A stretch of 64,000 nucleotides of DNA. Origin: Rhizobium sp. NZLR1. GTDB taxonomy: Bacteria > Pseudomonadota > Alphaproteobacteria > Rhizobiales > Rhizobiaceae. The notes beneath the pieces were generated by a model that did not search any database, had not been told where the DNA came from, and saw nothing but the letters and a program-made list of their open reading frames with translations. Numbering within the stretch: position 1 is the stretch's first letter; every line of letters starts with the position of its first letter. A program made the translations under genes and the position numbers. Positions 1 through 64,000 of this stretch are shown piece by piece. Location: contig NZ_CP071632.1 in assembly GCF_017357385.1 (NCBI RefSeq), forward strand, positions 3,677,501 through 3,741,500, in the 5' to 3' direction.

Positions 1-2
1 CC

Positions 3-248
3 GCTCAAGGCGCCGAAGCCTATTACGAAGTGCGCGGCCGCGCCGGCAAGGCTTATGAAGAAGCCCTGCCCCGGGCAAAGAACGCCGTCGCACAAATCAA
101 GGCTGAAGGCGTCGCTGCCGCCGACGCCGCCCGCGAGCATCCGGCCGCAACGACCACCGCGCTGGCGCTTGCAGGCGCCATCGGATTCCTCGCCGGATAT
201 CTGCTGTCCGGCAGTCAACAGCCGCAACCTCGGCAATGGTGGCGCTAA
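3..248 (+). CDS. DUF883-like membrane-anchored protein, C-terminal part
   Basis: The reading frame is open from the first bases of the window, so the true start lies upstream. What remains is an alanine-rich amphipathic stretch, then a short glycine/alanine-rich hydrophobic segment (TALALAGAIGFLAGYLLSG) and a short polar tail ending in WWR. This layout resembles the YqjD/ElaB/DUF883 family of small inner-membrane proteins with one C-terminal helix. The family match rests on layout only. An in-frame GTG at 30 is probably internal. A long inverted repeat follows at 277-317. Confidence 0.6.
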   Translation, partial: AQGAEAYYEVRGRAGKAYEEALPRAKNAVAQIKAEGVAAADAAREHPAATTTALALAGAIGFLAGYLLSGSQQPQPRQWWR

Positions 249-276
249 GTCGCCACATCCACGCATCAACCGGTTC

Positions 277-317
277 TTTACGCACCCGCCGATCTGTCTT
301 TCGGTCGGGTGCGTAAA
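277..317. repeat. long inverted repeat after the first gene
   Basis: The 12-base arms at 277-288 (TTTACGCACCCG) and 306-317 (CGGGTGCGTAAA) are exact reverse complements, with further pairing inside the loop. There is no T-run after it, so it could be a factor-assisted transcription end or mRNA stabiliser for the preceding gene, or a leader hairpin for the gene at 388. Confidence 0.5.
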
Positions 318-387
318 CGCTTATGTCTTACAAAAACCAATTTTTAATGCCAGCTATGGGAACATAAAAAACGAAGGGAGGACTACC

Positions 388-594
388 ATGGAAAACAAGA
401 GGGCCAACTGCATCATCGAAGTCAGCGTCGACGGCGCCAATGGTCGTCACGCCGTCGGCATCATGAATATGCGCCAGGCACTCGACCTGCCGGAAATGCC
501 AAGCCTGTCATACACACATCCGGACCCGGTCAAGGCCGCCGCCGGCATCGTCGTCAGCCGCAAGGAACTGGCCGGCTTCATGGTCTGCCGCTGA
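388..594 (+). CDS. small hypothetical protein, 68 aa
   Basis: This 68-residue ORF starts with ATG after a good Shine-Dalgarno (GGGAGG, about 376-382). The start is internal to a longer open frame, and the ribosome site decides it. The product is soluble, has no signal peptide or membrane segment, and begins MENKRANCIIEVSVDG. I do not recognise a family. It sits alone between the DUF883-like gene and the pseudouridine synthase gene. Confidence 0.6.
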   Translation: MENKRANCIIEVSVDGANGRHAVGIMNMRQALDLPEMPSLSYTHPDPVKAAAGIVVSRKELAGFMVCR

Positions 595-746
595 GGCGGT
601 CAGATCCCAGCAAGCCCCCCACGGCGCTTTGCCCTTAAGCGCTGAGGCCTTTTGCGGCATTTCATTCCCTCCGTTTTTCTTTGCGTCGCTGGTATCCGTG
701 CGCCGTTCATGCCAAGAGAGGGCACGAGGCAAGACAAGGACGTCAG

Positions 747-1553
747 ATGAGGGAGCGGCGCCCACCGCATAAGACGCGTGAGCGGACAAAGCCCGCCGAT
801 AGCGCTGCAGGTAAACGGGTCACTCTTCCCCGCGCCCTCTCCAAGCTCGGTTATTGCTCCCGAACGCAGGCCGAACGGCTGATTGCCGAAAACCGCGTCG
901 CCGTCGACGGCCGCACCATCACCGATATCGCCGCATGGGTTGATCTTGCAACTGCGCGGATCAGCGTCGACGGGCTCGTTGTCGCTGCAGAGGCGAAAAT
1001 CTATCTGATGCTCAACAAGCCCCGCGGTCTCGTCACGACCCGCCATGATCCCGAAGGCAGGCCGACGGTCTATGATTGCCTCCGGGATTTTGACATCCCG
1101 CATCTCTCCCCCGTCGGCCGGCTCGACAAGGCAAGCGAGGGGCTGCTGCTGTTCACCAACGACACCGAATTCGCCCAGATCCTGCTCGATCCGATCACCC
1201 ATGTCACGAAGACCTACCATGTCCAGATCGGCGGCGTCATGGACGATGAGGGTATCGCCGCCATGACATCGGGCATCCGCGACAACGGCGAATTGCTGAC
1301 GGCGACCGCCGCGCGGCGCTTGCGCCAGGGTGACAGGAATTCATGGATCGAGGTCGAGCTCGACGAGGGCCGCAATCGCCAGATCCGCCGCATGCTGGAG
1401 GCACTCGGAACCGAATGCCTGCGCCTGGTGCGCGTCGCAATCGGCGGGCTCGAACTCGGCGAACTGGCGAAAGGCGCCGTGCGTCCGCTGAGCGAGGCGG
1501 AACTGCAGGTGCTGCGTCGTAGAACCGGTGTGGAAAGGTCGAGACGCAATTGA
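747..1553 (+). CDS. RsuA/RluB-family 23S/16S rRNA pseudouridine synthase
   Basis: The product isomerises a uridine in rRNA to pseudouridine. An S4 RNA-binding domain covers residues about 25-73 (LPRALSKLGYCSRTQAERLI). A catalytic domain follows with the GRLDKASEGLLLFTND motif (from about residue 124), whose Asp is the family nucleophile, and the RNRQIRRM motif near the C-terminus. The start at 747 follows AAGGA at a proper distance. A longer frame from 681 exists, but its extra 22 residues do not resemble the family. The stop overlaps the next gene's start, so the two are probably co-translated. Whether it acts on 16S (RsuA) or 23S (RluB/E) cannot be told. Confidence 0.88.
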   Translation: MRERRPPHKTRERTKPADSAAGKRVTLPRALSKLGYCSRTQAERLIAENRVAVDGRTITDIAAWVDLATARISVDGLVVAAEAKIYLMLNKPRGLVTTRHDPEGRPTVYDCLRDFDIPHLSPVGRLDKASEGLLLFTNDTEFAQILLDPITHVTKTYHVQIGGVMDDEGIAAMTSGIRDNGELLTATAARRLRQGDRNSWIEVELDEGRNRQIRRMLEALGTECLRLVRVAIGGLELGELAKGAVRPLSEAELQVLRRRTGVERSRRN

Positions 1554-2254
1554 CCGATGTGATGGCGATGGCGCCGCATGATTTCTGGCAGGAGATTCAT
1601 CTTCCCGGCACCTTTCCCGACGACCAGGAATTCACCTCCTTTTATGTCGCCGCGCTGGAGGATGGCCGCCAACTTCGCCTGCCGATCCGCATACTGGCAG
1701 ATGGCGATCACGCCCTCGCCTCGCTGATCGTCAACCAGGCGAGCTTCGCCGTGCTCGATGCGCTCGCCGAAAGCCTCGTCGAAAAGATCAGGCCCATGCG
1801 CATCGATGTTGTCGCCGGCCTGCCGACGCTTGGCCTGACGCTTGCCGCCGCCGTGGCCCAGAAGCTCGGTCATAGCAGGTACGTTCCGCTCGGTACCTCG
1901 CGCAAATTCTGGTACCGCGACGAGCTCTCCGTTGCCTTGTCCTCGATCACCACGCCGACGCAACCGAAACGGCTCTATATCGATCCGCGAATGCTGCCGC
2001 TGCTGACCGGACGGCGCGTCGCTCTGATTGATGACGTCATTTCCAGCGGCGCCTCGATCGCCGCCGGTCTTCACCTGCTGACGGCCTGCGGCATCGAACC
2101 CGCCGCCATCGGTGCGGCGATGCTGCAATCGGAGCGCTGGCGCGAGAGCCTTGCGGCCGTCGCACCGCAATGGATCGCGCGCACCGTCGGCGTTTTCGCA
2201 ACGCCCATTCTGGAGCGGAACGCAGCGGGCCGGTGGCAGGCTTCGCCAGCTTGA
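1550..2254 (+). CDS. phosphoribosyltransferase family protein
   Basis: This is a type I phosphoribosyltransferase fold protein of up to 234 residues. The PRPP-binding loop VALIDDVISSGAS lies around residues 156-168, with hydrophobic beta strand, two acidic residues and small residues as in purine PRTases. The extra N-terminal 50 or so residues and the context do not identify the base acted on. An adenine/xanthine-type or regulatory PRTase is possible. The TTG at 1550 overlaps the pseudouridine synthase stop. An ATG at 1562 is the alternative start. The pairing suggests co-expression with rRNA modification. Confidence 0.75.
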   Translation: MTDVMAMAPHDFWQEIHLPGTFPDDQEFTSFYVAALEDGRQLRLPIRILADGDHALASLIVNQASFAVLDALAESLVEKIRPMRIDVVAGLPTLGLTLAAAVAQKLGHSRYVPLGTSRKFWYRDELSVALSSITTPTQPKRLYIDPRMLPLLTGRRVALIDDVISSGASIAAGLHLLTACGIEPAAIGAAMLQSERWRESLAAVAPQWIARTVGVFATPILERNAAGRWQASPA

Positions 2255-2356
2255 TGCGAGATATGGGAATTGTCCAATCTTTGCCTGAAGGCACCTCTGT
2301 ACAGCGCATGAGGAACGATTACAGTCCGCCTCGTCGATGAAACACCGGATCCATGC

Positions 2357-4098
2357 ATGACGTTCGAGCAAGCATCCCTGCTGATCCTTCTGCTGGCGAT
2401 GCTCGTTCTCTTCTCACTCGATCGCTTCCGCATCGAGGTGGTCTCGATCGCCGGTCTGCTTGCCGGCCATGCACTCGGCCTTTATCCCGCCGATCAGATC
2501 TTCACGGGCTTCGCCAGCCCCGTCGTCGTCACCGTCGTCGAGATCCTGCTGATCGTCCAGGTGCTGGCGCGCGCCAGGCTCTTCGACGGTCTTGCTGCCC
2601 GTTTCGCGGCCGCGGGCCCCTCGGGTTTCCAGGTCATATCAGGCATTTCTTCTCTTACCGGCGTCATCTCCATCTTTATGAACAATATCGGTGCCTTTGC
2701 GATCACCCTGCCGGTGGCGCTGCGGCTCGGCACGGCTCTGGCCATCCCCCGCCGCCAGCTCGTCATGCCGGTCTCATTCGCAGCCCTGCTCGGCGGTCTC
2801 GTTTCGCTGATCGGCACGCCGGCCAACCTGCTCGTCAGCGATGCGCTCACTAAAGCGACCGGCGTGAGCTTTCGCTTTTTCGATTTCGCCTATGTTGGCC
2901 TGCCGGTCGCAATCGCCGGCATTTTTATCATCGCCTTTCGCGTGCAACGGCTGTTTCCATATCTCGACGAGGCGCCGGCGACGACCTTTCCGGCCACGCG
3001 CCGTATCGTCGTCGAGCGTCGCATCCCCGATGTTTCGCCGCTGATCGGCGTGCGGCTTTCCGATTGCCCCCGCGTTTCGGCATCAAGCCGCATGCGCTGA
3101 TCCGTGGCGACAATTTCGTCTTCGGACCGCTCGACCAATCGGTGATCGAAGCCGGCGACGTGCTGCTTGCCGAAGGCGGCGATACGGTCTTTGTCGGCCT
3201 TGCCGCCGCGCAGGCGCTGATGGCTGATGCCCATCCGCACGGCCTGCAGCCGGATTTTACCCGTGTCGAAGCCGTCGTCATGCCGGAAAGCACGCTGGTC
3301 GGATCGCGGATCCGTTCGCTCGAAATCTTTCACAGTCGCGGCGTCGCAGTCACCGCTCTTTCCATGCGCGCGCCGCGCATAGAGGGCCGATTCCTCGACC
3401 TGCAGCTGTCGATTGGCGATATACTGACGTTAGAGGGGCCGCGCATAGCGATCGCCGAAGCGCTTGAAGAAAGCGAGTGCCTGCCGCTCGCTTCGGCTGC
3501 TTCGAGCGAACCCGCTTCGCTCTCCTGGCGGCCCTTCGCGCTCTTTGCCTGCGGCATCGCCGCCTCCGCGGCCGGCTTGCGTCCTGATGTTTCCTTTGCC
3601 GGCGTCGTGCTAGTGCTTGCCCTGCTCAATCATCTGAACATCCGCCAGGCGATGGCCGATCTCAATTGGCCGATCATTATCATGCTGGCGGCAATGATCC
3701 CGATCGGTCAGGCGGTGGCAACCACCGGAGCGGCCGAAACCATCGCCGGCTGGCTGAGCCTCGTCGTGCCGATCACCCATCCGCTCTTCGGCATTGCTCT
3801 GATCCTCTTCCTCGCGATGGCGCTGACGCCCTTCGTCAACAACGCGACGGTCGCAATCGTCCTGGCCCCGATCGCATTGGAATTCGCGAAAGCCGGCAAC
3901 CATGCGCCGCACGCCTATCTGATCGCTGTCGCAGCCGGCGCCTCGCTCGATTTCCTGACGCCCTTCGGCCATCATAACAATACGTTGGCAATGGGCATTG
4001 GCGGCTACCGTTTCAGCGACTTCCTGCGCGCCGGCTGGCCACTTGCCGTTACAAGTTACGGCCTCGCTTTGTTTCTCCTGGCTCTGTTCTGGCTGTGA
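2357..4098 (+). pseudogene. SLC13/DASS-type anion permease with TrkA-C domains, frameshifted
   Basis: Two overlapping reading frames (2357-3100 and 3064-4098) together make one permease of about 580 residues. The N-terminal half carries a membrane block with IFMNNIGAFAITLP. The middle is a soluble TrkA-C-like regulatory part (GDNFVFGPLDQSVIEAGDVLL). The C-terminal half repeats the membrane block with PFVNNATVAIVLAP. The frame breaks at 3062-3066: protein similarity runs RLSD, then LPPRFGIKPH in the next frame, as if one T were lost from GATTTG. It is either a real one-base deletion that kills the gene or a base-call error. The family imports divalent anions such as sulfate or dicarboxylates with sodium. 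Confidence 0.8.
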
Positions 4099-4180
4099 TG
4101 CGATACTTGGGCGCCACCTTGACTTCCCGGCAATGAAACGACAGGAAGCCTTCACCCAATCACAAGGACAGTCGAGCGCC

Positions 4181-5125
4181 GTGCGAATCCTCTCCGAAGC
4201 CCATTTCCCGGAACTGCCGAACTATTATCGCGGCAAGGTGCGAGAGAATTATGATCTTCCGGACGGACGCCGGATTATCATCAGCACCGACCGGTTGAGC
4301 GCTTTCGACCGCATTCTCACCTGCATTCCCTATAAGGGCCAGGTGCTCACGCAGACGGCGCGCTACTGGTTCGAGGCGACAAGGGATATCTGCCCGAACC
4401 ACGTTCTCGACTATCCCGATGCGAATGTCGTCATCGGCACGCGGCTCGACATCCTGCCGGTCGAAATCGTCGTGCGCGGTTATCTCGCTGGCACCACCGG
4501 CACGTCGATCCTGACACTCTATAAGAAGGGTGAGCGCGAGATGTACGGCATGCGCCTGCCCGACGGCATGCGCGACAACCAGATCCTGCCCGAACCCGTC
4601 ATCACCCCGACCAGCAAGGAATTCGATGGCGGCCATGATGAGCCGCTGACCCCTGACGAAATCGTCACGCGTAGCCTTCTGACCAAGGAGCAGTGGCAGA
4701 CCCTATCGCGATACGCGCTTGCGCTCTTCGCCCGCGGCCAGGAGATGGCCGCGAAACGCGGTCTGATTCTGGTCGACACCAAATATGAATTCGGCACCGA
4801 TGGCGACGGCAATATCATCCTCGCCGACGAGATCCACACGCCCGACAGCAGCCGCTACTGGCTTGCCGAAAGCTATCCGGCAAGCTTCTCCGCCGGAAAA
4901 CGTCCGGAAAGTTTCGACAAGGATTTCGTCCGCGCCTGGGTGGCCGAGCGCTGCGATCCCTATAAGGATGAGATCCCTGAAATCCCTGCTGAACTGATTG
5001 AGCAGACCTCGGCCGTCTATATCAAGGCGTATGAGGCGATCACCGGCCAGCGCTTTGTGCCCGACGATAGTGGCGAGACGCCGCTTGCCCGTGTCCGAAA
5101 GAACCTCGCCCCCTACTTCCTCTGA
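4181..5125 (+). CDS. purC: phosphoribosylaminoimidazole-succinocarboxamide (SAICAR) synthase
   Basis: The product ligates aspartate to CAIR in de novo purine synthesis, using ATP. The 314-residue form from GTG 4181 matches the longer alphaproteobacterial/yeast-like PurC type. Family segments are [35 protein letters not shown], the VDTKYEFG motif and [19 protein letters not shown] lies about 12 bases before this GTG. An ATG at 4133 would add 16 residues unlike the family. Rhizobia commonly carry a second, shorter purC in the main pur cluster, so this may be the accessory copy. That is inference, since the other copy is not in the window. Confidence 0.93.
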
Positions 5126-5231
5126 GATGGCGGCGTGCGAAAGCGGCTGGCTAATCACCGGCTTGCTGCATTTCGTGCAATCGCGCTAACATCAGCCGAA
5201 AGAAGGATCGGGCTCGCCCGGCGGGGGACGG

Positions 5232-5834
5232 ATGGCAAGAAGGCCGAGACGCAAGGCCGAGGAAACGCGAGAAGACATCCTCTCCATGGCGGAGATGCTG
5301 TTTCGCGAGCGCGGCTATGTCGCGGTGTCGATTGCCGACATCGCCGGCGCGCTCCACATGTCGCCGGCCAATGTCTTCAAGCATTTCCGTTCCAAGGTCG
5401 CGCTGATCGATGCGATCGCCGGGCGCCATCTCGACAATGCGACCGAGCGTTTCGCAGCCTTCGACCAGGACCTGCCGCCGAAGGAGCAACTGCTTCGCTT
5501 CGTCCTTCGCCTGCTGGAAGGCCATCTGCAGGACATCCAGAAGAACCCTTACATCTTCGAAATGGTGCTTTCGACAATCGAAGCCAAACTCGAGGCCGGC
5601 AACCGTTATCGCGCCCGTATCGAAGAAAAGCTCGGTGAGATCATCCGCGAAGGAATGGCGGAGGGACGTTATCATTGCCGCGATCCCGAGAGCGCGGCAC
5701 GCACCGTCGCAGACGTGCTCGCCTGCGTGCTGCACCCTATCCTGATCGCCCGCGACGACAAGGAAACACTCGTACACCGCGCCGAGCACATCGTGGGCTT
5801 CGTCGATGCCGCACTGCAAAATAACGCTTGCTAA
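5232..5834 (+). CDS. TetR/AcrR-family transcriptional repressor
   Basis: This 200-residue one-component regulator has an N-terminal helix-turn-helix at about residues 12-58 (ISIADIAGALHMSPANVFKHF type) and a ligand-binding C-terminal helical domain. It lies 155 bp upstream of, and in the same direction as, an RND efflux operon, the usual place for an AcrR-type local repressor. Its stop codon overlaps a perfect 8+8 inverted repeat (5833-5860) that is a good operator candidate. The inducing ligand is unknown. Confidence 0.88.
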   Translation: MARRPRRKAEETREDILSMAEMLFRERGYVAVSIADIAGALHMSPANVFKHFRSKVALIDAIAGRHLDNATERFAAFDQDLPPKEQLLRFVLRLLEGHLQDIQKNPYIFEMVLSTIEAKLEAGNRYRARIEEKLGEIIREGMAEGRYHCRDPESAARTVADVLACVLHPILIARDDKETLVHRAEHIVGFVDAALQNNAC

Positions 5835-5860
5835 GTGACGATTGCTGACTTACGTCACTT
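5833..5860. promoter_or_regulatory. candidate TetR operator before the efflux operon
   Basis: The arms AAGTGACG (5833-5840) and CGTCACTT (5853-5860) are exact reverse complements with a 12-base spacer. The 28-bp size and the place between the TetR gene and the pump genes fit an operator. Binding is inferred, not shown. Confidence 0.55.
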
Positions 5861-5989
5861 CGTAAAGCTTTTGTTAAATTCGGATGATGGCATTTGAATG
5901 CCGAACCAGTCCTGACGCTTATAAGCCTGCGCTCGGCTGAGCCGAGCCCGTGGATCGAACGGCCATTGCCACCGCACAGGGAATTCAGA

Positions 5990-7201
5990 ATGATACGGCG
6001 TGCCCTCCTCATCTCCTCGGCGCTGGCGTTCGGCGCATTGCTCGCAGCCTGCAGCGATAACGCCAGCAAGCCCGCCGGCAATGCAGGTGCCGGCGCGGCC
6101 CAGCAGGCCTCGCCCGTCGGTGTGATCACGCTGAAAAAGGGTAGTTTCCCGATTACCACGATCCTTCCCGGCCGCGCCGAGACCTTCCAGACGGCCGATA
6201 TCCGGCCGCAGGTGAGCGGTCTCATCCGCGAGATCGCCTTTAAAGAAGGCGGCGAGATCAAGAAGGGCGATCTTCTCTACCAGATCGAGGATGCGCCCTA
6301 TATCGCTGCCGTCGAGCAGGCGAAGGCAGCAATCTCCAAAGCCGAGGCGAGTGTGCCGAGCGCTGAAAGCAATCTCGACCGCTACCAGCGCCTCGTCGGC
6401 AGCGGCGCCACCCAGATCGAATTCGAAACAGCCAAGACGACACTTCTCCAGGCCAAGGCCGAAGTCGAGTCGGCAAAGGCAGCGCTGTCCGCCGCACAGA
6501 TCGATCTCGACCACACCAGAATCATCGCGCCCTTCGACGGCATCAGCGACCAGACGGCCTATAATGTCGGCAACGTCGTTTCAGCCAATCAGACGACGGC
6601 GCTGACGACGATCCGCCAACTTGACCCGATCTATATCTCGCTGACGGAATCGAGCACCAACCTGCTGAAGCTGCGCGATGCGGTGGCCGCCGGCGACATC
6701 AAGGGCGCCGCCAATGTCGTCTTCCACCTGATCCTCGAAGACGGCAAGGAATACAATCAGCAGGGCAAGCTCGACATGTCGAAGCAGGTGGTCAGTGAGA
6801 CCACAGGCACCTTCATTATCCGCGTACTCTTTCCAAATCCCGACCGTATCGTGCTGCCCGGTATGTATGTCCGGGCAACCGTCGAACTCGGCGCCGAGGC
6901 GGGTTATGCGCTGCCGCAGCTGGCGACGAGCCGTGATGCCAATGGCCGGCTGACGGCACAGTTCGTTTCCGCCGATGGCAAGGTCGAAACCCGCGCTTTC
7001 GAGAACAGCTCGCCCTCCAACAATTCCTGGCTCGTGACCGAAGGCATCAAGGACGGCGATCAGCTGATCGTCAGTGGCCTGCAATCGATCACCTCAGGCA
7101 TGCCGGTGAAGCCGGTTCCGATGAAGATCACCGACAACGGCGTGGTCGTGGCTGCCGAGCAGCCCGCGGCCGGTGACGCACAGAAGCCCGCAGCGAAGTA
7201 A
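5990..7201 (+). CDS. RND efflux pump periplasmic adaptor (membrane fusion) lipoprotein
   Basis: This 403-residue AcrA/MexA-type adaptor links the inner-membrane pump to the outer-membrane channel. A lipoprotein signal ends in the lipobox LLAAC (Cys21), so it should be tethered to the inner membrane. The hairpin and lipoyl parts follow (VSGLIREIAFKEGGEIKKGDLLYQI, first 20 residues diagnostic), then beta-barrel and membrane-proximal domains. The ATG at 5990 is chosen because it places the lipobox at the proper distance. Upstream in-frame sequence is not signal-like. It is first of three genes, followed 47 bp on by the permease. Confidence 0.93.
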   Translation: MIRRALLISSALAFGALLAACSDNASKPAGNAGAGAAQQASPVGVITLKKGSFPITTILPGRAETFQTADIRPQVSGLIREIAFKEGGEIKKGDLLYQIEDAPYIAAVEQAKAAISKAEASVPSAESNLDRYQRLVGSGATQIEFETAKTTLLQAKAEVESAKAALSAAQIDLDHTRIIAPFDGISDQTAYNVGNVVSANQTTALTTIRQLDPIYISLTESSTNLLKLRDAVAAGDIKGAANVVFHLILEDGKEYNQQGKLDMSKQVVSETTGTFIIRVLFPNPDRIVLPGMYVRATVELGAEAGYALPQLATSRDANGRLTAQFVSADGKVETRAFENSSPSNNSWLVTEGIKDGDQLIVSGLQSITSGMPVKPVPMKITDNGVVVAAEQPAAGDAQKPAAK

Positions 7202-7248
7202 TCGCTTCGAGCCCCTACGTCACCGTCTCAGCCGCACAGGAACAACCG

Positions 7249-10200
7249 ATGGCCAAGTTTTTCATCCGACGTCCGATTTTCGCCTGGGTCATTGCGATCA
7301 CCATCATGCTCGCCGGCCTGCTGGCGATCTCCACCCTGTCGATCTCGCAATATCCCGACATCGCGCCGACGACGGTCCGTATCAATGCCACCTATCGGGG
7401 CGCGAGTGCTGAGACCGTCGAGAAATCGGTGACGACGATTATCGAGGACGGCATGACCGGCCTCGACGATCTCACCTATATGACCTCAACCTCGTCGACG
7501 GGTTCGGCCAGCATCCAGCTGACCTTCGGGACGAGTGCCGACCCTGATATCGCCCAGGTACAGGTGCAGAACAAGCTGCAGCTGGTTCAGTCGCAGCTTC
7601 CGAGCGACGTCATCGATGCCGGGATCAGCGTCACCCGCTCGACCTCGAGCATTCTTCTCGTCGGCTCGCTCGTTTCCACCGACGGCAAGCGCAATTCGGT
7701 CGACCTCGGCAACATCGTGTCGACCTCGATCGAGGACCAGATCCAGCGCCTGGAAGGCGTCGGCAGCATCAACGTCTTCGGCTCAGGATACGCCATGCGC
7801 GTCTGGCTCGACCCCTTCAAGCTGCTGAAATACCAGTTGACGCCGAGCGACGTCACCGCAGCCATCCAGGCGCAGAACACCCAGGTCTCGGTCGGTTCGC
7901 TCGGTGCCCAGCCGGCGATCCCCGGCCAGCAGATCAACGTTACCATCACTGCGCAAAGTCAGCTGACCACCGTCGCCGATTTTGAGCACATCATCCTGAA
8001 GGTCGAAAAGGATGGCGCGACGGTGCGCTTAGGCGATGTCTCGCGCATCGAGATCGGCCAGGAAAGCTACGGCGGCAATTCGCGCTACAATGGCCAGCCC
8101 TCGACCGGTTTTGCCGTCAATCTGGCGATCGGCGCCAACGCCATCGATACCGCCGCCCGCGTGCGCTCTGCCCTCGCTGTCATCGGCCGCGGCCTGCCCG
8201 CCGGTGTGGAAATCACCTATCCCTACGACACGACGCCCTTTGTCGAGCTGTCTATCGAAAAGGTGGTGCACACGCTGATCGAGGCGATCGTGCTCGTTTT
8301 CGTGGTCCTTCTTATCTTCTTGCAGAACCTGCGGGCTACGCTGATCCCGACGATTGCCGTTCCCGTCGTCCTGCTCGGCACCTTCGGGGTGCTGGCGGTC
8401 ACCGGCTATTCGATCAATACGTTGACGATGTTCGCGATGGTGCTGGCGATCGGCCTTCTCGTCGACGACGCCATCGTCGTCGTCGAAAACGTCGAACGCA
8501 TCATGTCCGAAGAGAAGCTTTCGCCGCTCGAGGCGACGGAAAAGTCGATGGGCGAAATCACCGGCGCCATTGTTGGCATCGCCCTCGTCCTCACCGCCGT
8601 CTTCATTCCGATGGCTTTCTTTGGTGGTTCGACCGGCATCATCTATCGTCAGTTCTCGATCACCATCGTCTCGGCCATGCTGCTGTCGGCGCTCGTCGCC
8701 CTCGTGCTGACGCCCGCACTTTGCGCCACGATGCTGAAGCCGGTCGGCGAACACAGGAAACACCGCGTCGGCGACTGGTTCAACCGCAACTTCACGCGCT
8801 CGACCAACGGCTATGTCAGCACCATCGGCTATCTCTTGAAGCGGCCGATACGCGTCATGCTGGTCTTCCTGCTCGTCGGCGCCGGCTGCGCCTATCTCTT
8901 CACCCGCCTGCCGAGCTCGTTCTTGCCGCAGGAGGACCAGGGCGTGCTGCTGACCATCGTCACCACGCCGCCGGGCTCGACCACTCAGCAGACCCAGGCG
9001 GTTGTCGAAAAGGTCGAGAAGTACTATCGGGAAAATGAGAAGGATGCGGTCGAATCCGTGTTCGGCGCGCTCGGCTTCGGCTTTAACGGCTCCGGCCAGA
9101 ACAGCGCCATCGTCTTCACCAAGCTCAAGGATTTCTCGCAGCGTACCGATCCGGTGCTGAGCGCCCAGTCAGTCGTCAACCGTGCGCTTGGCAGTTTCTT
9201 CAAGATCCGCGAGGCGCAGGTTTTCGCGCTTCTGCCGCCGGCGATCCAGGGCCTCGGCGTGTCGAGCGGCTTCTCCATGTATCTCGTCGATACCGGCGGC
9301 CACGGCAATGACGCCCTGACGGCCGCCTCCAAGCGGCTGATCCAGATGGGCAACACCTCGGGCAAGATCGTGGCGCTGCGCAGCAGCAACAAGGAAGTCG
9401 AGCCGCAGATGCGAATCGTGCTCGATCAGGAAAAGATCGGTGCGATGGGCGTCGACATCGCTGCGGTCAATTCGATGCTGTCGATCATCTTCACCGGCCG
9501 CGACGTCAACGATTTCACCCTGAACGGCGAGATCAAGCCCGTCTACGTTGAGGGCGATGCGCCCTTCCGCATGCAGCCGAGTGATCTCGACCACTGGTAC
9601 GCACGCAACAATGACGGCGAAATGGTGCCATTCTCCGCCTTTACCCGGACTGAGTGGGTGAAAGGTGCGCCCTCGCTTGCCCGCTTCAACGCCGTCAGCG
9701 CCATTCCGCTCGACGGAGCTTCCGCACCCGGGATTTCTTCCGGCGATGCAATGAACGAAATGGAAGCGCTGACCGAACAGCTTGGCGGCGGTTATACCGT
9801 CGCCTGGCAGGGCATTTCCTATCAAGAGCGCCTTTCCGGTTCGCAGGCGCCGATGCTCTATGCGATCTCCGTTCTCGTCGTCTTCCTCTGCCTTGCAGCA
9901 CTCTACGAAAGCTGGTCGATCCCCTTCTCGGTGATCATGGCGGTGCCTGTCGGTATTCTCGGGGCGCTGACGGCAGCAACCTTGTTCGGTCAGGCCAACG
10001 ACGTCTATTTCAAGGTCGGCCTGCTCACAACCATCGGCCTGGCGGCAAAAAACGCGATCCTGATCGTCGAATTCGCCAAGGACCGCATGGAAAGCGGCAT
10101 GGGCCTCTACGAAGCGACGCTGGAAGCAGCGAGATTGCGCCTGCGGCCGATCATCATGACCTCGCTTGCCTTCATTCTGGGCGTCGTGCCGCTGGCGATC

Positions 10201-10359
10201 GCGACAGGCGCGGGTTCGGCGGCACAAAACGCCATCGGTATCGGCGTTCTCGGCGGCATGCTCGCGGCGACGATGCTCGGAATCTTCTTCGTACCGTCCT
10301 TCTTTGTCGTCATTCGACGCATCTTTGCCACACGCGGAAAAAATGCGGCGGGAGTGTGA
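7249..10359 (+). CDS. RND (HAE1) multidrug efflux permease, AcrB/MexB type
   Basis: At 1036 residues this is a full-length hydrophobe/amphiphile efflux permease with 12 predicted membrane helices and two large periplasmic loops. The N-terminus MAKFFIRRPIFAWVIAI is typical. The proton-relay aspartate pair is present in GLLVDDAIVVVENVER (residues about 405-406), and the partner lysine in GLAAKNAILIVEFAKD. It exports drugs, bile-like or plant-derived hydrophobic compounds with proton import. It sits between its adaptor and outer-membrane factor, so a complete tripartite pump is encoded. Confidence 0.96.
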   Translation: MAKFFIRRPIFAWVIAITIMLAGLLAISTLSISQYPDIAPTTVRINATYRGASAETVEKSVTTIIEDGMTGLDDLTYMTSTSSTGSASIQLTFGTSADPDIAQVQVQNKLQLVQSQLPSDVIDAGISVTRSTSSILLVGSLVSTDGKRNSVDLGNIVSTSIEDQIQRLEGVGSINVFGSGYAMRVWLDPFKLLKYQLTPSDVTAAIQAQNTQVSVGSLGAQPAIPGQQINVTITAQSQLTTVADFEHIILKVEKDGATVRLGDVSRIEIGQESYGGNSRYNGQPSTGFAVNLAIGANAIDTAARVRSALAVIGRGLPAGVEITYPYDTTPFVELSIEKVVHTLIEAIVLVFVVLLIFLQNLRATLIPTIAVPVVLLGTFGVLAVTGYSINTLTMFAMVLAIGLLVDDAIVVVENVERIMSEEKLSPLEATEKSMGEITGAIVGIALVLTAVFIPMAFFGGSTGIIYRQFSITIVSAMLLSALVALVLTPALCATMLKPVGEHRKHRVGDWFNRNFTRSTNGYVSTIGYLLKRPIRVMLVFLLVGAGCAYLFTRLPSSFLPQEDQGVLLTIVTTPPGSTTQQTQAVVEKVEKYYRENEKDAVESVFGALGFGFNGSGQNSAIVFTKLKDFSQRTDPVLSAQSVVNRALGSFFKIREAQVFALLPPAIQGLGVSSGFSMYLVDTGGHGNDALTAASKRLIQMGNTSGKIVALRSSNKEVEPQMRIVLDQEKIGAMGVDIAAVNSMLSIIFTGRDVNDFTLNGEIKPVYVEGDAPFRMQPSDLDHWYARNNDGEMVPFSAFTRTEWVKGAPSLARFNAVSAIPLDGASAPGISSGDAMNEMEALTEQLGGGYTVAWQGISYQERLSGSQAPMLYAISVLVVFLCLAALYESWSIPFSVIMAVPVGILGALTAATLFGQANDVYFKVGLLTTIGLAAKNAILIVEFAKDRMESGMGLYEATLEAARLRLRPIIMTSLAFILGVVPLAIATGAGSAAQNAIGIGVLGGMLAATMLGIFFVPSFFVVIRRIFATRGKNAAGV

Positions 10360-10510
10360 TATAAATGCACTGTGATAATGCGGTTCTCGTTGCTACATTG
10401 CGGCCGACTGCTTCGGCATGGTGTTTTTTGGTAGGGCGAGGCGCGACGGCCGTTAGTGAAGCATGAAGCTTCGGACAAGAATTGACTTGCTCGAGTACAG
10501 GAAGAAATGA

Positions 10511-11950
10511 ATGGTATCTCTTCGTATTGCCACACCGGCATTATTGTTATTGTTGTCGGGCTGCGTTGTTGGCCCGGATCATGTTCCTCCTGAGATGCCA
10601 CTGCCCGCCAAATTCGGAGAGGGCAACACCAAGAGCGATGGCGATGTCACCACTGTGGCCTGGTGGAATGCGTTCAACGACCGCAAGCTGGACGGCTATG
10701 TCCAGAGCGGCCTCGACCAGAACCTGTCAATCCAGCAGGCGATCGAACGTATCAATGCGGCTTCCGCCAACGTCACCGTAGCAGGAGCCGGCGGCTTGCC
10801 GAACCTGACAGTCGACGCCTCGCACACGGTCAGCGGCCAGAGCGGTGAGCTGCGCACGCAGTTTGACACACGCAACACCAGCGGCGGCGAAGCACAGCTG
10901 AGCTGGCTGCTCGATATCTTCGGCCTCTACAAACGCAGCACGGAAGGCGCTCTCGCTTCGCTCGATTCCGCTTACGCATCCGCGGACGTTGCCAAGCTCA
11001 CTCTCGTGCAGGACATGGTCTCGAGTTATATCGACGTCCGCTATTTCCAGCAGCGCCTGGCGCTTTCCAAGGCTAACCTGAAGTCTCGCCAGGAGACCTA
11101 CGAACTCACCAAATTCCAGCTTGAAGCTGGTGCCGCCTCGCGTCTCGACGTCGTTCAGGCGGAAGGCTTGGTACAGTCGACGCTCGCCGAAATTCCCGGC
11201 CTCGAAACCAATATCCGCATTTCCGCCCATCACATCGCCACGTTGCTCGGCCTGCCGGCATCAGCTCTCGTCGATGAGCTGCTAAGGGGCGCCGGTCAGC
11301 CTGTGTTCCGCGGCAGCATCACCTCCGGCATCCCCGCGGACCTGATCCGTAACCGTCCTGATATTCGCGTAGCGGAACGTGACCTCGCTGCCGCAACGGC
11401 CAATATCGGCGTTGCCCAGGCGCAGCTTTATCCAAGCATCTCGCTCAGCGGCTCGATTTCGCCGGCCTATATTAATCAGCGCGGCATCCATGGCGGCCTG
11501 TCGCCCTGGTCCTTCGGCCCGACCCTCAACCTGCCGATTCTCGATGGCGGCCGCCTGCGCGCCAACGTCAAATCGGCACAGTCGGATGCTGCTACGGCCT
11601 ATCTCAACTGGAAATCGACCGTGCTGACCGCGATCGAACAGGTCGAGAACGCGCTTTCGGCCGTCCGGCGTGACGCCCGCACGGTCTCGGCACTCCAGGC
11701 ACAGGTAAAGACCACGCAAGAGACGCTCGAACTTTCCACAGCATCCTACAAGGACGGCGCTTCCTCGCTGCTCGACGTTCTCGACGCCCAGCGCCAGGTT
11801 TCGCTTGCCCAAGCAAGCCTTGCCGCAGCCGTCCAGCAGATGGCCAAGGACTATGTCTCGCTGAACGTCGCGGTCGGCGGCGGCTTTGCCCCCGGCGGCA
11901 AGACGACCGTAGCCAACACCACTGTCGTGGTGAAGCCCGCGAAAACCTGA
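10511..11950 (+). CDS. RND efflux outer-membrane factor lipoprotein (OprM/NodT family)
   Basis: This 479-residue TolC-like channel has a lipoprotein signal with lipobox LLSGC (Cys18), then the two OEP repeats typical of NodT/OprM proteins (for example the YEPTK-like coiled segments and DVVQAEGLVQSTLAEI). It opens the outer membrane for the upstream pump. A 151-bp gap after the permease may hold a second promoter. A canonical terminator follows at 11981-12009, which ends the tetR-pump region. Confidence 0.92.
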   Translation: MVSLRIATPALLLLLSGCVVGPDHVPPEMPLPAKFGEGNTKSDGDVTTVAWWNAFNDRKLDGYVQSGLDQNLSIQQAIERINAASANVTVAGAGGLPNLTVDASHTVSGQSGELRTQFDTRNTSGGEAQLSWLLDIFGLYKRSTEGALASLDSAYASADVAKLTLVQDMVSSYIDVRYFQQRLALSKANLKSRQETYELTKFQLEAGAASRLDVVQAEGLVQSTLAEIPGLETNIRISAHHIATLLGLPASALVDELLRGAGQPVFRGSITSGIPADLIRNRPDIRVAERDLAAATANIGVAQAQLYPSISLSGSISPAYINQRGIHGGLSPWSFGPTLNLPILDGGRLRANVKSAQSDAATAYLNWKSTVLTAIEQVENALSAVRRDARTVSALQAQVKTTQETLELSTASYKDGASSLLDVLDAQRQVSLAQASLAAAVQQMAKDYVSLNVAVGGGFAPGGKTTVANTTVVVKPAKT

Positions 11951-11980
11951 TCGGCCGCCTTGTGCCGTCTGACGTACAGA

Positions 11981-12009
11981 GCCCCGCGATCGTCTCGCGG
12001 GGCTTTTTT
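11981..12009 (+). terminator. Rho-independent terminator of the efflux operon
   Basis: The stem is GCCCCGCGA (11981-11989) with TCGCGGGGC (11995-12003), loop of five bases, followed by six T. It lies 30 bases after the outer-membrane factor stop. Confidence 0.9.
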
Positions 12010-12088
12010 CATGTCGACCAAATTTTGTATCCGGATAACTCACATAAGATGAATTGGGAATCGACAAGCGAAAAGAGCTGAGGTAGAG

Positions 12089-12110
12089 CTTGATTAAACG
12101 ATTAATCAAG
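12089..12110. promoter_or_regulatory. LacI-family operator before the purine-salvage operon
   Basis: A 22-bp palindrome has nine-base arms CTTGATTAA (12089-12097) and TTAATCAAG (12102-12110) around an ACGA centre. The exact centre of symmetry falls on CG, the hallmark of LacI-family operators. It lies 13 bases before the start of the LacI-type gene, so self-repression of the whole operon is likely. Confidence 0.75.
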
Positions 12111-12123
12111 AGCGCCGTCGATC

Positions 12124-13167
12124 ATGGCTTCATCGCGTTCGGGACCGAACCTCAGCAGGATAGCAACGTCGCTCGGCGTTTCCGTCGCCACGGTCTCCAA
12201 TGCGTTGTCCGGCAAGGGTCGGGTATCCGGCCAACTGGTTGAAAGGATCCGCGAGCATGCGGCCGAACTCGGTTATGTCCCGAGCCAGGCCGGGCGGGCC
12301 CTGAGGACCGGCCGCAGCGGCGTTCTCGGCCTGGTGCTGCCCGATATCGCCAATCCGCTGTTCCCGAAAATTGCCCAGGCGATCGAATTCGCCGCTTCCG
12401 CCGCCGGTTACGGCGTGCTGATCGCCGATTCCCGCGGCGATGTCGCCAAGCAGACCGAGGCGATCAATCGGCTGGTCGAGCGCGGCGTCGACGGCATGGT
12501 CATCATTCCCCGCCGCGCCACTCGCATTTCCGCCGCCGCCTGCCCGGTCGCCGTTATCGACACCGCGTCGACGCCAGGCAATACCGTTGCCGCCGACCAT
12601 TGGCAGGGCGGGTGCGAAATCGCCGGCCATCTCGCCAGCCTCGGCCATCGCCGCATCCTCATCATCGGCAACAATCAGGAATCCAACGTCCAGAATGACC
12701 GCGCCGGCGGCATCCGCTCCGGCATGCGCCCGGGCATGCATTCGGAAACACTGTGGATCGAGAGACTGGAGCAGGATGGCGGCAGCGGCTGCCCGCTCGG
12801 TCTCGCCGAAAAAGTCAGGCAGGGGTTCACCGCCTTCGCAGCACTCTCCGACCTGCAGGCGCTGCGCGCGCTGACGGAGCTGCAGCAGGCCGGCATCAAC
12901 ATTCCGGCCGACGTCAGCGTCACCGGCTTCGACGACCTCATTTGGTCGCCGGTCGTCACGCCGTCGCTGACGACGGTTCGTATGGATATGGACGCTATTG
13001 CCGGGATTGCCGTGTCGGCGCTGGTGGATACCATAAGAAAAAGCAGCATGCGGCAAGGCATGCTGGTTACCGCCGAGATCAATCGCGTCGCGATGCAGCT
13101 GATCGTCCGCCAATCATCCGGGCCTGCGCACCCGGCACCAAAAACCTCAGAGATGGAGAACACGTAA
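12124..13167 (+). CDS. LacI-family transcriptional regulator of the purine operon
   Basis: This 347-residue regulator has an N-terminal helix-turn-helix (LSRIATSLGVSVATVSNALS, residues about 10-29), a hinge helix (SQAGRALRTGRSG) and a periplasmic-binding-protein-like sensor domain. It is the first gene of an operon with an ABC transporter, a nucleoside hydrolase and adenine deaminase, so the effector is probably a purine base or nucleoside. The ATG at 12124 has no clear Shine-Dalgarno. The stop is followed after one base by the next start, which points to translational coupling. Confidence 0.9.
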   Translation: MASSRSGPNLSRIATSLGVSVATVSNALSGKGRVSGQLVERIREHAAELGYVPSQAGRALRTGRSGVLGLVLPDIANPLFPKIAQAIEFAASAAGYGVLIADSRGDVAKQTEAINRLVERGVDGMVIIPRRATRISAAACPVAVIDTASTPGNTVAADHWQGGCEIAGHLASLGHRRILIIGNNQESNVQNDRAGGIRSGMRPGMHSETLWIERLEQDGGSGCPLGLAEKVRQGFTAFAALSDLQALRALTELQQAGINIPADVSVTGFDDLIWSPVVTPSLTTVRMDMDAIAGIAVSALVDTIRKSSMRQGMLVTAEINRVAMQLIVRQSSGPAHPAPKTSEMENT

Positions 13168-13168
13168 G

Positions 13169-14191
13169 ATGAAAAAAGCTCTCATTGCCTCGGCAGCGCT
13201 CGCTGCCCTGTCTCCGCTTGGAGCGGCCGCAGCCGATCGCACGCTGACCATTTCCGTCTATGCCTTTGCACAAGACGATTTCAAGACGCTGGTCTACGAT
13301 CCCTTCGAGGCCAAATGCGGCTGCAAGCTGGTGGTCGAGACCGGCAACAGCGTCGAGCGTCTGGCCAAGCTGGAAGCCAACAAGGCCAATCCCGTCATAG
13401 ATCTTGCCGCCGTTTCCATGGCCGATGCGCTGGCCGCCTCGCGCGCCGGCCTGATCGACAAGATCGACACCGCCAAGCTCCCCAATTTTGCCAAACTCTA
13501 CGACGTCGCCAAGGACCCGAATGGCGACGGCATGAGCGTCGGTTATACCTTCTATGCCACCTCGATCGCCTATCGGTCCGACAAGATGAAGATCGATTCC
13601 TGGAACGATCTCTTGAAGCCGGAATATGTCGGGCACGTAGCCTTTCCGAACGTGACCACCAATCAGGGCCCGCCGGCGCTCTACATGCTGGGCTTGGCCC
13701 TTGGTAAGGATACGCCCGATCTGAAGGGACCCATCGAGGCGCTGGGCGAAAAGAAGGACGAGGTCGTCACCTTCTATGAAAAATCCTCGCAACTGGTGCA
13801 GCTGATGCAGCAGGAGGAGATCTGGGCAGCCCCGATCGGCCGTTTCTCCTGGGCCGGCTTCACCAAGCTCGACGTGCCGGTCGCCTGGGCGACACCGAAG
13901 GAGGGCCAGACCGGCGGCATGAATGTGTTGGTGCTGACCAAGGGTTCGAAGAACCAGGACCTCGCTTTGCAGTTCATGGATTTCTGGCTCTCGACCGATA
14001 TCCAGACCAAGCTCGCCGAAAAGCTGATCGACAGCCCCGCCAACCGCGAGGTCAAGCTTTCCGAGGCAGCAGCCAACAACCTTACCTATGGCGAGGAAAC
14101 CGCCAAGAGCCTCAAGCTGATCCCCTCCGCCGTCGCCCTCGACAACCGCGCCGGCTGGCTGAAGACATGGAACGAAAAGGTCGGCCAATAA
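13169..14191 (+). CDS. ABC transporter extracellular solute-binding protein (PotD/family 1 type)
   Basis: This 340-residue periplasmic binding protein has a cleavable signal peptide (MKKALIASAALAALSPLGAA, cut near AAA-AD). The body resembles family 1 / spermidine-putrescine-type binding proteins (SVGYTFYATSIAYRSDKMK, INSPANREVKL-like end region). It delivers substrate to the permeases encoded next. By family the ligand would be a polyamine or similar, but all neighbours act on purines, so a purine nucleoside or base is more likely. A GC hairpin at 14209-14230 after the gene would favour more binding protein than permease. Confidence 0.85.
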   Translation: MKKALIASAALAALSPLGAAAADRTLTISVYAFAQDDFKTLVYDPFEAKCGCKLVVETGNSVERLAKLEANKANPVIDLAAVSMADALAASRAGLIDKIDTAKLPNFAKLYDVAKDPNGDGMSVGYTFYATSIAYRSDKMKIDSWNDLLKPEYVGHVAFPNVTTNQGPPALYMLGLALGKDTPDLKGPIEALGEKKDEVVTFYEKSSQLVQLMQQEEIWAAPIGRFSWAGFTKLDVPVAWATPKEGQTGGMNVLVLTKGSKNQDLALQFMDFWLSTDIQTKLAEKLIDSPANREVKLSEAAANNLTYGEETAKSLKLIPSAVALDNRAGWLKTWNEKVGQ

Positions 14192-14208
14192 GGCCTGTCT
14201 GAGAACCG

Positions 14209-14230
14209 GTCCCGGCTCCTCTGCCGGGAC
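14209..14230 (+). promoter_or_regulatory. intercistronic hairpin after the binding-protein gene
   Basis: Arms GTCCCGGC (14209-14216) and GCCGGGAC (14223-14230) pair perfectly with a six-base loop and no T-run. Such hairpins after ABC binding-protein genes protect the upstream mRNA or attenuate the downstream part. Confidence 0.55.
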
Positions 14231-14258
14231 AATCCTCTGTCCGCTCGAAAGGCGCCTC

Positions 14259-15086
14259 ATGTTCCAGAACCGCGCAGAAGCCCTGGCGCTTGCCCTGCCG
14301 GCAGCCGTCTTTGCGACCCTGGTCTTCCTGCTGCCCGTCGCGATCCTGCTGTCGGAGGGCTTCCATGCCGGCGGCGGCTGGACGCTGTCGGCCTATGCCG
14401 GTTTCTTCTCTGAGGCGCTGAACCGCACCGTTTTCCTGCGCAGCTTCCGGCTCGGCCTCGAAGTCACAGCTGTCTCGGCGGTCATCGGTTATGCCGCAGC
14501 CTTCGCCATCGTCCACCTGCCGCCGAATGGCAAGGGCCGTATGATCGGCCTAGTCACCTTGCCGCTGATGATCTCTCCGGTGGCGCGCACCTATGCCTGG
14601 ATCGTCATTCTCGGCCGCACCGGGATCGTCAACCAGGCGATAGCGCGCCTGGGTCTCAGCGCCGAGCCGCTGCGGCTGCTGTTCACCGAAACCGCCGTCT
14701 TCATCGGTCTCTTGCAACTCTTTCTGCCTTTGATGATCCTGTCGCTGATCAGCTCCCTCGAGAACATGCCGAAGGATGCGATCCCCGCCGCCCGCGTGCT
14801 TGGCGCCAACTGGTTCCAGGTCTTCTGGAAGGTCATCCTGCCGCTGACCACGGAAGGCCTCGTCGTCGGCGGCACGCTTGTCTTCACCGGATCGCTGACC
14901 GCCTACATCACCCCGGCCGTGCTTGGCGGTTCAAAGGTGCTGATGCTGGAAACGCTGCTGTATCAGCAGGTTTCCGTCGCCAATGATTTCGTCTCGGCAA
15001 GCGTCATTGCCTTCATTCTGATCATCATGAGCTTTGCGGCCAACATCCTGCTGAAACGTCTTGCGACGGCGAGGAACCGCCGATGA
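14259..15086 (+). CDS. ABC transporter permease (PotB type)
   Basis: This 275-residue inner-membrane permease has about six helices and the EAA cytoplasmic loop (DAIPAARVLGANWFQVFWKV) that contacts the ATPase. It is the first of two permeases. The start ATG has GAAAGG seven bases upstream. Its stop overlaps the next start (ATGA), so the two permeases are co-translated and probably form a heterodimer. Confidence 0.9.
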   Translation: MFQNRAEALALALPAAVFATLVFLLPVAILLSEGFHAGGGWTLSAYAGFFSEALNRTVFLRSFRLGLEVTAVSAVIGYAAAFAIVHLPPNGKGRMIGLVTLPLMISPVARTYAWIVILGRTGIVNQAIARLGLSAEPLRLLFTETAVFIGLLQLFLPLMILSLISSLENMPKDAIPAARVLGANWFQVFWKVILPLTTEGLVVGGTLVFTGSLTAYITPAVLGGSKVLMLETLLYQQVSVANDFVSASVIAFILIIMSFAANILLKRLATARNRR

Positions 15087-15862
15087 GCCTCCGCCTGTTT
15101 TCGCCCATCGTGCTTTTCCTGCTGCTGGTCTTTCTGATCGGTCCGTTCCTGATCATCATTGCCGCTTCGTTATCGGCCGGCGATACGCTGGCCTTTCCGC
15201 CACAAGGCCTGTCGCTGCGGTGGGTCATGAAGGTGTTCACCGTCGAGAGTTTCCGCGACAGCTTCGCCATGTCGATGTTCCTCGCCGTGTTCGGAACGCT
15301 CGCCGCCCTCGTCCTCGGCATCCCGGCCGCCTACGCGCTCTCCCGCTACCGGCTGCCCGCGGCCGAGACCGTCCGCACCATCGTCTCGCTGCCGATTATC
15401 GTGCCGGGCATCATCGTCGGCCTGTCGCTGCTGCGTTATCTCGTCGTGCCCTTCGGTTTCGACATCACGCTGGCACTCTTCTTCGCCCATACGGCCCTCG
15501 TACTGCCCTATGCCGTGCGCGTCGTCTCGGCGAGCCTCGACAATCTGCGCTCGGACATCGAGGAGGCCGCCGTCCTGCTCGGCTCCTCCAGACTCGGCGC
15601 TTTTTTCCGCGTGGTGATGCCGAATATCCGCGGCGGCATCCTTGCCGCCTTCATCCTCGGCTTCGTCACCAGCTTCAATCAGGTGCCCGTCTCGCTCTTC
15701 CTTTCCGGTCCCGGCGTCCACACGCTGCCGATCGACATGCTGGGTTACATGGAAACCACCTACGACCCGTCGATCGCGGCGCTTTCCGCCCTCCTCGCCT
15801 TTCTCTCGATGGGCATCGTCTTCCTCGCCGAACGTTTCCTGGGATTCTCGCGCTATGTCTGA
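15083..15862 (+). CDS. ABC transporter permease (PotC type)
   Basis: This 259-residue second permease has about six helices and an EAA loop (EEAAVLLGSSRLGAFFRVVM). It starts inside the stop of the first permease and its end overlaps the ATPase gene start by eight bases, a tight translationally coupled layout. It forms the membrane channel with the preceding permease. Confidence 0.9.
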   Translation: MSLRLFSPIVLFLLLVFLIGPFLIIIAASLSAGDTLAFPPQGLSLRWVMKVFTVESFRDSFAMSMFLAVFGTLAALVLGIPAAYALSRYRLPAAETVRTIVSLPIIVPGIIVGLSLLRYLVVPFGFDITLALFFAHTALVLPYAVRVVSASLDNLRSDIEEAAVLLGSSRLGAFFRVVMPNIRGGILAAFILGFVTSFNQVPVSLFLSGPGVHTLPIDMLGYMETTYDPSIAALSALLAFLSMGIVFLAERFLGFSRYV

Positions 15863-16880
15863 TGCCTATCTTCAACTCGACAAGCTGACGCTTACCTATG
15901 GCGACACGGTCGCGGTCAGCAATCTCGACCTTACGATCGGCAAGGGCGAGCTCGTTGCCCTTCTCGGCCCCTCAGGCTGCGGCAAGACGACGACGATGCG
16001 GGCGATCGCCGGTCTGCTGAGGCCTACCTCCGGCCGTATCAGCCTCGATGGAGCCGATATCACCCGCGTCTCGGCCAACAAGCGCGCCGTCGGGCTCGTC
16101 TTCCAGTCCTACGCGCTTTTCCCGCATCTGACGGTTTATGAGAACGTCGCCTTCGGTTTGCGCCTCAAGGGTATCTCGGGCGCAGATCTCGACGCCCGTG
16201 TCGCCTCCGGCTTGAAATCGGTCGGCCTGTCGGCTTTCGCCCGCCGCAAGCCCGCCGAACTCTCCGGCGGCCAGCAGCAGCGCGTGGCGCTCGCCCGCTC
16301 GATGGTGATGGAGCCGAAAGTTCTGCTGCTCGACGAGCCGCTTTCCAATCTCGACGCCCGCCTTCGCCTTGAGATGCGCGCCGAATTGCAGCGGGTACAG
16401 AAGGAGACCGGCGTCACCATGATCTTCGTCACCCACGACCAGGTGGAGGCCTTGGCGCTTGCCGACCGCATCGTCGTGATGTTGAACGGGGGCATCGAAC
16501 AAATCGGCACGCCGGAAGAGATCTACAACAATCCGGCCTCTGCCTTCGTCGCCGATTTCGTCGGCTTCGAGAATGTCTTCCCGCTGAAGGATGGAAAGCT
16601 TGTGACAACGAACGGCCCGATCGCCCTTTCCGGCCCCGCACCGCAAGCTGCGGCGGGCCTCGCCTGGCGGCCACGCAAAGTGATCCTCGGCTCGGGCACC
16701 TTTCAAGGCACCGTGCGCGGCACGTCTTTCGCAGGCAACACACGCGAATATCTCCTCGATACCGCGCTCGGCCCGATCAAGGCCGAGATTGATGCCGGTC
16801 TGCCGCCGCATGAGATCGGCAGCGCGCTCGCCTTCGACCTGCCGGTTGCCGGCGCGGCCAGCCTCAAGCGGTTCGGGTGA
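15855..16880 (+). CDS. ABC transporter ATPase (PotA type)
   Basis: This 341-residue ATPase powers the importer. Walker A GPSGCGKTT, Q-loop, signature LSGGQQQR, Walker B VLLLDEP and the switch His in FVTHD are all intact. A TOBE-like C-terminal domain follows from about residue 270, as in PotA/MalK-type importers. The ATG at 15855 overlaps the permease end. A longer open frame begins at 15642, but it lies inside the permease gene and is not used. Confidence 0.93.
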   Translation: MSDAYLQLDKLTLTYGDTVAVSNLDLTIGKGELVALLGPSGCGKTTTMRAIAGLLRPTSGRISLDGADITRVSANKRAVGLVFQSYALFPHLTVYENVAFGLRLKGISGADLDARVASGLKSVGLSAFARRKPAELSGGQQQRVALARSMVMEPKVLLLDEPLSNLDARLRLEMRAELQRVQKETGVTMIFVTHDQVEALALADRIVVMLNGGIEQIGTPEEIYNNPASAFVADFVGFENVFPLKDGKLVTTNGPIALSGPAPQAAAGLAWRPRKVILGSGTFQGTVRGTSFAGNTREYLLDTALGPIKAEIDAGLPPHEIGSALAFDLPVAGAASLKRFG

Positions 16881-16884
16881 GATC

Positions 16885-17805
16885 ATGGGCGTCTGGATCG
16901 ACACCGACATGGGCTTCGACGACATCGCCGCCATTCTGGTGGTGGGTCAATCGGAATTTGACATCGACGGCGTATCGCTGGTCTTCGGCAATACGCCACT
17001 GCCGCAGGTGAAAACCAATGCCGCCTCCGCTGCCATTGCCTTCGGCTGGAAATTCCCGATCCACACCGGTCGCGCCATGCCTGTTCTCGGCAAGCTCGAA
17101 ACCGCTCAGGCGATCCTCGGCGAAACCGGCATCCCGACCATCGGCAGGAGCCTGCCGGAGGCCCCCGCTCTTGCTGAAAGCGATGCCTTTGCAGCGCTTT
17201 GCCGGTGGTTGGAAGATCAGGGCCAGCACCGTATGCTGGCGCTCGGGCCCCTCACCAATATCGCCGCCGTGGCGCTCGCTCGCCCCGATCTTGCCGCCCG
17301 TATCAGCGAACTCGTCTGGATGGGCGGCGGCGTCACCTCAGGCAACCATACGGCGTCTGCCGAGTTCAACGCGCTCGCCGATCCCGAGGCCCTGTCGATC
17401 GTCATCGCCCATGGCCTGCCGCTGCGCATGGTCGATCTCGATCTCTGCCGCAAGGTGCTGGCAAGGCCGGAGGATGCCGAGCCGGTGCGCGATGCCGGCG
17501 GCGCCAATGCCGATCTGATCGCCGATATGTTTTCGGGTTATATCCGCATCGGCACCAGCCGCGGCCGCCCGGGCATGGCGATCTACGATCCCACAGCCGC
17601 CGTCGCCTTCGTCGCTGCCGATGTCGTCAGCTTCCGGCCCGCGCGTATCGACGTCGAACTGCAGGGCGCCTTGACCCGTGGCCGCACCGTCGTCGAGACC
17701 CGCGCCACGCATGCAGCCTTCAATGCCCAGTTTGCCGCCGACATCGATGCCGACAGGGCGCGTGTCATTATCCTTGAAGCCCTGGTCAACGAGGCCCGGA
17801 AGTGA
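16885..17805 (+). CDS. inosine-uridine preferring-type nucleoside hydrolase
   Basis: This 306-residue enzyme cleaves the N-glycosidic bond of nucleosides, giving base plus ribose. The calcium-binding signature DTDMGFDD is at residues 6-13. The family LGPLTNIAAVALARP motif and the substrate segment GGNHTASAEFN-like (ASAEFNALADPEA) are present. ATG 16885 sits four bases after the ATPase stop. Together with the following adenine deaminase it would turn imported adenosine-type nucleosides into adenine and then hypoxanthine. Confidence 0.92.
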   Translation: MGVWIDTDMGFDDIAAILVVGQSEFDIDGVSLVFGNTPLPQVKTNAASAAIAFGWKFPIHTGRAMPVLGKLETAQAILGETGIPTIGRSLPEAPALAESDAFAALCRWLEDQGQHRMLALGPLTNIAAVALARPDLAARISELVWMGGGVTSGNHTASAEFNALADPEALSIVIAHGLPLRMVDLDLCRKVLARPEDAEPVRDAGGANADLIADMFSGYIRIGTSRGRPGMAIYDPTAAVAFVAADVVSFRPARIDVELQGALTRGRTVVETRATHAAFNAQFAADIDADRARVIILEALVNEARK

Positions 17806-19589
17806 ACGCCATCCCTCGCCAGGAACCTGGCGATCTCAACGATCCCGCCATGCGCGCGCGGGCCGTCGCCGCCGCACGCGGTGATGCTCCCTTCGATATG
17901 CTAATTACCGGCGGCCGGCTGCTCGACGCGGTGACGGGCCTGATCCGCGAGGCCGATATCGGCCTCGTTGGCGCCCTGATTGCGAGCGTCCACACCTCGG
18001 CAAGCCGCACGGATGCGGTCGAGATCATCGATGCGGCAGGCGGCATCGCAACACCCGGTCTGATCGACACCCACATGCATGTCGAAAGTTCGATGGTGAC
18101 ACCGGCGGAATATGCGAGCGCCGTGCTGGCGCGCGGCGTCACCACGGTCGTTTGGGATCCGCATGAATTCGCCAATGTCCATGGCCTTGACGGTGTGCGC
18201 TGGGCGATCGAGGCGGCACGCTGCCTGCCGCTGCGCATGATCCTGCTCGCTCCCTCCTGCGTGCCGTCGGCGCCCGGCCTGGAACTTGCCGGTGCCGATT
18301 TCGATGCCTCCGTCATCGCCGAGATACTGCGCTCCTCCGCCGTCGGCGGCGTCGCCGAGGTGATGAACATGCGTGGCGTCATCGACGGCGATCCGCGCAT
18401 GATGGCCATCGTCAATACCGGCCTTGCCTCCGGCAAGCTCGTCTGCGGTCATGCCCGCGGCCTCGAAGGCCCCGACCTCAACGCCTTCATGGCCTCGGGC
18501 ATCACGTCCGACCACGAACTCACTTCCGGCGGCGACCTCGCGGCCAAGCTTGCCGCCGGCCTGACGATCGAGCTGCGCGGATCGCACGACCATCTGCTCC
18601 AGGAATTCGTCGAGGTGCTGAATGGTCTCGGCCACCTGCCCCCGACCGTGACACTCTGCACAGACGACGTCTTTCCCGATGAACTCTACGAAGGCGGCGG
18701 CCTTGACGACGTCGCCCGCCGGATGGTGCGCTACGGAATGAAGCCGGAGTGGGCGATCCGTGCCGCAACCTTCAACGCCGCACAGCGGCTGAAGCGATCC
18801 GATCTCGGCCTCATCGCCCCCGGCCGCCGCGCCGATATCGTGCTCTTCGAGGACCTTACGGAATTCCGGTCGCGGCTGGTCATCTCAAGCGGTCGCGTCG
18901 TCGCCCGCAACGGCAGCATGCAGGTTGACATCCAGCAGCTCGATCCGGCGCCGCTTGAAAATTCGGTGAAGCTCCCGCAATTTGCCGAAGATGATTTCCG
19001 CATTCCGTCGAGCTGCGAGCGCGTCCGTGTCGCCACCATCGACCGCCCGCGTTTCACGCAATGGGGTGAGGCGGAGACAGAGGTCAGAGACGGGTTCGTC
19101 GTACCGCCGGCCGGCAGCGCCATGATCGCCGTCGCCCATCGCCACGGCAAAACCGACGGCACCCCGCGCATCGGCTTCCTCACCGGCTGGGGTGAATGGC
19201 GCGGCGCCTTCTGCACCACCGTCTCGCATGACAGCCACAACCTCACCGTCTTCGGCGGCAATGCGCGCGACATGGCGCTTGCCGCCAACGCCGTCATATC
19301 AGCCGGAGGCGGAATGGCCGTCGCCAAAGACGGAAAGATCGAGGCGCTACTGCCGCTGCCGCTCTCCGGCCTAGTGACCGACGCATCGCTAAAGGACACC
19401 GCTTCGGCCTTTGCCGGCATCCGCAAGGCCATGGAAAAAATCGTCGACTGGAAACCGCCCTATCGGGTCTTCAAGGCCTGCTTCGGCGCAACGCTCGCCT
19501 GCAATGTCGGCCCGCACCAGACGGACCGGGGAATTGCCGATGTGGTGACGGGCGAGCTGCTGGAAAATCCGGTGCTGGAGGTTTTGTAG
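17802..19589 (+). CDS. ade: adenine deaminase
   Basis: This 595-residue amidohydrolase-superfamily enzyme converts adenine to hypoxanthine and ammonia. The metal-binding motif DTHMHVESSM, the segment VVWDPHEFANVHG and the C-terminal adenine-deaminase domain (GRRADIVLFEDL onward) are characteristic, and the length is normal for the family. GTG 17802 overlaps the hydrolase stop by four bases. As the last gene of the LacI operon it completes a nucleoside-to-hypoxanthine route and releases nitrogen. Confidence 0.94.
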   Translation: MNAIPRQEPGDLNDPAMRARAVAAARGDAPFDMLITGGRLLDAVTGLIREADIGLVGALIASVHTSASRTDAVEIIDAAGGIATPGLIDTHMHVESSMVTPAEYASAVLARGVTTVVWDPHEFANVHGLDGVRWAIEAARCLPLRMILLAPSCVPSAPGLELAGADFDASVIAEILRSSAVGGVAEVMNMRGVIDGDPRMMAIVNTGLASGKLVCGHARGLEGPDLNAFMASGITSDHELTSGGDLAAKLAAGLTIELRGSHDHLLQEFVEVLNGLGHLPPTVTLCTDDVFPDELYEGGGLDDVARRMVRYGMKPEWAIRAATFNAAQRLKRSDLGLIAPGRRADIVLFEDLTEFRSRLVISSGRVVARNGSMQVDIQQLDPAPLENSVKLPQFAEDDFRIPSSCERVRVATIDRPRFTQWGEAETEVRDGFVVPPAGSAMIAVAHRHGKTDGTPRIGFLTGWGEWRGAFCTTVSHDSHNLTVFGGNARDMALAANAVISAGGGMAVAKDGKIEALLPLPLSGLVTDASLKDTASAFAGIRKAMEKIVDWKPPYRVFKACFGATLACNVGPHQTDRGIADVVTGELLENPVLEVL

Positions 19590-19634
19590 GGCTCCAGCGA
19601 TTGCACGGTGTGCCGTGCCACCGCAAACGCGGGT

Positions 19635-19678
19635 CTAAAGCGCGTCGGATTAGACTTGATTCATGTGACGCGCTTTAG
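19635..19678. repeat. rhizobial-type palindrome with GCGCGTC arms
   Basis: Arms CTAAAGCGCGTC (19635-19646) and GACGCGCTTTAG (19667-19678) are exact reverse complements around a 20-base AT-rich loop. It lies downstream of ade, before the convergent amidohydrolase gene. A smaller hairpin GCACGG/CCGTGC at 19603-19618 may end ade transcription. Confidence 0.65.
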
Positions 19679-19692
19679 CTCTTTGTTTTTAT

Positions 19693-19737
19693 GCATGTCG
19701 TTATCCCGAAACCGCTGCACACTTCCGGGCGACATGC
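19693..19737. repeat. dispersed palindromic element, copy 1
   Basis: Outer arms GCATGTCG (19693-19700) and CGACATGC (19730-19737) enclose a core reading GAAACCGCTGCACACTTCC. The same core recurs at 24924-24973 and 33957-33999. I recognise this as a common rhizobial intergenic repeat. Confidence 0.7.
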
Positions 19738-19738
19738 G

Positions 19739-20908
19739 TTAAATCCTCAACTCCCGCTCCACTAACGCCACCCAGTAAGCCGCCCCATATCCAAGCGCCC
19801 CATCGTTGAAATCATAAGCTGTGTTGTGATGCAGCGCCCCATCCACTGCTGGCCCGTTGCCGAGCCAGGCGTAACAGCCCGGCGCATTCTGCGCGAAGAA
19901 GGCAAAGTCGTCGCCTGCCGTGGACGGCGGAAAGCTTGTCCGCACCTTCCCGCCGAATACCGAGCCGGCCGCGGCGAGCGCCCGCGCGGTTGCATTCGCA
20001 TCGTTGATAACAGGCGGAATCCGCCGCTCGAATACGTAGTCGACGGCAACCGCGTACATAGCCGCAGTGCCATGCGCCAACCGACCGATCTCGGTCTCCA
20101 GCTGATCGCGTACCTCGGGTGAATAGGCCCGCGCCGTCCCGCCGATCTCCACGATATCGGGAATGACATTCAGCGCCTTCGGGTCACCGGCCTGCAGGGA
20201 ACACGCGCTGACGACGGCCGGCTGCAGCGGATCGACCACCCGTCCGACGATGGTCTGCAGCGATGACAGGAAGGTGCCGGCGGCCGTGATCGGATCGCGG
20301 CCGAGATGCGGCTTGGCGCCGTGGGTGCCGATGCCGCGAAAAGAGATGCGCCAGCTGTCGGAAGAGGCGAGCTGCGGCCCCTCGACCACGGCGATCTGGT
20401 CAATCGCAAGTCCAGGCATGTTATGCAGCCCGTAGACGGCATCGCAGGGGAAAAGTTTGAACAGCCCCTCCTCGACCATGCGCCTTGCCCCGCCTCGCCC
20501 TTCTTCCGCCGGCTGGAAGATGAAATGCACCGTGCCGGAGAAGCCTCGCGTCGCCGCAAGATGCCGCGCGGCACCGAGCAGCATCGCCGTATGACCGTCA
20601 TGGCCGCAGGCATGCATCTTGCCGGGCACCGTCGATCTATAGGGCCGCTCCGCCGTTTCAGGCATGGCGAGCGCATCCATATCGGCCCTGAGCCCGATCC
20701 GGCGCGTGCCGTTGCCGACCTGCAACGTGCCGACCACACCGGTACCGGCCAGCCCGCGATGCACGCCGATGCCAGCCTCTTCGAGAAGTCGCGCGACGAT
20801 ACCGGCAGTGCGCTCCTCCTCGAAACCGAGTTCGGGATGGGCATGCAGATCGCGGCGCAAGGCCGTGAGGAACGGCAGATCGTCCTTGATCCGGGCGGGA
20901 ATGCTCAT
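19739..20908 (-). CDS. M20-family amidohydrolase (hippurate hydrolase/N-acyl amino acid type)
   Basis: This 389-residue zinc amidohydrolase probably removes an acyl group from an N-acyl amino acid or related amide. The metal site HACGHDGHTAML is present, with the family N-terminus LRRDLHAHPELGFEE and the dimerisation insert. It is encoded 92 bases after tctA in the same direction and is probably in that operon, so its substrate may be the compound imported by TctABC. The exact substrate cannot be read from sequence. Confidence 0.88.
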   Translation of the reverse strand: MSIPARIKDDLPFLTALRRDLHAHPELGFEEERTAGIVARLLEEAGIGVHRGLAGTGVVGTLQVGNGTRRIGLRADMDALAMPETAERPYRSTVPGKMHACGHDGHTAMLLGAARHLAATRGFSGTVHFIFQPAEEGRGGARRMVEEGLFKLFPCDAVYGLHNMPGLAIDQIAVVEGPQLASSDSWRISFRGIGTHGAKPHLGRDPITAAGTFLSSLQTIVGRVVDPLQPAVVSACSLQAGDPKALNVIPDIVEIGGTARAYSPEVRDQLETEIGRLAHGTAAMYAVAVDYVFERRIPPVINDANATARALAAAGSVFGGKVRTSFPPSTAGDDFAFFAQNAPGCYAWLGNGPAVDGALHHNTAYDFNDGALGYGAAYWVALVERELRI

Positions 20909-21000
20909 GGGCCTGGAAATCCCTTCATGCGAAACGGGCGCCCAACCGGCGCCCGCGTCAGATCATCCCTTGTTTATCAAACGGTTCGCAAATTCAATCA

Positions 21001-22509
21001 TCAAGTCTCTTCGACGAACACCTCTTCGCGCTTCTTCTTCACGCTTGGCAGGAAGACGATGATAAGCACGGCAAGCGCGATGGCCAGAAGAGTGGCGCTG
21101 ATCGGCCGTGTGACGAAGGTCGTTGGATCGCCGCGCGACAGAATCATCGCACGTCGCAAATTCTCCTCGAGCAGCGGTCCGAGCACGAAGCCGAGCAAAA
21201 GCGGCGCCGGCTCACAGCGAAGCTTTGCCAGCACATAACCGATGAGCCCGAAGAAGGCGACGGCATAGAGGTCATAAACATTGGCGTTGACGCTGTAGAC
21301 CCCGATCGAGCAGAAGGCCATGATGATTGGGAAGAGCACGTAATAAGGCACGGTCAGGAGTTTCACCCAGAGCCCGATCAGTGGCAGGTTGAGGATGACC
21401 AGCATCAGGTTGCCGATCCACATCGAGGCGATGATGCCCCAGAACAGCGCCGGCTGCTCGGTGGCGACGTTCGGGCCTGGCACGATGCCCTGGATGATCA
21501 TCGCGCCGACCATCAGCGCCATGACGGGATTGGCGGGAATGCCGAGCGTCAGCAGCGGAATGAATGAGGTCTGCGCCCCGGCATTATTCGCCGATTCCGG
21601 TCCGGCGACACCGGCAACCGCGCCCTTGCCGAATTCCGCCGGCGTCTTCGAAATCCGCTTTTCCACCGTATAGGAGGCGAAGGAGGCTAGGATCGCGCCG
21701 CCGCCCGGCAGAATGCCGAGCGCCGAGCCGATCACCGTGCCGCGAATAATCGGCGCGATCATCTCCTTGAATTCCTGGCGAGAGGGCAAAAGGCTGGACA
21801 CCTTGGCCATCAGTACCGTGCGTGTCGACTCGCCCTCGAGGTTGCGCAGGATTTCCGCCACCCCGAAGACCCCGACCGCGAGCGCCACAAAGTTCAACCC
21901 GTCCGCATATTCACGGATGCCGAGCGTGAAGCGCGGCGTGCCGGTATAGATGTCGGTGCCGACGAGACCGAGCAGCAGCCCGAGTGCCACCATCGCCAGC
22001 GCCTTGACGACCGAGCCATGCGCGAGAGCAATCGATGAAACGAGGCCGACGATCATCAGCGAGAAATATTCCGCCGAGCCGAATTGCAGCGCGATCGCGG
22101 TCAGCGGCGGCGCGAAGATCGCAACGAGGAAGGTCGAGACCGTGCCAGCGAAGAACGAACCGAGCGCCGCGATCGCAAGCGCTGCCCCCGCCCGTCCCTT
22201 GCGCGCCATCTGGTAACCGTCGATCGCGGTGACGGCGGAGGAGGATTCACCCGGCATGTTGATGAGGATCGCCGTGGTTGAGCCGCCATACTGCGCGCCG
22301 TAATAGATGCCGGCGAGCATGATCAGCGAGGAGACCGGTTCGAGCTGGAAGGTGATAGGCAAGAGCATGGCGATCGTCGCCGTTGCGCCGATGCCGGGCA
22401 GCACGCCGATCAGCGTGCCGAGCAGCACGCCGATCAGGCAGAAGAGCAGGTTTTCCGGAGTGCCGGCTGTCGCAAAACCGAGCGCGAGATTGCTGAAAAG
22501 ATCCATCAT
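21001..22509 (-). CDS. tctA: tripartite tricarboxylate transporter large membrane subunit
   Basis: This 502-residue membrane protein has about twelve helices. The TctA signature glycine/proline motif is near the N-terminus (GTLIGVLPGIGATATIAM) and is repeated in the second half (GSALGILPGGGAILASFAS). It carries carboxylates across the inner membrane using the ion gradient, with TctB and the periplasmic TctC. The start follows AGGAGGCG, six bases after the tctB stop, which shows an operon. Confidence 0.94.
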   Translation of the reverse strand: MMDLFSNLALGFATAGTPENLLFCLIGVLLGTLIGVLPGIGATATIAMLLPITFQLEPVSSLIMLAGIYYGAQYGGSTTAILINMPGESSSAVTAIDGYQMARKGRAGAALAIAALGSFFAGTVSTFLVAIFAPPLTAIALQFGSAEYFSLMIVGLVSSIALAHGSVVKALAMVALGLLLGLVGTDIYTGTPRFTLGIREYADGLNFVALAVGVFGVAEILRNLEGESTRTVLMAKVSSLLPSRQEFKEMIAPIIRGTVIGSALGILPGGGAILASFASYTVEKRISKTPAEFGKGAVAGVAGPESANNAGAQTSFIPLLTLGIPANPVMALMVGAMIIQGIVPGPNVATEQPALFWGIIASMWIGNLMLVILNLPLIGLWVKLLTVPYYVLFPIIMAFCSIGVYSVNANVYDLYAVAFFGLIGYVLAKLRCEPAPLLLGFVLGPLLEENLRRAMILSRGDPTTFVTRPISATLLAIALAVLIIVFLPSVKKKREEVFVEET

Positions 22510-22515
22510 CGCCTC

Positions 22516-22977
22516 CTAGAACCGGACCCAGGGGCCGAAGCGCTCGAACGGCAGCCCGAGCTCGTAGCTGAAGACCGCCACCGAAAAAACCGTCAGCAGC
22601 AGCGAAAGAATGATAGCGAGCAACACATTCATCTTTTGCGATGCGAAGCAGGCGACGAATGCGGTGAAGAACAGCGCCGGCGCAAATCCGAGCCCGCGCA
22701 CCGTCAACCCGAAGAACACCGGCGCCGGCAGGATGAAAAGCATGCCGCGCCAGGCGAAGGGATCGATCGGCTCACCCTCGACCCGGAGGGCCTGAATGAA
22801 GATGACGGCGCCGAGAAGCACGAGCACGCAGGCAAGCACCAGCGGAAAATAACCCGGCCCCATTCGCACTGCCGTGCCGAGGTCGAGCCCCAGCGACTGG
22901 AGGGCGAAGAAGGCGCCGGTCGCGACGAAGAGCGCTCCGCAGATCGCATTGGTGGTATCGAAACTGATGGATTTCAT
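22516..22977 (-). CDS. tctB: tripartite tricarboxylate transporter small membrane subunit
   Basis: This 153-residue protein has four predicted membrane helices and no other domain, typical of TctB. The internal ATG at 22977 (MKSISFDTTNAICGALF) is chosen because it starts just before the first helix and follows an AGGAGACACC ribosome site. It sits between tctC and tctA, although a repeat-filled gap separates it from tctC. Confidence 0.88.
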   Translation of the reverse strand: MKSISFDTTNAICGALFVATGAFFALQSLGLDLGTAVRMGPGYFPLVLACVLVLLGAVIFIQALRVEGEPIDPFAWRGMLFILPAPVFFGLTVRGLGFAPALFFTAFVACFASQKMNVLLAIILSLLLTVFSVAVFSYELGLPFERFGPWVRF

Positions 22978-23044
22978 GGTGTCTCCTGGAGTTGGAGATG
23001 GGGCGTCGTTACTGCAGCAATTACCGCTCATCCGCCTTCCGACA

Positions 23045-23145
23045 CCTTCTCCCCGCAAGCGGAGAGAAGGGGATATGCCGCAAACCTCTCAGCTTTGCCA
23101 CCATTGTAATGGGCAAGTCCCCTCTCCCCGCGTGCGGGCAGAGGA
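23045..23145. repeat. RIME-like mosaic element between tctC and tctB
   Basis: Two large GC palindromes lie about 50 bases apart: CCTTCTCC...AGAGAAGG at 23045-23070 and CCCCTCTCC...GCAGAGG around 23118-23145. The flank GGGTGAGGGGCTCATCCGG is also typical. Paired palindromes of this kind match the rhizobium-specific intergenic mosaic element (RIME) class. It splits the tctC-tctB intergenic region and could act as an mRNA stabiliser for the abundant binding protein. Confidence 0.65.
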
Positions 23146-23189
23146 TTAGGGTGAGGGGCTCATCCGGCATGTCCTGGACGAGACAAGTC

Positions 23190-24173
23190 TCAGTCCGCAT
23201 ATTCGCCGGCAGCCTCGATCACCGGCTTCCAGCGGGCAATCTCGCTTTCGAGCTTGGCCTTCAGCGCAGCCGGCGTCGCATCGGCATCCGAGGATGGCGC
23301 CGTGCCGAGTTCGGCGAAGCGTGCGGCGACATTCGCGTTCTTCAGCGCGACCTGCAGCGACTTCGACAGACGTTCGTTGATCGCGGCCGGCGTGCCCTTC
23401 GGCGTGTAGATGCCGTGCCAGATGCCGACTTCAAAACCCGGAAGGCCGGCTTCGACTGCAGTCGGAACGTCCTTCAGCACGTCGAGGCGGTTGGGCGAGG
23501 TCACGGCATAGGCCTTGATGGTGCCGCCCTGGATCTGCTTCGTCGTGTTGGTCGTCTGGTCGCACATGACGTCGACCTGGCCGCCGAGCAGATCGGTCAT
23601 GGCAGGGCCGGTGCCTTTGTAGGGCACGGTCGTCAGCGGTGTCTGGATGGCGCTCATCAGCATCATACCGCAGAGATGCGAGGCCGCACCGATGCCGGCA
23701 TTGGCGACCGTCACCTTGTCCTTGTTGGCCTTGATGTAATCGATCAACCCCTTGAGGTCTGTCGGCTCCAAGTCCTTGCGTGCGACGATCGTCATCGGCA
23801 CCTCGGTGACGAGGCCCACATAATCGAAGGCGCCGAGCGGGTCATAGGCGAGCTTGCGGTAGAGCGTGGCGCTGGTCGCCATGCCGATATGGTGCAGCAG
23901 GACGGTGTAACCGTCGGGATCGGCACTCGCCACGCGGCCGGCGCCGAGCGTGCCGCCGGCGCCGCCGACATTTTCGACGACGATCTGCTGGCCGAGATCC
24001 TTCGACATGGATTCGGCGACGAGGCGCGCCACGGTGTCCGTCGGGCCGCCGGCCGCAAACGGCACGACCATGGTGATGGTGCGCTCGGGATAGGTCTGCG
24101 CCGAAGCGACGCTGACGAGAAGAGAGACCGCGGCAGCCGCGGTCAGGCCGAGCATGGCCTTCTGGATTTTCAT
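23190..24173 (-). CDS. tctC: tripartite tricarboxylate transporter periplasmic binding protein
   Basis: This 327-residue Bug/TctC-family receptor has a signal peptide (MKIQKAMLGLTAAAAVSLLV, cleaved after ASA). The mature start YPERTITMVVPFAAGGPTDT is the family hallmark, with the two ligand-binding loops. The ATG at 24173 follows GGGAGGAAACG. An upstream in-frame extension is ignored. It captures a carboxylate for TctAB. The DctB/DctD-like two-component genes 1.3 kb upstream may control it, as TctD/TctE do elsewhere. Confidence 0.93.
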   Translation of the reverse strand: MKIQKAMLGLTAAAAVSLLVSVASAQTYPERTITMVVPFAAGGPTDTVARLVAESMSKDLGQQIVVENVGGAGGTLGAGRVASADPDGYTVLLHHIGMATSATLYRKLAYDPLGAFDYVGLVTEVPMTIVARKDLEPTDLKGLIDYIKANKDKVTVANAGIGAASHLCGMMLMSAIQTPLTTVPYKGTGPAMTDLLGGQVDVMCDQTTNTTKQIQGGTIKAYAVTSPNRLDVLKDVPTAVEAGLPGFEVGIWHGIYTPKGTPAAINERLSKSLQVALKNANVAARFAELGTAPSSDADATPAALKAKLESEIARWKPVIEAAGEYAD

Positions 24174-24193
24174 CGTTTCCTCCCTGATGAAAT

Positions 24194-24210
24194 AAGCAAG
24201 CCCGCCGCCG
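24194..24210 (-). promoter_or_regulatory. weak sigma-54-type promoter candidate for tctC
   Basis: On the minus strand the sequence reads CGGCGGCGGGCTTGCTT. The GG and GC dinucleotides are spaced by the required ten bases, with a good TTGCT -12 box but a poor -24 box. It would start transcription about ten bases before the tctC ATG. The nearby NtrC-type activator makes it worth listing, but the match is weak. Confidence 0.25.
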
Positions 24211-24384
24211 CATCCTCCGCGCCGGTTCGGATCACTCATTTGCCGCCAGGAAAAATCGACCTGCAATCATCGCCAACGCTTTCGAAAGACGATTTTGCGA
24301 TAGTGCGATGCGGCATGGGTCCATTTGGAAACAAACGGCCTGCGCAATGGGTGGAAATCCACCCATTGCACCATGACCACCGGC

Positions 24385-24834
24385 TTATTTTTTGGGAGGC
24401 AGCACGACTTCACCGGTCTCGATCAGCGACTTGAGGTTGGAGAGAATGCGTGGCCAGCCGCCGGAAACGGCATCGATGAGCTTGGAGTTCTCGACTGCGA
24501 TGGAATGGGTGACCGTCAACTTGGTGGCCGTATCATTGACCGGCTCGATCTCCATCACGCATTGCGAATAGCCCTCGGCCTTCAGCTCGGGCATGAACTC
24601 GTTCCGCCACTTCAATACGAGCCGTTTCGGCGGATCGCATTCCAGGATCTCGCCGGTGTCGGCGACCGATCCGTCCTCAAACAGAAGCTTCCAGGCAGCG
24701 CCTGCCCTCCACTCGGTGTCGAAATGTGCGCCGAGCCAGAATTTCTTCATGAATTCGGCTGTCGTCAACGCCGCCCAAAGCTGCTCGGGCGTCGTGCGGA
24801 TAAAGGTGACATAGTTGTATGTACTGCCAGCCAT
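24385..24834 (-). CDS. SRPBCC/AHSA1-family protein
   Basis: This 149-residue START-like fold protein shows FIRTTPEQLWAALTTAEFMK at the N-terminus and a C-terminal helix typical of Aha1-like polyketide-cyclase-fold proteins, which bind hydrophobic ligands. The ATG at 24834 follows an AGGGAGTATCATC leader. It lies downstream of an ArsR-type gene on the same strand, a standard ArsR/SRPBCC pair. The ligand and role are unknown. Confidence 0.82.
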   Translation of the reverse strand: MAGSTYNYVTFIRTTPEQLWAALTTAEFMKKFWLGAHFDTEWRAGAAWKLLFEDGSVADTGEILECDPPKRLVLKWRNEFMPELKAEGYSQCVMEIEPVNDTATKLTVTHSIAVENSKLIDAVSGGWPRILSNLKSLIETGEVVLPPKK

Positions 24835-24923
24835 GATGATACTCCCTTGTGGCCAGGACAAGAACAGGATGATTCTAGGCCGGGTCGGCCTAAAATCTGA
24901 ATCCTGCTCTCAATTAGATAGTT

Positions 24924-24973
24924 AGAGCATGATGTCGTCCGAAAACCGCTCACACTTTTCGGCATCGTGGTCT
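24924..24973. repeat. dispersed palindromic element, copy 2
   Basis: The imperfect palindrome opens with AGAGCATGATG and closes with GCATCGTGGTCT, around the core CCGAAAACCGCTCACACTTT. The core is shared with 19693-19737 and 33957-33999. It lies between the ArsR and SRPBCC genes, so it separates what would otherwise be a compact pair. Confidence 0.7.
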
Positions 24974-25001
24974 AAGTACTCCCGATGGCCAGGCCGCGGA
25001 T

Positions 25002-25343
25002 CTAGTTGCCGCCCTTGCCTTCGAGGGTCTTCTTCAGATCGGCGAGCGCATTCAGCTGCTGCCGCTCGAATTTGTTGATCCAGCGTTGCGCGATCTCGTT
25101 GATCGGCACGGGATTAATGAAATGCAGCTTCTCCCGACCTTGGCGCTGCGACGAAACGAGGCTCGCCTCCTCCAGGATCGCGACATGTTTGGCCACTGCC
25201 TGGCGCGTCATGGCGAGCCCTTGGCAGAGCTCGGCCAGCGTCTGGCCGCTTCTGGCATGCAGCCGGTCGAGCAATTGCCGCCGGCTCGCATCCGCCAGAG
25301 CCCGAAAAACCGCATCGTCATCCATGTCTTTATACGGAACCAT
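25002..25343 (-). CDS. ArsR-family winged-helix repressor
   Basis: This 113-residue protein has a central winged helix (LAELCQGLAMTRQAVAKHVA) and a C-terminal helix with KFERQQLNALADL. No metal-binding ELCV motif is visible, so it is likely of the metal-independent type that partners with SRPBCC proteins. The ATG at 25343 is directly next to two overlapping inverted repeats (25345-25386), suggesting self-repression. An alternative start at 25325 is possible. Confidence 0.85.
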   Translation of the reverse strand: MVPYKDMDDDAVFRALADASRRQLLDRLHARSGQTLAELCQGLAMTRQAVAKHVAILEEASLVSSQRQGREKLHFINPVPINEIAQRWINKFERQQLNALADLKKTLEGKGGN

Positions 25344-25344
25344 C

Positions 25345-25386
25345 TGGTTGCCTGTTATTGTTTATAGGCAACCAAACAGTTGCCTG
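25345..25386. promoter_or_regulatory. operator-like inverted repeats before the ArsR gene
   Basis: TGGTTGCCT (25345-25353) pairs with AGGCAACCA (25366-25374). The second arm then forms GCAAC...GTTGC with 25378-25382, giving three spaced copies of the TTGCCT/AGGCAA half-site. They lie immediately upstream of the start codon, as expected for autoregulation. Confidence 0.6.
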
Positions 25387-25481
25387 TCAAGCGGCGATTT
25401 ATCGATTGCGAACCACCCGCCGACGCTGGACAGTGAAATTGAAATCGGGAAACCTCGTCCGGCAACCACGCCGCGCTCGGC

Positions 25482-26840
25482 TCAAGGCTCGCGCTGGACT
25501 TCGCCGGATATCTCCGTCGCCAACAGCTTCTTGTCGAGCCCGTATTTCTGCATCTTCTCGTAGAGAGTCTTCCGCGAGATGCTGAGCGATTCATAAACAG
25601 GTCTCAGGCTTCCGCCATGAGCAACGAGAGCGCTGGCGATCACGCCGCGCTCGAATTCGGCGACGCGCTCGGCCAGCCCCACCGCCTCGCCCGCCTGCCG
25701 CCCACCGCCATCGAGGCCGAGCACCAGACGATCGGCGGCATTTCTCAATTCGCGCACATTGCCCGGCCAGTCGCGCTGGGCGATGTCGGCGATCACATCA
25801 GGCAGCACGACCATCTCGTCGCGGCCGTAGCGAGCAGCTGCCTCCCGCACCAGCTGCAGGAAGAGCAGCGGAACATCCGCCCGCCGCTGCGACAGTGATG
25901 GCACATGCAGCGTCGCGACATTCAGCCGATAGAAGAGGTCGGCCCGGAAGCGTCCGGCCGCCACCTCCGCCTCCAAGTCGACCTTGCTCGTGGCGATGAA
26001 GCGTACGTCAAGCGCCACGACCTCGTTCGAGCCCAGCCGCGAAATCACCCGCTCCTGCAGCACCCGCAGGAACTTCGCCTGCAGGTCGATGGGCATCGAG
26101 CCGATCTCGTCAAGCAGGATCGTGCCACCGCGCCCGTGTTCGAATTTTCCGTAACGCGGCCTCACCGCGCCCGGAAAGGCCCCCACCTCATGGCCGAAAA
26201 GCTCACTCTCGATCAGGTTCGCCGGCAGCGCGGCACAATTGATAGCGATGAACGGCCGGCTCGCCCTGGCGCTGATATCATGGAGCGCCCGCGCCACCAC
26301 CTCCTTGCCGGCCCCGGTCTCGCCGACGATAAGGGTATCGGCATCGGTCGCCCCGATCGCGCGAATGCGGTAGCGCAGATCCACGATCACCTGCGTGCGC
26401 CCCGGCAGCCGCGCCTCGATATCGTCGCGCTTGCCGGCGACCGCCTTCAGCAGCCGGTTTTCGAGCACGAGGCCGCGCCGCTCCATCGCCCGGCGGATGA
26501 CGCCGGCGAGCATCTCGGGGGTGAACGGCTTCTCGATGAAATCATAGGCGCCTTCGCGCATCGCTTTCACCGCAAGCTGAACGTCGCCGTGGCCGGTGAC
26601 GAGAATGACCGGCACCTCTGGGTCGAGTTCGCGGATCTTCTGCATCAGCGTCATGCCGTCCATGCCGGGCATGCGGATATCGCTGACGACGACGCCGGGA
26701 AAGCTGTAGCCGATCAGCTCCAGCACATGATCGCCGTTCGAAAAGGTCTCGACACTAAAGCCGGAAAGCTCCAGCGCCTGCGCTGTCGAGCGGCGCAGTT
26801 CCTCCTCATCGTCGACCAAAAGGATCTTCGCATCGTTCAT
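25482..26840 (-). CDS. sigma-54-dependent response regulator, DctD-like
   Basis: This 452-residue regulator has an N-terminal receiver domain (LLVDDEEELR; phospho-acceptor Asp in VVSDIRMPGMDG), a central AAA+ domain (Walker A GETGAGKE, Walker B ILLDEIGSM) and a C-terminal Fis-type helix-turn-helix (LSISRKTLYEKMQKYG). The sigma-54 contact loop reads GAFPGA instead of the usual GAFTGA. It overlaps the sensor kinase gene. DctD regulates dicarboxylate uptake, but no dctA is present here and the nearby tctCBA operon is a plausible target. Confidence 0.9.
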   Translation of the reverse strand: MNDAKILLVDDEEELRRSTAQALELSGFSVETFSNGDHVLELIGYSFPGVVVSDIRMPGMDGMTLMQKIRELDPEVPVILVTGHGDVQLAVKAMREGAYDFIEKPFTPEMLAGVIRRAMERRGLVLENRLLKAVAGKRDDIEARLPGRTQVIVDLRYRIRAIGATDADTLIVGETGAGKEVVARALHDISARASRPFIAINCAALPANLIESELFGHEVGAFPGAVRPRYGKFEHGRGGTILLDEIGSMPIDLQAKFLRVLQERVISRLGSNEVVALDVRFIATSKVDLEAEVAAGRFRADLFYRLNVATLHVPSLSQRRADVPLLFLQLVREAAARYGRDEMVVLPDVIADIAQRDWPGNVRELRNAADRLVLGLDGGGRQAGEAVGLAERVAEFERGVIASALVAHGGSLRPVYESLSISRKTLYEKMQKYGLDKKLLATEISGEVQREP

Positions 26841-28726
26841 TCCGCCGCCTCCGGCATCAGCCGTGCCGCCGATTGTAGCTCGATGCGGAATACCGCGCCT
26901 CCTTCGGGATGATCGGCAGCAGTAAGGCTGCCGCCGAAATCCTTGATGATGTTGTAGGAGATCGAAAGCCCGAGACCGAGCCCTTTGCCAACGCCCTTCG
27001 TCGTGAAGAAGGGATCGAAGATGCGCTCGGCGATGGCCGCCGGTACACCTGGCCCATGGTCCCGCACGGTCAGTACCACTTTGCCGGCCGCCTCGAAGGC
27101 CGAAACCTCGATGCGTCTGTCATCCAGCCCTTCGACCGCATCGGCCGCGTTGGAAATCACATTCACCAGCACCTGCTGCAGCCGCACCGAACCGGCGCGC
27201 ACGATCGGCGGTCGGCTACCCAAATCAAGCCTGAGTTCGGCATCGGCCGCCTTCAGCCGCCAGGCGATGATCTCGAGCGTATCATGCATCGCCTCGTCGA
27301 GAGAAACCGACCCGAGCTTCTCGTTCGGTTTGCGCGCAAAATTGCGCAGGTGCCGGCTGATTGCGGCCATGCGGTCGATCAACCCGCCGATCCGCCGGAT
27401 ATTGTCCCCCGCCTCCTCCGTCCGACCGCGATCGATGAGAACGGAGGCGCTGTCCGTATAGGTCTTGGCGGCGGCGAGCGGCTGGTTGAACTCGTGCGAC
27501 AGCGCAGCTGACATCTGCCCGAGGCCGGCAAGCTTGCCCGCCTGGATGAGATCGGCTTGTGTCTGACGGAGCTGCTGCTCGGTCAGACGCCGTTCGGCAA
27601 TCTCTTCTTCTATGCGGCTGTTGACGCGGGCAAGATCGGCCGTGCGTTCCTCGACGCGCCGCTCCAGCTCGTTGCGAGCTTCAGCCTGCATCTGCATGCG
27701 CTCGGCCAAGCGCGCCCTCCGCTGCCGCAGAACAGCAACCGCGAGCCCGGCAATGCAGAGGACGAGAAAAACCGCCGCAAGCGCGGTGCGCGCCTGGGTG
27801 CGGATGGAACTCGTCTCCATCAGCACGTTCACCGTCCAGTCCTCGGCCGGCATGTAGTGCGACAGCACCAGATATTCGCTCGAACCGCGCTCGCCAGTGA
27901 GCGTCATCAGCTCGTGCGGCTCAAGGCGCTGGCGGGTCACTGGCAGTGCCGTCAGCCTGGCATTGGCATAACGCCGCGACGCTTCCGTTCGCGCTATGCG
28001 GTCGGCCGTCAGCGGCAGGATTGCACCGTAGAGCCATTCCGGGCTGCCGGACATGAAGATGATGCCCTCCGGATCGGAGACGAAGATCTTGTATTCGCCG
28101 CCGCCCCAGGAGGATTCGATCATGTCGATATCGACCTTGAAGACGATGACGCCGCGAATATCCGCGCCGGCCCGGATCGGCGCAGCGAAATAATAGCCCC
28201 GCTTCAGCGAGGTGGTGCCGAGCGCATAGAACCGCGCCTGCCAGCCTTCGATCGCCTCCTGGAAATAGGGCCGATAGCTGAAATTCTGTCCGACGAAGCT
28301 TCCCGGTCCATCGTAATTGCTCGCCGCGATCGTCTCTCCGTCCGGCTTGACCACATAAATGTCGGAGGATTTCAGCAGCCCGTTGATCTCCTTGAGATAG
28401 AGATTGGCCGCGCCGCGCAGTGCTGCATCTTCAGGCGCACTCACCAGTTCCTTGATATCGTCGTGATCGGCGATCAGCGCCGGAAGCGCCTCGTAGCGGT
28501 TGAGATGACCGCTGAGCGCCGAGACGGCAAGGCGCAGCGCCGTTCTCGCCTGCGCCGAAGCTTCCCCCATATAGGCGCGCGTCGCGATCGCGCCTCCATA
28601 GGTGAAGAAGACGAAGATGATCAGCGGCATCACCAGCAGCGCCGCTATCGCACGATATCTCGAAGACAGATCCTGCTCCTCCCCTTTCTGCCTCCACTCC
28701 CCAGTGAGGCATACCCGACGGCACAA
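26837..28726 (-). CDS. sensor histidine kinase, DctB-like
   Basis: This kinase of about 610-629 residues has an N-terminal membrane helix (YRAIAALLVMPLIIFVFFTY), a periplasmic double-Cache sensor, a second helix near residue 310, a coiled coil, the phospho-acceptor box LSHEFNQPLAAAKT and an ATP-binding domain (DHGPGVPAAIAERIFDPFFT). The start is uncertain. The only in-frame standard start before the first helix is a TTG at 28726 without a ribosome site, while a strong GGGGAGGAG lies just before a CTG at 28669. It pairs with the overlapping response regulator. Confidence 0.9.
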   Translation of the reverse strand: MCRRVCLTGEWRQKGEEQDLSSRYRAIAALLVMPLIIFVFFTYGGAIATRAYMGEASAQARTALRLAVSALSGHLNRYEALPALIADHDDIKELVSAPEDAALRGAANLYLKEINGLLKSSDIYVVKPDGETIAASNYDGPGSFVGQNFSYRPYFQEAIEGWQARFYALGTTSLKRGYYFAAPIRAGADIRGVIVFKVDIDMIESSWGGGEYKIFVSDPEGIIFMSGSPEWLYGAILPLTADRIARTEASRRYANARLTALPVTRQRLEPHELMTLTGERGSSEYLVLSHYMPAEDWTVNVLMETSSIRTQARTALAAVFLVLCIAGLAVAVLRQRRARLAERMQMQAEARNELERRVEERTADLARVNSRIEEEIAERRLTEQQLRQTQADLIQAGKLAGLGQMSAALSHEFNQPLAAAKTYTDSASVLIDRGRTEEAGDNIRRIGGLIDRMAAISRHLRNFARKPNEKLGSVSLDEAMHDTLEIIAWRLKAADAELRLDLGSRPPIVRAGSVRLQQVLVNVISNAADAVEGLDDRRIEVSAFEAAGKVVLTVRDHGPGVPAAIAERIFDPFFTTKGVGKGLGLGLSISYNIIKDFGGSLTAADHPEGGAVFRIELQSAARLMPEAAE

Positions 28727-28821
28727 GTCTAATAATACCCACAGTGATTTCCAAGGGCCCGTCGAAACTTGACACCCGGCAAAGGCCGATGTCCTATTGC
28801 GGCATCGTAGGGAACCCGATC

Positions 28822-29484
28822 ATGAGCGACGACCAGACGCCCGCCGACAGCAAGCTCACCAGCTCCAAGCGTCGATGGGCGGCTGAAGGTAAATTCCTGA
28901 CCGGCCGCATCAGCCGTCCCGAAGCTGAGCGCCTGCCGCCCGGCCAGCACCTCGTCAAAAACTGGCCGGTGCTCGATCTCGGCCAGCAGCCCGTCATCTC
29001 CACGAATAGCTGGCGTCTCGAGCTGCGCGGCCTCGTCGAAACGCCGCTCACCCTAACCTGGACCGACTTCCAGGCGATCGAGCAGAGCACCAAGGTCAGC
29101 GATATCCACTGCGTCACCACCTGGTCGCGCTACGACAACAAATGGAAAGGCGTTTCGACCCGCGATCTGCTCGATCGCGCCATGCCAAAGCCCGAAGCCG
29201 GTTACGTCATGCTGACGAGTTATGACGGCTATACCACCAACCTGCCGCTTGCCGATTTCGCCGCCGAGGATGCGATCCTTGCGACATCGTGGGAATGCCT
29301 GCCGCTGACGCCGGATCACGGCGGCCCGATGCGCCTCGTCGTACCGCATCTCTATTTCTGGAAAAGCGCCAAATGGCTGCGCCGCATCGAGCTGATGCCC
29401 GCCGACCAGGCCGGCTTTTGGGAAAAGAACGGTTACCACATCTATGGCGATCCGTGGCGCGAGCAGCGCTATTCCGACGATTGA
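28822..29484 (+). CDS. sulfite-oxidase-fold molybdopterin-dependent oxidoreductase
   Basis: This 220-residue protein carries the oxidoreductase molybdopterin-binding domain. The likely Mo-ligand Cys97 lies in DIHCVTTWS. The segments SYDGYTTNLPL and DHGGPMRLVVPHLYFWKSAKW are conserved in the MsrP/YedY-like family. It has no twin-arginine signal, so it may stay in the cytoplasm, unlike MsrP. ATG 28822 follows AGGGAA. Its end overlaps the convergent gene at 29469 by 16 bases. The substrate is unknown. Confidence 0.87.
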   Translation: MSDDQTPADSKLTSSKRRWAAEGKFLTGRISRPEAERLPPGQHLVKNWPVLDLGQQPVISTNSWRLELRGLVETPLTLTWTDFQAIEQSTKVSDIHCVTTWSRYDNKWKGVSTRDLLDRAMPKPEAGYVMLTSYDGYTTNLPLADFAAEDAILATSWECLPLTPDHGGPMRLVVPHLYFWKSAKWLRRIELMPADQAGFWEKNGYHIYGDPWREQRYSDD

Positions 29485-30101
29485 GCCTTCGGCCGCAGAA
29501 AGCGGCCCAGCGCAAACGTCACAAGGGCGAACAGAGCGGCGAGCCCCGTCAGCGACGCCATGCTGGCGGGATGAAACGGCACTTTGCTCCAGCGCGGCTT
29601 GACGACATCGGCTGTGTTGAAGGCCTCGCCGCTGAACCTGCAAGTGATGAGCGCCAGGCTGCGCCGCACCATGTCGGCATCGACCGCGGAAATGATTTCA
29701 TTAGCCGCAACGGCCTCCCGCGGCATCTCACGCATCTCAAGCAATACCGCCTTGGCCGCCGCGAGATAAGCATGAGCACATTCGTTGAACGGGCTCTCCT
29801 CGTCGCTCACGCTGCCCGGCATCCGCCCCCAGAGACAATAGGAATATTGGATTTCGGCATAGTTCAGAACGCGCCGGAACAGCTCGTTTGTATCAGTCGC
29901 GCGTGACGCCAACCCGATAATTTCGCCGCGGTAGTCTGAAATCACCGCCATCTCGCCATGCGAGATTTCCGGGATATCGAGGCCGGTATCGCTGCCGCCG
30001 ACGCTGCGGCTATGGGCAAGCGCGTTTTCGCCAACCGCACAAAACCAAGCGGCGGCGGCAAACGCCGTCGACAGAATCGATATGGTTTTGCTGCTTTTCA
30101 T
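29469..30101 (-). CDS. unknown exported membrane-anchored protein in the cbtBA operon
   Basis: This 210-residue protein has an N-terminal signal peptide (cleavage near ALA-HS), a long periplasmic part with a few cysteines (SYCLWGRMPG, ECAHAY, ITCRF) and one C-terminal helix (MASLTGLAALFALVTFALG) followed by a short basic tail. It starts 51 bases after cbtA and should share its cobalamin-riboswitch control, so a role in cobalt uptake or sensing is inferred. I know no characterised homologue. The start codon has only a weak ribosome site. Confidence 0.75.
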   Translation of the reverse strand: MKSSKTISILSTAFAAAAWFCAVGENALAHSRSVGGSDTGLDIPEISHGEMAVISDYRGEIIGLASRATDTNELFRRVLNYAEIQYSYCLWGRMPGSVSDEESPFNECAHAYLAAAKAVLLEMREMPREAVAANEIISAVDADMVRRSLALITCRFSGEAFNTADVVKPRWSKVPFHPASMASLTGLAALFALVTFALGRFLRPKAQSSE

Positions 30102-30152
30102 ACTCGCTCGAAAAACTTGAGGGCGCCGGCAAGGCGGCGCCCCTCGATGCGT

Positions 30153-30899
30153 TCAGTGAAATGCCGGTGCCGGTCGAGCCCGCTGCCCGCCCTTCACGGC
30201 AAGCAGCTTTTCCGCCAGCGCTCCGAAGCCAAGACCGAGCGTTGCCCAGAGGATCACCTGCATGCCGAGCGAGGTCGTGCGGAAACGCCAGAGCACCATC
30301 GCCGAGAACTTCTCCGGCACTTCGTTGATCGACGGCAGCAAATAGAGCACCAGGCCCATGAAGACGAGATAGGTGATGCCGGCGATGATCGCCCCGTTCC
30401 ACAGACCGAAACGCTCGGAAAGGCGCCGCGACAGCGCCACCGCGGCAATCAAAGCAGCGATCGAGACGACGATCATCAGGAAGAACAGCTCGGTCCTGAC
30501 GCCGATCGTATCGGGATTGCCGACCGCCGGCGGATTGGCCGGATACTTGATGCCGGGAACGACGACGATCGCCACGAAGGCGGCAAGGGCGATGACCGCC
30601 GAGGTGCCGCGTGCCGAAAGCCTGCTGATGCGGCCGTGCACGAAAGCGAAAGCGAGCGCGAAAAGCCCGCCGACGGCAATGCTGTAGGCCATGACGCCGG
30701 TGAAGAGGCCAAGACCGGCCTGCGTGGCACGGCTGACGATCTCAGGTTCGGCAGCTTCGCCCGCCGCCTGGGCGCTCGCCTCCTCGAAGGCGATCGCCGC
30801 ATCGACCAGCGGCTCGCCGAAGATATGCGCGAAAGCAAAAACCAGAATGCCAGCGATCAACCCCGCGAGCATGCCGCGAAGTAGAAGATTTCCGACCAT
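30153..30899 (-). CDS. cbtA: cobalt transporter subunit CbtA
   Basis: This 248-residue protein has about six membrane helices, starting MVGNLLLRGMLAGLIAGILV. It includes the CbtA-typical KYPANPPAVGNPDTI segment and a glycine-rich C-terminal helix. CbtA with CbtB is a predicted cobalt importer under B12-riboswitch control in Alphaproteobacteria. The ATG at 30899 is chosen over the longer frame because it follows a GGGGGATCCTGAC leader and is 13 bases from the cbtB stop. Confidence 0.92.
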   Translation of the reverse strand: MVGNLLLRGMLAGLIAGILVFAFAHIFGEPLVDAAIAFEEASAQAAGEAAEPEIVSRATQAGLGLFTGVMAYSIAVGGLFALAFAFVHGRISRLSARGTSAVIALAAFVAIVVVPGIKYPANPPAVGNPDTIGVRTELFFLMIVVSIAALIAAVALSRRLSERFGLWNGAIIAGITYLVFMGLVLYLLPSINEVPEKFSAMVLWRFRTTSLGMQVILWATLGLGFGALAEKLLAVKGGQRARPAPAFH

Positions 30900-30912
30900 G
30901 TCAGGATCCCCC

Positions 30913-31122
30913 TTAGTGGCAGGGAAAGCCGAGGAGATGACGGCCGTCATGCACGAATTCGTGCACATACATGCCGTTGAACAGCGCCATCGCGCCTTCC
31001 TCGGTGCCGACGAAATAGATGGCGATCAGCATCAACAGGCCGCCGAAGATCGCCCAAGGCAGGATTTCTCCTACCGGGATTGGCGCCGGTGCCGCGACGG
31101 GCGCAAAAGTGGTGTCAGACAT
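30913..31122 (-). CDS. cbtB: cobalt transporter subunit CbtB
   Basis: This 69-residue protein has a single membrane helix (LPWAIFGGLLMLIAIYFVG) and the typical C-terminal histidine cluster HEFVHDGRHLLGFPCH, which probably binds cobalt. ATG 31122 has a GGAGGAATAC ribosome site. It is the first gene behind the cobalamin riboswitch at 31150-31292. Confidence 0.93.
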   Translation of the reverse strand: MSDTTFAPVAAPAPIPVGEILPWAIFGGLLMLIAIYFVGTEEGAMALFNGMYVHEFVHDGRHLLGFPCH

Positions 31123-31149
31123 GTATTCCTCCGGGAATGACGCGTTCAG

Positions 31150-31292
31150 TCGAAAGAGTGCTTATGCGGCAGGGTCTGACTTCCAGCGCGAAGAACCTTC
31201 GACACGCTGGTCACAGCGGCGCGACCGTGCCGGATTTACACCGGCTTCCAAACCCGCAACAGCACGGTTATATCTGCAGGCCGAAGAGCCTG
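31150..31292 (-). promoter_or_regulatory. cobalamin riboswitch controlling cbtBA
   Basis: On the minus strand the leader contains the conserved core GCCGGTGTAAATCCGGC (31229-31245), then GCCGCTGTGA (about 31211-31220) in place of the usual GCCACTGT, and a B12-box-like GGAAGTCAGACCCTGCC (31168-31186 area). These appear in the correct order and end shortly before the cbtB ribosome site. Coenzyme B12 should shut off the cobalt importer. The edges are approximate. Confidence 0.9.
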
Positions 31293-31355
31293 TCAACGAA
31301 ACTTCATGAAGCGGCGAAGGGCTGTTCCCACCGCTATCCGGAGATCGCAACGACC

Positions 31356-31910
31356 GTGAATACGCGTCTTATCTGGATCTGCCACGGCGCGACGGCAGCG
31401 AGCCGCAAGGCCCTGTTCCCGCTCGATGAACCGCTGGACAACAAGGCCGCGGAAGAAGCGGCCAGGATGACCGCCCTGCCCCGCGCCGATCGTATTGTCA
31501 CCAGCCCGGCTTTGCGCGCCCGCCAGACGGCCGAAGCCCTCGGCCTCGACGCCCGGATAGATCAGGCGCTTCGCGACTGCGATCACAGGCGCTGGGCCGG
31601 CAGGTCGATCGCCGCGATCGAGGCAGAAGAGCCGGAGAACCTCATGGCCTGGATGTGCGATCCTGAAGCGGCTCCGCACGGGGGCGAGAGCCTTGTTGAT
31701 CTCAGAACACGTGTCGGCGGTTGGATGGACAATGAATCCGCTCTCGGCGGCCATGTGATCGCCGTCAGCCACGCGGCCGTCATCCGAGCGGCGATCGCGT
31801 ACGTACTTCAGGCGCCGCTCTCCTCCTTCTGGCTCGTCGACGTCGAGCCGCTTGGCATTGTTCGCATGACCAGCAATGGACGGCGCTGGTCTCTGCGATT
31901 CCAGCATTAG
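31356..31910 (+). CDS. histidine phosphatase superfamily protein
   Basis: This 184-residue protein shows a phosphoglycerate-mutase-like fold: an N-terminal catalytic motif LIWICHGATAAS, the second-arginine segment TSPALRARQTAEAL, and a late catalytic His in VIAVSHAAVIRAAI. The usual RHG reads CHG here, so one phosphate-binding arginine is replaced. It is divergent from cbtBA across the B12 riboswitch, and an alpha-ribazole phosphatase (CobC)-like role is imaginable. GTG 31356 is the start because upstream sequence is riboswitch. Confidence 0.8.
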   Translation: MNTRLIWICHGATAASRKALFPLDEPLDNKAAEEAARMTALPRADRIVTSPALRARQTAEALGLDARIDQALRDCDHRRWAGRSIAAIEAEEPENLMAWMCDPEAAPHGGESLVDLRTRVGGWMDNESALGGHVIAVSHAAVIRAAIAYVLQAPLSSFWLVDVEPLGIVRMTSNGRRWSLRFQH

Positions 31911-32010
31911 CGATCCCTCATTTTATCCAGCCTTACACAAGCAAATCGCGTCATCTCTATTGAACCCGGTTCTACCGGGACTACTTCCTTGTCCCAAGGA
32001 GATGGAAGAC

Positions 32011-32127
32011 ATGACATATGACTGGAGTGGGGAGCGCACGCGGCGCCTGCGTTTGGTGCGTGTCGCCACAATTGCGGTTCTGGTCGGTCTCATCGTCAGC
32101 GTACCGCTGCTGATCGTTACCGCCTGA
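32011..32127 (+). CDS. 38-residue single-helix membrane protein
   Basis: ATG 32011 has AAGGAGATGG ten bases upstream. The product has a basic N-terminus (SGERTRRLRLVRVA) and one C-terminal helix (TIAVLVGLIVSVPLLIVTA), so the N-terminus should face the cytoplasm. ATG 32002 is in frame but too close to the ribosome site. A terminator-like hairpin follows, which supports it being a separate gene. Its function is unknown. Confidence 0.6.
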   Translation: MTYDWSGERTRRLRLVRVATIAVLVGLIVSVPLLIVTA

Positions 32128-32134
32128 AGCACGA

Positions 32135-32167
32135 AAAGGGCGAGCGGTGCCACGGCACGCTCGCCTT
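32135..32167 (+). terminator. terminator-like hairpin after the 38-residue gene
   Basis: AAGGGCGAGCG pairs with CGCTCGCCTT, with TGCC/GGCA continuing inside, followed by CGTTCTTT. The remaining bases to the next gene (about 32170-32340) show nothing distinctive. Confidence 0.6.
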
Positions 32168-32362
32168 CGTTCTTTCCCCCGCCTGCCGGTCTGCAACCAC
32201 GACGACGATCGCGCTCAGCGTTTTACCCGGTTCCGCGAAAGCGCCCTCAGTCCCTCCACGGCACAGCCATAGGCTGCCCCTCTGATAATTCGCCTTCTGG
32301 TTTCAACGAACATTTCAGACTTTCATGATTACTTCGGCGCGGGTGGAGTCGGAGAAGACCAT

Positions 32363-33934
32363 ATGCCGGTGTTTTTCCAAAGCAAGGCCGGAAGGCAATG
32401 CGTGTCGATTGTCGGGCTTGGGATAACCCTCTGGCTCCTCGGCGCGCTGTTGCAGCTTGACGACAGCCTTGTCTTCTTCATGACCGGTTTCGGCGAATAC
32501 GGCGCCGACAAGCTCGTTCTGGCGCTCGGTATCGCCGGCGCCATGAGCTTCATCTATTCGGTGCTGCGCATCGCCGACCTGCGCAAGGAAACCGAACTGC
32601 GCGCCGCCGCTCAGGCGAAGGCCGATTGGACCGCCACCCACGACCATCTGACCAAACTGCCGAACCGCTACGCCTTCGAGCGCAAGATTCTCTCACGGCC
32701 AGTCAAGGACGACGAGTACGAGGTCGAAGAGTGGAGCCGCAACGTCACCATCTTCTCCGTCGATCTCGACGGCTTCAAGAAGGTCAACGATCTCGTCGGT
32801 CACAAGGGCGGCGACGTTCTGTTGATCGAGGTTGCCAGACGGATCTGCGCGCTCGGCAACGCCGATTGCGTCTATCGCTTCGGCGGCGACGAATTCATCA
32901 TTGTCGCCTTTGCTCTGACGGCGCAGCGCGAGGAGCGTTTTGCCAGGCTGCTGATCCAAGCCGTCACCCGGCCGATCCATATCGATGGTTTTGCCGTCGA
33001 AGTCGGCGCCAGCGTCGGCTATGACCGTTGGGCCGAGCGAGCCGAACCGCTGGAAGATGCCGCTCATCGTGCCGACCTCGCCATGTACGAGGCGAAATCT
33101 CGAGGACCCAACCACTATTTCGTTTTCGAACCTGCAATGCAGGACAAGGTAACGGAACGCGCTGCACTGGAAACCCGGCTGCGCGCGGCAATCGCCAATA
33201 AGGCGATCAAACCCTTCTATCAGCCGCTGATCGACCTGAAGACCGGTCAGCTCTGCGGCTTCGAGGCGTTGGCGCGTTGGATCGGCGACGATGGCGTCAA
33301 CATTCCGCCTCCGGTCTTCATCGATATCGCCGAGGAAACCGGCATGATCACTGCGCTGTTCGAGGATCTCCTTGCTCAGGCCTGCAGCGATGCACTCACC
33401 TGGCCCGAGCATGTGACATTGTCTTTCAACGTCTCGCCGGTCCAGATGGAAGACAGGCTGTTGACCTCGCGCATTCTCAAGGTGCTTTCGGCAAGCCGGC
33501 TGCCGCCGCAGCGCCTGGAAGTCGAGATCACCGAGAACGCGCTGATCCAGGATCCGGCCATCGCCGCCGTGATTCTCGACGAACTGCACGCCGCCGGCAT
33601 CCAGATCGCACTCGACGATTTCGGCACGGGCTATTCGAGCCTGGCCCAGCTCGCCCGCTATCGTTTCGACAAGATCAAGATCGACAAAAGCTTCATCGCC
33701 ACCTATCGCGACGACGAACGTCAGGAAAAAATCGTCCGCGCCATGCTCGGACTCGGCAGGAGCCTCAACATCAAGACGACCGCTGAGGGCGTCGAGGAGC
33801 ACGGCCAGCTCGCCTTCCTGCTGCAGCTCGGCTGCGACATCGGCCAAGGCTATCTTTTCGGTAAGGCGATGCCCGCCGCCGAGGCGGGCATCTTCATCAG
33901 CGATCGTAATGCCAGTCTAGCCTCAACGGCCTGA
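32363..33934 (+). CDS. membrane GGDEF-EAL cyclic di-GMP protein
   Basis: This 523-residue protein has two N-terminal membrane helices (residues about 15-35 and 45-65), a GGDEF domain with an intact FGGDEF active site (about residue 175), and an EAL domain with intact GFEALARW and DDFGTGYSSL motifs. Both diguanylate cyclase and phosphodiesterase activities are possible. GGAGAAGACC precedes ATG 32363. No sensor domain other than the short membrane part is seen. Such proteins tune motility and surface attachment. Confidence 0.93.
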   Translation: MPVFFQSKAGRQCVSIVGLGITLWLLGALLQLDDSLVFFMTGFGEYGADKLVLALGIAGAMSFIYSVLRIADLRKETELRAAAQAKADWTATHDHLTKLPNRYAFERKILSRPVKDDEYEVEEWSRNVTIFSVDLDGFKKVNDLVGHKGGDVLLIEVARRICALGNADCVYRFGGDEFIIVAFALTAQREERFARLLIQAVTRPIHIDGFAVEVGASVGYDRWAERAEPLEDAAHRADLAMYEAKSRGPNHYFVFEPAMQDKVTERAALETRLRAAIANKAIKPFYQPLIDLKTGQLCGFEALARWIGDDGVNIPPPVFIDIAEETGMITALFEDLLAQACSDALTWPEHVTLSFNVSPVQMEDRLLTSRILKVLSASRLPPQRLEVEITENALIQDPAIAAVILDELHAAGIQIALDDFGTGYSSLAQLARYRFDKIKIDKSFIATYRDDERQEKIVRAMLGLGRSLNIKTTAEGVEEHGQLAFLLQLGCDIGQGYLFGKAMPAAEAGIFISDRNASLASTA

Positions 33935-33956
33935 CGTTATGCCTACCGTTTTGACG

Positions 33957-33999
33957 CAATTCCGGACGGAAAACTGCTTCGCACTTTTCCTGGAATTTG
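33957..33999. repeat. dispersed palindromic element, copy 3
   Basis: The imperfect palindrome runs from CAATTCCGGACGGAAAA to TTTTCCTGGAATTTG around ACTGCTTCGCAC. Its core is shared with copies at 19693-19737 and 24924-24973. It separates the convergent GGDEF-EAL and pit genes and may serve as a shared transcription end. Confidence 0.65.
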
Positions 34000-34001
34000 C
34001 T

Positions 34002-35603
34002 CTAAAAGACCTGACGCAGGATTACGAAGAGCACGAAGGCGATTGCGATCGAGGCCGGCAGCGTCAGCACCCAGGCCATCAGCATGTTGCGCACGGTCGA
34101 CCATTGCAGGCCGGAACCGTTCGCCGCCATGGTGCCGGCGACGCCCGACGACAGCACATGCGTGGTCGAGACCGGCAGGCCGAGTTGATCGGCCGAGGCG
34201 ATGGTGATCATCGCGACGACTTCGGCTGCCGCTCCCTGCCCGTAGGTCAGATGCGTCTTGCCGATCTTCTCGCCGACGGTGACGACGATACGCTTCCAGC
34301 CCACCATCGTGCCGAGGCCAAGCGCGATCGCCACCGCCACCTTTACCCAGAGCGGGATGAACTTCGTCGCGTTGTCGACCGCCTTGTGATAGTTCGTCAC
34401 CGCGAGGAGATCGCCGGCATCCATCGGCAACAGCTTCTGCTTGTCAATCAGCTTCAGCGCCTCGCCAATCAAGTAGATGTCATTGCGGACGTTGCCGACG
34501 AGATTGGTCGGCACCGCTTCGAGCGTCGGGAAGCCAGCGACTTCGGCGCTCGTCTGATGAATATATTGCTGCAGGGCCGGCGTCGTCGCATCCGTCCAGG
34601 TCTTGTTCTTGACGGCGTTGCTGACTTCGGCCTTGTAGTCGGTGACGGTCACGCCTGGCTTCACATATTTGCCGAGCGCGGCTTCCACCTGGACCGATGC
34701 CGACTTGTAGGCTTCAAGATAGTTGACATCGGGCGTGCGGTTTAGTGCGAAAGCTGTCGGCACGAGGCCGATCAGGATGAGCATGATGAGGCCCATGCCC
34801 TTCTGGCCGTCATTGGAACCGTGGGCGAAGCTGACGCCGGTGCAGGTGAAGATCAGGATCGCACGGATCCAGAGCGGCGGCGCCTGGTTGCCCTTCGGTT
34901 CGGCATAGAGCGCCTTGTTGCGCACCAGAAGCTTCATGACCAGCAGAAGCACCGCGGAGAGACCGAAGCCGATCAGCGGCGAGATCAGCAGCGACAGGCC
35001 GATATTGGTCGCCTGCGACCAGTCGACGCCGCTGGTCGCAGTGCCGGCTGGTGCCAGGAACTGGTTTGCTAGGCCGACGCCGATGATCGATCCCACCAGC
35101 GTATGCGAACTCGACGACGGCAGGCCGAGATACCAAGTGCCGAGATTCCAGACGATCGCGGCGATCAGCAGCGCAAACACCATGGCAAGGCCAGAGCCGG
35201 AGCCCACCTGCAGGATCAGTTCCACCGGCAGCAGCGCCAGAATGCCGAAGGCGACGGCGCCGCTCGAGGTCAGTACGCCGAGAAAGTTGAAGAAGCCGGA
35301 CCAGATGACGGCGAATTCCGCCGGCATGGAACGGGTGTAGATGACAGTGGCGACGGCATTGGCCGTATCGTGGAAACCGTTGACAAATTCGAAGCCGAGC
35401 GCAATCAGCAGTGCAAGGCCCAAGAGAATCCAGGGAACGGCAACTGCGGTTGTCAGGTCGCGTCCGAGTGCATAGGCGACATATCCGAGGCCGCAGACCA
35501 GAACCAGCCCGAATACCGGCAAGAACCATTTGCCGGCCGAATTCGAACTGTGGAGCGGGTGGGAAGCGTCGCTATGAACCTGGCTGGGGGCAATATCGGC
35601 CAT
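34002..35603 (-). CDS. pit: PiT-family inorganic phosphate transporter
   Basis: This 533-residue low-affinity phosphate/metal-phosphate symporter has two PiT signature repeats (GFHDTANAVATVIYT near residue 75 and GVSFAHGSNDGQKGMG in the middle) and a long soluble loop between membrane halves. The ATG at 35603 (MADIAPSQVHSD) is chosen over an upstream in-frame ATG. No Pho box was recognised upstream. A pit paralogue in the orfA-pit operon is known in rhizobia. This one stands alone. Confidence 0.93.
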   Translation of the reverse strand: MADIAPSQVHSDASHPLHSSNSAGKWFLPVFGLVLVCGLGYVAYALGRDLTTAVAVPWILLGLALLIALGFEFVNGFHDTANAVATVIYTRSMPAEFAVIWSGFFNFLGVLTSSGAVAFGILALLPVELILQVGSGSGLAMVFALLIAAIVWNLGTWYLGLPSSSSHTLVGSIIGVGLANQFLAPAGTATSGVDWSQATNIGLSLLISPLIGFGLSAVLLLVMKLLVRNKALYAEPKGNQAPPLWIRAILIFTCTGVSFAHGSNDGQKGMGLIMLILIGLVPTAFALNRTPDVNYLEAYKSASVQVEAALGKYVKPGVTVTDYKAEVSNAVKNKTWTDATTPALQQYIHQTSAEVAGFPTLEAVPTNLVGNVRNDIYLIGEALKLIDKQKLLPMDAGDLLAVTNYHKAVDNATKFIPLWVKVAVAIALGLGTMVGWKRIVVTVGEKIGKTHLTYGQGAAAEVVAMITIASADQLGLPVSTTHVLSSGVAGTMAANGSGLQWSTVRNMLMAWVLTLPASIAIAFVLFVILRQVF

Positions 35604-35741
35604 GGCATAGTTCCTTATTCCGTTTTGCAAATTTGCCTTTTGTTAATAATTCCGCCGCGTGAAGCTCTCATGACGCCTGTCTGGCCCGTGAGCCACTGAC
35701 ATCGGACGATAGACCGTCACCGATATCCGGCCGGCGCGTCC

Positions 35742-36110
35742 ATGAACATGCGGCGTCACAATCCCAGCAAGATCGATATCTTCGCGATTGATGGCGCCAA
35801 AGCGGGGCGCCTCGGCAAGGGCGTGATCGATTTCCGCGCCGAGCCGCTCTTACTCGGACTAAACCGGGGATCGCAGACATTCGACATGCCGTTGAAGGCC
35901 GAGGTGATGAAAGACCTGCACGGCGTCATCGATGAGACCTTTGCGCATCTCGGCGATCATTTCGACATGGCCGCCACCCGCGCCGCCGGCCACCGCGTCG
36001 TGCACGGCGGCAACTGTTTCACCCGCGCAATCACCCTCGACGATGCCGTCAATGATTCCGAGACCTGCGATTGCGTAGCCGAATGCCGAAACCCTACGCG
36101 CGTTCAAGCC
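35742..36110 (+). pseudogene. acetate kinase remnant, N-terminal third only
   Basis: The translated stretch keeps acetate/propionate-kinase features: LGKGVIDFRAEPLLLG, GVIDETFAHLGDHF and the conserved AAGHRVVHGGNCFTRAI segment. The similarity stops at about 36110, where the frame runs into the 3' end of the opposite pobR gene. The N-terminal nucleotide-binding start and the last two thirds, with the catalytic residues, are missing, so no active enzyme can be made. It is a deletion scar. Confidence 0.75.
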
Positions 36111-36984
36111 GAACCTTCTCCCTCATGCGCCAGACCCGCGGCGTTTCTCCCGTATATTTCAGGAAGAAGCGCGAGAAATAGGCGGGGTCGGCAAAGCCGA
36201 GCCGAAATCCGATTTCCTGAACGCTGCCAAGCGTGAAAACGAGCTGGCGTTTCGCCTCGTCGACGAGTTTGCCGGCGATCAAAGCGTGCGGGGTGCTGCC
36301 AGTCATCGACCGGACGATCCGGGTGAGATGTGTCGGCGAAACTCCGAGTTCTCTGGCGTAGAAGGAAGCGGGCTTGTGCGATCGAAAATGCTGCTGAAGA
36401 AGCTCGTTTAGCTTTTCCATGCGCCGCTCGTTCTCATTCGACGCAAGTTCGTCACTGTTTCCCTCCTGTGAAATCCTCGCCGTCAGCCGCAGCACCAGAG
36501 CCACGTAGGCGCCCAGCGTCTCGTTGCGGCCGCTGCGGCGATTTTCGAATTCGTCGCCCAGTCGCCGCACCGTCTGCATGACATACACAGCTTCGGCATT
36601 ATCAGGATCGAGGGGCGTCAGATGCGGCGTCGCCAGCCATTCGCCGAGCTGGCTCCGCTCGCCGGGCAGATGGCTGAGATGGGATCGCAATAGGGTGATC
36701 ACAATGCCGTCGATATCGCGTGAAAACCGAAAGCCGTGATTGAGCCCGGGCGGTACGGTGACGATTGCCGGCGGCCGGATGGCATGCCTCTCCTCGCCGA
36801 AGATCGCATCGCCGGAACCCGCTTTGATGTACAATATCTGAAAGAAACTCTCGTGACGGTGCGGGCGTATTTCCCATTGATGCAAGCTGCTGCGGGAGCG
36901 AACTGTTTCGCAATGCAACCAAAAATCCGGCTCTCGCCCAGTATTCTCACCGTAGAGCTCGTAGGTCGGGACATGTCTGCTCAT
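36094..36984 (-). CDS. pobR: AraC-family regulator of 4-hydroxybenzoate metabolism
   Basis: This 296-residue regulator has an N-terminal cupin-type effector domain (EIRPHRHESFFQILYI) and a C-terminal AraC double helix-turn-helix (YARELGVSPTHLTRIVRSMTG, IGFRLGFADPAYFSRFF). It is divergent from pobA with a short shared regulatory region, so it is assigned as the 4-hydroxybenzoate-responsive activator PobR. ATG 36984 follows GGGAGAGCCC. A GTG at 36999 falls in the operator. Its 3' end overlaps the acetate kinase remnant. Confidence 0.88.
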   Translation of the reverse strand: MSRHVPTYELYGENTGREPDFWLHCETVRSRSSLHQWEIRPHRHESFFQILYIKAGSGDAIFGEERHAIRPPAIVTVPPGLNHGFRFSRDIDGIVITLLRSHLSHLPGERSQLGEWLATPHLTPLDPDNAEAVYVMQTVRRLGDEFENRRSGRNETLGAYVALVLRLTARISQEGNSDELASNENERRMEKLNELLQQHFRSHKPASFYARELGVSPTHLTRIVRSMTGSTPHALIAGKLVDEAKRQLVFTLGSVQEIGFRLGFADPAYFSRFFLKYTGETPRVWRMREKVRLERA

Positions 36985-36995
36985 CGGGCTCTCCC

Positions 36996-38273
<1,278 letters not shown>

Positions 38274-38313
38274 TATGAAGATTTGAGACTGGTGCGCGAG
38301 CCATAGAGGTCTG

Positions 38314-38463
38314 CGTTTTGAAGGCATCCGGAGCGCGCTCGATTTCGCCGATCAGGTCGTCATTCTCGAGCGAGGCAGACTGGCCTGGACGGGAACATTG
38401 GAAAGTCTCTTCAGCGCTCATGATGCTGTCGAGACATTGCTCGTGGTCGGCGGGCTGCACTAA
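38314..38463 (+). pseudogene. C-terminal remnant of a LivF-type ABC ATPase
   Basis: The frame after pobA reads IRSALDFADQVVILERGRLA, then WTGTLESLFSAHDAVETLL and VVGGLH before a stop. This matches the end of branched-chain-type (LivF) ABC ATPases, which close with a D-loop/H-loop tail and LGVGG-like residues. Nothing upstream in any frame carries Walker motifs, so only the last 45 or so residues remain. It suggests that an aromatic or branched-chain uptake operon next to pobA was deleted. Confidence 0.65.
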
Positions 38464-38819
38464 TGAGACGATCGCAGAACCGTAGGCCCTCCCGGTTATT
38501 CCCTCGTTCCGTCACAAAGGTTGCGCTTCGTACGTCAGCAACTCATTCGGTATATCGTCATGACGACGTCATTGTTGGCCGGTCATTATTTCCTGCCAGG
38601 AATGCTTCTGCCGCGGCCGACGAGACCGCAGCAGCACCAACACTTGAATTACGAGCAGGACCGACGTCATCGCCGCCTTCTTTATTTGGTGCCGGGAGCT
38701 GCAGCCAGTCGAATTTGCCGGCTGGAGTAGACGAATTAATCTCATGCTCCGGCAATTTACATTGCCAAGCCACCCGACAGGGTTGCATAGTCGAACACAA
38801 CATCACAAGGGAGGTAGAA
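38464..38819. other. 356-bp stretch without a supported gene
   Basis: Open frames exist here in both directions, including an in-frame extension of the following gene, but none has a ribosome site or recognisable protein content. It probably holds decayed sequence and the promoter of the VCBS-domain gene. Confidence 0.5.
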
Positions 38820-39653
38820 ATGGCAAACCACAAGCCGGTCGCAGTTGACGTATACTTGCCTGTTTTCGATATCAACGATCCGATCAGTGGCGACATCCTC
38901 GAAAATACCAGTTCCACCGATGTCGATGGAGATCGGGTGCGCCTGAACTTCGTCAATGGACAACGAATTCCCCAACCCGCCGATCCGAACGGGCCCGCCA
39001 CGAGCACGACGATCGAGGGGAAATACGGCACGCTGACTGTCTATTCCGACGGTGGTTACACTTATGCGCTCGATCATTCCAACCCGGTGGTATCAGCGCT
39101 CGGCCCAGGGGATCAACTCGTCGACCAGTTCAATTTCAAGATTTCCGATGGCAAAGGCGCCACGGACTTCGGCTTGCTCAATATCGCTGTCGACTTGCCG
39201 GAACGTGGCGACGTATTCGTCAATTTTGAGGATGTCGGCAAATACGACTTCCCGACCGGCTATAAAGGCTTCGATTGGGGCGCCTGGCGAGATGGTGACG
39301 ACGCCACGGTTCAGAAAGAAGCCGACGGCAACCATGCTCTGTCGGGCGGCGTGTTCTGGACACCCATTCTATCCGCCGATGGCGGAACCTTCCAGATCGA
39401 GCAATTCAGCGTCGCAAACGGCACGTCGGACTATGACAACGTTCTGACGATCGAAGGTCATCTCAATGGCAATATCGTGTTCTCGACCACGGTTAACGTG
39501 ACCGCCGACAGCATGGACGCACCACAAGTGATCGATCTCAGCGCCTGGGGCAAAATCGACTATCTTGTGCTCGACACCGAGCCCGTCATTACAGAAACGA
39601 GCGGTCCGGATTATTATGGTGCGCGATACGACGATTTTCATTTCATCGTTTGA
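38820..39653 (+). CDS. VCBS-domain secreted-type protein
   Basis: This 277-residue protein has a VCBS/cadherin-like repeat: GKYGTLTVYSDGGYTYALD, then QLVDQFNFKISDGKGATDFG. The second half is a beta-rich domain of unknown type (GFDWGAWRDGDDATVQKE). It has no signal peptide, which fits type I secretion, but glycine-aspartate RTX repeats are absent. ATG 38820 follows GGGAGGTAGAA. A GC hairpin at 39667-39686 follows the stop. It is probably extracellular and possibly adhesive. Confidence 0.65.
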   Translation: MANHKPVAVDVYLPVFDINDPISGDILENTSSTDVDGDRVRLNFVNGQRIPQPADPNGPATSTTIEGKYGTLTVYSDGGYTYALDHSNPVVSALGPGDQLVDQFNFKISDGKGATDFGLLNIAVDLPERGDVFVNFEDVGKYDFPTGYKGFDWGAWRDGDDATVQKEADGNHALSGGVFWTPILSADGGTFQIEQFSVANGTSDYDNVLTIEGHLNGNIVFSTTVNVTADSMDAPQVIDLSAWGKIDYLVLDTEPVITETSGPDYYGARYDDFHFIV

Positions 39654-39757
39654 CTGGTGCCTGGACGGCGCGGGGTTTCCCGCGCCGGAAAGCTGAGACC
39701 AAAACGAGACCGAGCAAAGCGCTCCTGTCCAGCCTGTCGAAATGTCCGTGATAAGAC

Positions 39758-39769
39758 TGGTAGCGGAGG
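39758..39769. repeat. candidate left attachment site (att core)
   Basis: The 12 bases TGGTAGCGGAGG are identical to the last 12 bases of the tRNA-Met gene (45930-45941) in the same orientation, 6.2 kb away. Confidence 0.55.
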
Positions 39770-39929
39770 TCCGTTCTGGTCACGACAGCCGACAGCCTGA
39801 ACGGATCGAGATCAGCTTGGGAACATGGCAGATCGCGCTTAAGCAAGCCATCAAGCAATATCTCGAAAAAGACAGGGACGTTGTCGCGGCGAACGACGTG
39901 GCCGCGACTGGTCGTATCGAGATTGAAGG

Positions 39930-40787
39930 CTAGGCCGCCTGCTTCGTCAGTTGTCTGCGCTTCTTGCACTTCCGGAACCAGGTAATCGCCAGCGCTTTCC
40001 AGAACTGAACCTTATGTGTGGCCGCGAAGATTTTGGCTTCGTCTTCCGCGGTGAATAGCAGATCCACAATCGCCTCGGTGAGATCCTCGACCGCAATCTT
40101 TTCGCAATACTCGGCGTCGGTCAGGAGCAGTTCCACCGCCTTGATCTGGGGCGCCGTCAGAGGTCCGCGCTCGGCACTTGCCAACACCTCGAGGATTTCC
40201 CGAGCGAGCTTCGGGCCTCTTCTGCTGATCAACGCCTCGATCTGCTTGATGGCGATAGTCTGGCGGACGCCGGTCCCGGTGTATGCGTTCGTCGTCTTCA
40301 ACACCTTCACGCCGGCCCTTGAGCAAACAAGTTCCAACGTCTGAGCATCTTCATCGGCTGCCGCGAGGGCCGCCTGGTGGAGCTGCAAAGTCGTTACACC
40401 CAATCGATCGGTATTTTGTCCGATAAACGCTTTTGCCTGAGCGATCGTACTATCCGCCTCGACGATCATCACCGGAATCAGGTCAATGTGCGGGTTTGAT
40501 GCCGCGGCGATTGCCGTGTGCTGCCCGTCGAGAACTTTTAAAATGGTCTGCCCGTCGCAGTCCGCGTAAGCGCAAATGGGCGGCTTGAACTTGACCCAAT
40601 CAAATCCCTCGATAATGCGCCTGATCTGCCGGCTTCCTTTTTCACTGATGTTCCGCTGATAGGCGGGATCCACGAATAAGTCCGTGGGCTTGACCAGTTC
40701 GAAAATGGGCATCCCGGTCGGCGGCGCCTGTGGCTCTAGCCCGGATATCCCCACGGGGGCGATTGGTCGAACGTTTTCCTGCATCAT
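39930..40787 (-). CDS. ParB-like nuclease-domain protein (DUF6551-like)
   Basis: This 285-residue protein begins with a ParB/sulfiredoxin-type fold (residues about 25-130): FELVKPTDLFVDPAYQRNIS, then QTILKVLDGQHTAIAAASNP, where the GQHTAIAA stretch matches the catalytic-box region of ParB-like proteins. The rest is helical, ending in a basic tail. Such proteins are common in phages and integrated elements and act in DNA processing or gene control. ATG 40787 has GAGG close upstream. It is divergent from the next genes across a region with a perfect DnaA box. Confidence 0.7.
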   Translation of the reverse strand: MMQENVRPIAPVGISGLEPQAPPTGMPIFELVKPTDLFVDPAYQRNISEKGSRQIRRIIEGFDWVKFKPPICAYADCDGQTILKVLDGQHTAIAAASNPHIDLIPVMIVEADSTIAQAKAFIGQNTDRLGVTTLQLHQAALAAADEDAQTLELVCSRAGVKVLKTTNAYTGTGVRQTIAIKQIEALISRRGPKLAREILEVLASAERGPLTAPQIKAVELLLTDAEYCEKIAVEDLTEAIVDLLFTAEDEAKIFAATHKVQFWKALAITWFRKCKKRRQLTKQAA

Positions 40788-40906
40788 GGTTCCTCGCTTC
40801 TGTTGCCCTACCTTGGGAGAGTGAGGCAGAGAAAAGAACGATCCTCGCCAAGCACCGTTTACGCGGCTCTAACGTCCACAGGACTCAGCACCGTTTCGGA
40901 GCACAT

Positions 40907-40915
40907 TGTGGATAA
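40907..40915 (-). promoter_or_regulatory. perfect DnaA box between divergent island genes
   Basis: The minus strand reads TTATCCACA, the consensus DnaA-binding nonamer. It lies in the 190-bp gap upstream of the ParB-like gene. No second clear copy or AT-rich unwinding element was found close by, so an origin is not claimed. Confidence 0.4.
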
Positions 40916-40978
40916 CTCGTTGGGCTTGACTATTCGCCGTTGCTCGCAGAACGTGCTTTCTTTTTGGAGGATACTGGC

Positions 40979-41275
40979 GTGAGCAATGACGTTGTTGTCA
41001 GGTCTGGGAATACGGTACGGGTAGGCGAGCATGACGCTGAAGTACGGGATGCCGATGCGCGCACAGTGTACGTTGACTTCTTCACCGAAAACCGCCTGAG
41101 CAATAGCACAGTCTGCATGTCCCTTGGGGCGCTGCACCTCGATGCCGCGAACGAACCGGTCATTGATGTTTCAACTCGTCTCCGCATGGATCTGGGGTTC
41201 GCTCAAATCCTGCACGGAGTCCTTGGAGAGCTAATCGCCTCGGCGTTGAAGCCGGTCGATCAGAAGCCGAATTAA
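40979..41275 (+). CDS. island hypothetical protein, 98 aa
   Basis: GTG 40979 follows TTTGGAGGATA. The product is a soluble 98-residue protein, strand-rich at the N-terminus (VVVRSGNTVRVGEHDAEVRD) with a helical end. I do not recognise it. Three bases separate its stop from the next start, so the two genes form a small operon divergent from the ParB-like gene. Confidence 0.55.
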   Translation: MSNDVVVRSGNTVRVGEHDAEVRDADARTVYVDFFTENRLSNSTVCMSLGALHLDAANEPVIDVSTRLRMDLGFAQILHGVLGELIASALKPVDQKPN

Positions 41276-41278
41276 CCC

Positions 41279-41584
41279 GTGGAAAAGCTTTCTAAGACAT
41301 TTGGCCTTTTGCTGAAGGCGCTTGGCGCAATCCTTGTTGGCTTAATAGCCCTCAGCGTGATCGTGATAGTTTTATCTGGGTGGTCTGCTTCCAATACCGA
41401 GCGCGCATCTTACGAATGTGTGTTGCGCCGCATGGATCATCACATCGCCGATGAATCTACAGGCGCCTATCACGACACTTGTATGGCATCGATGGGATAT
41501 AAGAGACTCACGGGCTGCGCCTCGTTGAATTTAGTCGCATCACCAGCTTTTTGCTTCGCGCCAGCCTGGCAGGCTTGGCGGTGA
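41279..41584 (+). CDS. island membrane protein, 101 aa
   Basis: GTG 41279 comes three bases after the preceding stop. The product has one long N-terminal helix (LLLKALGAILVGLIALSVIV), then a soluble part with four cysteines (YECVLRR, DTCMASMGYKR, GCASLN, AFCFAP), suggesting an exported disulfide-bonded domain. No family is recognised. The codon use is less GC-rich than the core genes. Confidence 0.55.
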   Translation: MEKLSKTFGLLLKALGAILVGLIALSVIVIVLSGWSASNTERASYECVLRRMDHHIADESTGAYHDTCMASMGYKRLTGCASLNLVASPAFCFAPAWQAWR

Positions 41585-41605
41585 CCCGGCAAGACGCGCA
41601 ACGTT

Positions 41606-41788
41606 ATGATCAGGTACATCGTCTGGGAGTGGATGGAGAAGAACACCTATCTACCGGTGCATGATCTCGATGAAGATGGTGAGGTGGATGGGAGTGCCTG
41701 AGAGCGTTATGCCTCGACAAACTCCATGCACTATAGGGAAGTCCAGCAACTGCTCGGCGAGCTTGGGCAGGCAAAAAGAATATCTTGA
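41606..41788 (+). pseudogene. small gene interrupted by an in-frame TGA
   Basis: From ATG 41606 the frame reads MIRYIVWEWMEKNTYLPVHD and continues to GSA, then a TGA at 41699-41701, then ERYASTNSMHYREVQQLLGE and on to a second stop at 41786. The composition is protein-like on both sides of the TGA, so this looks like a protein of about 60 residues broken by a nonsense mutation, perhaps TGG to TGA. Confidence 0.35.
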
Positions 41789-41850
41789 GTGGGATGGGCG
41801 TCTCTGAATCTTTGAAGACGCAGCAACGATCTATGACCTGGTGAGCATCA

Positions 41851-42672
41851 ATGACAAATGACGACAGCGAGGGAATGGACGATCACGATGACGAGGATTT
41901 CTACGGACATATTCCGTACAGGAATCCAGACGAGATCGGTATGCACGAGATCACGCAAGCCTTGAAAGGGCTGCACCTGCTCGGCGGTGACATGTTTCTC
42001 ACTATGCAGATCACAAACCTAGCGATCGTCGACCAATTCATAATGACTCAAGAGACCGAATTGCTTCAGACGTATAGGGCCAGAGATCGGACGCCAATGG
42101 ATTTGGCCATGTTCGTTTCTGCTCAATCGCAAATGTGGATTTTTGCCGCGTATGAGTTGATGAGGACATGGCGGTCGCGAGCAAAAGACACAGTTAAACT
42201 TGCTCGCAATGGAGGCCTTGAGATGAAGGCCAAGGCGCTGGAAGTGGGCCAGGGTTTTATGCACATGGGTCGCGAGGCGCGCGCGAGGGAGTTGAGAGAA
42301 ATTATTGCAAACCCAAGCCTGATTCAAGTGATTGAGGACGATCTCAAACGAGCGCATATCCCTTTTAAACGGATGGAGTTCATCCGCGTTTCCCTTGCAA
42401 AACACGAGGTCAGCGGAAAGCCTAAGGCAATCGCTTACGCGCCTGGATATGGTCGCATCAACATGTACTGTGGAGCACTCGATTTTCAGATGACCACAGG
42501 TCGCGTCATCTTGGGTGATATCAGCCGACGGGATATCGCAGATGAAATCCGCGCGATACCACAAGGGCCTATCCCCAGCGCCGAACAGTTGGCGGCGTTC
42601 GATGAATTCATGGCACTTAGTGATGACGCAGTCTTTCCTGCACCTGCGACGGACAGCGAGAGCGACTTTTGA
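41851..42672 (+). CDS. island hypothetical protein, 273 aa
   Basis: This soluble, mostly helical 273-residue protein has an acidic N-terminus (DDSEGMDDHDDEDFYGHIPY) and acidic C-terminus. The central region (VSAQSQMWIFAAYELMRTWR) looks like a helical bundle. No motif, signal or membrane segment is recognised. It has lower GC than the surrounding chromosome. A terminator lies 150 bases downstream and the next gene is convergent. Confidence 0.6.
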   Translation: MTNDDSEGMDDHDDEDFYGHIPYRNPDEIGMHEITQALKGLHLLGGDMFLTMQITNLAIVDQFIMTQETELLQTYRARDRTPMDLAMFVSAQSQMWIFAAYELMRTWRSRAKDTVKLARNGGLEMKAKALEVGQGFMHMGREARARELREIIANPSLIQVIEDDLKRAHIPFKRMEFIRVSLAKHEVSGKPKAIAYAPGYGRINMYCGALDFQMTTGRVILGDISRRDIADEIRAIPQGPIPSAEQLAAFDEFMALSDDAVFPAPATDSESDF

Positions 42673-42823
42673 CGCTGCCAACGCAGGCTCGGACGTTCCT
42701 CCACATGACCCAGCTGACACCGAGGACTACAAGCTCAAAGAGCTGCTTCAAAAATCTGCGTCTTCGCATATATGCGACCAGGAAAAATTCTGCGCGGTCC
42801 ACTCCCTGTAACACCCCATAACT

Positions 42824-42849
42824 AGCCCCGCTTAACCGGGGCTCCTTTT
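42824..42849 (+). terminator. terminator after the 273-residue gene
   Basis: AGCCCCG (42824-42830) pairs with CGGGGCT (42837-42843), followed by CCTTTTC. Confidence 0.7.
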
Positions 42850-42988
42850 CAACGTTGGGAACTTTTCCGATGATCTGAGGTTCGGCCACGAGGATCGCAC
42901 AGGCGCCCCATACTGGGGGTGTCCGCTTCCCTTCCTTCCTGTGCGGTCCGTCCTTTCCAGAACCTGCCCCGTTCGGCGGGGCTCTTTC
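42850..42988 (+). ncRNA. candidate structured RNA between two terminators
   Basis: GGATCGCACAGG (42892-42903) pairs over 12 positions, with one wobble, with CCTGTGCGGTCC (42938-42949). Inside lies a second hairpin CCCCA/TGGGG (42906-42918) and a pyrimidine tract CTTCCCTTCCTTCC. A second terminator (GCCCCG/CGGGGC, 42966-42982, then TCTTTCTC) ends the segment. There is no ORF with a ribosome site. A small RNA is inferred. No promoter was identified. Confidence 0.4.
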
Positions 42989-43000
42989 TCTAGAAATAAC

Positions 43001-43032
43001 AAAAAGCCGCCTTCCGATTAAGGAGAGCGGCT
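43001..43032 (-). terminator. terminator of the island phosphoribosyltransferase gene
   Basis: On the minus strand AGCCGC pairs with GCGGCT (43027-43032 with 43005-43010), extended by CTCCTT/AAGG-type pairs, followed by a run of five T. It lies 28 bases after the gene's stop. Confidence 0.8.
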
Positions 43033-43059
43033 GGTGTGGGTCGGTAGGGAAGAAAATGC

Positions 43060-43915
43060 TTAGCCGAACTTCTTGGGCTTATCGCGCAGCTTGTTTCTTG
43101 CCTCGCGATGCATTGCCCGTGTTACGGCCTCGCATGATTTTCTCTCCGAGGTGGACATAACTCGCACAACTGAGGACTCCGGCTGCTTCGGGACACGTGA
43201 ACCCCCGGTAATGAAAGCCGAGATGCTCGCCGCAAAACTTTGCAAGGTCGCCGCCATACATTTTCTCCAGCTTTGTTTGTGTGTCAGCGTCAAGTCGGAT
43301 CTGAACATCATTTCCCTCCCTCGAGGCAATCGCGCTCATTCCAATAACACGGCCACCTTTACCGAGGATGAACGACCGGAGGTCGGCCATTGTTCCCCCC
43401 TGAGTGATCACGTCATCCACTATGACATATGGGGTCTTCTTGTCAATTTCCCCATAAAAGGTGCTGCGGTGCGCTATTCTGACCCAGCGATCTAGTTTGT
43501 CTTTTGAGAAGTCTTTCATTTGGAAGATAGATTCATCCACCTCCCAGTCAAGTTCGTGAGCCAACCAGTTTGCGTAGCCCACCGCTAGGGCATTGTTGGA
43601 TTCGCCAATTTGAGCCGCCGGCGCGATAAGCTTTGGCTTAATGCCGGTTTTCATCTCCAGTGCCCGGAGTTTTTTGATGGTGTCTTCAACCACCAGGTCA
43701 TCTACAACCTTCAACGCAGCGTCCATATCCCGCTGGCCTTTGGCGGCGCTGTAGAGACCATGGCTGCTCAAGCAGACCTTTTTGGGGTCTGGCGCTTTCC
43801 ACCTACAGTTTACAAACACATCAGGGAAGTCACCCTCCCAGGGTACTCTATCCATGGAACCGAATCGCCGCGACCAAACTGAATCCGTATACCACCCGCC
43901 GATTGAAACACTCAA
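43060..43915 (-). CDS. island orphan phosphoribosyltransferase-domain protein
   Basis: This protein of up to 278 residues has a type I PRTase PRPP loop YVIVDDVITQGGTMADL (around residues 163-180), preceded by strands typical of the fold, and a cysteine-containing basic tail (GFTCPEAAGVLSCASY, KKQAAR). The start is unclear. A TTG at 43915 and an ATG at 43855 (MDRVPWEGDFPDVF) are both without a clear ribosome site. No purine or pyrimidine gene is nearby, so its base substrate and its role in the island are unknown. Confidence 0.65.
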
Positions 43916-44063
43916 GCACTGGTTTAGTAAGGGGTTTGCATGCGCGTGAAGTCAAAACTAGATATGGCGTCAGGCAACAAAAAAACGGCGCGGGGGAGCC
44001 GGCAGGCCCCTGCCACGCAGTAATAGTGTCGTCCAGCTTCGCCTGGTGCGTCTGCTCACCGAT

Positions 44064-44185
44064 CAATTGATCTTCAGCCAGTGCCTCAAGGCCGCAACAG
44101 CCCCGTCGCTGGCGTGGGCAACCATCCCTCCGATCGTCAGGCCGGCGAAGGCGATAGGGCCCTGAAATGCCGATGACGATGCCTG
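44064..44185 (-). pseudogene. frameshifted copy of a small one-helix membrane protein
   Basis: The minus strand encodes IAFAGLTIGGMVAHASDGAV, then AALRHWLKIN and a stop. A GISG start segment lies one frame off, and the N-terminal part is not recognisable. It is clearly related to the gene at 44678-44853. It shares the IAFAGLT and RHWLKIN blocks. Confidence 0.6.
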
Positions 44186-44268
44186 GTGTGGCCGGTCACC
44201 CTTATGGGTAGATATTCGCCGTGTTCTAAAGCGATTACAATCTTCGCTTTCGAAGAAGGGAGTGAACG

Positions 44269-44595
44269 ATGAAAGCGATCACGGTTTCTGGCCTCATTAT
44301 GCTAGCCTTCGCGTCTGGTGCATATGCCGCATCCATGACGGCGGAGCAGTTGAATAGCGAGTTGGTGGGCCACCCCATTCACTGGAAGTCAAAGACGCAA
44401 TCGGGCGTCACAACTTACAAACCAGACGGAACGATTGAAGCGACTGTCGACGGGGACAAGGCCACCTACAATGGCACATGGAGCATCAAAGGCAACAAGA
44501 TGTGCGAGAAGTTCGATAAGGAAAAATGTGCAACGATCAAGTCGCTTGGAGGTAAGAAATACTCCAAGGGGGCCGGAACGTTTACGGTGGAATAG
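44269..44595 (+). CDS. small exported protein, 108 aa
   Basis: GAAGGGAGTGAACG precedes ATG 44269. The signal peptide MKAITVSGLIMLAFASGAYA is cleaved before ASMTAEQ. The mature part of about 88 residues is strand-rich (WKSKTQSGVTTYKPDGTIEA, TYNGTWSIKGNKMCEKF) with two cysteines that may form a disulfide bond. This is a layout common to small DUF995-like periplasmic proteins of rhizobia. The function is unknown. Confidence 0.7.
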   Translation: MKAITVSGLIMLAFASGAYAASMTAEQLNSELVGHPIHWKSKTQSGVTTYKPDGTIEATVDGDKATYNGTWSIKGNKMCEKFDKEKCATIKSLGGKKYSKGAGTFTVE

Positions 44596-44677
44596 CGCCT
44601 GTTTTGGTTTTCCTCACCAGGCGGCACGAAAGCCGCCTGGGCTTGACCGCGGGCATTCTGAGCATCCTCGCATCTGC

Positions 44678-44853
44678 CTAATTGATCTTGAGCCAGTGTC
44701 GGAACCAAGCCACGGCACCATCACTCACATAGGCCATGATGCCGCCGACCGTGAGGCCGGCGAACGCGATCAGCCCTGAAATCCCGACCCCGAGAACTTT
44801 CATGCGCTTCCATTCCTCGATCGCCGGCTGGACCGACCGATCGCTGGTCGGAA
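44678..44853 (-). pseudogene. N-truncated small membrane protein, phage holin-like layout
   Basis: The minus-strand frame gives PTSDRSVQPAIEEWKRM, then VLGVGISGLIAFAGLTVGGI, and ends RHWLKIN. There is one helix preceded by a helical soluble segment. The protein-like content stops at about 44853, where the recombinase remnant begins on the other strand, so the first residues and the start codon are lost. An internal ATG (MKVLGVG) at 44805 might still give a 41-residue helix. Confidence 0.55.
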
Positions 44854-45973
44854 AGGCGAACTGGAGATCGTCGAGGAGGAGGCTGCCGTCGTGCGCCGGA
44901 TCTTCGACATGTATGTCGCCGGGGTGGCGCCGCGATCGATAGCGGCAGCGCTGAACAATGGCGGTGTTCCCGCGCCTCGCGGCAAGCAATGGAACGCTTC
45001 GACCATCAACGGCAACGGGCAGCGCGGCAACGGCATACTGAAAAATCCGCTCTATGCCGGCAAGATCGTCTGGAACCGCGTCCACATGGTCAAAGATCCT
45101 TCCACGGGGAAGCGGGTTTCGCGCATCAACGACGATGACAAGGTCGAGACGATCGACGCACCCCATCTTCGCATTGTCGATGAAGGGCTATTTCAGGCAG
45201 CTGCGAATCTGAAGGCTGAGCGCGGCGGCGCGCACGCCAGACACGTTCCGAAAAACAAGCGCCTCCTATCTGGGCTTCTGAAATGCAGCGAGTGTGGTGG
45301 CAGCCTTGTAATCTACGGCGCCGATCGGAACGGCCCGCGCGTGATCTGCAGCACTCACAAAGAATCCGGCAGCTGCTCGAACAATGCTCGCTACTATGTC
45401 GAGAAGATTGAGCGTGACGTAATCGACCGCCTGCGCGAAATGTTCGCCGACACGTCAATCATAGACGCCTATGTCGAAGAATATAAAGCCGAGAGCAAGC
45501 GGATCGCCGCTGAGCGTCGCAACAGCCGCGGGGATAGGGAACGCGCGCTGGCACAAGTGCTGGAGCGGATCGCGCGCATCATCGATCAGGTATCGAGGGG
45601 AACGATCGATGACGACGATGTTGCGGCCGTGCTGCCACCGCTGAAAGCGGAGCGAGAGAAGCTGAAGGCAGACCTTGCCGCCCAGGCGCCGGTGTCAAAC
45701 GTCATCGAGATCAAGCCGAGAGCAGTTACGAAATTCAGAGAGGATGTGGAAAGCCTGGCTGAGATCCTGAAAGATCGTGGCGCTGAGCCGACAGTCGAGA
45801 TGGCGAAGGCATTCCGTGAGGTAGTTTCGGGCGTGATCGTTTACCCGCGGGCTCCCGGTGACCCTTATCAGTATGAAATCAAGGGATGGCTGTCTGGGAT
45901 CGCCGGACCGGATCTGTCGGCTGTTGTAGTGGTAGCGGAGGAGGGATTTGAACCCCCGACACAAGGATTATGA
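44854..45973 (+). pseudogene. large serine recombinase without catalytic domain
   Basis: The frame opens with GELEIVEEEAAVVRRIFDMY, the start of the Recombinase domain, and continues with a zinc-ribbon segment (LLKCSECGGSLVIYG ... STHKESGSC) and a coiled coil (residues about 190-270). The N-terminal resolvase domain with the nucleophilic serine is absent, so it cannot cut DNA. The C-terminus runs into the tRNA-Met gene (EEGFEPPTQGL comes from tRNA sequence) and stops inside its anticodon arm. Confidence 0.8.
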
Positions 45974-46006
45974 TTCCTCTGCTCTGACCTACTGAGCTAC
46001 TCCGCC
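45930..46006 (-). tRNA. tRNA-Met (CAT), elongator
   Basis: The 77-base cloverleaf has acceptor GGCGGAG with CTCCGCT plus ACCA encoded, D-arm AGCTCAGTAGGTCAGAGC, anticodon arm AGGA-ATCATAA-TCCT with anticodon CAT at 45970-45972, and T-arm GGGGGTTCAAATCCCTC. The loop (ATCATAA) and T-arm resemble elongator methionine rather than the CAT-anticodon isoleucine tRNA. Its 3' end is the integration site of the neighbouring island. Confidence 0.95.
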
Positions 46007-46141
46007 ACTGGCCAAACGACACCTGCTCGCGAAGCGCAGCGGGCTCGTGGGATGAGCGGCTTATAAGGTGCGCTTCGGCTTTGTGTCAAGCGCATGATCG
46101 AGAAAAACGGTGGGTTTACCACCTGTTGTTCCCTATCGATT

Positions 46142-47341
46142 TCAGGCGGCGACGGGGCTGGTCAAGAGGGCCTTCAGCGAAGCTTCCGCCGAAGGTTCGC
46201 GTTCGGAGCGCTCGATGAAACCCCCGCCGAAAACGCGGGCGTTGTCGCCGGGTGCGGAATAAAGCGCGCAGGCCTGGCCGGGGGCGATACCCGCCTCACC
46301 GACTGTGAGGTCGACATAAGTGCCGTTCGCATTGATATGCAGCACGGCGGGTGCCGGCGCCCGTGTCGAGCGAACCTTGGCGTAACAGGCGAAGCCTTTA
46401 CCGGAGGCGGCTTGCGCAAGCGTCTCGTCGCCCAGCCAATTGACGTCGCGCAGGTAGACGCGGTGCGTTTCCAGCGCCTCTTTCGGCCCGACGATGACGC
46501 GGCGCGAACGGGCGTCGAGAAAGACCACGTAGAGCGGCTCGCCGGTGGCGATGCCGATGCCGCGGCGTTGGCCGATCGTGAAGTGCAGGATGCCCTCATG
46601 GCTTCCGAGCACGCGGCCGTCGAGATGGACGATCTCGCCGGCGAGCGCCGCGTTCGGCTTCAGCTTGGTGATGATGTCGGAATATTTGCCCCGCGGCACG
46701 AAGCAGATGTCCTGGCTGTCGGCCTTCTTGGCGACGACGAGGCCCATATCTTCGGCGAGCCTGCGGGTCTCGGCCTTCGGCAGGCCGCCCAAGGGAAAGC
46801 GGAGGTAGTCGATCTGTTCCTGGGTCGTGGCGAACAGGAAATAGCTCTGGTCACGATCGGCGTCGGCCGGGCGGAAAAGCGCGCGGCGGCCGGGATTTTC
46901 GGGCGAAGGGTTCAGGCCCGAGCGGATATAGTGGCCGGTCGCTAGCGCATCGGCGCCAAGCTCCTTGGCGGTTGCTAGAAGATCGGCAAACTTGACGGTC
47001 TGGTTGCAGGAAACGCAAGGAATCGGCGTTTCGCCCGCCACATAGCTTTCGGCGAAGGGATTGATCACCGTCTCGCGAAAGCGCTTTTCGTAATCGAGCA
47101 CGTAATGCGGAATGCCGAGCGTTTCGCAGACGCGACGCGCATCGTCGATATCCTGGCCGGCGCAGCAGGAACCGGCGCGGTGAACGGCGGCGCCATGATC
47201 ATAAAGCTGCAGCGTAATGCCGAGCACGTCGTAACCCTGGCGTTTGAGAAGGCCGGCGACGACCGATGAATCGACGCCGCCCGACATGGCGACGACGACA
47301 CGGGTATCTTCCGGCTGCTTGTCAAAATCCAGTGTGTTCAA
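46142..47341 (-). CDS. mnmA: tRNA-specific 2-thiouridylase
   Basis: This 399-residue enzyme adds sulfur to U34 of Lys, Glu and Gln tRNAs. The ATP-pyrophosphatase P-loop is [15 protein letters not shown]. The two catalytic cysteines lie in [14 protein letters not shown] and the DSQDICFVP region. The TTG at 47341 gives the N-terminus [13 protein letters not shown] that is normal for rhizobial MnmA. A TTG at 47353 would add four residues. It is the first core gene beyond the tRNA-Met island. Confidence 0.95.
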
Positions 47342-47520
47342 CGGTGGTGCCAAATTCTGCTTGGGTCACGATCCGCCCTTGCGCTGCAATTGCGGCGGAT
47401 TTGCCGATATTCGGCGGGATCGGCCGCCGTCTCTCGATGAAGGACCGATATAGAAAGGATTGTCCGTGGACGCAAGGGGCAGCCTTCGGGTACCGATATT
47501 TCGCATTCCCGCCTGAAGAG

Positions 47521-47544
47521 AAGGCGCAGCCGAAGCCGCGCCTT
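47521..47544 (-). terminator. terminator-like hairpin after the 33-residue gene
   Basis: AAGGCGC (47521-47527) pairs with GCGCCTT (47538-47544), with an inner GC pair closing a TTCG tetraloop on the minus strand. CTCTTC follows on that strand. Confidence 0.5.
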
Positions 47545-47560
47545 GGAGCGGGGGTGCGGC

Positions 47561-47662
47561 TCAGGTGCCGATCAGCTTGTTGCAGGCGAATGCGATGCTC
47601 GGATTGGCGATGATGGCGGTTACGAACGCCAGTCCGATCGTCGAGAATGAAAAGTGTTTCAT
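47561..47662 (-). CDS. 33-residue exported peptide
   Basis: The minus strand carries AGGAGG followed by ATG at 47662, and the product MKHFSFSTIGLAFVTAIIAN continues PSIAFACNKLIGT. It reads as a signal peptide with AFA before a Cys, leaving a mature peptide of seven or eight residues, or a lipoprotein-like anchor. A hairpin follows. The strong ribosome site and the terminator support a real gene. Its function is unknown. Confidence 0.5.
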   Translation of the reverse strand: MKHFSFSTIGLAFVTAIIANPSIAFACNKLIGT

Positions 47663-47758
47663 ACACATCCTCCTATCCAGCCCACGACAATTATGCGGCT
47701 TCGCCCGCCTTTCTCAAAATGACGAATGCTTGATGGCATCCGGCCGCATGCCTGCTTC

Positions 47759-48250
47759 TCAGGCGGCCACATCAAGTTCCCTTGCTAGGGCCTCCATCAG
47801 CTCGCGGCAGCCGATTTCGCGGTTGGCGCCCGCCGAGGCATCGTCGAAATAGACGCCTTGCTCCGTATAGGTCATGACTGTGCCCCTGCCGGAGGGACTG
47901 AATTCGATGGTCGCCAGCGAGACCGAGATCGGCACTCCGCCCACTGCCATCCGGTAGGAGATGACGATGCGCTCGTCCGGCACGATATTCTGGTATTGCG
48001 TGTCGTTGGTGATCTCCGGTCCATCACCGAAGCGGAAGCGCGAAAACTCGGCGCCGCCGACACTGAAATCCGAGGTGAATTCCAGCACCTCCCACCCTTC
48101 GCCTTCGGCGAACCAGCGCCGCTTGCTGTCAAGATCAGCAAATGCGAAGAAGACGCGCTCAGGTGGCACGGGATAGGCACGCTCCACGGCGAAGGTGGCG
48201 TGGGAAACGGCTGGTTCGGCGGCCGTCGATTGCGTGGACTGCTCGGTCAT
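47759..48250 (-). CDS. SRPBCC/AHSA1-family protein (second ArsR/SRPBCC pair)
   Basis: This 163-residue START-like fold protein shows FAVERAYPVPPERVFFAFAD at the N-terminus and the final helix GCRELMEALARELDVA, typical of Aha1-like ligand-binding proteins. ATG 48250 overlaps the ArsR stop (TGATG), so the two are translated together. It resembles the pair at 24385-25343 in layout but is clearly a different sequence. The ligand is unknown. Confidence 0.82.
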   Translation of the reverse strand: MTEQSTQSTAAEPAVSHATFAVERAYPVPPERVFFAFADLDSKRRWFAEGEGWEVLEFTSDFSVGGAEFSRFRFGDGPEITNDTQYQNIVPDERIVISYRMAVGGVPISVSLATIEFSPSGRGTVMTYTEQGVYFDDASAGANREIGCRELMEALARELDVAA

Positions 48251-48600
48251 CACTCTTTTCCCTCTCGTTGGTTATTTACGGCCGGCTGTGAAAGCATGTC
48301 GCCCAGGCGATCGAACCGCCGCTCCATCAGGCTTCTGCGCTCGGCCACCCAGCCGGCGATCCGATCGAGGCCGGATGGCTCGATGCGGCAGGTGCGAACC
48401 CGTCCGATCTTCTCGCTGCGGATGAGGCCGCTTTCCTCCAGCACCTGTAAATGCTGGACGATCGCCGCAAGCGACATGTCGAAGGGTTGCGCCAGCTCGC
48501 TGACACTGGCCGGGCCACGGCTCAGCCGCTCGACGATCTGCCGCCGCGTCGGCTCGACGAGGGCTTTCAGAATATCGTCAATGGTCGAATAGTTAAGCAT
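48250..48600 (-). CDS. ArsR-family winged-helix repressor (second pair)
   Basis: This 116-residue repressor has a winged helix (VSELAQPFDMSLAAIVQHLQ, residues about 35-54) and a C-terminal helix ending ERRFDRLGDMLSQ. No metal-site cysteines are seen. ATG 48600 is selected because the family N-terminus LNYSTIDDILKALVEPTRR starts there and the promoter at 48608-48636 would start transcription almost at this ATG. A longer frame from 48636 would overlap the promoter. Confidence 0.85.
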   Translation of the reverse strand: MLNYSTIDDILKALVEPTRRQIVERLSRGPASVSELAQPFDMSLAAIVQHLQVLEESGLIRSEKIGRVRTCRIEPSGLDRIAGWVAERRSLMERRFDRLGDMLSQPAVNNQREGKE

Positions 48601-48607
48601 GGGCTTG

Positions 48608-48636
48608 AGTATTGCGTCGTGACGTTCAATTGTCAA
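48608..48636 (-). promoter_or_regulatory. sigma-70-type promoter of the second ArsR gene
   Basis: On the minus strand TTGACA (48636-48631) and AATACT (48613-48608) are spaced by 17 bases. The -10 box ends seven bases before the ATG, so transcripts should begin at or next to the start codon. TAGTTAAG/CTTAACTA half-sites at 48590-48597 and 48644-48651 flank it and may be operator arms. Confidence 0.65.
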
Positions 48637-48732
48637 GTCATCACTTAACTATTCACGCAGACGCTGAACCACGCCCTATCGAGCGCGGCGAGATTTGCAA
48701 ATGTCGCGGCGTCATCGAAGCCTGCTTGGAAA

Positions 48733-50817
48733 TCATGAACGTGACGAAGCGGCCCTCAGCGCGCGGCCGTGGATCAGCACCTCGGCGTCGTGCTGCGGCA
48801 TCGGCCGGCCCAACAGATAACCCTGCACCTCACTGAAACCTTCGGCGCGCAGTTTCTGCAACTGCTCTTCCGTCTCGATCCCTTCGGCCAGCGTCGTCGC
48901 GTTGAAGCCGGAACCGATACCGACGACGGCGCGGACGATGGCGAGATTACCGGCATCCGTCTCAATGCCCGAAACGAAGCTGCGGTCGAGCTTGATCTTG
49001 TCGAACGGAAACGACCTGAGATAGCTCAGCGACGAATAACCGGTGCCGAAATCGTCGATGGCGATGCGTACGCCAAGCTCTTTCAGTGCGCGCAGCAGCG
49101 GCAGGCTTTGATCGGCATCAGCCAGGAACACGGACTCGGTGATTTCGATTTCAAGCCGGTCGGCATTGAGGCCCGTTTCGTTGAGCGCCGCGACCACTGT
49201 CGAAAGCAGGCTTGCATGTCGAAACTGGCTGACGGAGAGATTGACGGCGATCCTCAAATGGGTCGGCCAGCCGGCTGCCGCGTGGCAGGCTTCCCGGATC
49301 ACCCAGTCGCCGATCGGCACGATGAGGCCGGTCTCCTCGGCGATCGGAATGAATTCCATCGGCGCAACCAACCCACGCTTGGGGTGGCGCCAGCGGATCA
49401 GTGCCTCGAAGCCGGCGATGTCGTCATTGTCGAGCTGTACGATCGGCTGGTAGTACAGCTCGAACTGGCGCTTCTCCAGCGCCTCCCACAGCTCGGCGGT
49501 CATCATATGCCGGCGCTCGGCGGCAAGCCGCATCTCCGTCTCGTAGAAACGATAGGTCGAACGCCCGTTCTCCTTGGCGGCATAGAGCGCCAGATCCGCG
49601 TGTCGCATCAGCACGTCTGCATCGCGGGCATGAGCGGGCGCCAGGGCGATACCGACGCTACAGGTGACATGCTCCCGGACGCCATCGAGATCGAAGGCGC
49701 CGGCAAGCGTCTGCAACAGCCCTTGCGCGAAACGCCCGGCCCGCTCCGGTTCGCCGAGCTCCAGCACGATGGCGAATTCATCGCCGCCGAGACGGGCGAC
49801 AAGATCGCCCTCCTCAGCCAGCCGCAGCAGCCGCTCCGACACTTGGCAAAGCAGCGCGTCGCCGGCGGCATGTCCCTTGCTGTCGTTGATAAGCTTGAAA
49901 TGATCGACGTCGATATAGAGCAGCGCGATCGGGCTGTCGGCGGTCGCTTCGACCGCGCGCTGGCTGATATGATTGGAAAAGGCTGCCCGGTTCGGCAGGC
50001 CGGTCAGGGAATCATGCATGGCAAGATGGGCAAGCTTTGCCTCGACGGCGCGCTCCTCCGTCACGTCCTGCGAGATGCCGAGCAGGTAGCGCGGTGCACG
50101 GCCCTCCGGCGTCGGCAAGGCGCGTTTGACGGTGCGCAGGATGCGTGGCACGCCATCGGCGCGCAGCATAGTCTCCTCGAAGCTGATCGTCGTATCGGCG
50201 TCGAAGGCCCGGCGATCCTGCTCGCGAAAGGCATCTGTCTGACCGGCGGGAAACAGCGCCCGGTCGGTTCGGCCGACCACCTCCTGCGCCCTCATGCCGA
50301 CAATTTCACCGCAGGCCTCGTTGAAAAGAAGGTAAAGCCCGTCCGCTTCCATGTCCTTGACAAAAACGCCGACCGGCAAGTTGTCGACGATGCTGTCGAG
50401 AAGCGAGCGCGTATCGCTGATCTGACGTCTGGCTGCGTTGACCTCGGTGCGGTCCTGCACGATCGCCAGGATCGCGGCTCGGCCCTCGAAACGCACTTCG
50501 CGGCCATAGGTCAGCACGTCAAAGGTCTCGCCGCTCGCCTTGAGGTGAGCCCAACGCTCTGCCTTTTCCATGTCGGTACGGCCATTGACGGCGTCGATCA
50601 TCCGCTCCCGCTCATGCTGGGGGCGGATATCGAGCACCGTCATGTGCCGGTACTCGTCTGCGCCGTAGCCGTAGAGTGCTGCCGCCGCCTCGTTGACGCT
50701 GAGAAAATGCAGCGATATCGGATCGTAGACCCACATCGGCGACGGATGCGTTGCAAACAATGACCGGAAGTCGTCGTTCAGTACTTCGATCTGCTCGGTC
50801 TTCTGCAAGGGGGCCAT
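48733..50817 (-). CDS. PAS-PAS-GGDEF-EAL cyclic di-GMP protein
   Basis: This 694-residue protein has no membrane helix. Two PAS sensor domains (residues about 15-125 and 135-260) precede a GGDEF domain with intact RLGGDEFAIV and an EAL domain with intact GFEALIRW and DDFGTGYSSL. Both cyclase and phosphodiesterase chemistry are possible, probably set by the PAS ligand. It is a cytosolic counterpart to the membrane GGDEF-EAL protein at 32363-33934. Confidence 0.94.
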   Translation of the reverse strand: MAPLQKTEQIEVLNDDFRSLFATHPSPMWVYDPISLHFLSVNEAAAALYGYGADEYRHMTVLDIRPQHERERMIDAVNGRTDMEKAERWAHLKASGETFDVLTYGREVRFEGRAAILAIVQDRTEVNAARRQISDTRSLLDSIVDNLPVGVFVKDMEADGLYLLFNEACGEIVGMRAQEVVGRTDRALFPAGQTDAFREQDRRAFDADTTISFEETMLRADGVPRILRTVKRALPTPEGRAPRYLLGISQDVTEERAVEAKLAHLAMHDSLTGLPNRAAFSNHISQRAVEATADSPIALLYIDVDHFKLINDSKGHAAGDALLCQVSERLLRLAEEGDLVARLGGDEFAIVLELGEPERAGRFAQGLLQTLAGAFDLDGVREHVTCSVGIALAPAHARDADVLMRHADLALYAAKENGRSTYRFYETEMRLAAERRHMMTAELWEALEKRQFELYYQPIVQLDNDDIAGFEALIRWRHPKRGLVAPMEFIPIAEETGLIVPIGDWVIREACHAAAGWPTHLRIAVNLSVSQFRHASLLSTVVAALNETGLNADRLEIEITESVFLADADQSLPLLRALKELGVRIAIDDFGTGYSSLSYLRSFPFDKIKLDRSFVSGIETDAGNLAIVRAVVGIGSGFNATTLAEGIETEEQLQKLRAEGFSEVQGYLLGRPMPQHDAEVLIHGRALRAASSRS

Positions 50818-51048
50818 GGAATTCGCACGCGGTTGATGCCGATGCCAAGCGCATACCAGGAAAAGTTAAATAAAATCAGAATCATACTAGACTTAAACTT
50901 TGGGCTTCCGCCTGCAGCATGTGCAAAGCCGAGGGTTTACCATCGCGGTTTCCGCCTTCGATAAACTTACTTGAATGAACCGGAACAATTCCGCCGATCG
51001 TGCGTTGCAGATGATCTAAGTTGCAATTGCGTTGCTGAGGAGGATTTC

Positions 51049-51312
51049 ATGGGCAGGTTGGGCGCAACGACGGATTACAGCAGGATCAGACATTGGATCG
51101 AAGAACGCGGCGGCCATCCCGCCCGTATCAAGAACGCACCGGACAGCGAAACCGTCCGCGTCGATTTTTCCTCGGAATCGCAGGAAGAAATTTCCTGGGA
51201 CGAATTCTTCCAGGGTTTTGACGGCAGCCGGCTCGCTTTCCTTCATCGCACCAAGGCTGAAGACGATGCCGCCCGTCTCGGCAGGATCGTCCGCCGTCGC
51301 CGGTACCACTAA
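51049..51312 (+). CDS. small hypothetical protein, 87 aa
   Basis: ATG 51049 follows GAGGAGGATTTC, a strong ribosome site that decides the start. The protein is charged and soluble (RIRHWIEERGGHPARIKN, SQEEISWDEFFQGFDG) with a basic tail RIVRRRRYH. I recognise no named family. It ends at a bidirectional terminator shared with serA. The 230 bp before it hold nothing obvious. Confidence 0.7.
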   Translation: MGRLGATTDYSRIRHWIEERGGHPARIKNAPDSETVRVDFSSESQEEISWDEFFQGFDGSRLAFLHRTKAEDDAARLGRIVRRRRYH

Positions 51313-51335
51313 GCCTCATCCGTTCCTGATAAGGA

Positions 51336-51365
51336 AAACCCGGCGCGATTTATGCGCCGGGTTTT
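51336..51365. terminator. bidirectional terminator between the 87-residue gene and serA
   Basis: AACCCGGCGC (51337-51346) pairs with GCGCCGGGTT (51354-51363), with A-rich sequence on the left and T-rich on the right, so it can end transcripts from both sides. Confidence 0.88.
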
Positions 51366-51391
51366 CCGTGTCTTGCCTTGGGAGGGCGAAC

Positions 51392-52987
51392 TCAGTCGAT
51401 GTTGAAGGTGAGCAGCTTTGCCTGGCGGATCGCCCGGTTGGCCGTCAACTGCGCAAGCACGGCGTCTTCAACCTTGCCATCGACATAGAGCAGCGCGATG
51501 GCGTCACCGCCCTGCTTGTCACGCCCGAGCTGGAAGTTTGCGATGTTGACGCCGGCACCGCCAAGCGTCGTGCCGATGAAGCCGATCATGCCGGGGACGT
51601 CGGTATTGGTGATATAGATCATGTGCGAGCCGACATCGGCATCGAGGTTGATGCCCTTGATCTGGATGAACCGCGGCTTGCCATCCGAAAACACGGTGCC
51701 GGCGACCGAACGCGTCATGCTTTCGGTCGTCACCGTCAGCTTGATATAGCCATCGAAGACACCGGTCTTGTCGCGCTTGACCTCGGAAAGCACGACGCCT
51801 TTTTCCTTGACCATGATTGGCGCCGAAACCATGTTGACGTCGGCGACCTGTGGGCGGATGAGACCGGCAAGCACCGCACTCGTCAGCGCCCGTGTGTTCA
51901 TGTTGGCGGTGATGCCGTCGTAGAGGATCTCGATTTCCTTGATCGGCTCTTCGGTGACTTGCCCGACGAAGGCGCCGAGAACGTCGGCAAGGCGGATGAA
52001 GGGCTTCAGGATCGGCGCTTCCTCAGCGGTGATCGACGGCATGTTGATGGCGTTGGAGACCGCACCCTTGACGAGGTAATCCGCCATCTGTTCGGCCACC
52101 TGCAGGGCGACGTTTTCCTGAGCCTCGGTCGTCGAGGCGCCGAGATGTGGCGTGCAGACGACGTTCGGCAGGCCGAAGAGCGGGCTTTCCTTGGCGGGCT
52201 CGACCTCGAACACGTCGAAGGCGGCACCGGCGACATGGCCGGACTTGATGGCTTCGGCAAGCGCTGCTTCATCGACCAGGCCGCCACGGGCGCAGTTGAT
52301 GATACGCACCCCCGGCTTAGTCTTTGCCAGCGCTTCCTTGTTGAGGATGCCGCGCGTCTTGTCGGTCATCGGCACATGCAGCGTGATGAAGTCGGCGCGG
52401 GCGAAAAGCTCCTCCAGCTCGACCTTGGTGACGCCCATCTCCTCGGCGCGCTCCTTGGAGAGGAACGGGTCATAGGCGACGACATGCATCTTCAGGCCGA
52501 TGGCACGGGCGCAGACGATCGAGCCGATATTGCCGGCACCGATGACGCCGAGCGTCTTGCCGGTGATCTCGACGCCCATGAACTTCGACTTTTCCCATTT
52601 GCCGGCCTGCGTCGAGGTATCGGCTGCCGGAAGCTGGCGAGCGACGGCAAACATCAGCGCAATCGCGTGTTCGGCTGTCGTAATCGAGTTGCCGAAGGGC
52701 GTGTTCATGACGATGATGCCGCGGCGCGAGGCAGCCGGGATATCGACATTGTCGACGCCGATGCCAGCGCGGCCGACGACCTTGAGGTTCGTCGCCCCCT
52801 GGATGATCTTTTCCGTCACCTTGGTGGCGGAGCGGATGGCCAGACCATCATACTTGCCGATGACTTCGAGCAGACGGTCCTTATCCTTGCCGAGCTGCGG
52901 TTCGAAATCGACTTCGACGCCGCGGTCGCGGAAGATCTGGACGGCGGTTTCCGACAATTCGTCGGATACGAGAACGCGAGGTGCCAT
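51392..52987 (-). CDS. serA: D-3-phosphoglycerate dehydrogenase
   Basis: This 531-residue enzyme carries out the first step of serine synthesis, oxidising 3-phosphoglycerate with NAD. It has an N-terminal catalytic domain, the NAD motif LGVIGAGNIGSIVCARA, the conserved GRAGIGVDNVD and TPHLGAST segments, then an intervening domain and a C-terminal ACT domain for feedback control (TDVPGMIGFIGTTLG). ATG 52987 follows AGGAGGCC. serC lies directly upstream, and a GC hairpin (53036-53057) separates the two. Confidence 0.96.
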   Translation of the reverse strand: MAPRVLVSDELSETAVQIFRDRGVEVDFEPQLGKDKDRLLEVIGKYDGLAIRSATKVTEKIIQGATNLKVVGRAGIGVDNVDIPAASRRGIIVMNTPFGNSITTAEHAIALMFAVARQLPAADTSTQAGKWEKSKFMGVEITGKTLGVIGAGNIGSIVCARAIGLKMHVVAYDPFLSKERAEEMGVTKVELEELFARADFITLHVPMTDKTRGILNKEALAKTKPGVRIINCARGGLVDEAALAEAIKSGHVAGAAFDVFEVEPAKESPLFGLPNVVCTPHLGASTTEAQENVALQVAEQMADYLVKGAVSNAINMPSITAEEAPILKPFIRLADVLGAFVGQVTEEPIKEIEILYDGITANMNTRALTSAVLAGLIRPQVADVNMVSAPIMVKEKGVVLSEVKRDKTGVFDGYIKLTVTTESMTRSVAGTVFSDGKPRFIQIKGINLDADVGSHMIYITNTDVPGMIGFIGTTLGGAGVNIANFQLGRDKQGGDAIALLYVDGKVEDAVLAQLTANRAIRQAKLLTFNID

Positions 52988-53035
52988 TGTGGCCTCCTTC
53001 AAAAGTGTTCAGCGATGGATGAAATTAGAATGCTG

Positions 53036-53057
53036 GGCTCCGCCCTGGGGCGGAGCC
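53036..53057. repeat. GC hairpin between serC and serA
   Basis: GGCTCCGCC pairs with GGCGGAGCC around a four-base loop. There is no T-run. It may adjust the serC-to-serA mRNA ratio. Confidence 0.5.
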
Positions 53058-53070
53058 GGATGCGATCACG

Positions 53071-54249
53071 TCAGGCGGCAGCCTGGCCGAGCTGCGCCTT
53101 CTGCGTTTCGAAGGCCCAGGAAAGCCAGGGCATCAGCTTCTGCATGTCGGATGCCTCGATCGTAGCGCCGGCCCAGATACGCAGGCCGGACGGCGCGTCG
53201 CGGTAATGGCCGACGTCATAGGCGACGCCTTCCTTTTCGAGCAGGCCGACCAGCCCCTTGGCGAAATTCGCCTGACCGTCGTCGTCGAGCGCTGCGATAT
53301 CCTTGTCGACGATCTTCAGGCAGACCGAGGTGTTGGAGGCCGTTTCCGCCTTGACGGCGAGATTGGCAATCCAGTCGTTTGCCGCGACGAAGTCATGAAT
53401 GACCTTGGCATTGGCATCGGCGCGCGCAATCAGTGCCTTGAGGCCGCCAAGGCCCTTGGCCCAGACAAGCGCGTCGATATAGTCCTCGACGCAGAGCATC
53501 GACGGCGTGTTGATCGTTTCGCCCCGGAAGATGCCTTCGGTCAGCTTGCCGCCAGAGGTCATGCGGAAGATCTTCGGCAGCGGCCATGCCGGCGTATAGG
53601 CGACCAGACGCTCGACGGCGCGCGGCGAAAGGATGATGACGCCGTGGGCGCCCTCGCCGCCCAGAACCTTCTGCCAGGAGAAGGTGACGACATCGAGCTT
53701 GGCGAAATCGAGTTCCTGCGCGAAAGCGGCCGAAGTGGCGTCGCAGATCGTCAGGCCCTTGCGGTCGGCAGAGATGAAATCGGCGTTAGGCACGCGCACG
53801 CCCGAAGTAGTGCCGTTCCAGGTGAAGACCACATCGCGATCGAAATCGACGGCGGAGAGATCGGGAAGCTCGCCGTAACCAGCCTCGAGCTTGCGCACGT
53901 CCTTGAGCTTCAGCTGCTTGACGACATCGGTGACCCAGCCGGCGCCGAAGCTTTCCCAGGTGAGCATGTCGACGCCGCGTTCGCCGAGCAGCGACCAGAG
54001 CGCCATTTCGACGGCACCCGTATCGGACGCCGGAACGATGCCGATGCGGTAATCCGCCGGCACGTCGAGAATTTCACGGGTAAGGTCGATGGCCTGCTTG
54101 AGCTTGGCCTTGCCGACCTTCGCGCGATGCGAACGGCCAAGAGCCGCGTCGGAAAGGGCGTCGAGCGACCAACCGGGGCGCTTCGAGCAAGGGCCAGACG
54201 AAAAATGAGTATTGTGCGGACGGATGTCCGGCTTTGCGGTCTTCGCCAT
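53071..54249 (-). CDS. serC: phosphoserine aminotransferase
   Basis: This 392-residue PLP enzyme makes phosphoserine from phosphohydroxypyruvate and glutamate, and also serves pyridoxine synthesis. It is the longer alphaproteobacterial type, with N-terminus [20 protein letters not shown], the PLP-lysine segment [15 protein letters not shown] and the [15 protein letters not shown] motif. A serC-type leader RNA lies just upstream. serA follows in the same operon. Confidence 0.95.
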
Positions 54250-54251
54250 GA

Positions 54252-54300
54252 TGCTATCCTCTCAGATAGAAAGCCCTTCGTTGGGGAAGGGTGTCCCGCC
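54252..54300 (-). promoter_or_regulatory. serC leader RNA motif
   Basis: On the minus strand a first hairpin CCCTTC/GAAGGG (54274-54291) is followed by CTATC/GATAG (54254-54269), whose loop holds the GAGAGG ribosome-site sequence, five bases before the serC ATG. This arrangement matches the serC RNA motif known upstream of serC in Alphaproteobacteria. Folding the second hairpin would hide the ribosome site. The ligand is unassigned here. Confidence 0.7.
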
Positions 54301-54386
54301 GCCGTGTCTATGGGTAGCAGGCGTCATAGTCAAGATAGAAGTGTCGCAGAGAGAGGATATTTTGACGCAGACACGCTTGACGCAGC

Positions 54387-54410
54387 AAAAAGCCGCCCGG
54401 ATGGGCGGCT
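54387..54410 (-). terminator. terminator of the outer-membrane protein gene
   Basis: AGCCGCCC pairs with GGGCGGCT around GGAT, followed on the minus strand by five T. It lies 23 bases after the gene stop. Confidence 0.85.
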
Positions 54411-54432
54411 CTCTGATCTAGGCGAATTGCGC

Positions 54433-55269
54433 TTACTTGTAGACCGCCGGCTGCAGCGGGATTTCCGGCGGAGGTTCATAGCTCGCCTGGGCGCAGCCGC
54501 CGAACAGATAGCGGGCGCCGACGCGGGCTTCGTGGACGCTGAGACCCTTGTCGCGGCCGGGGCCGCCGTTTTCGGCATAACCGAACATGTTGCCGCCGTC
54601 GATATGCAGGTAGCGGTAGCCGACATCGGCCTTGACGTTGCAGGTGACGTCGATCGAGGCGCCGGCCATGAGAGCGTAGGTGAAGCGCCAGTTGCCCTTG
54701 CCGCCATGGGTGACCTGGTCGTCGCAGAAGCTGCCGTCATCGGCGCAGGCGACGTTACGCAGGTTCTTCCACTTCACATAGGAACCGCCGATACCGGCAC
54801 CGACATAAGGCGTGACGTAACCATAGGTGCCAAGATCGACGTAAGCGTTGGCGAGCAGCGTGTAGGCAGTCAGCGAAGAGCGGTCGCTGGAAGTGCAATC
54901 CACCAAGGGGAAGCCGCACTGCCCGACCGTCGAGCCCTTGAAATCAGCCTGCGTCAGATAGTCGAACGTCAGATCGGTGCGCAGATAGCTGTTGATCTGA
55001 TAACCGACACCGCCGCCGACCGTCCATGCATCGTCCAGGTCGGCACGGTCGAAATCGACCTCGCTGGCATTGCTGCCCTGGAAATAGCGTGCGCCGCGCA
55101 GATCGGTGAAGGCATAACCGACATCGCCGCGCAGATACCAGCCGGTCGCTTCGCTGACCGTCACTTCGGGCGGCTGTTCCGGGATAGGCTCGGCAGGGGC
55201 GAGGTCGGCGGAATAGGCGTTTGTCGCGATCAATAATGCGGCGAAGATGCCGGACAAGCTTCTTTTCAT
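54433..55269 (-). CDS. outer-membrane beta-barrel protein (Omp25/31-like)
   Basis: This 278-residue protein has a signal peptide (MKRSLSGIFAALLIATNAYS, cleaved before ADLAP), a short proline-rich linker and an eight-strand-type barrel: alternating GWYLRGDVGYAFTD, VGGGVGYQINSYLRTDLTFD, and final strand HEARVGARYLFGG. Such surface proteins are abundant in rhizobia and Brucella. Four cysteines in the loops may pair. The start ATG follows GAGTGGG. It is downstream of nothing obvious and separate from glmM. Confidence 0.82.
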   Translation of the reverse strand: MKRSLSGIFAALLIATNAYSADLAPAEPIPEQPPEVTVSEATGWYLRGDVGYAFTDLRGARYFQGSNASEVDFDRADLDDAWTVGGGVGYQINSYLRTDLTFDYLTQADFKGSTVGQCGFPLVDCTSSDRSSLTAYTLLANAYVDLGTYGYVTPYVGAGIGGSYVKWKNLRNVACADDGSFCDDQVTHGGKGNWRFTYALMAGASIDVTCNVKADVGYRYLHIDGGNMFGYAENGGPGRDKGLSVHEARVGARYLFGGCAQASYEPPPEIPLQPAVYK

Positions 55270-55552
55270 GGATCCCACTCCAAAATTCGTTGAGTCGGCA
55301 GGCTCAAGTCGCTGCCAAACCGATACGCTTCGGATGGATAATGAATGGGAAACGTTAAAAGCTACTTAACCACGATTATTTACCGGAGATCTTGAAGCTT
55401 CCGGTAGAGGAAACATGGATTGCCGCAGTAAAAGTCTCTGAAGTGATCTGACGAGACGATTTGGCTGGGTTGCGCACTCGTCGCCCATTCTCCGAGCATC
55501 GGCCCAACCATGTCGCCAAGCTTGCCGTCGAGCCCGATATGTCCACAAAGAA

Positions 55553-56905
55553 TCAGGCGGCGGTTCGAACGTTCGAGATCGTGCCGATCAGCTCGTTGAC
55601 GATGCGCTCGATCTGAGCGCGGTCGTCGCCCTCGGCCATGACGCGGATCAGTGGCTCGGTGCCCGAGGGGCGAATGACGAGGCGGCCGTTTTTGGCGAGT
55701 TCGGCTTCGGCATCGGCGATCGCCTTCTGCACCTGGATATCCTCCAGCGGCTTGCCGCCGCTGATGCGGACATTGCGCAGGAGCTGCGGCACCGGCTCGA
55801 AGCGGCGGCAGACCTCGCTGACGGTCCGGCCGGTGCGCTTGACCGCGGCCAGGATCTGCAGCGCTGCGACCAGACCATCACCCGTCGTACCGTAGTCCGA
55901 AAGCACGATGTGGCCCGACTGCTCGCCGCCGACATTGTAATTGTGCTGGCGCATATGCTCGACGACGTAACGATCGCCGACCCGCGTGCGGGCAAGCGCC
56001 ATACCGCGCTCGTCGAGGAAGCGCTCGAGGCCGAGATTGGACATCACCGTGGCGACGATGCCGTTGCCGCGCAGTTGCTGGCTCTCGGCCCAGCTCTCGG
56101 CGATGACGGCCATCAGTTGGTCGCCGTCGACGATCGAACCGTTTTCGTCGACGATGATGACGCGGTCCGCATCGCCGTCGAGCGCGATGCCGATATCGGC
56201 GCGCACCTCGTCGACCTTCTTCTGCAGAGCGACCGGGCTGGTGGAGCCACAATTGAGATTGATGTTGGTGCCGTTCGGCTCGTTGCCGATGGTGACGACC
56301 TCGGCACCGAGCTCCCAGAGCACGGCGGGCGCCACCTTGTAGGCAGCACCATTGGCACAGTCGATCGCGATCCTCAGGCCCTGCAGCGTCACGTCGCGTG
56401 GCAGCGTGCGCTTGGCATGTTCGATATAGCGGTCATGCACGCCGTCGACGCGCTTGGCGCGGCCGATATCGTCGGATTTGGCGAGCTGGGCGTTCAGGTC
56501 CTTTTCCAGCAGGTCCTCGATCTCGGCTTCGAGGTCGTCGGAAAGCTTGTAACCATCCGGACCGAAGAGCTTGATGCCGTTATCCTCGTAAGGATTGTGC
56601 GAGGCCGAGATCATCACGCCGATATCGCAGCGCAGCGAGCGCGTCAGCATGGCGACGGCCGGTGTCGGAATCGGGCCGAGAATAAAGGCATCGAGACCGG
56701 CAGCCGTGAAGCCCGCGACCATGGCGTTCTCAAGCATATAACCGGAAAGACGCGTATCCTTGCCGATGACGACACGGTGGCGATGGTTGCCGCGGCGGAA
56801 GATCGTGCCGGCGGCAATGCCGACCCGCATAGCGAGATCTGGCGTCATCGGGAAGACGTTGGATTGGCCACGAATGCCGTCCGTACCGAAATAGCGTCTT
56901 TTCAT
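55553..56905 (-). CDS. glmM: phosphoglucosamine mutase
   Basis: This 450-residue enzyme converts glucosamine-6-phosphate to glucosamine-1-phosphate for peptidoglycan and lipopolysaccharide. The N-terminus [14 protein letters not shown], the catalytic phosphoserine motif [15 protein letters not shown], the metal loop LDGDADRVI and the C-terminal phosphate loop [12 protein letters not shown] are all intact. ATG 56905 is the family start. It follows ftsH on the same strand, the classical ftsH-glmM order, but a terminator between them suggests its own promoter. Confidence 0.97.
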
Positions 56906-57089
56906 CTGCACTCCTGCGTTTTTCCGCGCGCCAGTCAAGGCAGCGCACCGTTCCAAGCGAATCCGGCTTCCATGGAATGTCGTTCATTCAGGAGCGTGAT
57001 TCACGCTTGCCTCAATTCAGCGGAATGCCACAAAATGAGGCTATCAGCACGTAAATTAGCAAGAAAAATGATTATATCCCGTTACCAAT

Positions 57090-57127
57090 GGAAAAGGCCG
57101 GGTCTCCCGTTTGGGAAATCCGGCCTT
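57090..57127 (-). terminator. ftsH terminator
   Basis: AAGGCCGG pairs with CCGGCCTT (57094-57101 with 57120-57127), extended by TCCC/GGGA around AAAC, with a T-run on the minus strand. It lies just after the ftsH stop. Confidence 0.85.
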
Positions 57128-57148
57128 GTTCAAGATGGTGCTAGCCGC

Positions 57149-59077
<1,929 letters not shown>

Positions 59078-59174
59078 TGAACTCCCCAGCACTGGAACAG
59101 CCGCCTCATGGCGACCGTCTTATTCGCTTCTAACATAGGGTTGCGCCGTGCGATTGCCAAGGCGATCCCCCAGG

Positions 59175-60542
59175 TCAGATGGTTTTTCCGTCAATACTTC
59201 TTAAAGGCGGCCTCGGATAGGGCGCCGTTACGAAAACCGCCGAAAGCCTATCGGCAAAGATGAAATCAAATCGTGTCAAAAAGCGGTCGAACGGTGCGAA
59301 ATAGGGCGTGAGGTCGACCATGCGGGCATATTCCTGAGATAAAAGCGCTCCTTCGGCGGATAAAGCCGGTGCTGAGGCTATGGCGCGGTTCCATGCCGCC
59401 TTGGGAAGGTGCTCAAAATGATGTTCCCTCATTCCTGTCCTCGGGCTTGACCCGAGGGACAGGAATGAGGGGGAGTGTGATGCGGCCTCGACGACGATTG
59501 GTCTGGCCACTCCGTTGCGCACAAAAAACCTCCCATCCCAAACACCCGCCTCTCCCGGCCGCAACACCAGCGGCAAAATCCCCCGGCTTTCGCGTGTGAG
59601 ATAAAGCCCGTCACGCCTGAGATCGAACACCACCCTGCCGGCGGTCATCCGTGCCGGCTGGCTGCCGGTGGCAAATGCAAGGATACGCTCCATATGCGCC
59701 CTCCCCGGGGCAAACGGCTGCCCGCCGAAAACGCCTGTCAGACGGCCGAGCGCATAGTCGAGGACTGCCCGATCCCGCCGCAACCCGTCAGGCATCACCT
59801 GCCCGAGCAGGCCGCCGTGAAGCCTGAAATGACGGTCCAGCCATTCCGCGGCCTTGGCCGAAAGCGCCAGTCGCTCTTCCCAGGCCCTGCGGATATTTTT
59901 CTCCGGACCCGCACCGGCCGACAGCTGCCGGCGGATTCGCACGCGCTCGTACTTCACATCCTCATTGCTCGGATCGTCGATCCACGGCACGCCCCGCTCT
60001 TTCAGGAAAGAGCGGATATCCGCCCGGCTGGAAAAGAGAAGCTGCCGCAGGACCCAAAAATGCCGGTTGAAGAGCACCGCATCGGCAATGCCGGTCGAGG
60101 CCTGCTCCGTTCGCATGCCGCGCATGGCAAGTGTTTCGCGCTGGTCGTCGAGTGTATGGGCGGTGACGATGAGATCGGCGCCAAACGCTGCCGCCGCTTC
60201 GGCCAGAAGGCCGTAACGCGCCTCGCGGGCCGCGGCCATGATGCCGGTTCTCGGCTTGTCGCCCTGCCAGGTCGCGATGGTGTGGGGAATGCCGCGTGAT
60301 GTGCAGAGGGCTGCAGCTGTATGCGCCTCGTCTGCGGAGCCGGCGCGCAACGCATGGTCGACGGTCGCAGCGCATAGGGATATTTTGAGATGAGGCGCGG
60401 CCTTCACGGCTTCGTCGAGGAGGAGAAGCAGGCCGGTGGAATCACTGCCGCCCGATATCGCGACGAGAATGCGTGCAGGGCTTTGAAGGGACGAGAGAAA
60501 CTGGAGGATCGCCTCTTGCGGCGATCGGACTTCCGGAGACAT
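59175..60542 (-). CDS. tilS: tRNA(Ile)-lysidine synthase with a repeat-encoded insert
   Basis: This 455-residue enzyme makes lysidine at C34 of the CAT-anticodon isoleucine tRNA. The ATP P-loop SGGSDSTG is near residue 30. A C-terminal domain follows. At about residues 358-380 the sequence HSPSFLSLGSSPRTGMREHH is encoded by a near-perfect palindrome (59426-59471) that looks like an inserted mobile repeat. The frame is kept. It starts 12 bases after ybgF. Confidence 0.92.
   Translation of the reverse strand: MSPEVRSPQEAILQFLSSLQSPARILVAISGGSDSTGLLLLLDEAVKAAPHLKISLCAATVDHALRAGSADEAHTAAALCTSRGIPHTIATWQGDKPRTGIMAAAREARYGLLAEAAAAFGADLIVTAHTLDDQRETLAMRGMRTEQASTGIADAVLFNRHFWVLRQLLFSSRADIRSFLKERGVPWIDDPSNEDVKYERVRIRRQLSAGAGPEKNIRRAWEERLALSAKAAEWLDRHFRLHGGLLGQVMPDGLRRDRAVLDYALGRLTGVFGGQPFAPGRAHMERILAFATGSQPARMTAGRVVFDLRRDGLYLTRESRGILPLVLRPGEAGVWDGRFFVRNGVARPIVVEAASHSPSFLSLGSSPRTGMREHHFEHLPKAAWNRAIASAPALSAEGALLSQEYARMVDLTPYFAPFDRFLTRFDFIFADRLSAVFVTAPYPRPPLRSIDGKTI
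59426..59471. repeat. palindromic repeat element inside tilS
   Basis: CCCTCATTCCTGTCC (59426-59440) is the exact reverse complement of GGACAGGAATGAGGG (59457-59471), with TCGGG/CCCGA continuing the stem, one bulged G and a five-base loop. I know CTCATTCCTG-type palindromes as dispersed rhizobial repeats. Confidence 0.75.
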
Positions 60543-60553
60543 GCCGGAAGACC

Positions 60554-61537
60554 TTAGCAGGCGAGGCGCTTCTGTTCGCTCGCAACCTTGCTTATGACGG
60601 CACGCGAAGCCTTGGGATAACGCTTCGAGACTTCGCGCAGCGTCGCACAGGCCGTCTCGGTATTGTCGAGCGCAGCAAGCGACATGCCGAGTTTCAACAG
60701 CATTTCAGGCGCCTTTTCTGATGTGCCGTATTTCTGATGTGCATTGAGGAAGGTTTTGGCCGCCTCATTGTACTTGCCCTGCGAATAGAGCGCTTCGCCA
60801 AGCCAGAAATTGGCGTCCGCCGCCCGCGCGCTGCTCGGGTAGCGGGTGATGTACTGGGTGAATTCCTGTTCGGCCGTGCTGTAATCGCCGGACAAGACGT
60901 GACCATAGGCCGACTTGTACTGGTCCGCTTCACCACCGAGCGATGCGGTCTGCTGCGGATTAGCGGTATTGGGAACCGGGCCGGAGCCGATCCCCGCATT
61001 TTCATCGACACTTCCGCCGATCGCATTGCCCTTCTGATCGAAATCGATCGAGCCGAGCTCCTTCGGCGGTTGGCCGAGGCCGCTATTGGCAGGCACGTCG
61101 GTGGAGGGAGCCGTTTCGGCTCCCTGCGGTGCTTGGATCACCTTGGCGATGTCATCGCCGCCGGAAGCTGCCGGAGCGACGTCGGTCTCGCTCTTCTTGA
61201 CAGGAGCCTTGGCACCGCCGCCGCTGGCACCCGTCTTTTCCAACTGCTGGAAGCGGAATTCATTGTCTTCCTGCTGCTTGCGGATCGTCTCCTGCATCTG
61301 CAGCAGCTGGAAGCTCATCTCCTCGATCCGGCCGTTCAGCTGCCGCAGTTGCTCTTCGAGCTGCTGCACGCGGACCTCGGCATCGCCGCTCTGCACCTTG
61401 ACGACCGGCAGCGCCGACGGGTTTTCCGCGGATCGACCGCCGAGATGCAGCCCGAAGAACGAGGCCGAATAGGCCGTCCGCTCGCTCCCGGTCACGGCCG
61501 CGAGGCACAGCATGCCTGCCACGACAAGTTTCTTCAT
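60554..61537 (-). CDS. ybgF: Tol-Pal coordinator YbgF/CpoB
   Basis: This 327-residue periplasmic protein has a signal peptide (MKKLVVAGMLCLAAVTGSER region), an N-terminal trimerising coiled coil (VQQLEEQLRQLNGRIEEMSF), a long low-complexity linker and C-terminal TPR repeats (YKSAYGHVLSGDYSTAEQEF, ANFWLGEALYSQGKYNEAAK). It links Tol-Pal outer-membrane constriction to cell-wall synthesis at division. ATG 61537 is chosen to place the signal peptide at the N-terminus. Confidence 0.93.
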   Translation of the reverse strand: MKKLVVAGMLCLAAVTGSERTAYSASFFGLHLGGRSAENPSALPVVKVQSGDAEVRVQQLEEQLRQLNGRIEEMSFQLLQMQETIRKQQEDNEFRFQQLEKTGASGGGAKAPVKKSETDVAPAASGGDDIAKVIQAPQGAETAPSTDVPANSGLGQPPKELGSIDFDQKGNAIGGSVDENAGIGSGPVPNTANPQQTASLGGEADQYKSAYGHVLSGDYSTAEQEFTQYITRYPSSARAADANFWLGEALYSQGKYNEAAKTFLNAHQKYGTSEKAPEMLLKLGMSLAALDNTETACATLREVSKRYPKASRAVISKVASEQKRLAC

Positions 61538-61647
61538 ATGTATCGTCCTGTCCCAGTGATTCTTCGCGCCTCGATGACACGAGCAGGAGATTTTTCCAAT
61601 TGCTGTCAAAAAGCAACGGAGTCTGGCCAAAGTGTGGTCAAAAAGAA

Positions 61648-61673
61648 AAGGCGGCCCCTGATGGGACCGCCTT
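61648..61673 (-). terminator. terminator after pal
   Basis: AAGGCGG pairs with CCGCCTT, with inner GGCC-type pairs, and a TTCTTTTT tract follows on the minus strand. Downstream ybgF may rely on read-through or its own promoter. Confidence 0.8.
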
Positions 61674-61696
61674 CCGAAAGCGAACTAAGTCGGCAA

Positions 61697-62230
61697 TTAC
61701 ATGCCGGCGCCGCCGAGAACCGTGACTGCGCGGCGGTTCTGCGACCAGCAGGAAATATCGTCGCAGACGGCAACCGGACGTTCCTTGCCGTAGGAAATCG
61801 TCTTCAGGCGCTGCGCCGGAACGCCCCGCGAAGCAAGATAATCCTTGGCGGCGGCCGCACGGCGGGCACCGAGCGCGAGGTTGTATTCGCGCGTACCGCG
61901 TTCGTCGGCATGGCCTTCGACGGTGATCTGGTAGTTCGGGTAGCGGCCGAGCCATTGGGCCTGACGGTCGAGCGTCTGCGAAGCATCGGCACGGATCGAC
62001 GAGGAGTCGGTATCGAAGAAGATGCGGTCGCCGACATTGACCGTGAAGTCCTGGGCCGAGCCCGGCGTTGCGGAGCCACCCGCGCCGGAGCCGAGGCCGA
62101 GATCGCCGGCGCTGTTCGGCGGCTTCTTGGCGCAGCTCGCAAGCGCGAGACCGGCGACAAGCGCGATCATGACGGGGTTGCGGGCGAAATTCTGCATGCG
62201 GCTCATTGCCGGGGTATGAATTCGGCTCAT
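61697..62230 (-). CDS. pal: peptidoglycan-associated lipoprotein
   Basis: This 177-residue outer-membrane lipoprotein has lipobox LALASC (Cys33), a glycine-rich linker and an OmpA-like peptidoglycan-binding domain with VEGHADERGTREYNLALGAR. It anchors the outer membrane to the cell wall and binds TolB. ATG 62230 follows AAGGAG. An ATG at 62206 is a possible alternative. It follows tolB on the minus strand. Confidence 0.96.
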   Translation of the reverse strand: MSRIHTPAMSRMQNFARNPVMIALVAGLALASCAKKPPNSAGDLGLGSGAGGSATPGSAQDFTVNVGDRIFFDTDSSSIRADASQTLDRQAQWLGRYPNYQITVEGHADERGTREYNLALGARRAAAAKDYLASRGVPAQRLKTISYGKERPVAVCDDISCWSQNRRAVTVLGGAGM

Positions 62231-62382
62231 GGCCGGTCTCCTTGCGGGTTCATCAGGGTTTCCGGACAGTAACCGCACTCGGTTAACCGCCCCTCAAAAA
62301 TTGTGGTTAACGAATTACTGATTTGTCCCTTGGTCGCTCGATTCCATGACTTTGGGACGACATGAAGGCAGAAGCGCATTGC

Positions 62383-63690
62383 CTACTCCATAAGCGGCGA
62401 CCAAGCGGGGTCGGAACCGTAGCTCGGCGTCTTCACAAGCTGCTCGTTGTAGCCGGTCAAATCGATCGAATAGAGCTGCGGACCGCCGGCACCTGCCGCC
62501 TGCCGGAAGAACATCAGCACACGTCCGTTCGGCGCCCAGGTCGGGCCCTCGTTATGGAAGCCGGTCGTCAGAATGCGCTCGCCCGAACCATCCGGTTTCA
62601 TCACGCCGATCGAGAACTTGCCGCCGGCCTGTTTGGTGAAGGCAATGAGATCGCCTCGTGGCGACCAGACCGGCGTCGAATAGGAACCGTCGCCGAAGGA
62701 AATACGGGTCTGGCCCGAGCCATCTGCATTCATCACATAGATCTGCGGTTTTCCGCCGCGGTCGCTTTCGAAGCTGACGCGCGCGCCGTCAGGCGAATAG
62801 GACGGCGAAGTGTCGATCGCAGCCGTCGAGGTCAGGCGCGTCGTCGTGCGCGAGCGCAGGTCCATTGTATAGATGTTGGAATTGGCGTCCTGCTGCAGGC
62901 TCATGATCACCTTTTGGCCATCCGGCGAAAAGCGCGGCGAGAAGGTCATGCCGGGAAAATTGCCGACGACCTCACGCTGCCCGGTTTCCAGCTGCAGCAG
63001 ATAGACCCGCGGCTGCTGGTTGGCAAAGGACATGTAGGTGACTTCCTGCCGGCTCGGCGAGAAGCGCGGCGTCAGCACGAGATCGCTGCCATCCGTCAGC
63101 ATACGCACGTTGAAGCCGTCCTGATCCATGATCGCCAGCTGGCGTTTGCGCTGCTGCTTGGTGCCGGATTCGGAGACGAAGACGACGCGGGTATCGAAAT
63201 AACCTTCTTCCCCGGTGATCTGCTTGTAGATCGCGTCGGCGATGATGTGAGCCACGCGGCGCCAGTTCTCCGGCTGCGTATAGAACTGCTGACCGGTCAT
63301 CTGCTGCCCGGCGAACGGGTCCCAGAGCCGGAATTCGGCGCGAAGACGGCCATCCGCTTCCTTGGTAACCCGGCCGGTGACCAGCGCCTGTGCATTGATG
63401 ACCTTCCAGTCCTCGAAGCGCGGCGAAGCGTCGGGATTAGAAATCTTCTCGATGAAGGCGGTTTTGTTGATGGGTGCGAAGAGACCGGACCGCTGCAAGT
63501 CGGCGGCGATCACCTGCGATACCTGCGCGCCCATATCGCCCTGGAAGTCGGTCACCGCGATCGGCAACGGCTGAACGTTACCTTTTCGAAGATCGAGGGT
63601 AAGCACCGCGTTCGCCGGAGTCGTAAAGGCTGCGACCCCAAACAGGCCTGCAATGACCATCAGAGCGCGGATGAGGGAACACTTGACCAT
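62383..63690 (-). CDS. tolB: Tol-Pal periplasmic beta-propeller protein
   Basis: This 435-residue protein has a signal peptide (cleaved after PANA), an N-terminal TolA/Pal-contact domain and a C-terminal six-bladed beta-propeller with repeated [29 protein letters not shown] and [13 protein letters not shown] motifs. ATG 63690 follows GAAAGG at a suitable distance. A GTG at 63711 is in frame but has no ribosome site. It lies after tolA in the tol operon. Confidence 0.96.
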
Positions 63691-63712
63691 ATCAAATAAG
63701 CCTTTCAGCACT

Positions 63713-63799
63713 TCATGAATTCAGTTTGCTAGTAGGACAGTGCAAGATAACTTCCTTCCAAGCATTGTATTTATCTTTGGAAGCTCGGCTCCTAGGCAT
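63713..63799 (-). pseudogene. duplicated remnant of the TolA C-terminus
   Basis: Directly after the tolA stop, and in the same frame, an ATG opens a 28-residue stretch containing DKYNAWKEVILHCPTS. The real TolA ends with DKYEAWNEVVLNFDASS. The DNA similarity (CTTCCAAGC-ATTTNTC-GGAAG pattern) shows a local tandem duplication that has since decayed. It may be read by UAG read-through or as a mini-ORF, or not at all. Confidence 0.55.
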
Positions 63800-64000
63800 C
63801 TAGATTCCCAGGCTGCTCGCATCGAAGTTAAGAACGACCTCATTCCAAGCTTCATATTTGTCCATCGGAAGAGTCGAAGAAAACGAGGGAGCCGATTTCA
63901 TCACGGCACGGTAAGCAGCGCTTTCCAGCGCACGACGCGTCGAATCGCTGCTGCTCCCACCAGACGATTCTATCTCCGGCTCACCAATGATGTTGCCGTC
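63800..64000 (-). CDS. tolA: TolA, C-terminal part (runs off the window)
   Basis: The minus-strand frame is open from base 64000 to a TAG at 63800-63802 and gives 66 residues. These include RRALESAAYRAVMKSAPSF, then DKYEAWNEVVLNFDASSLGI. This is the C-terminal domain III of TolA, which contacts TolB and Pal. The place directly before tolB confirms it. The rest of the gene lies beyond the window. Confidence 0.85.
   Translation of the reverse strand, partial: DGNIIGEPEIESSGGSSSDSTRRALESAAYRAVMKSAPSFSSTLPMDKYEAWNEVVLNFDASSLGI

Follow-up and report, generated by a model that had tools for sequence, protein, structure and literature searches.

A tailed-prophage remnant at tRNA-Met of Rhizobium sp. 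NZLR1 and an integrase gene that was very probably cut at its own attP

What kind of element left a 6-kb remnant at the 3' end of a tRNA-Met gene in Rhizobium sp. NZLR1, and what became of its integrase gene upon integration? An earlier note, made from the sequence alone, had described a decayed island that could be a relic of a satellite or an integrative plasmid. We analysed a stretch of 64,000 nt around this locus (hereafter the window; contig NZ_CP071632.1, positions 3,677,501 to 3,741,500). Taken together, our results make it very probable that the island is the remnant of a prophage of the type found in R. johnstonii 3841, and that its integrase gene was cut at its own attP by integration.

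Attachment sites and unoccupied sites

Within the window, the 12-mer TGGTAGCGGAGG has exactly two perfect copies (39758-39769 and 45930-45941) and a single one-mismatch match at 17024. In a shuffle control allowing up to one mismatch, the mean was 0.19 matches, and three or more were obtained in 1 of 100 shuffles. Repeat search and tRNA prediction bore out the 12-bp direct repeat reported at both ends of the island, the right copy (attR core, 45930..45941, forward strand) being the last 12 nt of an intact tRNA-Met (CAT) gene, the integration target (45930..46006, reverse strand). The left copy (attL core, 39758..39769, forward strand) recurs as the left-end core of the elements in 3841 and FB206, where it lies directly 3' of conserved host intergenic DNA. 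Furthermore, base 39758 is exactly where homology to the 3841 prophage sets in, which supports the proposed use of the 12-mer as the border. Although a 12-mer by itself is short, this exact start and the conserved host DNA before the core in 3841 and FB206 exclude, for practical purposes, a chance copy at 39758 with genes that arrived otherwise. By these comparisons, the pair 39758/45930 is a genuine att pair.

The earlier note had predicted that an empty site would read VCBS gene, one core, tRNA-Met, mnmA. Such a one-core unoccupied site was seen in 12 of the 20 relatives fetched, with the VCBS gene, 400-682 bp, a single core in tRNA-Met, then mnmA. Five window proteins (the ParB-like, 273-aa, PRTase-like, 108-aa and 101-aa proteins) were absent from these 12 loci (tblastn, E 1e-5); empty sites keeping the ParB-like to PRTase genes, named beforehand as a counterexample, were not seen among them. 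Two observations count against the main reading. The window's host flank from the VCBS gene to attL (39654..39757) differs from the usual small-ORF intergenic region of most unoccupied sites and resembles that of G019 up to about 39707; G019 itself has the site occupied by a 24-kb island that lacks the left 12-mer. The description of a lower-GC block held inside the island, where GC by windows is 0.50-0.60 (39.75-45.0 kb; 0.57-0.62 over the recombinase remnant), compared with mostly 0.58-0.66 at 46-50 kb. However, GC is equally low (0.54-0.57) in the VCBS/Ig-like gene that lies beyond the island at 38.5-39.65 kb, and therefore it cannot serve to place the left border.

Gene content and origin of the island

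The closest complete prophage that we found is a 38.5-kb element of R. johnstonii 3841 that occupies the same tRNA-Met and shares the 12-mer and the left-end genes. It has matches to terminase, portal, head, tail fibre and endolysin, and looks like a full tailed prophage. Compared with this prophage, the window is missing about 32.7 kb internally; homology resumes at 44834 and runs through the tRNA, and the deletion junction (44821..44838), placed by comparison with 3841, shows a short possible microhomology as judged by eye. Among the tested window ORFs we found no virion or packaging genes, except fragments matching Rhizobium phages. Because virion genes are absent here and present in the collinear 3841 copy, we refer to the window copy as a remnant. 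On this alignment, the island is a 3841-type tailed prophage after a deletion of that size. The comparison shows that such a phage integrated at the tRNA-Met 3' end by its own large serine integrase, and that the later loss took away its virion genes together with the catalytic domain of the integrase. The proposed decayed island was thus upheld as an integrated element with an att core but not in its origin: a satellite or integrative-plasmid relic was rejected, since the nearest full collinear element encodes virion proteins.

The ParB-like gene (39930..40787, reverse strand, 285 aa, intact; PHROG 1033, E 1.7e-13) and the 273-aa cargo protein without assigned family (41851..42672, forward strand) are both present, as the note had claimed. 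Matches of the former, 66-89% identical, adjoin attL in 3841, R711 and L084, and it was also matched in L101 and partially in G180; it is a recurrent attL neighbour in part of the phage group. The 273-aa protein gave no Pfam, PHROG or PADLOC family match and has relatives in 13 plasmid records (41-44% among the 10 listed). For the reported orphan PRTase, the 278-aa frame exists (43079..43915, reverse strand), but its sole family match is PHROG 22413 (E 6.8e-26), whose function is not annotated; it is presumably PRTase-like, a label resting on its sequence motif. Among 148 genomes, a single further one has a 77% relative of this cargo protein, whose match to ShosT is weak (E 0.0026).

Beyond these genes, a phage-gene fragment occurs twice: the first copy (44047..44172) matches a 142-aa gene of the 3841 prophage in a stretch that also matches Rhizobium phages, and the second (44676..44820) has 3841 and phage matches as well. 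Between them, a segment with a small secreted-protein-like ORF (44202..44640, forward strand; ORF 44269-44595) is about 92-94% identical to Rhizobium plasmid sequences. The recombinase remnant noticed on the tRNA side was confirmed as that of a large serine integrase (44834..45973, forward strand), whose domains (Pfam Recombinase, E 2e-20; Zn_ribbon_recom, E 2e-11) adjoin tRNA-Met. Its match to the 3841 integrase covers residues 155-533 only, at 73% identity; the catalytic resolvase N-terminus, present in the full-length 3841 protein (PHROG 95, PHROG 125; solved homologues), is missing, and the C-terminus is a reading of the tRNA antisense strand. IntM of the Mesorhizobium tripartite ICEs also integrates in a met-tRNA gene, in another rhizobial genus, but is described as the tyrosine recombinase of a conjugative element (PMC5882170, PMC9973854); given the serine-recombinase domains of the remnant, an IntM-like element was rejected.

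With both att cores and the ParB-like gene intact, the 6-kb remnant might instead be a cis-mobilisable element or satellite moved in trans by the integrase of a related phage, and Rhizobium sp. R711 has a 5.0-kb remnant with the same ends in tRNA-Met. However, BLAST revealed that the two remnants share their ends only, the integrase is incomplete in both, and no packaging or replication family was found among the tested window ORFs, which makes mobilisation in trans improbable.

The integrase gene at its own attP

The earlier note overlooked that the 63-aa orphan ORF over the left 12-mer represents the end severed from the recombinase gene. We observed that the 12-mer sits within the large-serine-integrase gene at a constant codon phase, and that integrated copies terminate inside the tRNA (...VAEEGFEPPTQGL). 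The ORF at 39742..39933 (forward strand) crosses the 12-mer in the integrase reading frame, and its tail is homologous to tails joined to integrases elsewhere. From codon 39760 onward, this homology identifies it as the severed integrase 3' end, a 57-aa tail. tRNA-type integrase ends were found in 10 of 15 matches in the genus, including the window's (tRNA-Met at the core in each), in 13 of 15 viral-contig loci and in 8 of 10 genome-contig loci, these collections overlapping by several strains. tRNA-Met was predicted at the core in 6 of the 13 viral-contig loci (of the 13 records, 5 stop at the core and 2 contain no more of the tRNA than its 3' half) and in 8 of 8 genome-contig loci.

Four native copies of the gene joined to its tail were found (G052, L136, L129 and L095). 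L136, and probably also L129, represents a junction of tandem prophages and not a free phage, a point counted against our reading. Furthermore, an uncut integrase gene reads through the core in the phage records RR1-A and Mae-JY30. In RR1-A, whose integrase is about 39% identical to that of 3841, the core inside the gene has the form GGGAGAG, which also occurs at another tRNA-Met variant (L121), and the tail is short.

The cut at the core, the tRNA-derived end and the in-frame severed tail indicate that integration exchanges the integrase C-terminus. In this phage family, attP very probably lies inside the integrase gene, and in the free phage the reading frame runs over the 12-bp core and on into a C-terminal tail that the phage itself encodes. 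The gene is then cut by recombination with tRNA-Met, leaving a main part that ends in the tRNA and a severed tail at the prophage's far end, in the window subgroup beside the ParB-like gene. The constant codon phase, the native joined copies and the protein-level selection on the tail are the parts of this scheme that sequence comparison demonstrates.

A similar arrangement was reported for DsiB, the serine recombinase encoded by genomic islands at ssrA in Dehalococcoides (PMC3146451). As described there, this large serine recombinase is aimed at the 3' end of an RNA gene, the recombinase gene overlaps the att repeat in all cases and has no stop codon inside the island, elements occur in tandem, and the DsiB module includes a ParBc protein. 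The authors observed divergence at the overlap and considered that DsiB is perhaps fully functional only on the circle or beside an adjacent island. In contrast to the Rhizobium integrase, DsiB targets ssrA (tmRNA) and is CcrB-like with a second small recombinase, and the available text of that report does not describe the islands as prophages or present a free form. In mycobacteriophage BPs, attP also lies in a phage gene, so that the protein becomes shorter at its C-terminus on integration and the viral form bears an ssrA-like degradation tag, but that gene encodes the repressor (PMC4557955). Archaeal SSV-type suicidal integrases are tyrosine recombinases with att inside their gene, which is split into parts upon integration (PMC8371274), whereas the Rhizobium integrase swaps its extreme C-terminus only, the catalytic part being whole in intact prophages.

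Selection on the tails and possible roles of the exchange

Of the 25 tails retrieved, 18, all distinct in DNA, entered the selection test. Left out were the short tails L067, L074, L057 and L129, the non-alignable frame of L050, L077 (near-duplicate) and L180 (same genome as another tail); L071 (17 aa), L073 (same protein as L152), L095 and G180 also stood outside it. An alignment of tails with whole integrases (A1) misplaced the tails and was not used. pN was below pS in 151 of 153 pairs over codons 5-38. The same held for 148 of 153 pairs and for 8 of 8 disjoint pairs (hand-picked as near pairs, covering 16 of the 18 tails) over codons 17-38, which lie no less than 38 bp beyond the core, and pN/pS was 0.41 over codons 17-34. 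The other forward frames gave a mean pN above pS, and just 4 and 2 of the 18 tails keep them open. One antisense frame had pN below pS in 145 of 153 pairs, a signal counted against our reading, yet it is open in 0 of 18, and an antisense gene over the tail was rejected. Judged by these substitution patterns, the severed tails are under protein-level purifying selection; a DNA-level constraint on attP alone was rejected, as it leaves the selection on codons 17-38 unexplained.

These results bear on a passive overlap, in which compact phages put int beside attP, the tail is dispensable read-through and the exchange is functionless. Selection on codons 17-34 and 17-38 argues against it, as these codons lie farther from the core than an integrase half-site of about 25 bp; so do G21, W23 and Q24, invariant across the 12 tails of A3. 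Conversely, the whole-integrase model is confident only to about residue 508, short of the core, with no confident tail (pLDDT about 35), and tails differ in length and ending, short variants included. Passive overlap is a serious contender that we stop short of calling likely. Two further observations were counted against our reading: tail lengths range from 19 to 73 aa (L050 set aside), and one pair has an integrase-body distance of 0.06 and a tail distance of 0.35. Since lengths vary and near-identical bodies bear different tails, the tails evolve fast or are exchanged.

Returning to the exchange of the C-terminus, we infer that it is meant to change the enzyme, such that free-phage and lysogen forms would behave differently, possibly in integration/excision bias or in stability. 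A regulatory role of the exchange is proposed here tentatively. More speculatively, the system may be a phage counterpart of suicidal integrases, with two enzymes whose direction or lifetime the tail would set. Modelled alone, the tail forms one predicted helix (mean pLDDT 63.9), starting in the G-x-W-Q motif, that would exert this effect. Excision would restore the tail, providing a product-feedback latch on lysogeny, and in tandem lysogens the inner integrase would regain a tail from the neighbouring prophage. An ssrA-like ending could play the same part in some short tails: the host tmRNA tag is ANDNYAEARLAA, and four short tails (L074, L129, RR1-A and Mae-JY30) end in LAA, FAA, FVA or IAA. 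Such ends are missing in the short tails L057 and L067 and in the long tails, including the window's.

Serine integrases are in wide use as tools for genome engineering, and a central question about them is how they discriminate integration from excision. If the exchange holds family-wide, prophage-derived integrase copies carry a tRNA-derived end and not that of the infecting enzyme, and the tail would offer a natural means of acting on directionality or stability. Such a possibility was put forward for Dehalococcoides in 2011 (PMC3146451). The present analysis adds conserved tails, junctions in tandem prophages and records of phages, which make the idea directly testable.

The tail is unlikely to be an independent gene, as start codons are scarce or placed after the motif start. 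ATG is present in only one of the 18 tails, 4 of 18 have no ATG, GTG or TTG within codons 5-38, and the commonest start codon, TTG at codon 27 (7 of 18), lies past the start of the conserved motif. The host flank of 3841 and FB206, however, chances to place AGGAG and ATG immediately before the core, and the tail could therefore be translated alone in these lysogens.

A decayed prophage at tRNA-Met

The 12-mer TGGTAGCGGAGG occurs in exactly two exact copies in the 64-kb window, at 39758 (attL) and at 45930 (attR), and the right copy forms the 3' terminus of tRNA-Met (45930-46006, minus strand). The interval between them contains genes for a ParB-like protein, an unknown 273-aa protein and a PRTase-like protein, as well as a small ORF resembling secreted proteins and the remnant of a serine recombinase. 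In Rhizobium johnstonii 3841 and Rhizobium laguerreae FB206, conserved host intergenic DNA passes directly into the 12-mer, which identifies it as the att core.

To compare the site across relatives, mnmA, the host gene on the far side of tRNA-Met, was searched over 100 genomes, and the mnmA-tRNA-Met region was fetched from 20 same-genus genomes among the top mnmA scores. The site was unoccupied in 12 of the 20, with 400-682 bp between tRNA-Met and the VCBS gene (the host gene left of attL) and a single core, that of the tRNA. Three others had 2.6-5.8 kb in this interval, the only exact core being the tRNA's own, and three (3841, FB206 and genome G019) carried islands of 24-43 kb. No VCBS gene was seen beside the tRNA within the stretch fetched from the last two (G027 and G024). 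The left 12-mer is absent from the G019 island, even at one mismatch, so this island is of another kind or altered. The left flank in the window (39654-39757) resembles G019 as far as about 39707, so in the window lineage the flanking host DNA is either different or has been altered. A longer copy of the 3' part of the tRNA, TGGTAGCGGAGTAGGGATTTGAACCCCCGA, stands alone in genome G007 (L034), 518 bp past the VCBS stop. A similar sequence, TGTTACCTATGTCTCCGG and variants, precedes attL in six loci from different sources (L152, L076, L084, L086, L093 and L161) and could represent the end of an insertion sequence or host flank that these loci share.

The element in 3841 is 38.5 kb long, with cores at 4141999 and 4180466, and matches endolysin, tail fibre, virion and head protein, portal, terminase, primase/helicase and repressor families. 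Homology of the window to its left end starts at exactly 39758 and extends through the ParB-like gene (75.5% at the DNA level; ParB-like 89% at the protein level), followed by a few matching patches and then by a match that begins at 44834 and runs across the integrase and into the tRNA. The fetched 3841 region from about 6650 to 39371 is absent from the window, between 44820 and 44834, so that the window element has lost about 32.7 kb relative to 3841. At about 44.07-44.84 kb there are also fragments with low-coverage matches to Rhizobium phage genomes. The cargo slot also differs, with 469-aa and 321-aa ORFs in 3841 and the 273-aa and PRTase-like genes in the window. Another remnant with the same ends, of 5.0 kb, lies in tRNA-Met of Rhizobium sp. 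R711. We also observed that a 440-bp segment, about 92-94% identical to sequences of many Rhizobium plasmids, is flanked on each side by a diverged copy of a single phage-gene fragment (44047-44172 and 44676-44820). The sole other PRTase-like relative (77%) among 148 genus genomes is at 8424-9275 of locus L192 (genome G104), where neither a tRNA nor an att core was found in the surrounding 19 kb.

An integrase gene split by the attachment core

The codon phase of the core, N-TG GTA GCG GAG G, is identical at both island ends. At the right end the integrase closes inside the tRNA as ...VAEEGFEPPTQGL, while at the left end the same phase opens the severed 3' end of the integrase gene, hereafter the tail (within ORF 39742-39933), which begins VAEVRSGHDSRQPERIEISLGTWQIALKQAIKQYLEK... 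in the window and VAEVRSGHNSRQHERREISLGTWQIELKRAIKQYLEK... in 3841. The VAEEGFEPPTQGL-type ending, or one closely similar that comes from a different tRNA-Met, was found in 10 of 15 genus matches, counting the window's own, and likewise in 13 of the 15 loci on viral contigs and 8 of the 10 on genome contigs; these collections overlap, the same strain being repeated for 3841, FB206 and, by identical scores, R. mesoamericanum STM3625. Among the other genus matches, four lacked the core (L119, L123, L124 and L125) and L126 was joined to a tail, as were the two other viral loci (L129 and L136); the two other genome loci (L177 and L180) were frameshifted. ARAGORN placed the start of a tRNA-Met at the core in all 8 genome-contig loci with a tRNA-type ending, among them L181, though its core is not an exact TGGTAGCGG. 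Of the 13 viral loci with this ending, 6 likewise gave a tRNA-Met at the core; five other records end about at the core, and two (L130 and L135) contain just the tRNA 3' half, then foreign DNA. Together with the lone longer copy in G007, the latter suggest that the same tRNA is also used by a second type of element, whose att repeat is longer. A related integrase at tRNA-Met lies on another replicon of G027 (C3:23637-25046, L117), its frame running on into a large upstream ORF.

The integrase reads through the core into a tail in FB206 element 1 (L126), L136, L129 and L095. In FB206 a single tRNA-Met carries a tandem pair of serine-integrase elements (L055-L057; 15.4 and 27.6 kb), such that the inner integrase acquires the tail belonging to the adjacent element. 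Since the L136 record has two cores separated by 40 kb, of which the second lies in a tRNA end, it is a junction between tandem prophages, as L129 probably is. Among the best 30 of 467 matching phage records, Rhizobium phage RR1-A (under two accessions) and Microcystis phage Mae-JY30 are the two distinct phages whose best match covers over 95% of the query; the integrase C-termini were read in these two, and both are joined to a tail, ending VAGERFEQSPQIILGRFVA and VAEVRSNPSPPFRFGVIAA, respectively. By eye, the first FB206 element also seems to carry restriction-modification-like genes.

Selection on the severed tail

Selection was assessed on 18 tails from 18 loci, out of 25 extracted. Over codons 5-38, pN was below pS in 151 of 153 pairs (means 0.36 and 0.62), whereas in the other forward frames mean pN exceeded pS, with pN<pS in just 41 and 42 of 153 pairs. 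Codons 9-38 gave 152/153 pairs and 8/8 disjoint pairs. Little of this signal came from codons 9-16 alone (ratio 0.85, 95/153 pairs), compared with codons 17-34 (ratio 0.41, 148/153) and 17-38 (mean pS 0.75, pN 0.35; 148/153 pairs, 8/8 disjoint pairs). Codons 17-38 start no less than 38 bp beyond the core; an att half-site being about 25 bp, they therefore lie outside it. The integrase frame is open in 18/18 tails and the other frames in 4, 2, 11, 0 and 1 of 18; as tails shorter than 38 codons were excluded from the set, only the contrast with the other frames is informative. Body and tail distances were correlated among seven elements (Mantel r 0.63, 25/5040 permutations), with one clear exception, STM3625 versus IMG/VR 3300048852_000035.

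Precedents and possible function

The decayed prophage is in itself an ordinary island, and it led to an integrase architecture that is real, conserved and testable, with a partial precedent. We found no description of this split-integrase arrangement in rhizobial phages in the open-licence literature searched, as far as its accessible text goes; the nearest published idea found there is DsiB of Dehalococcoides (PMC3146451). Suicidal integrases, called exclusive to archaea in a review, are tyrosine enzymes (PMC8371274), in contrast to the serine integrase described here. attP and attB were rebuilt for thousands of large serine integrases in a study whose main text contains neither 'tRNA' nor 'C-terminal' (PMC10083194). 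Prophages of S. meliloti are described as having tyrosine integrases, save one ambiguous case, and RR1-A-like prophages as residing mainly at tRNA-Thr (PMC11476347), whereas the core inside RR1-A's own integrase gene is tRNA-Met-like.

A structure model and homology to solved SPbeta integrase chains place the end of the catalytic, zinc-ribbon and coiled-coil parts ahead of the core, suggesting that the enzyme probably still works in lysogens whose prophage is complete. Because that enzyme probably works without the tail, the tail would modify the integrase rather than complete it; one idea is that it could act as a switch of direction or of stability. The endings of four short tails (LAA, FAA, FVA or IAA) resemble that of the host tmRNA tag, ANDNYAEARLAA, and recall the mycobacteriophage BPs repressor (PMC4557955). 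Such an ssrA-like ending cannot be general, since it is missing from the long tails and from two further short ones. When the tail is modelled by itself, a single helix beginning at residue 23 is predicted, at modest confidence.
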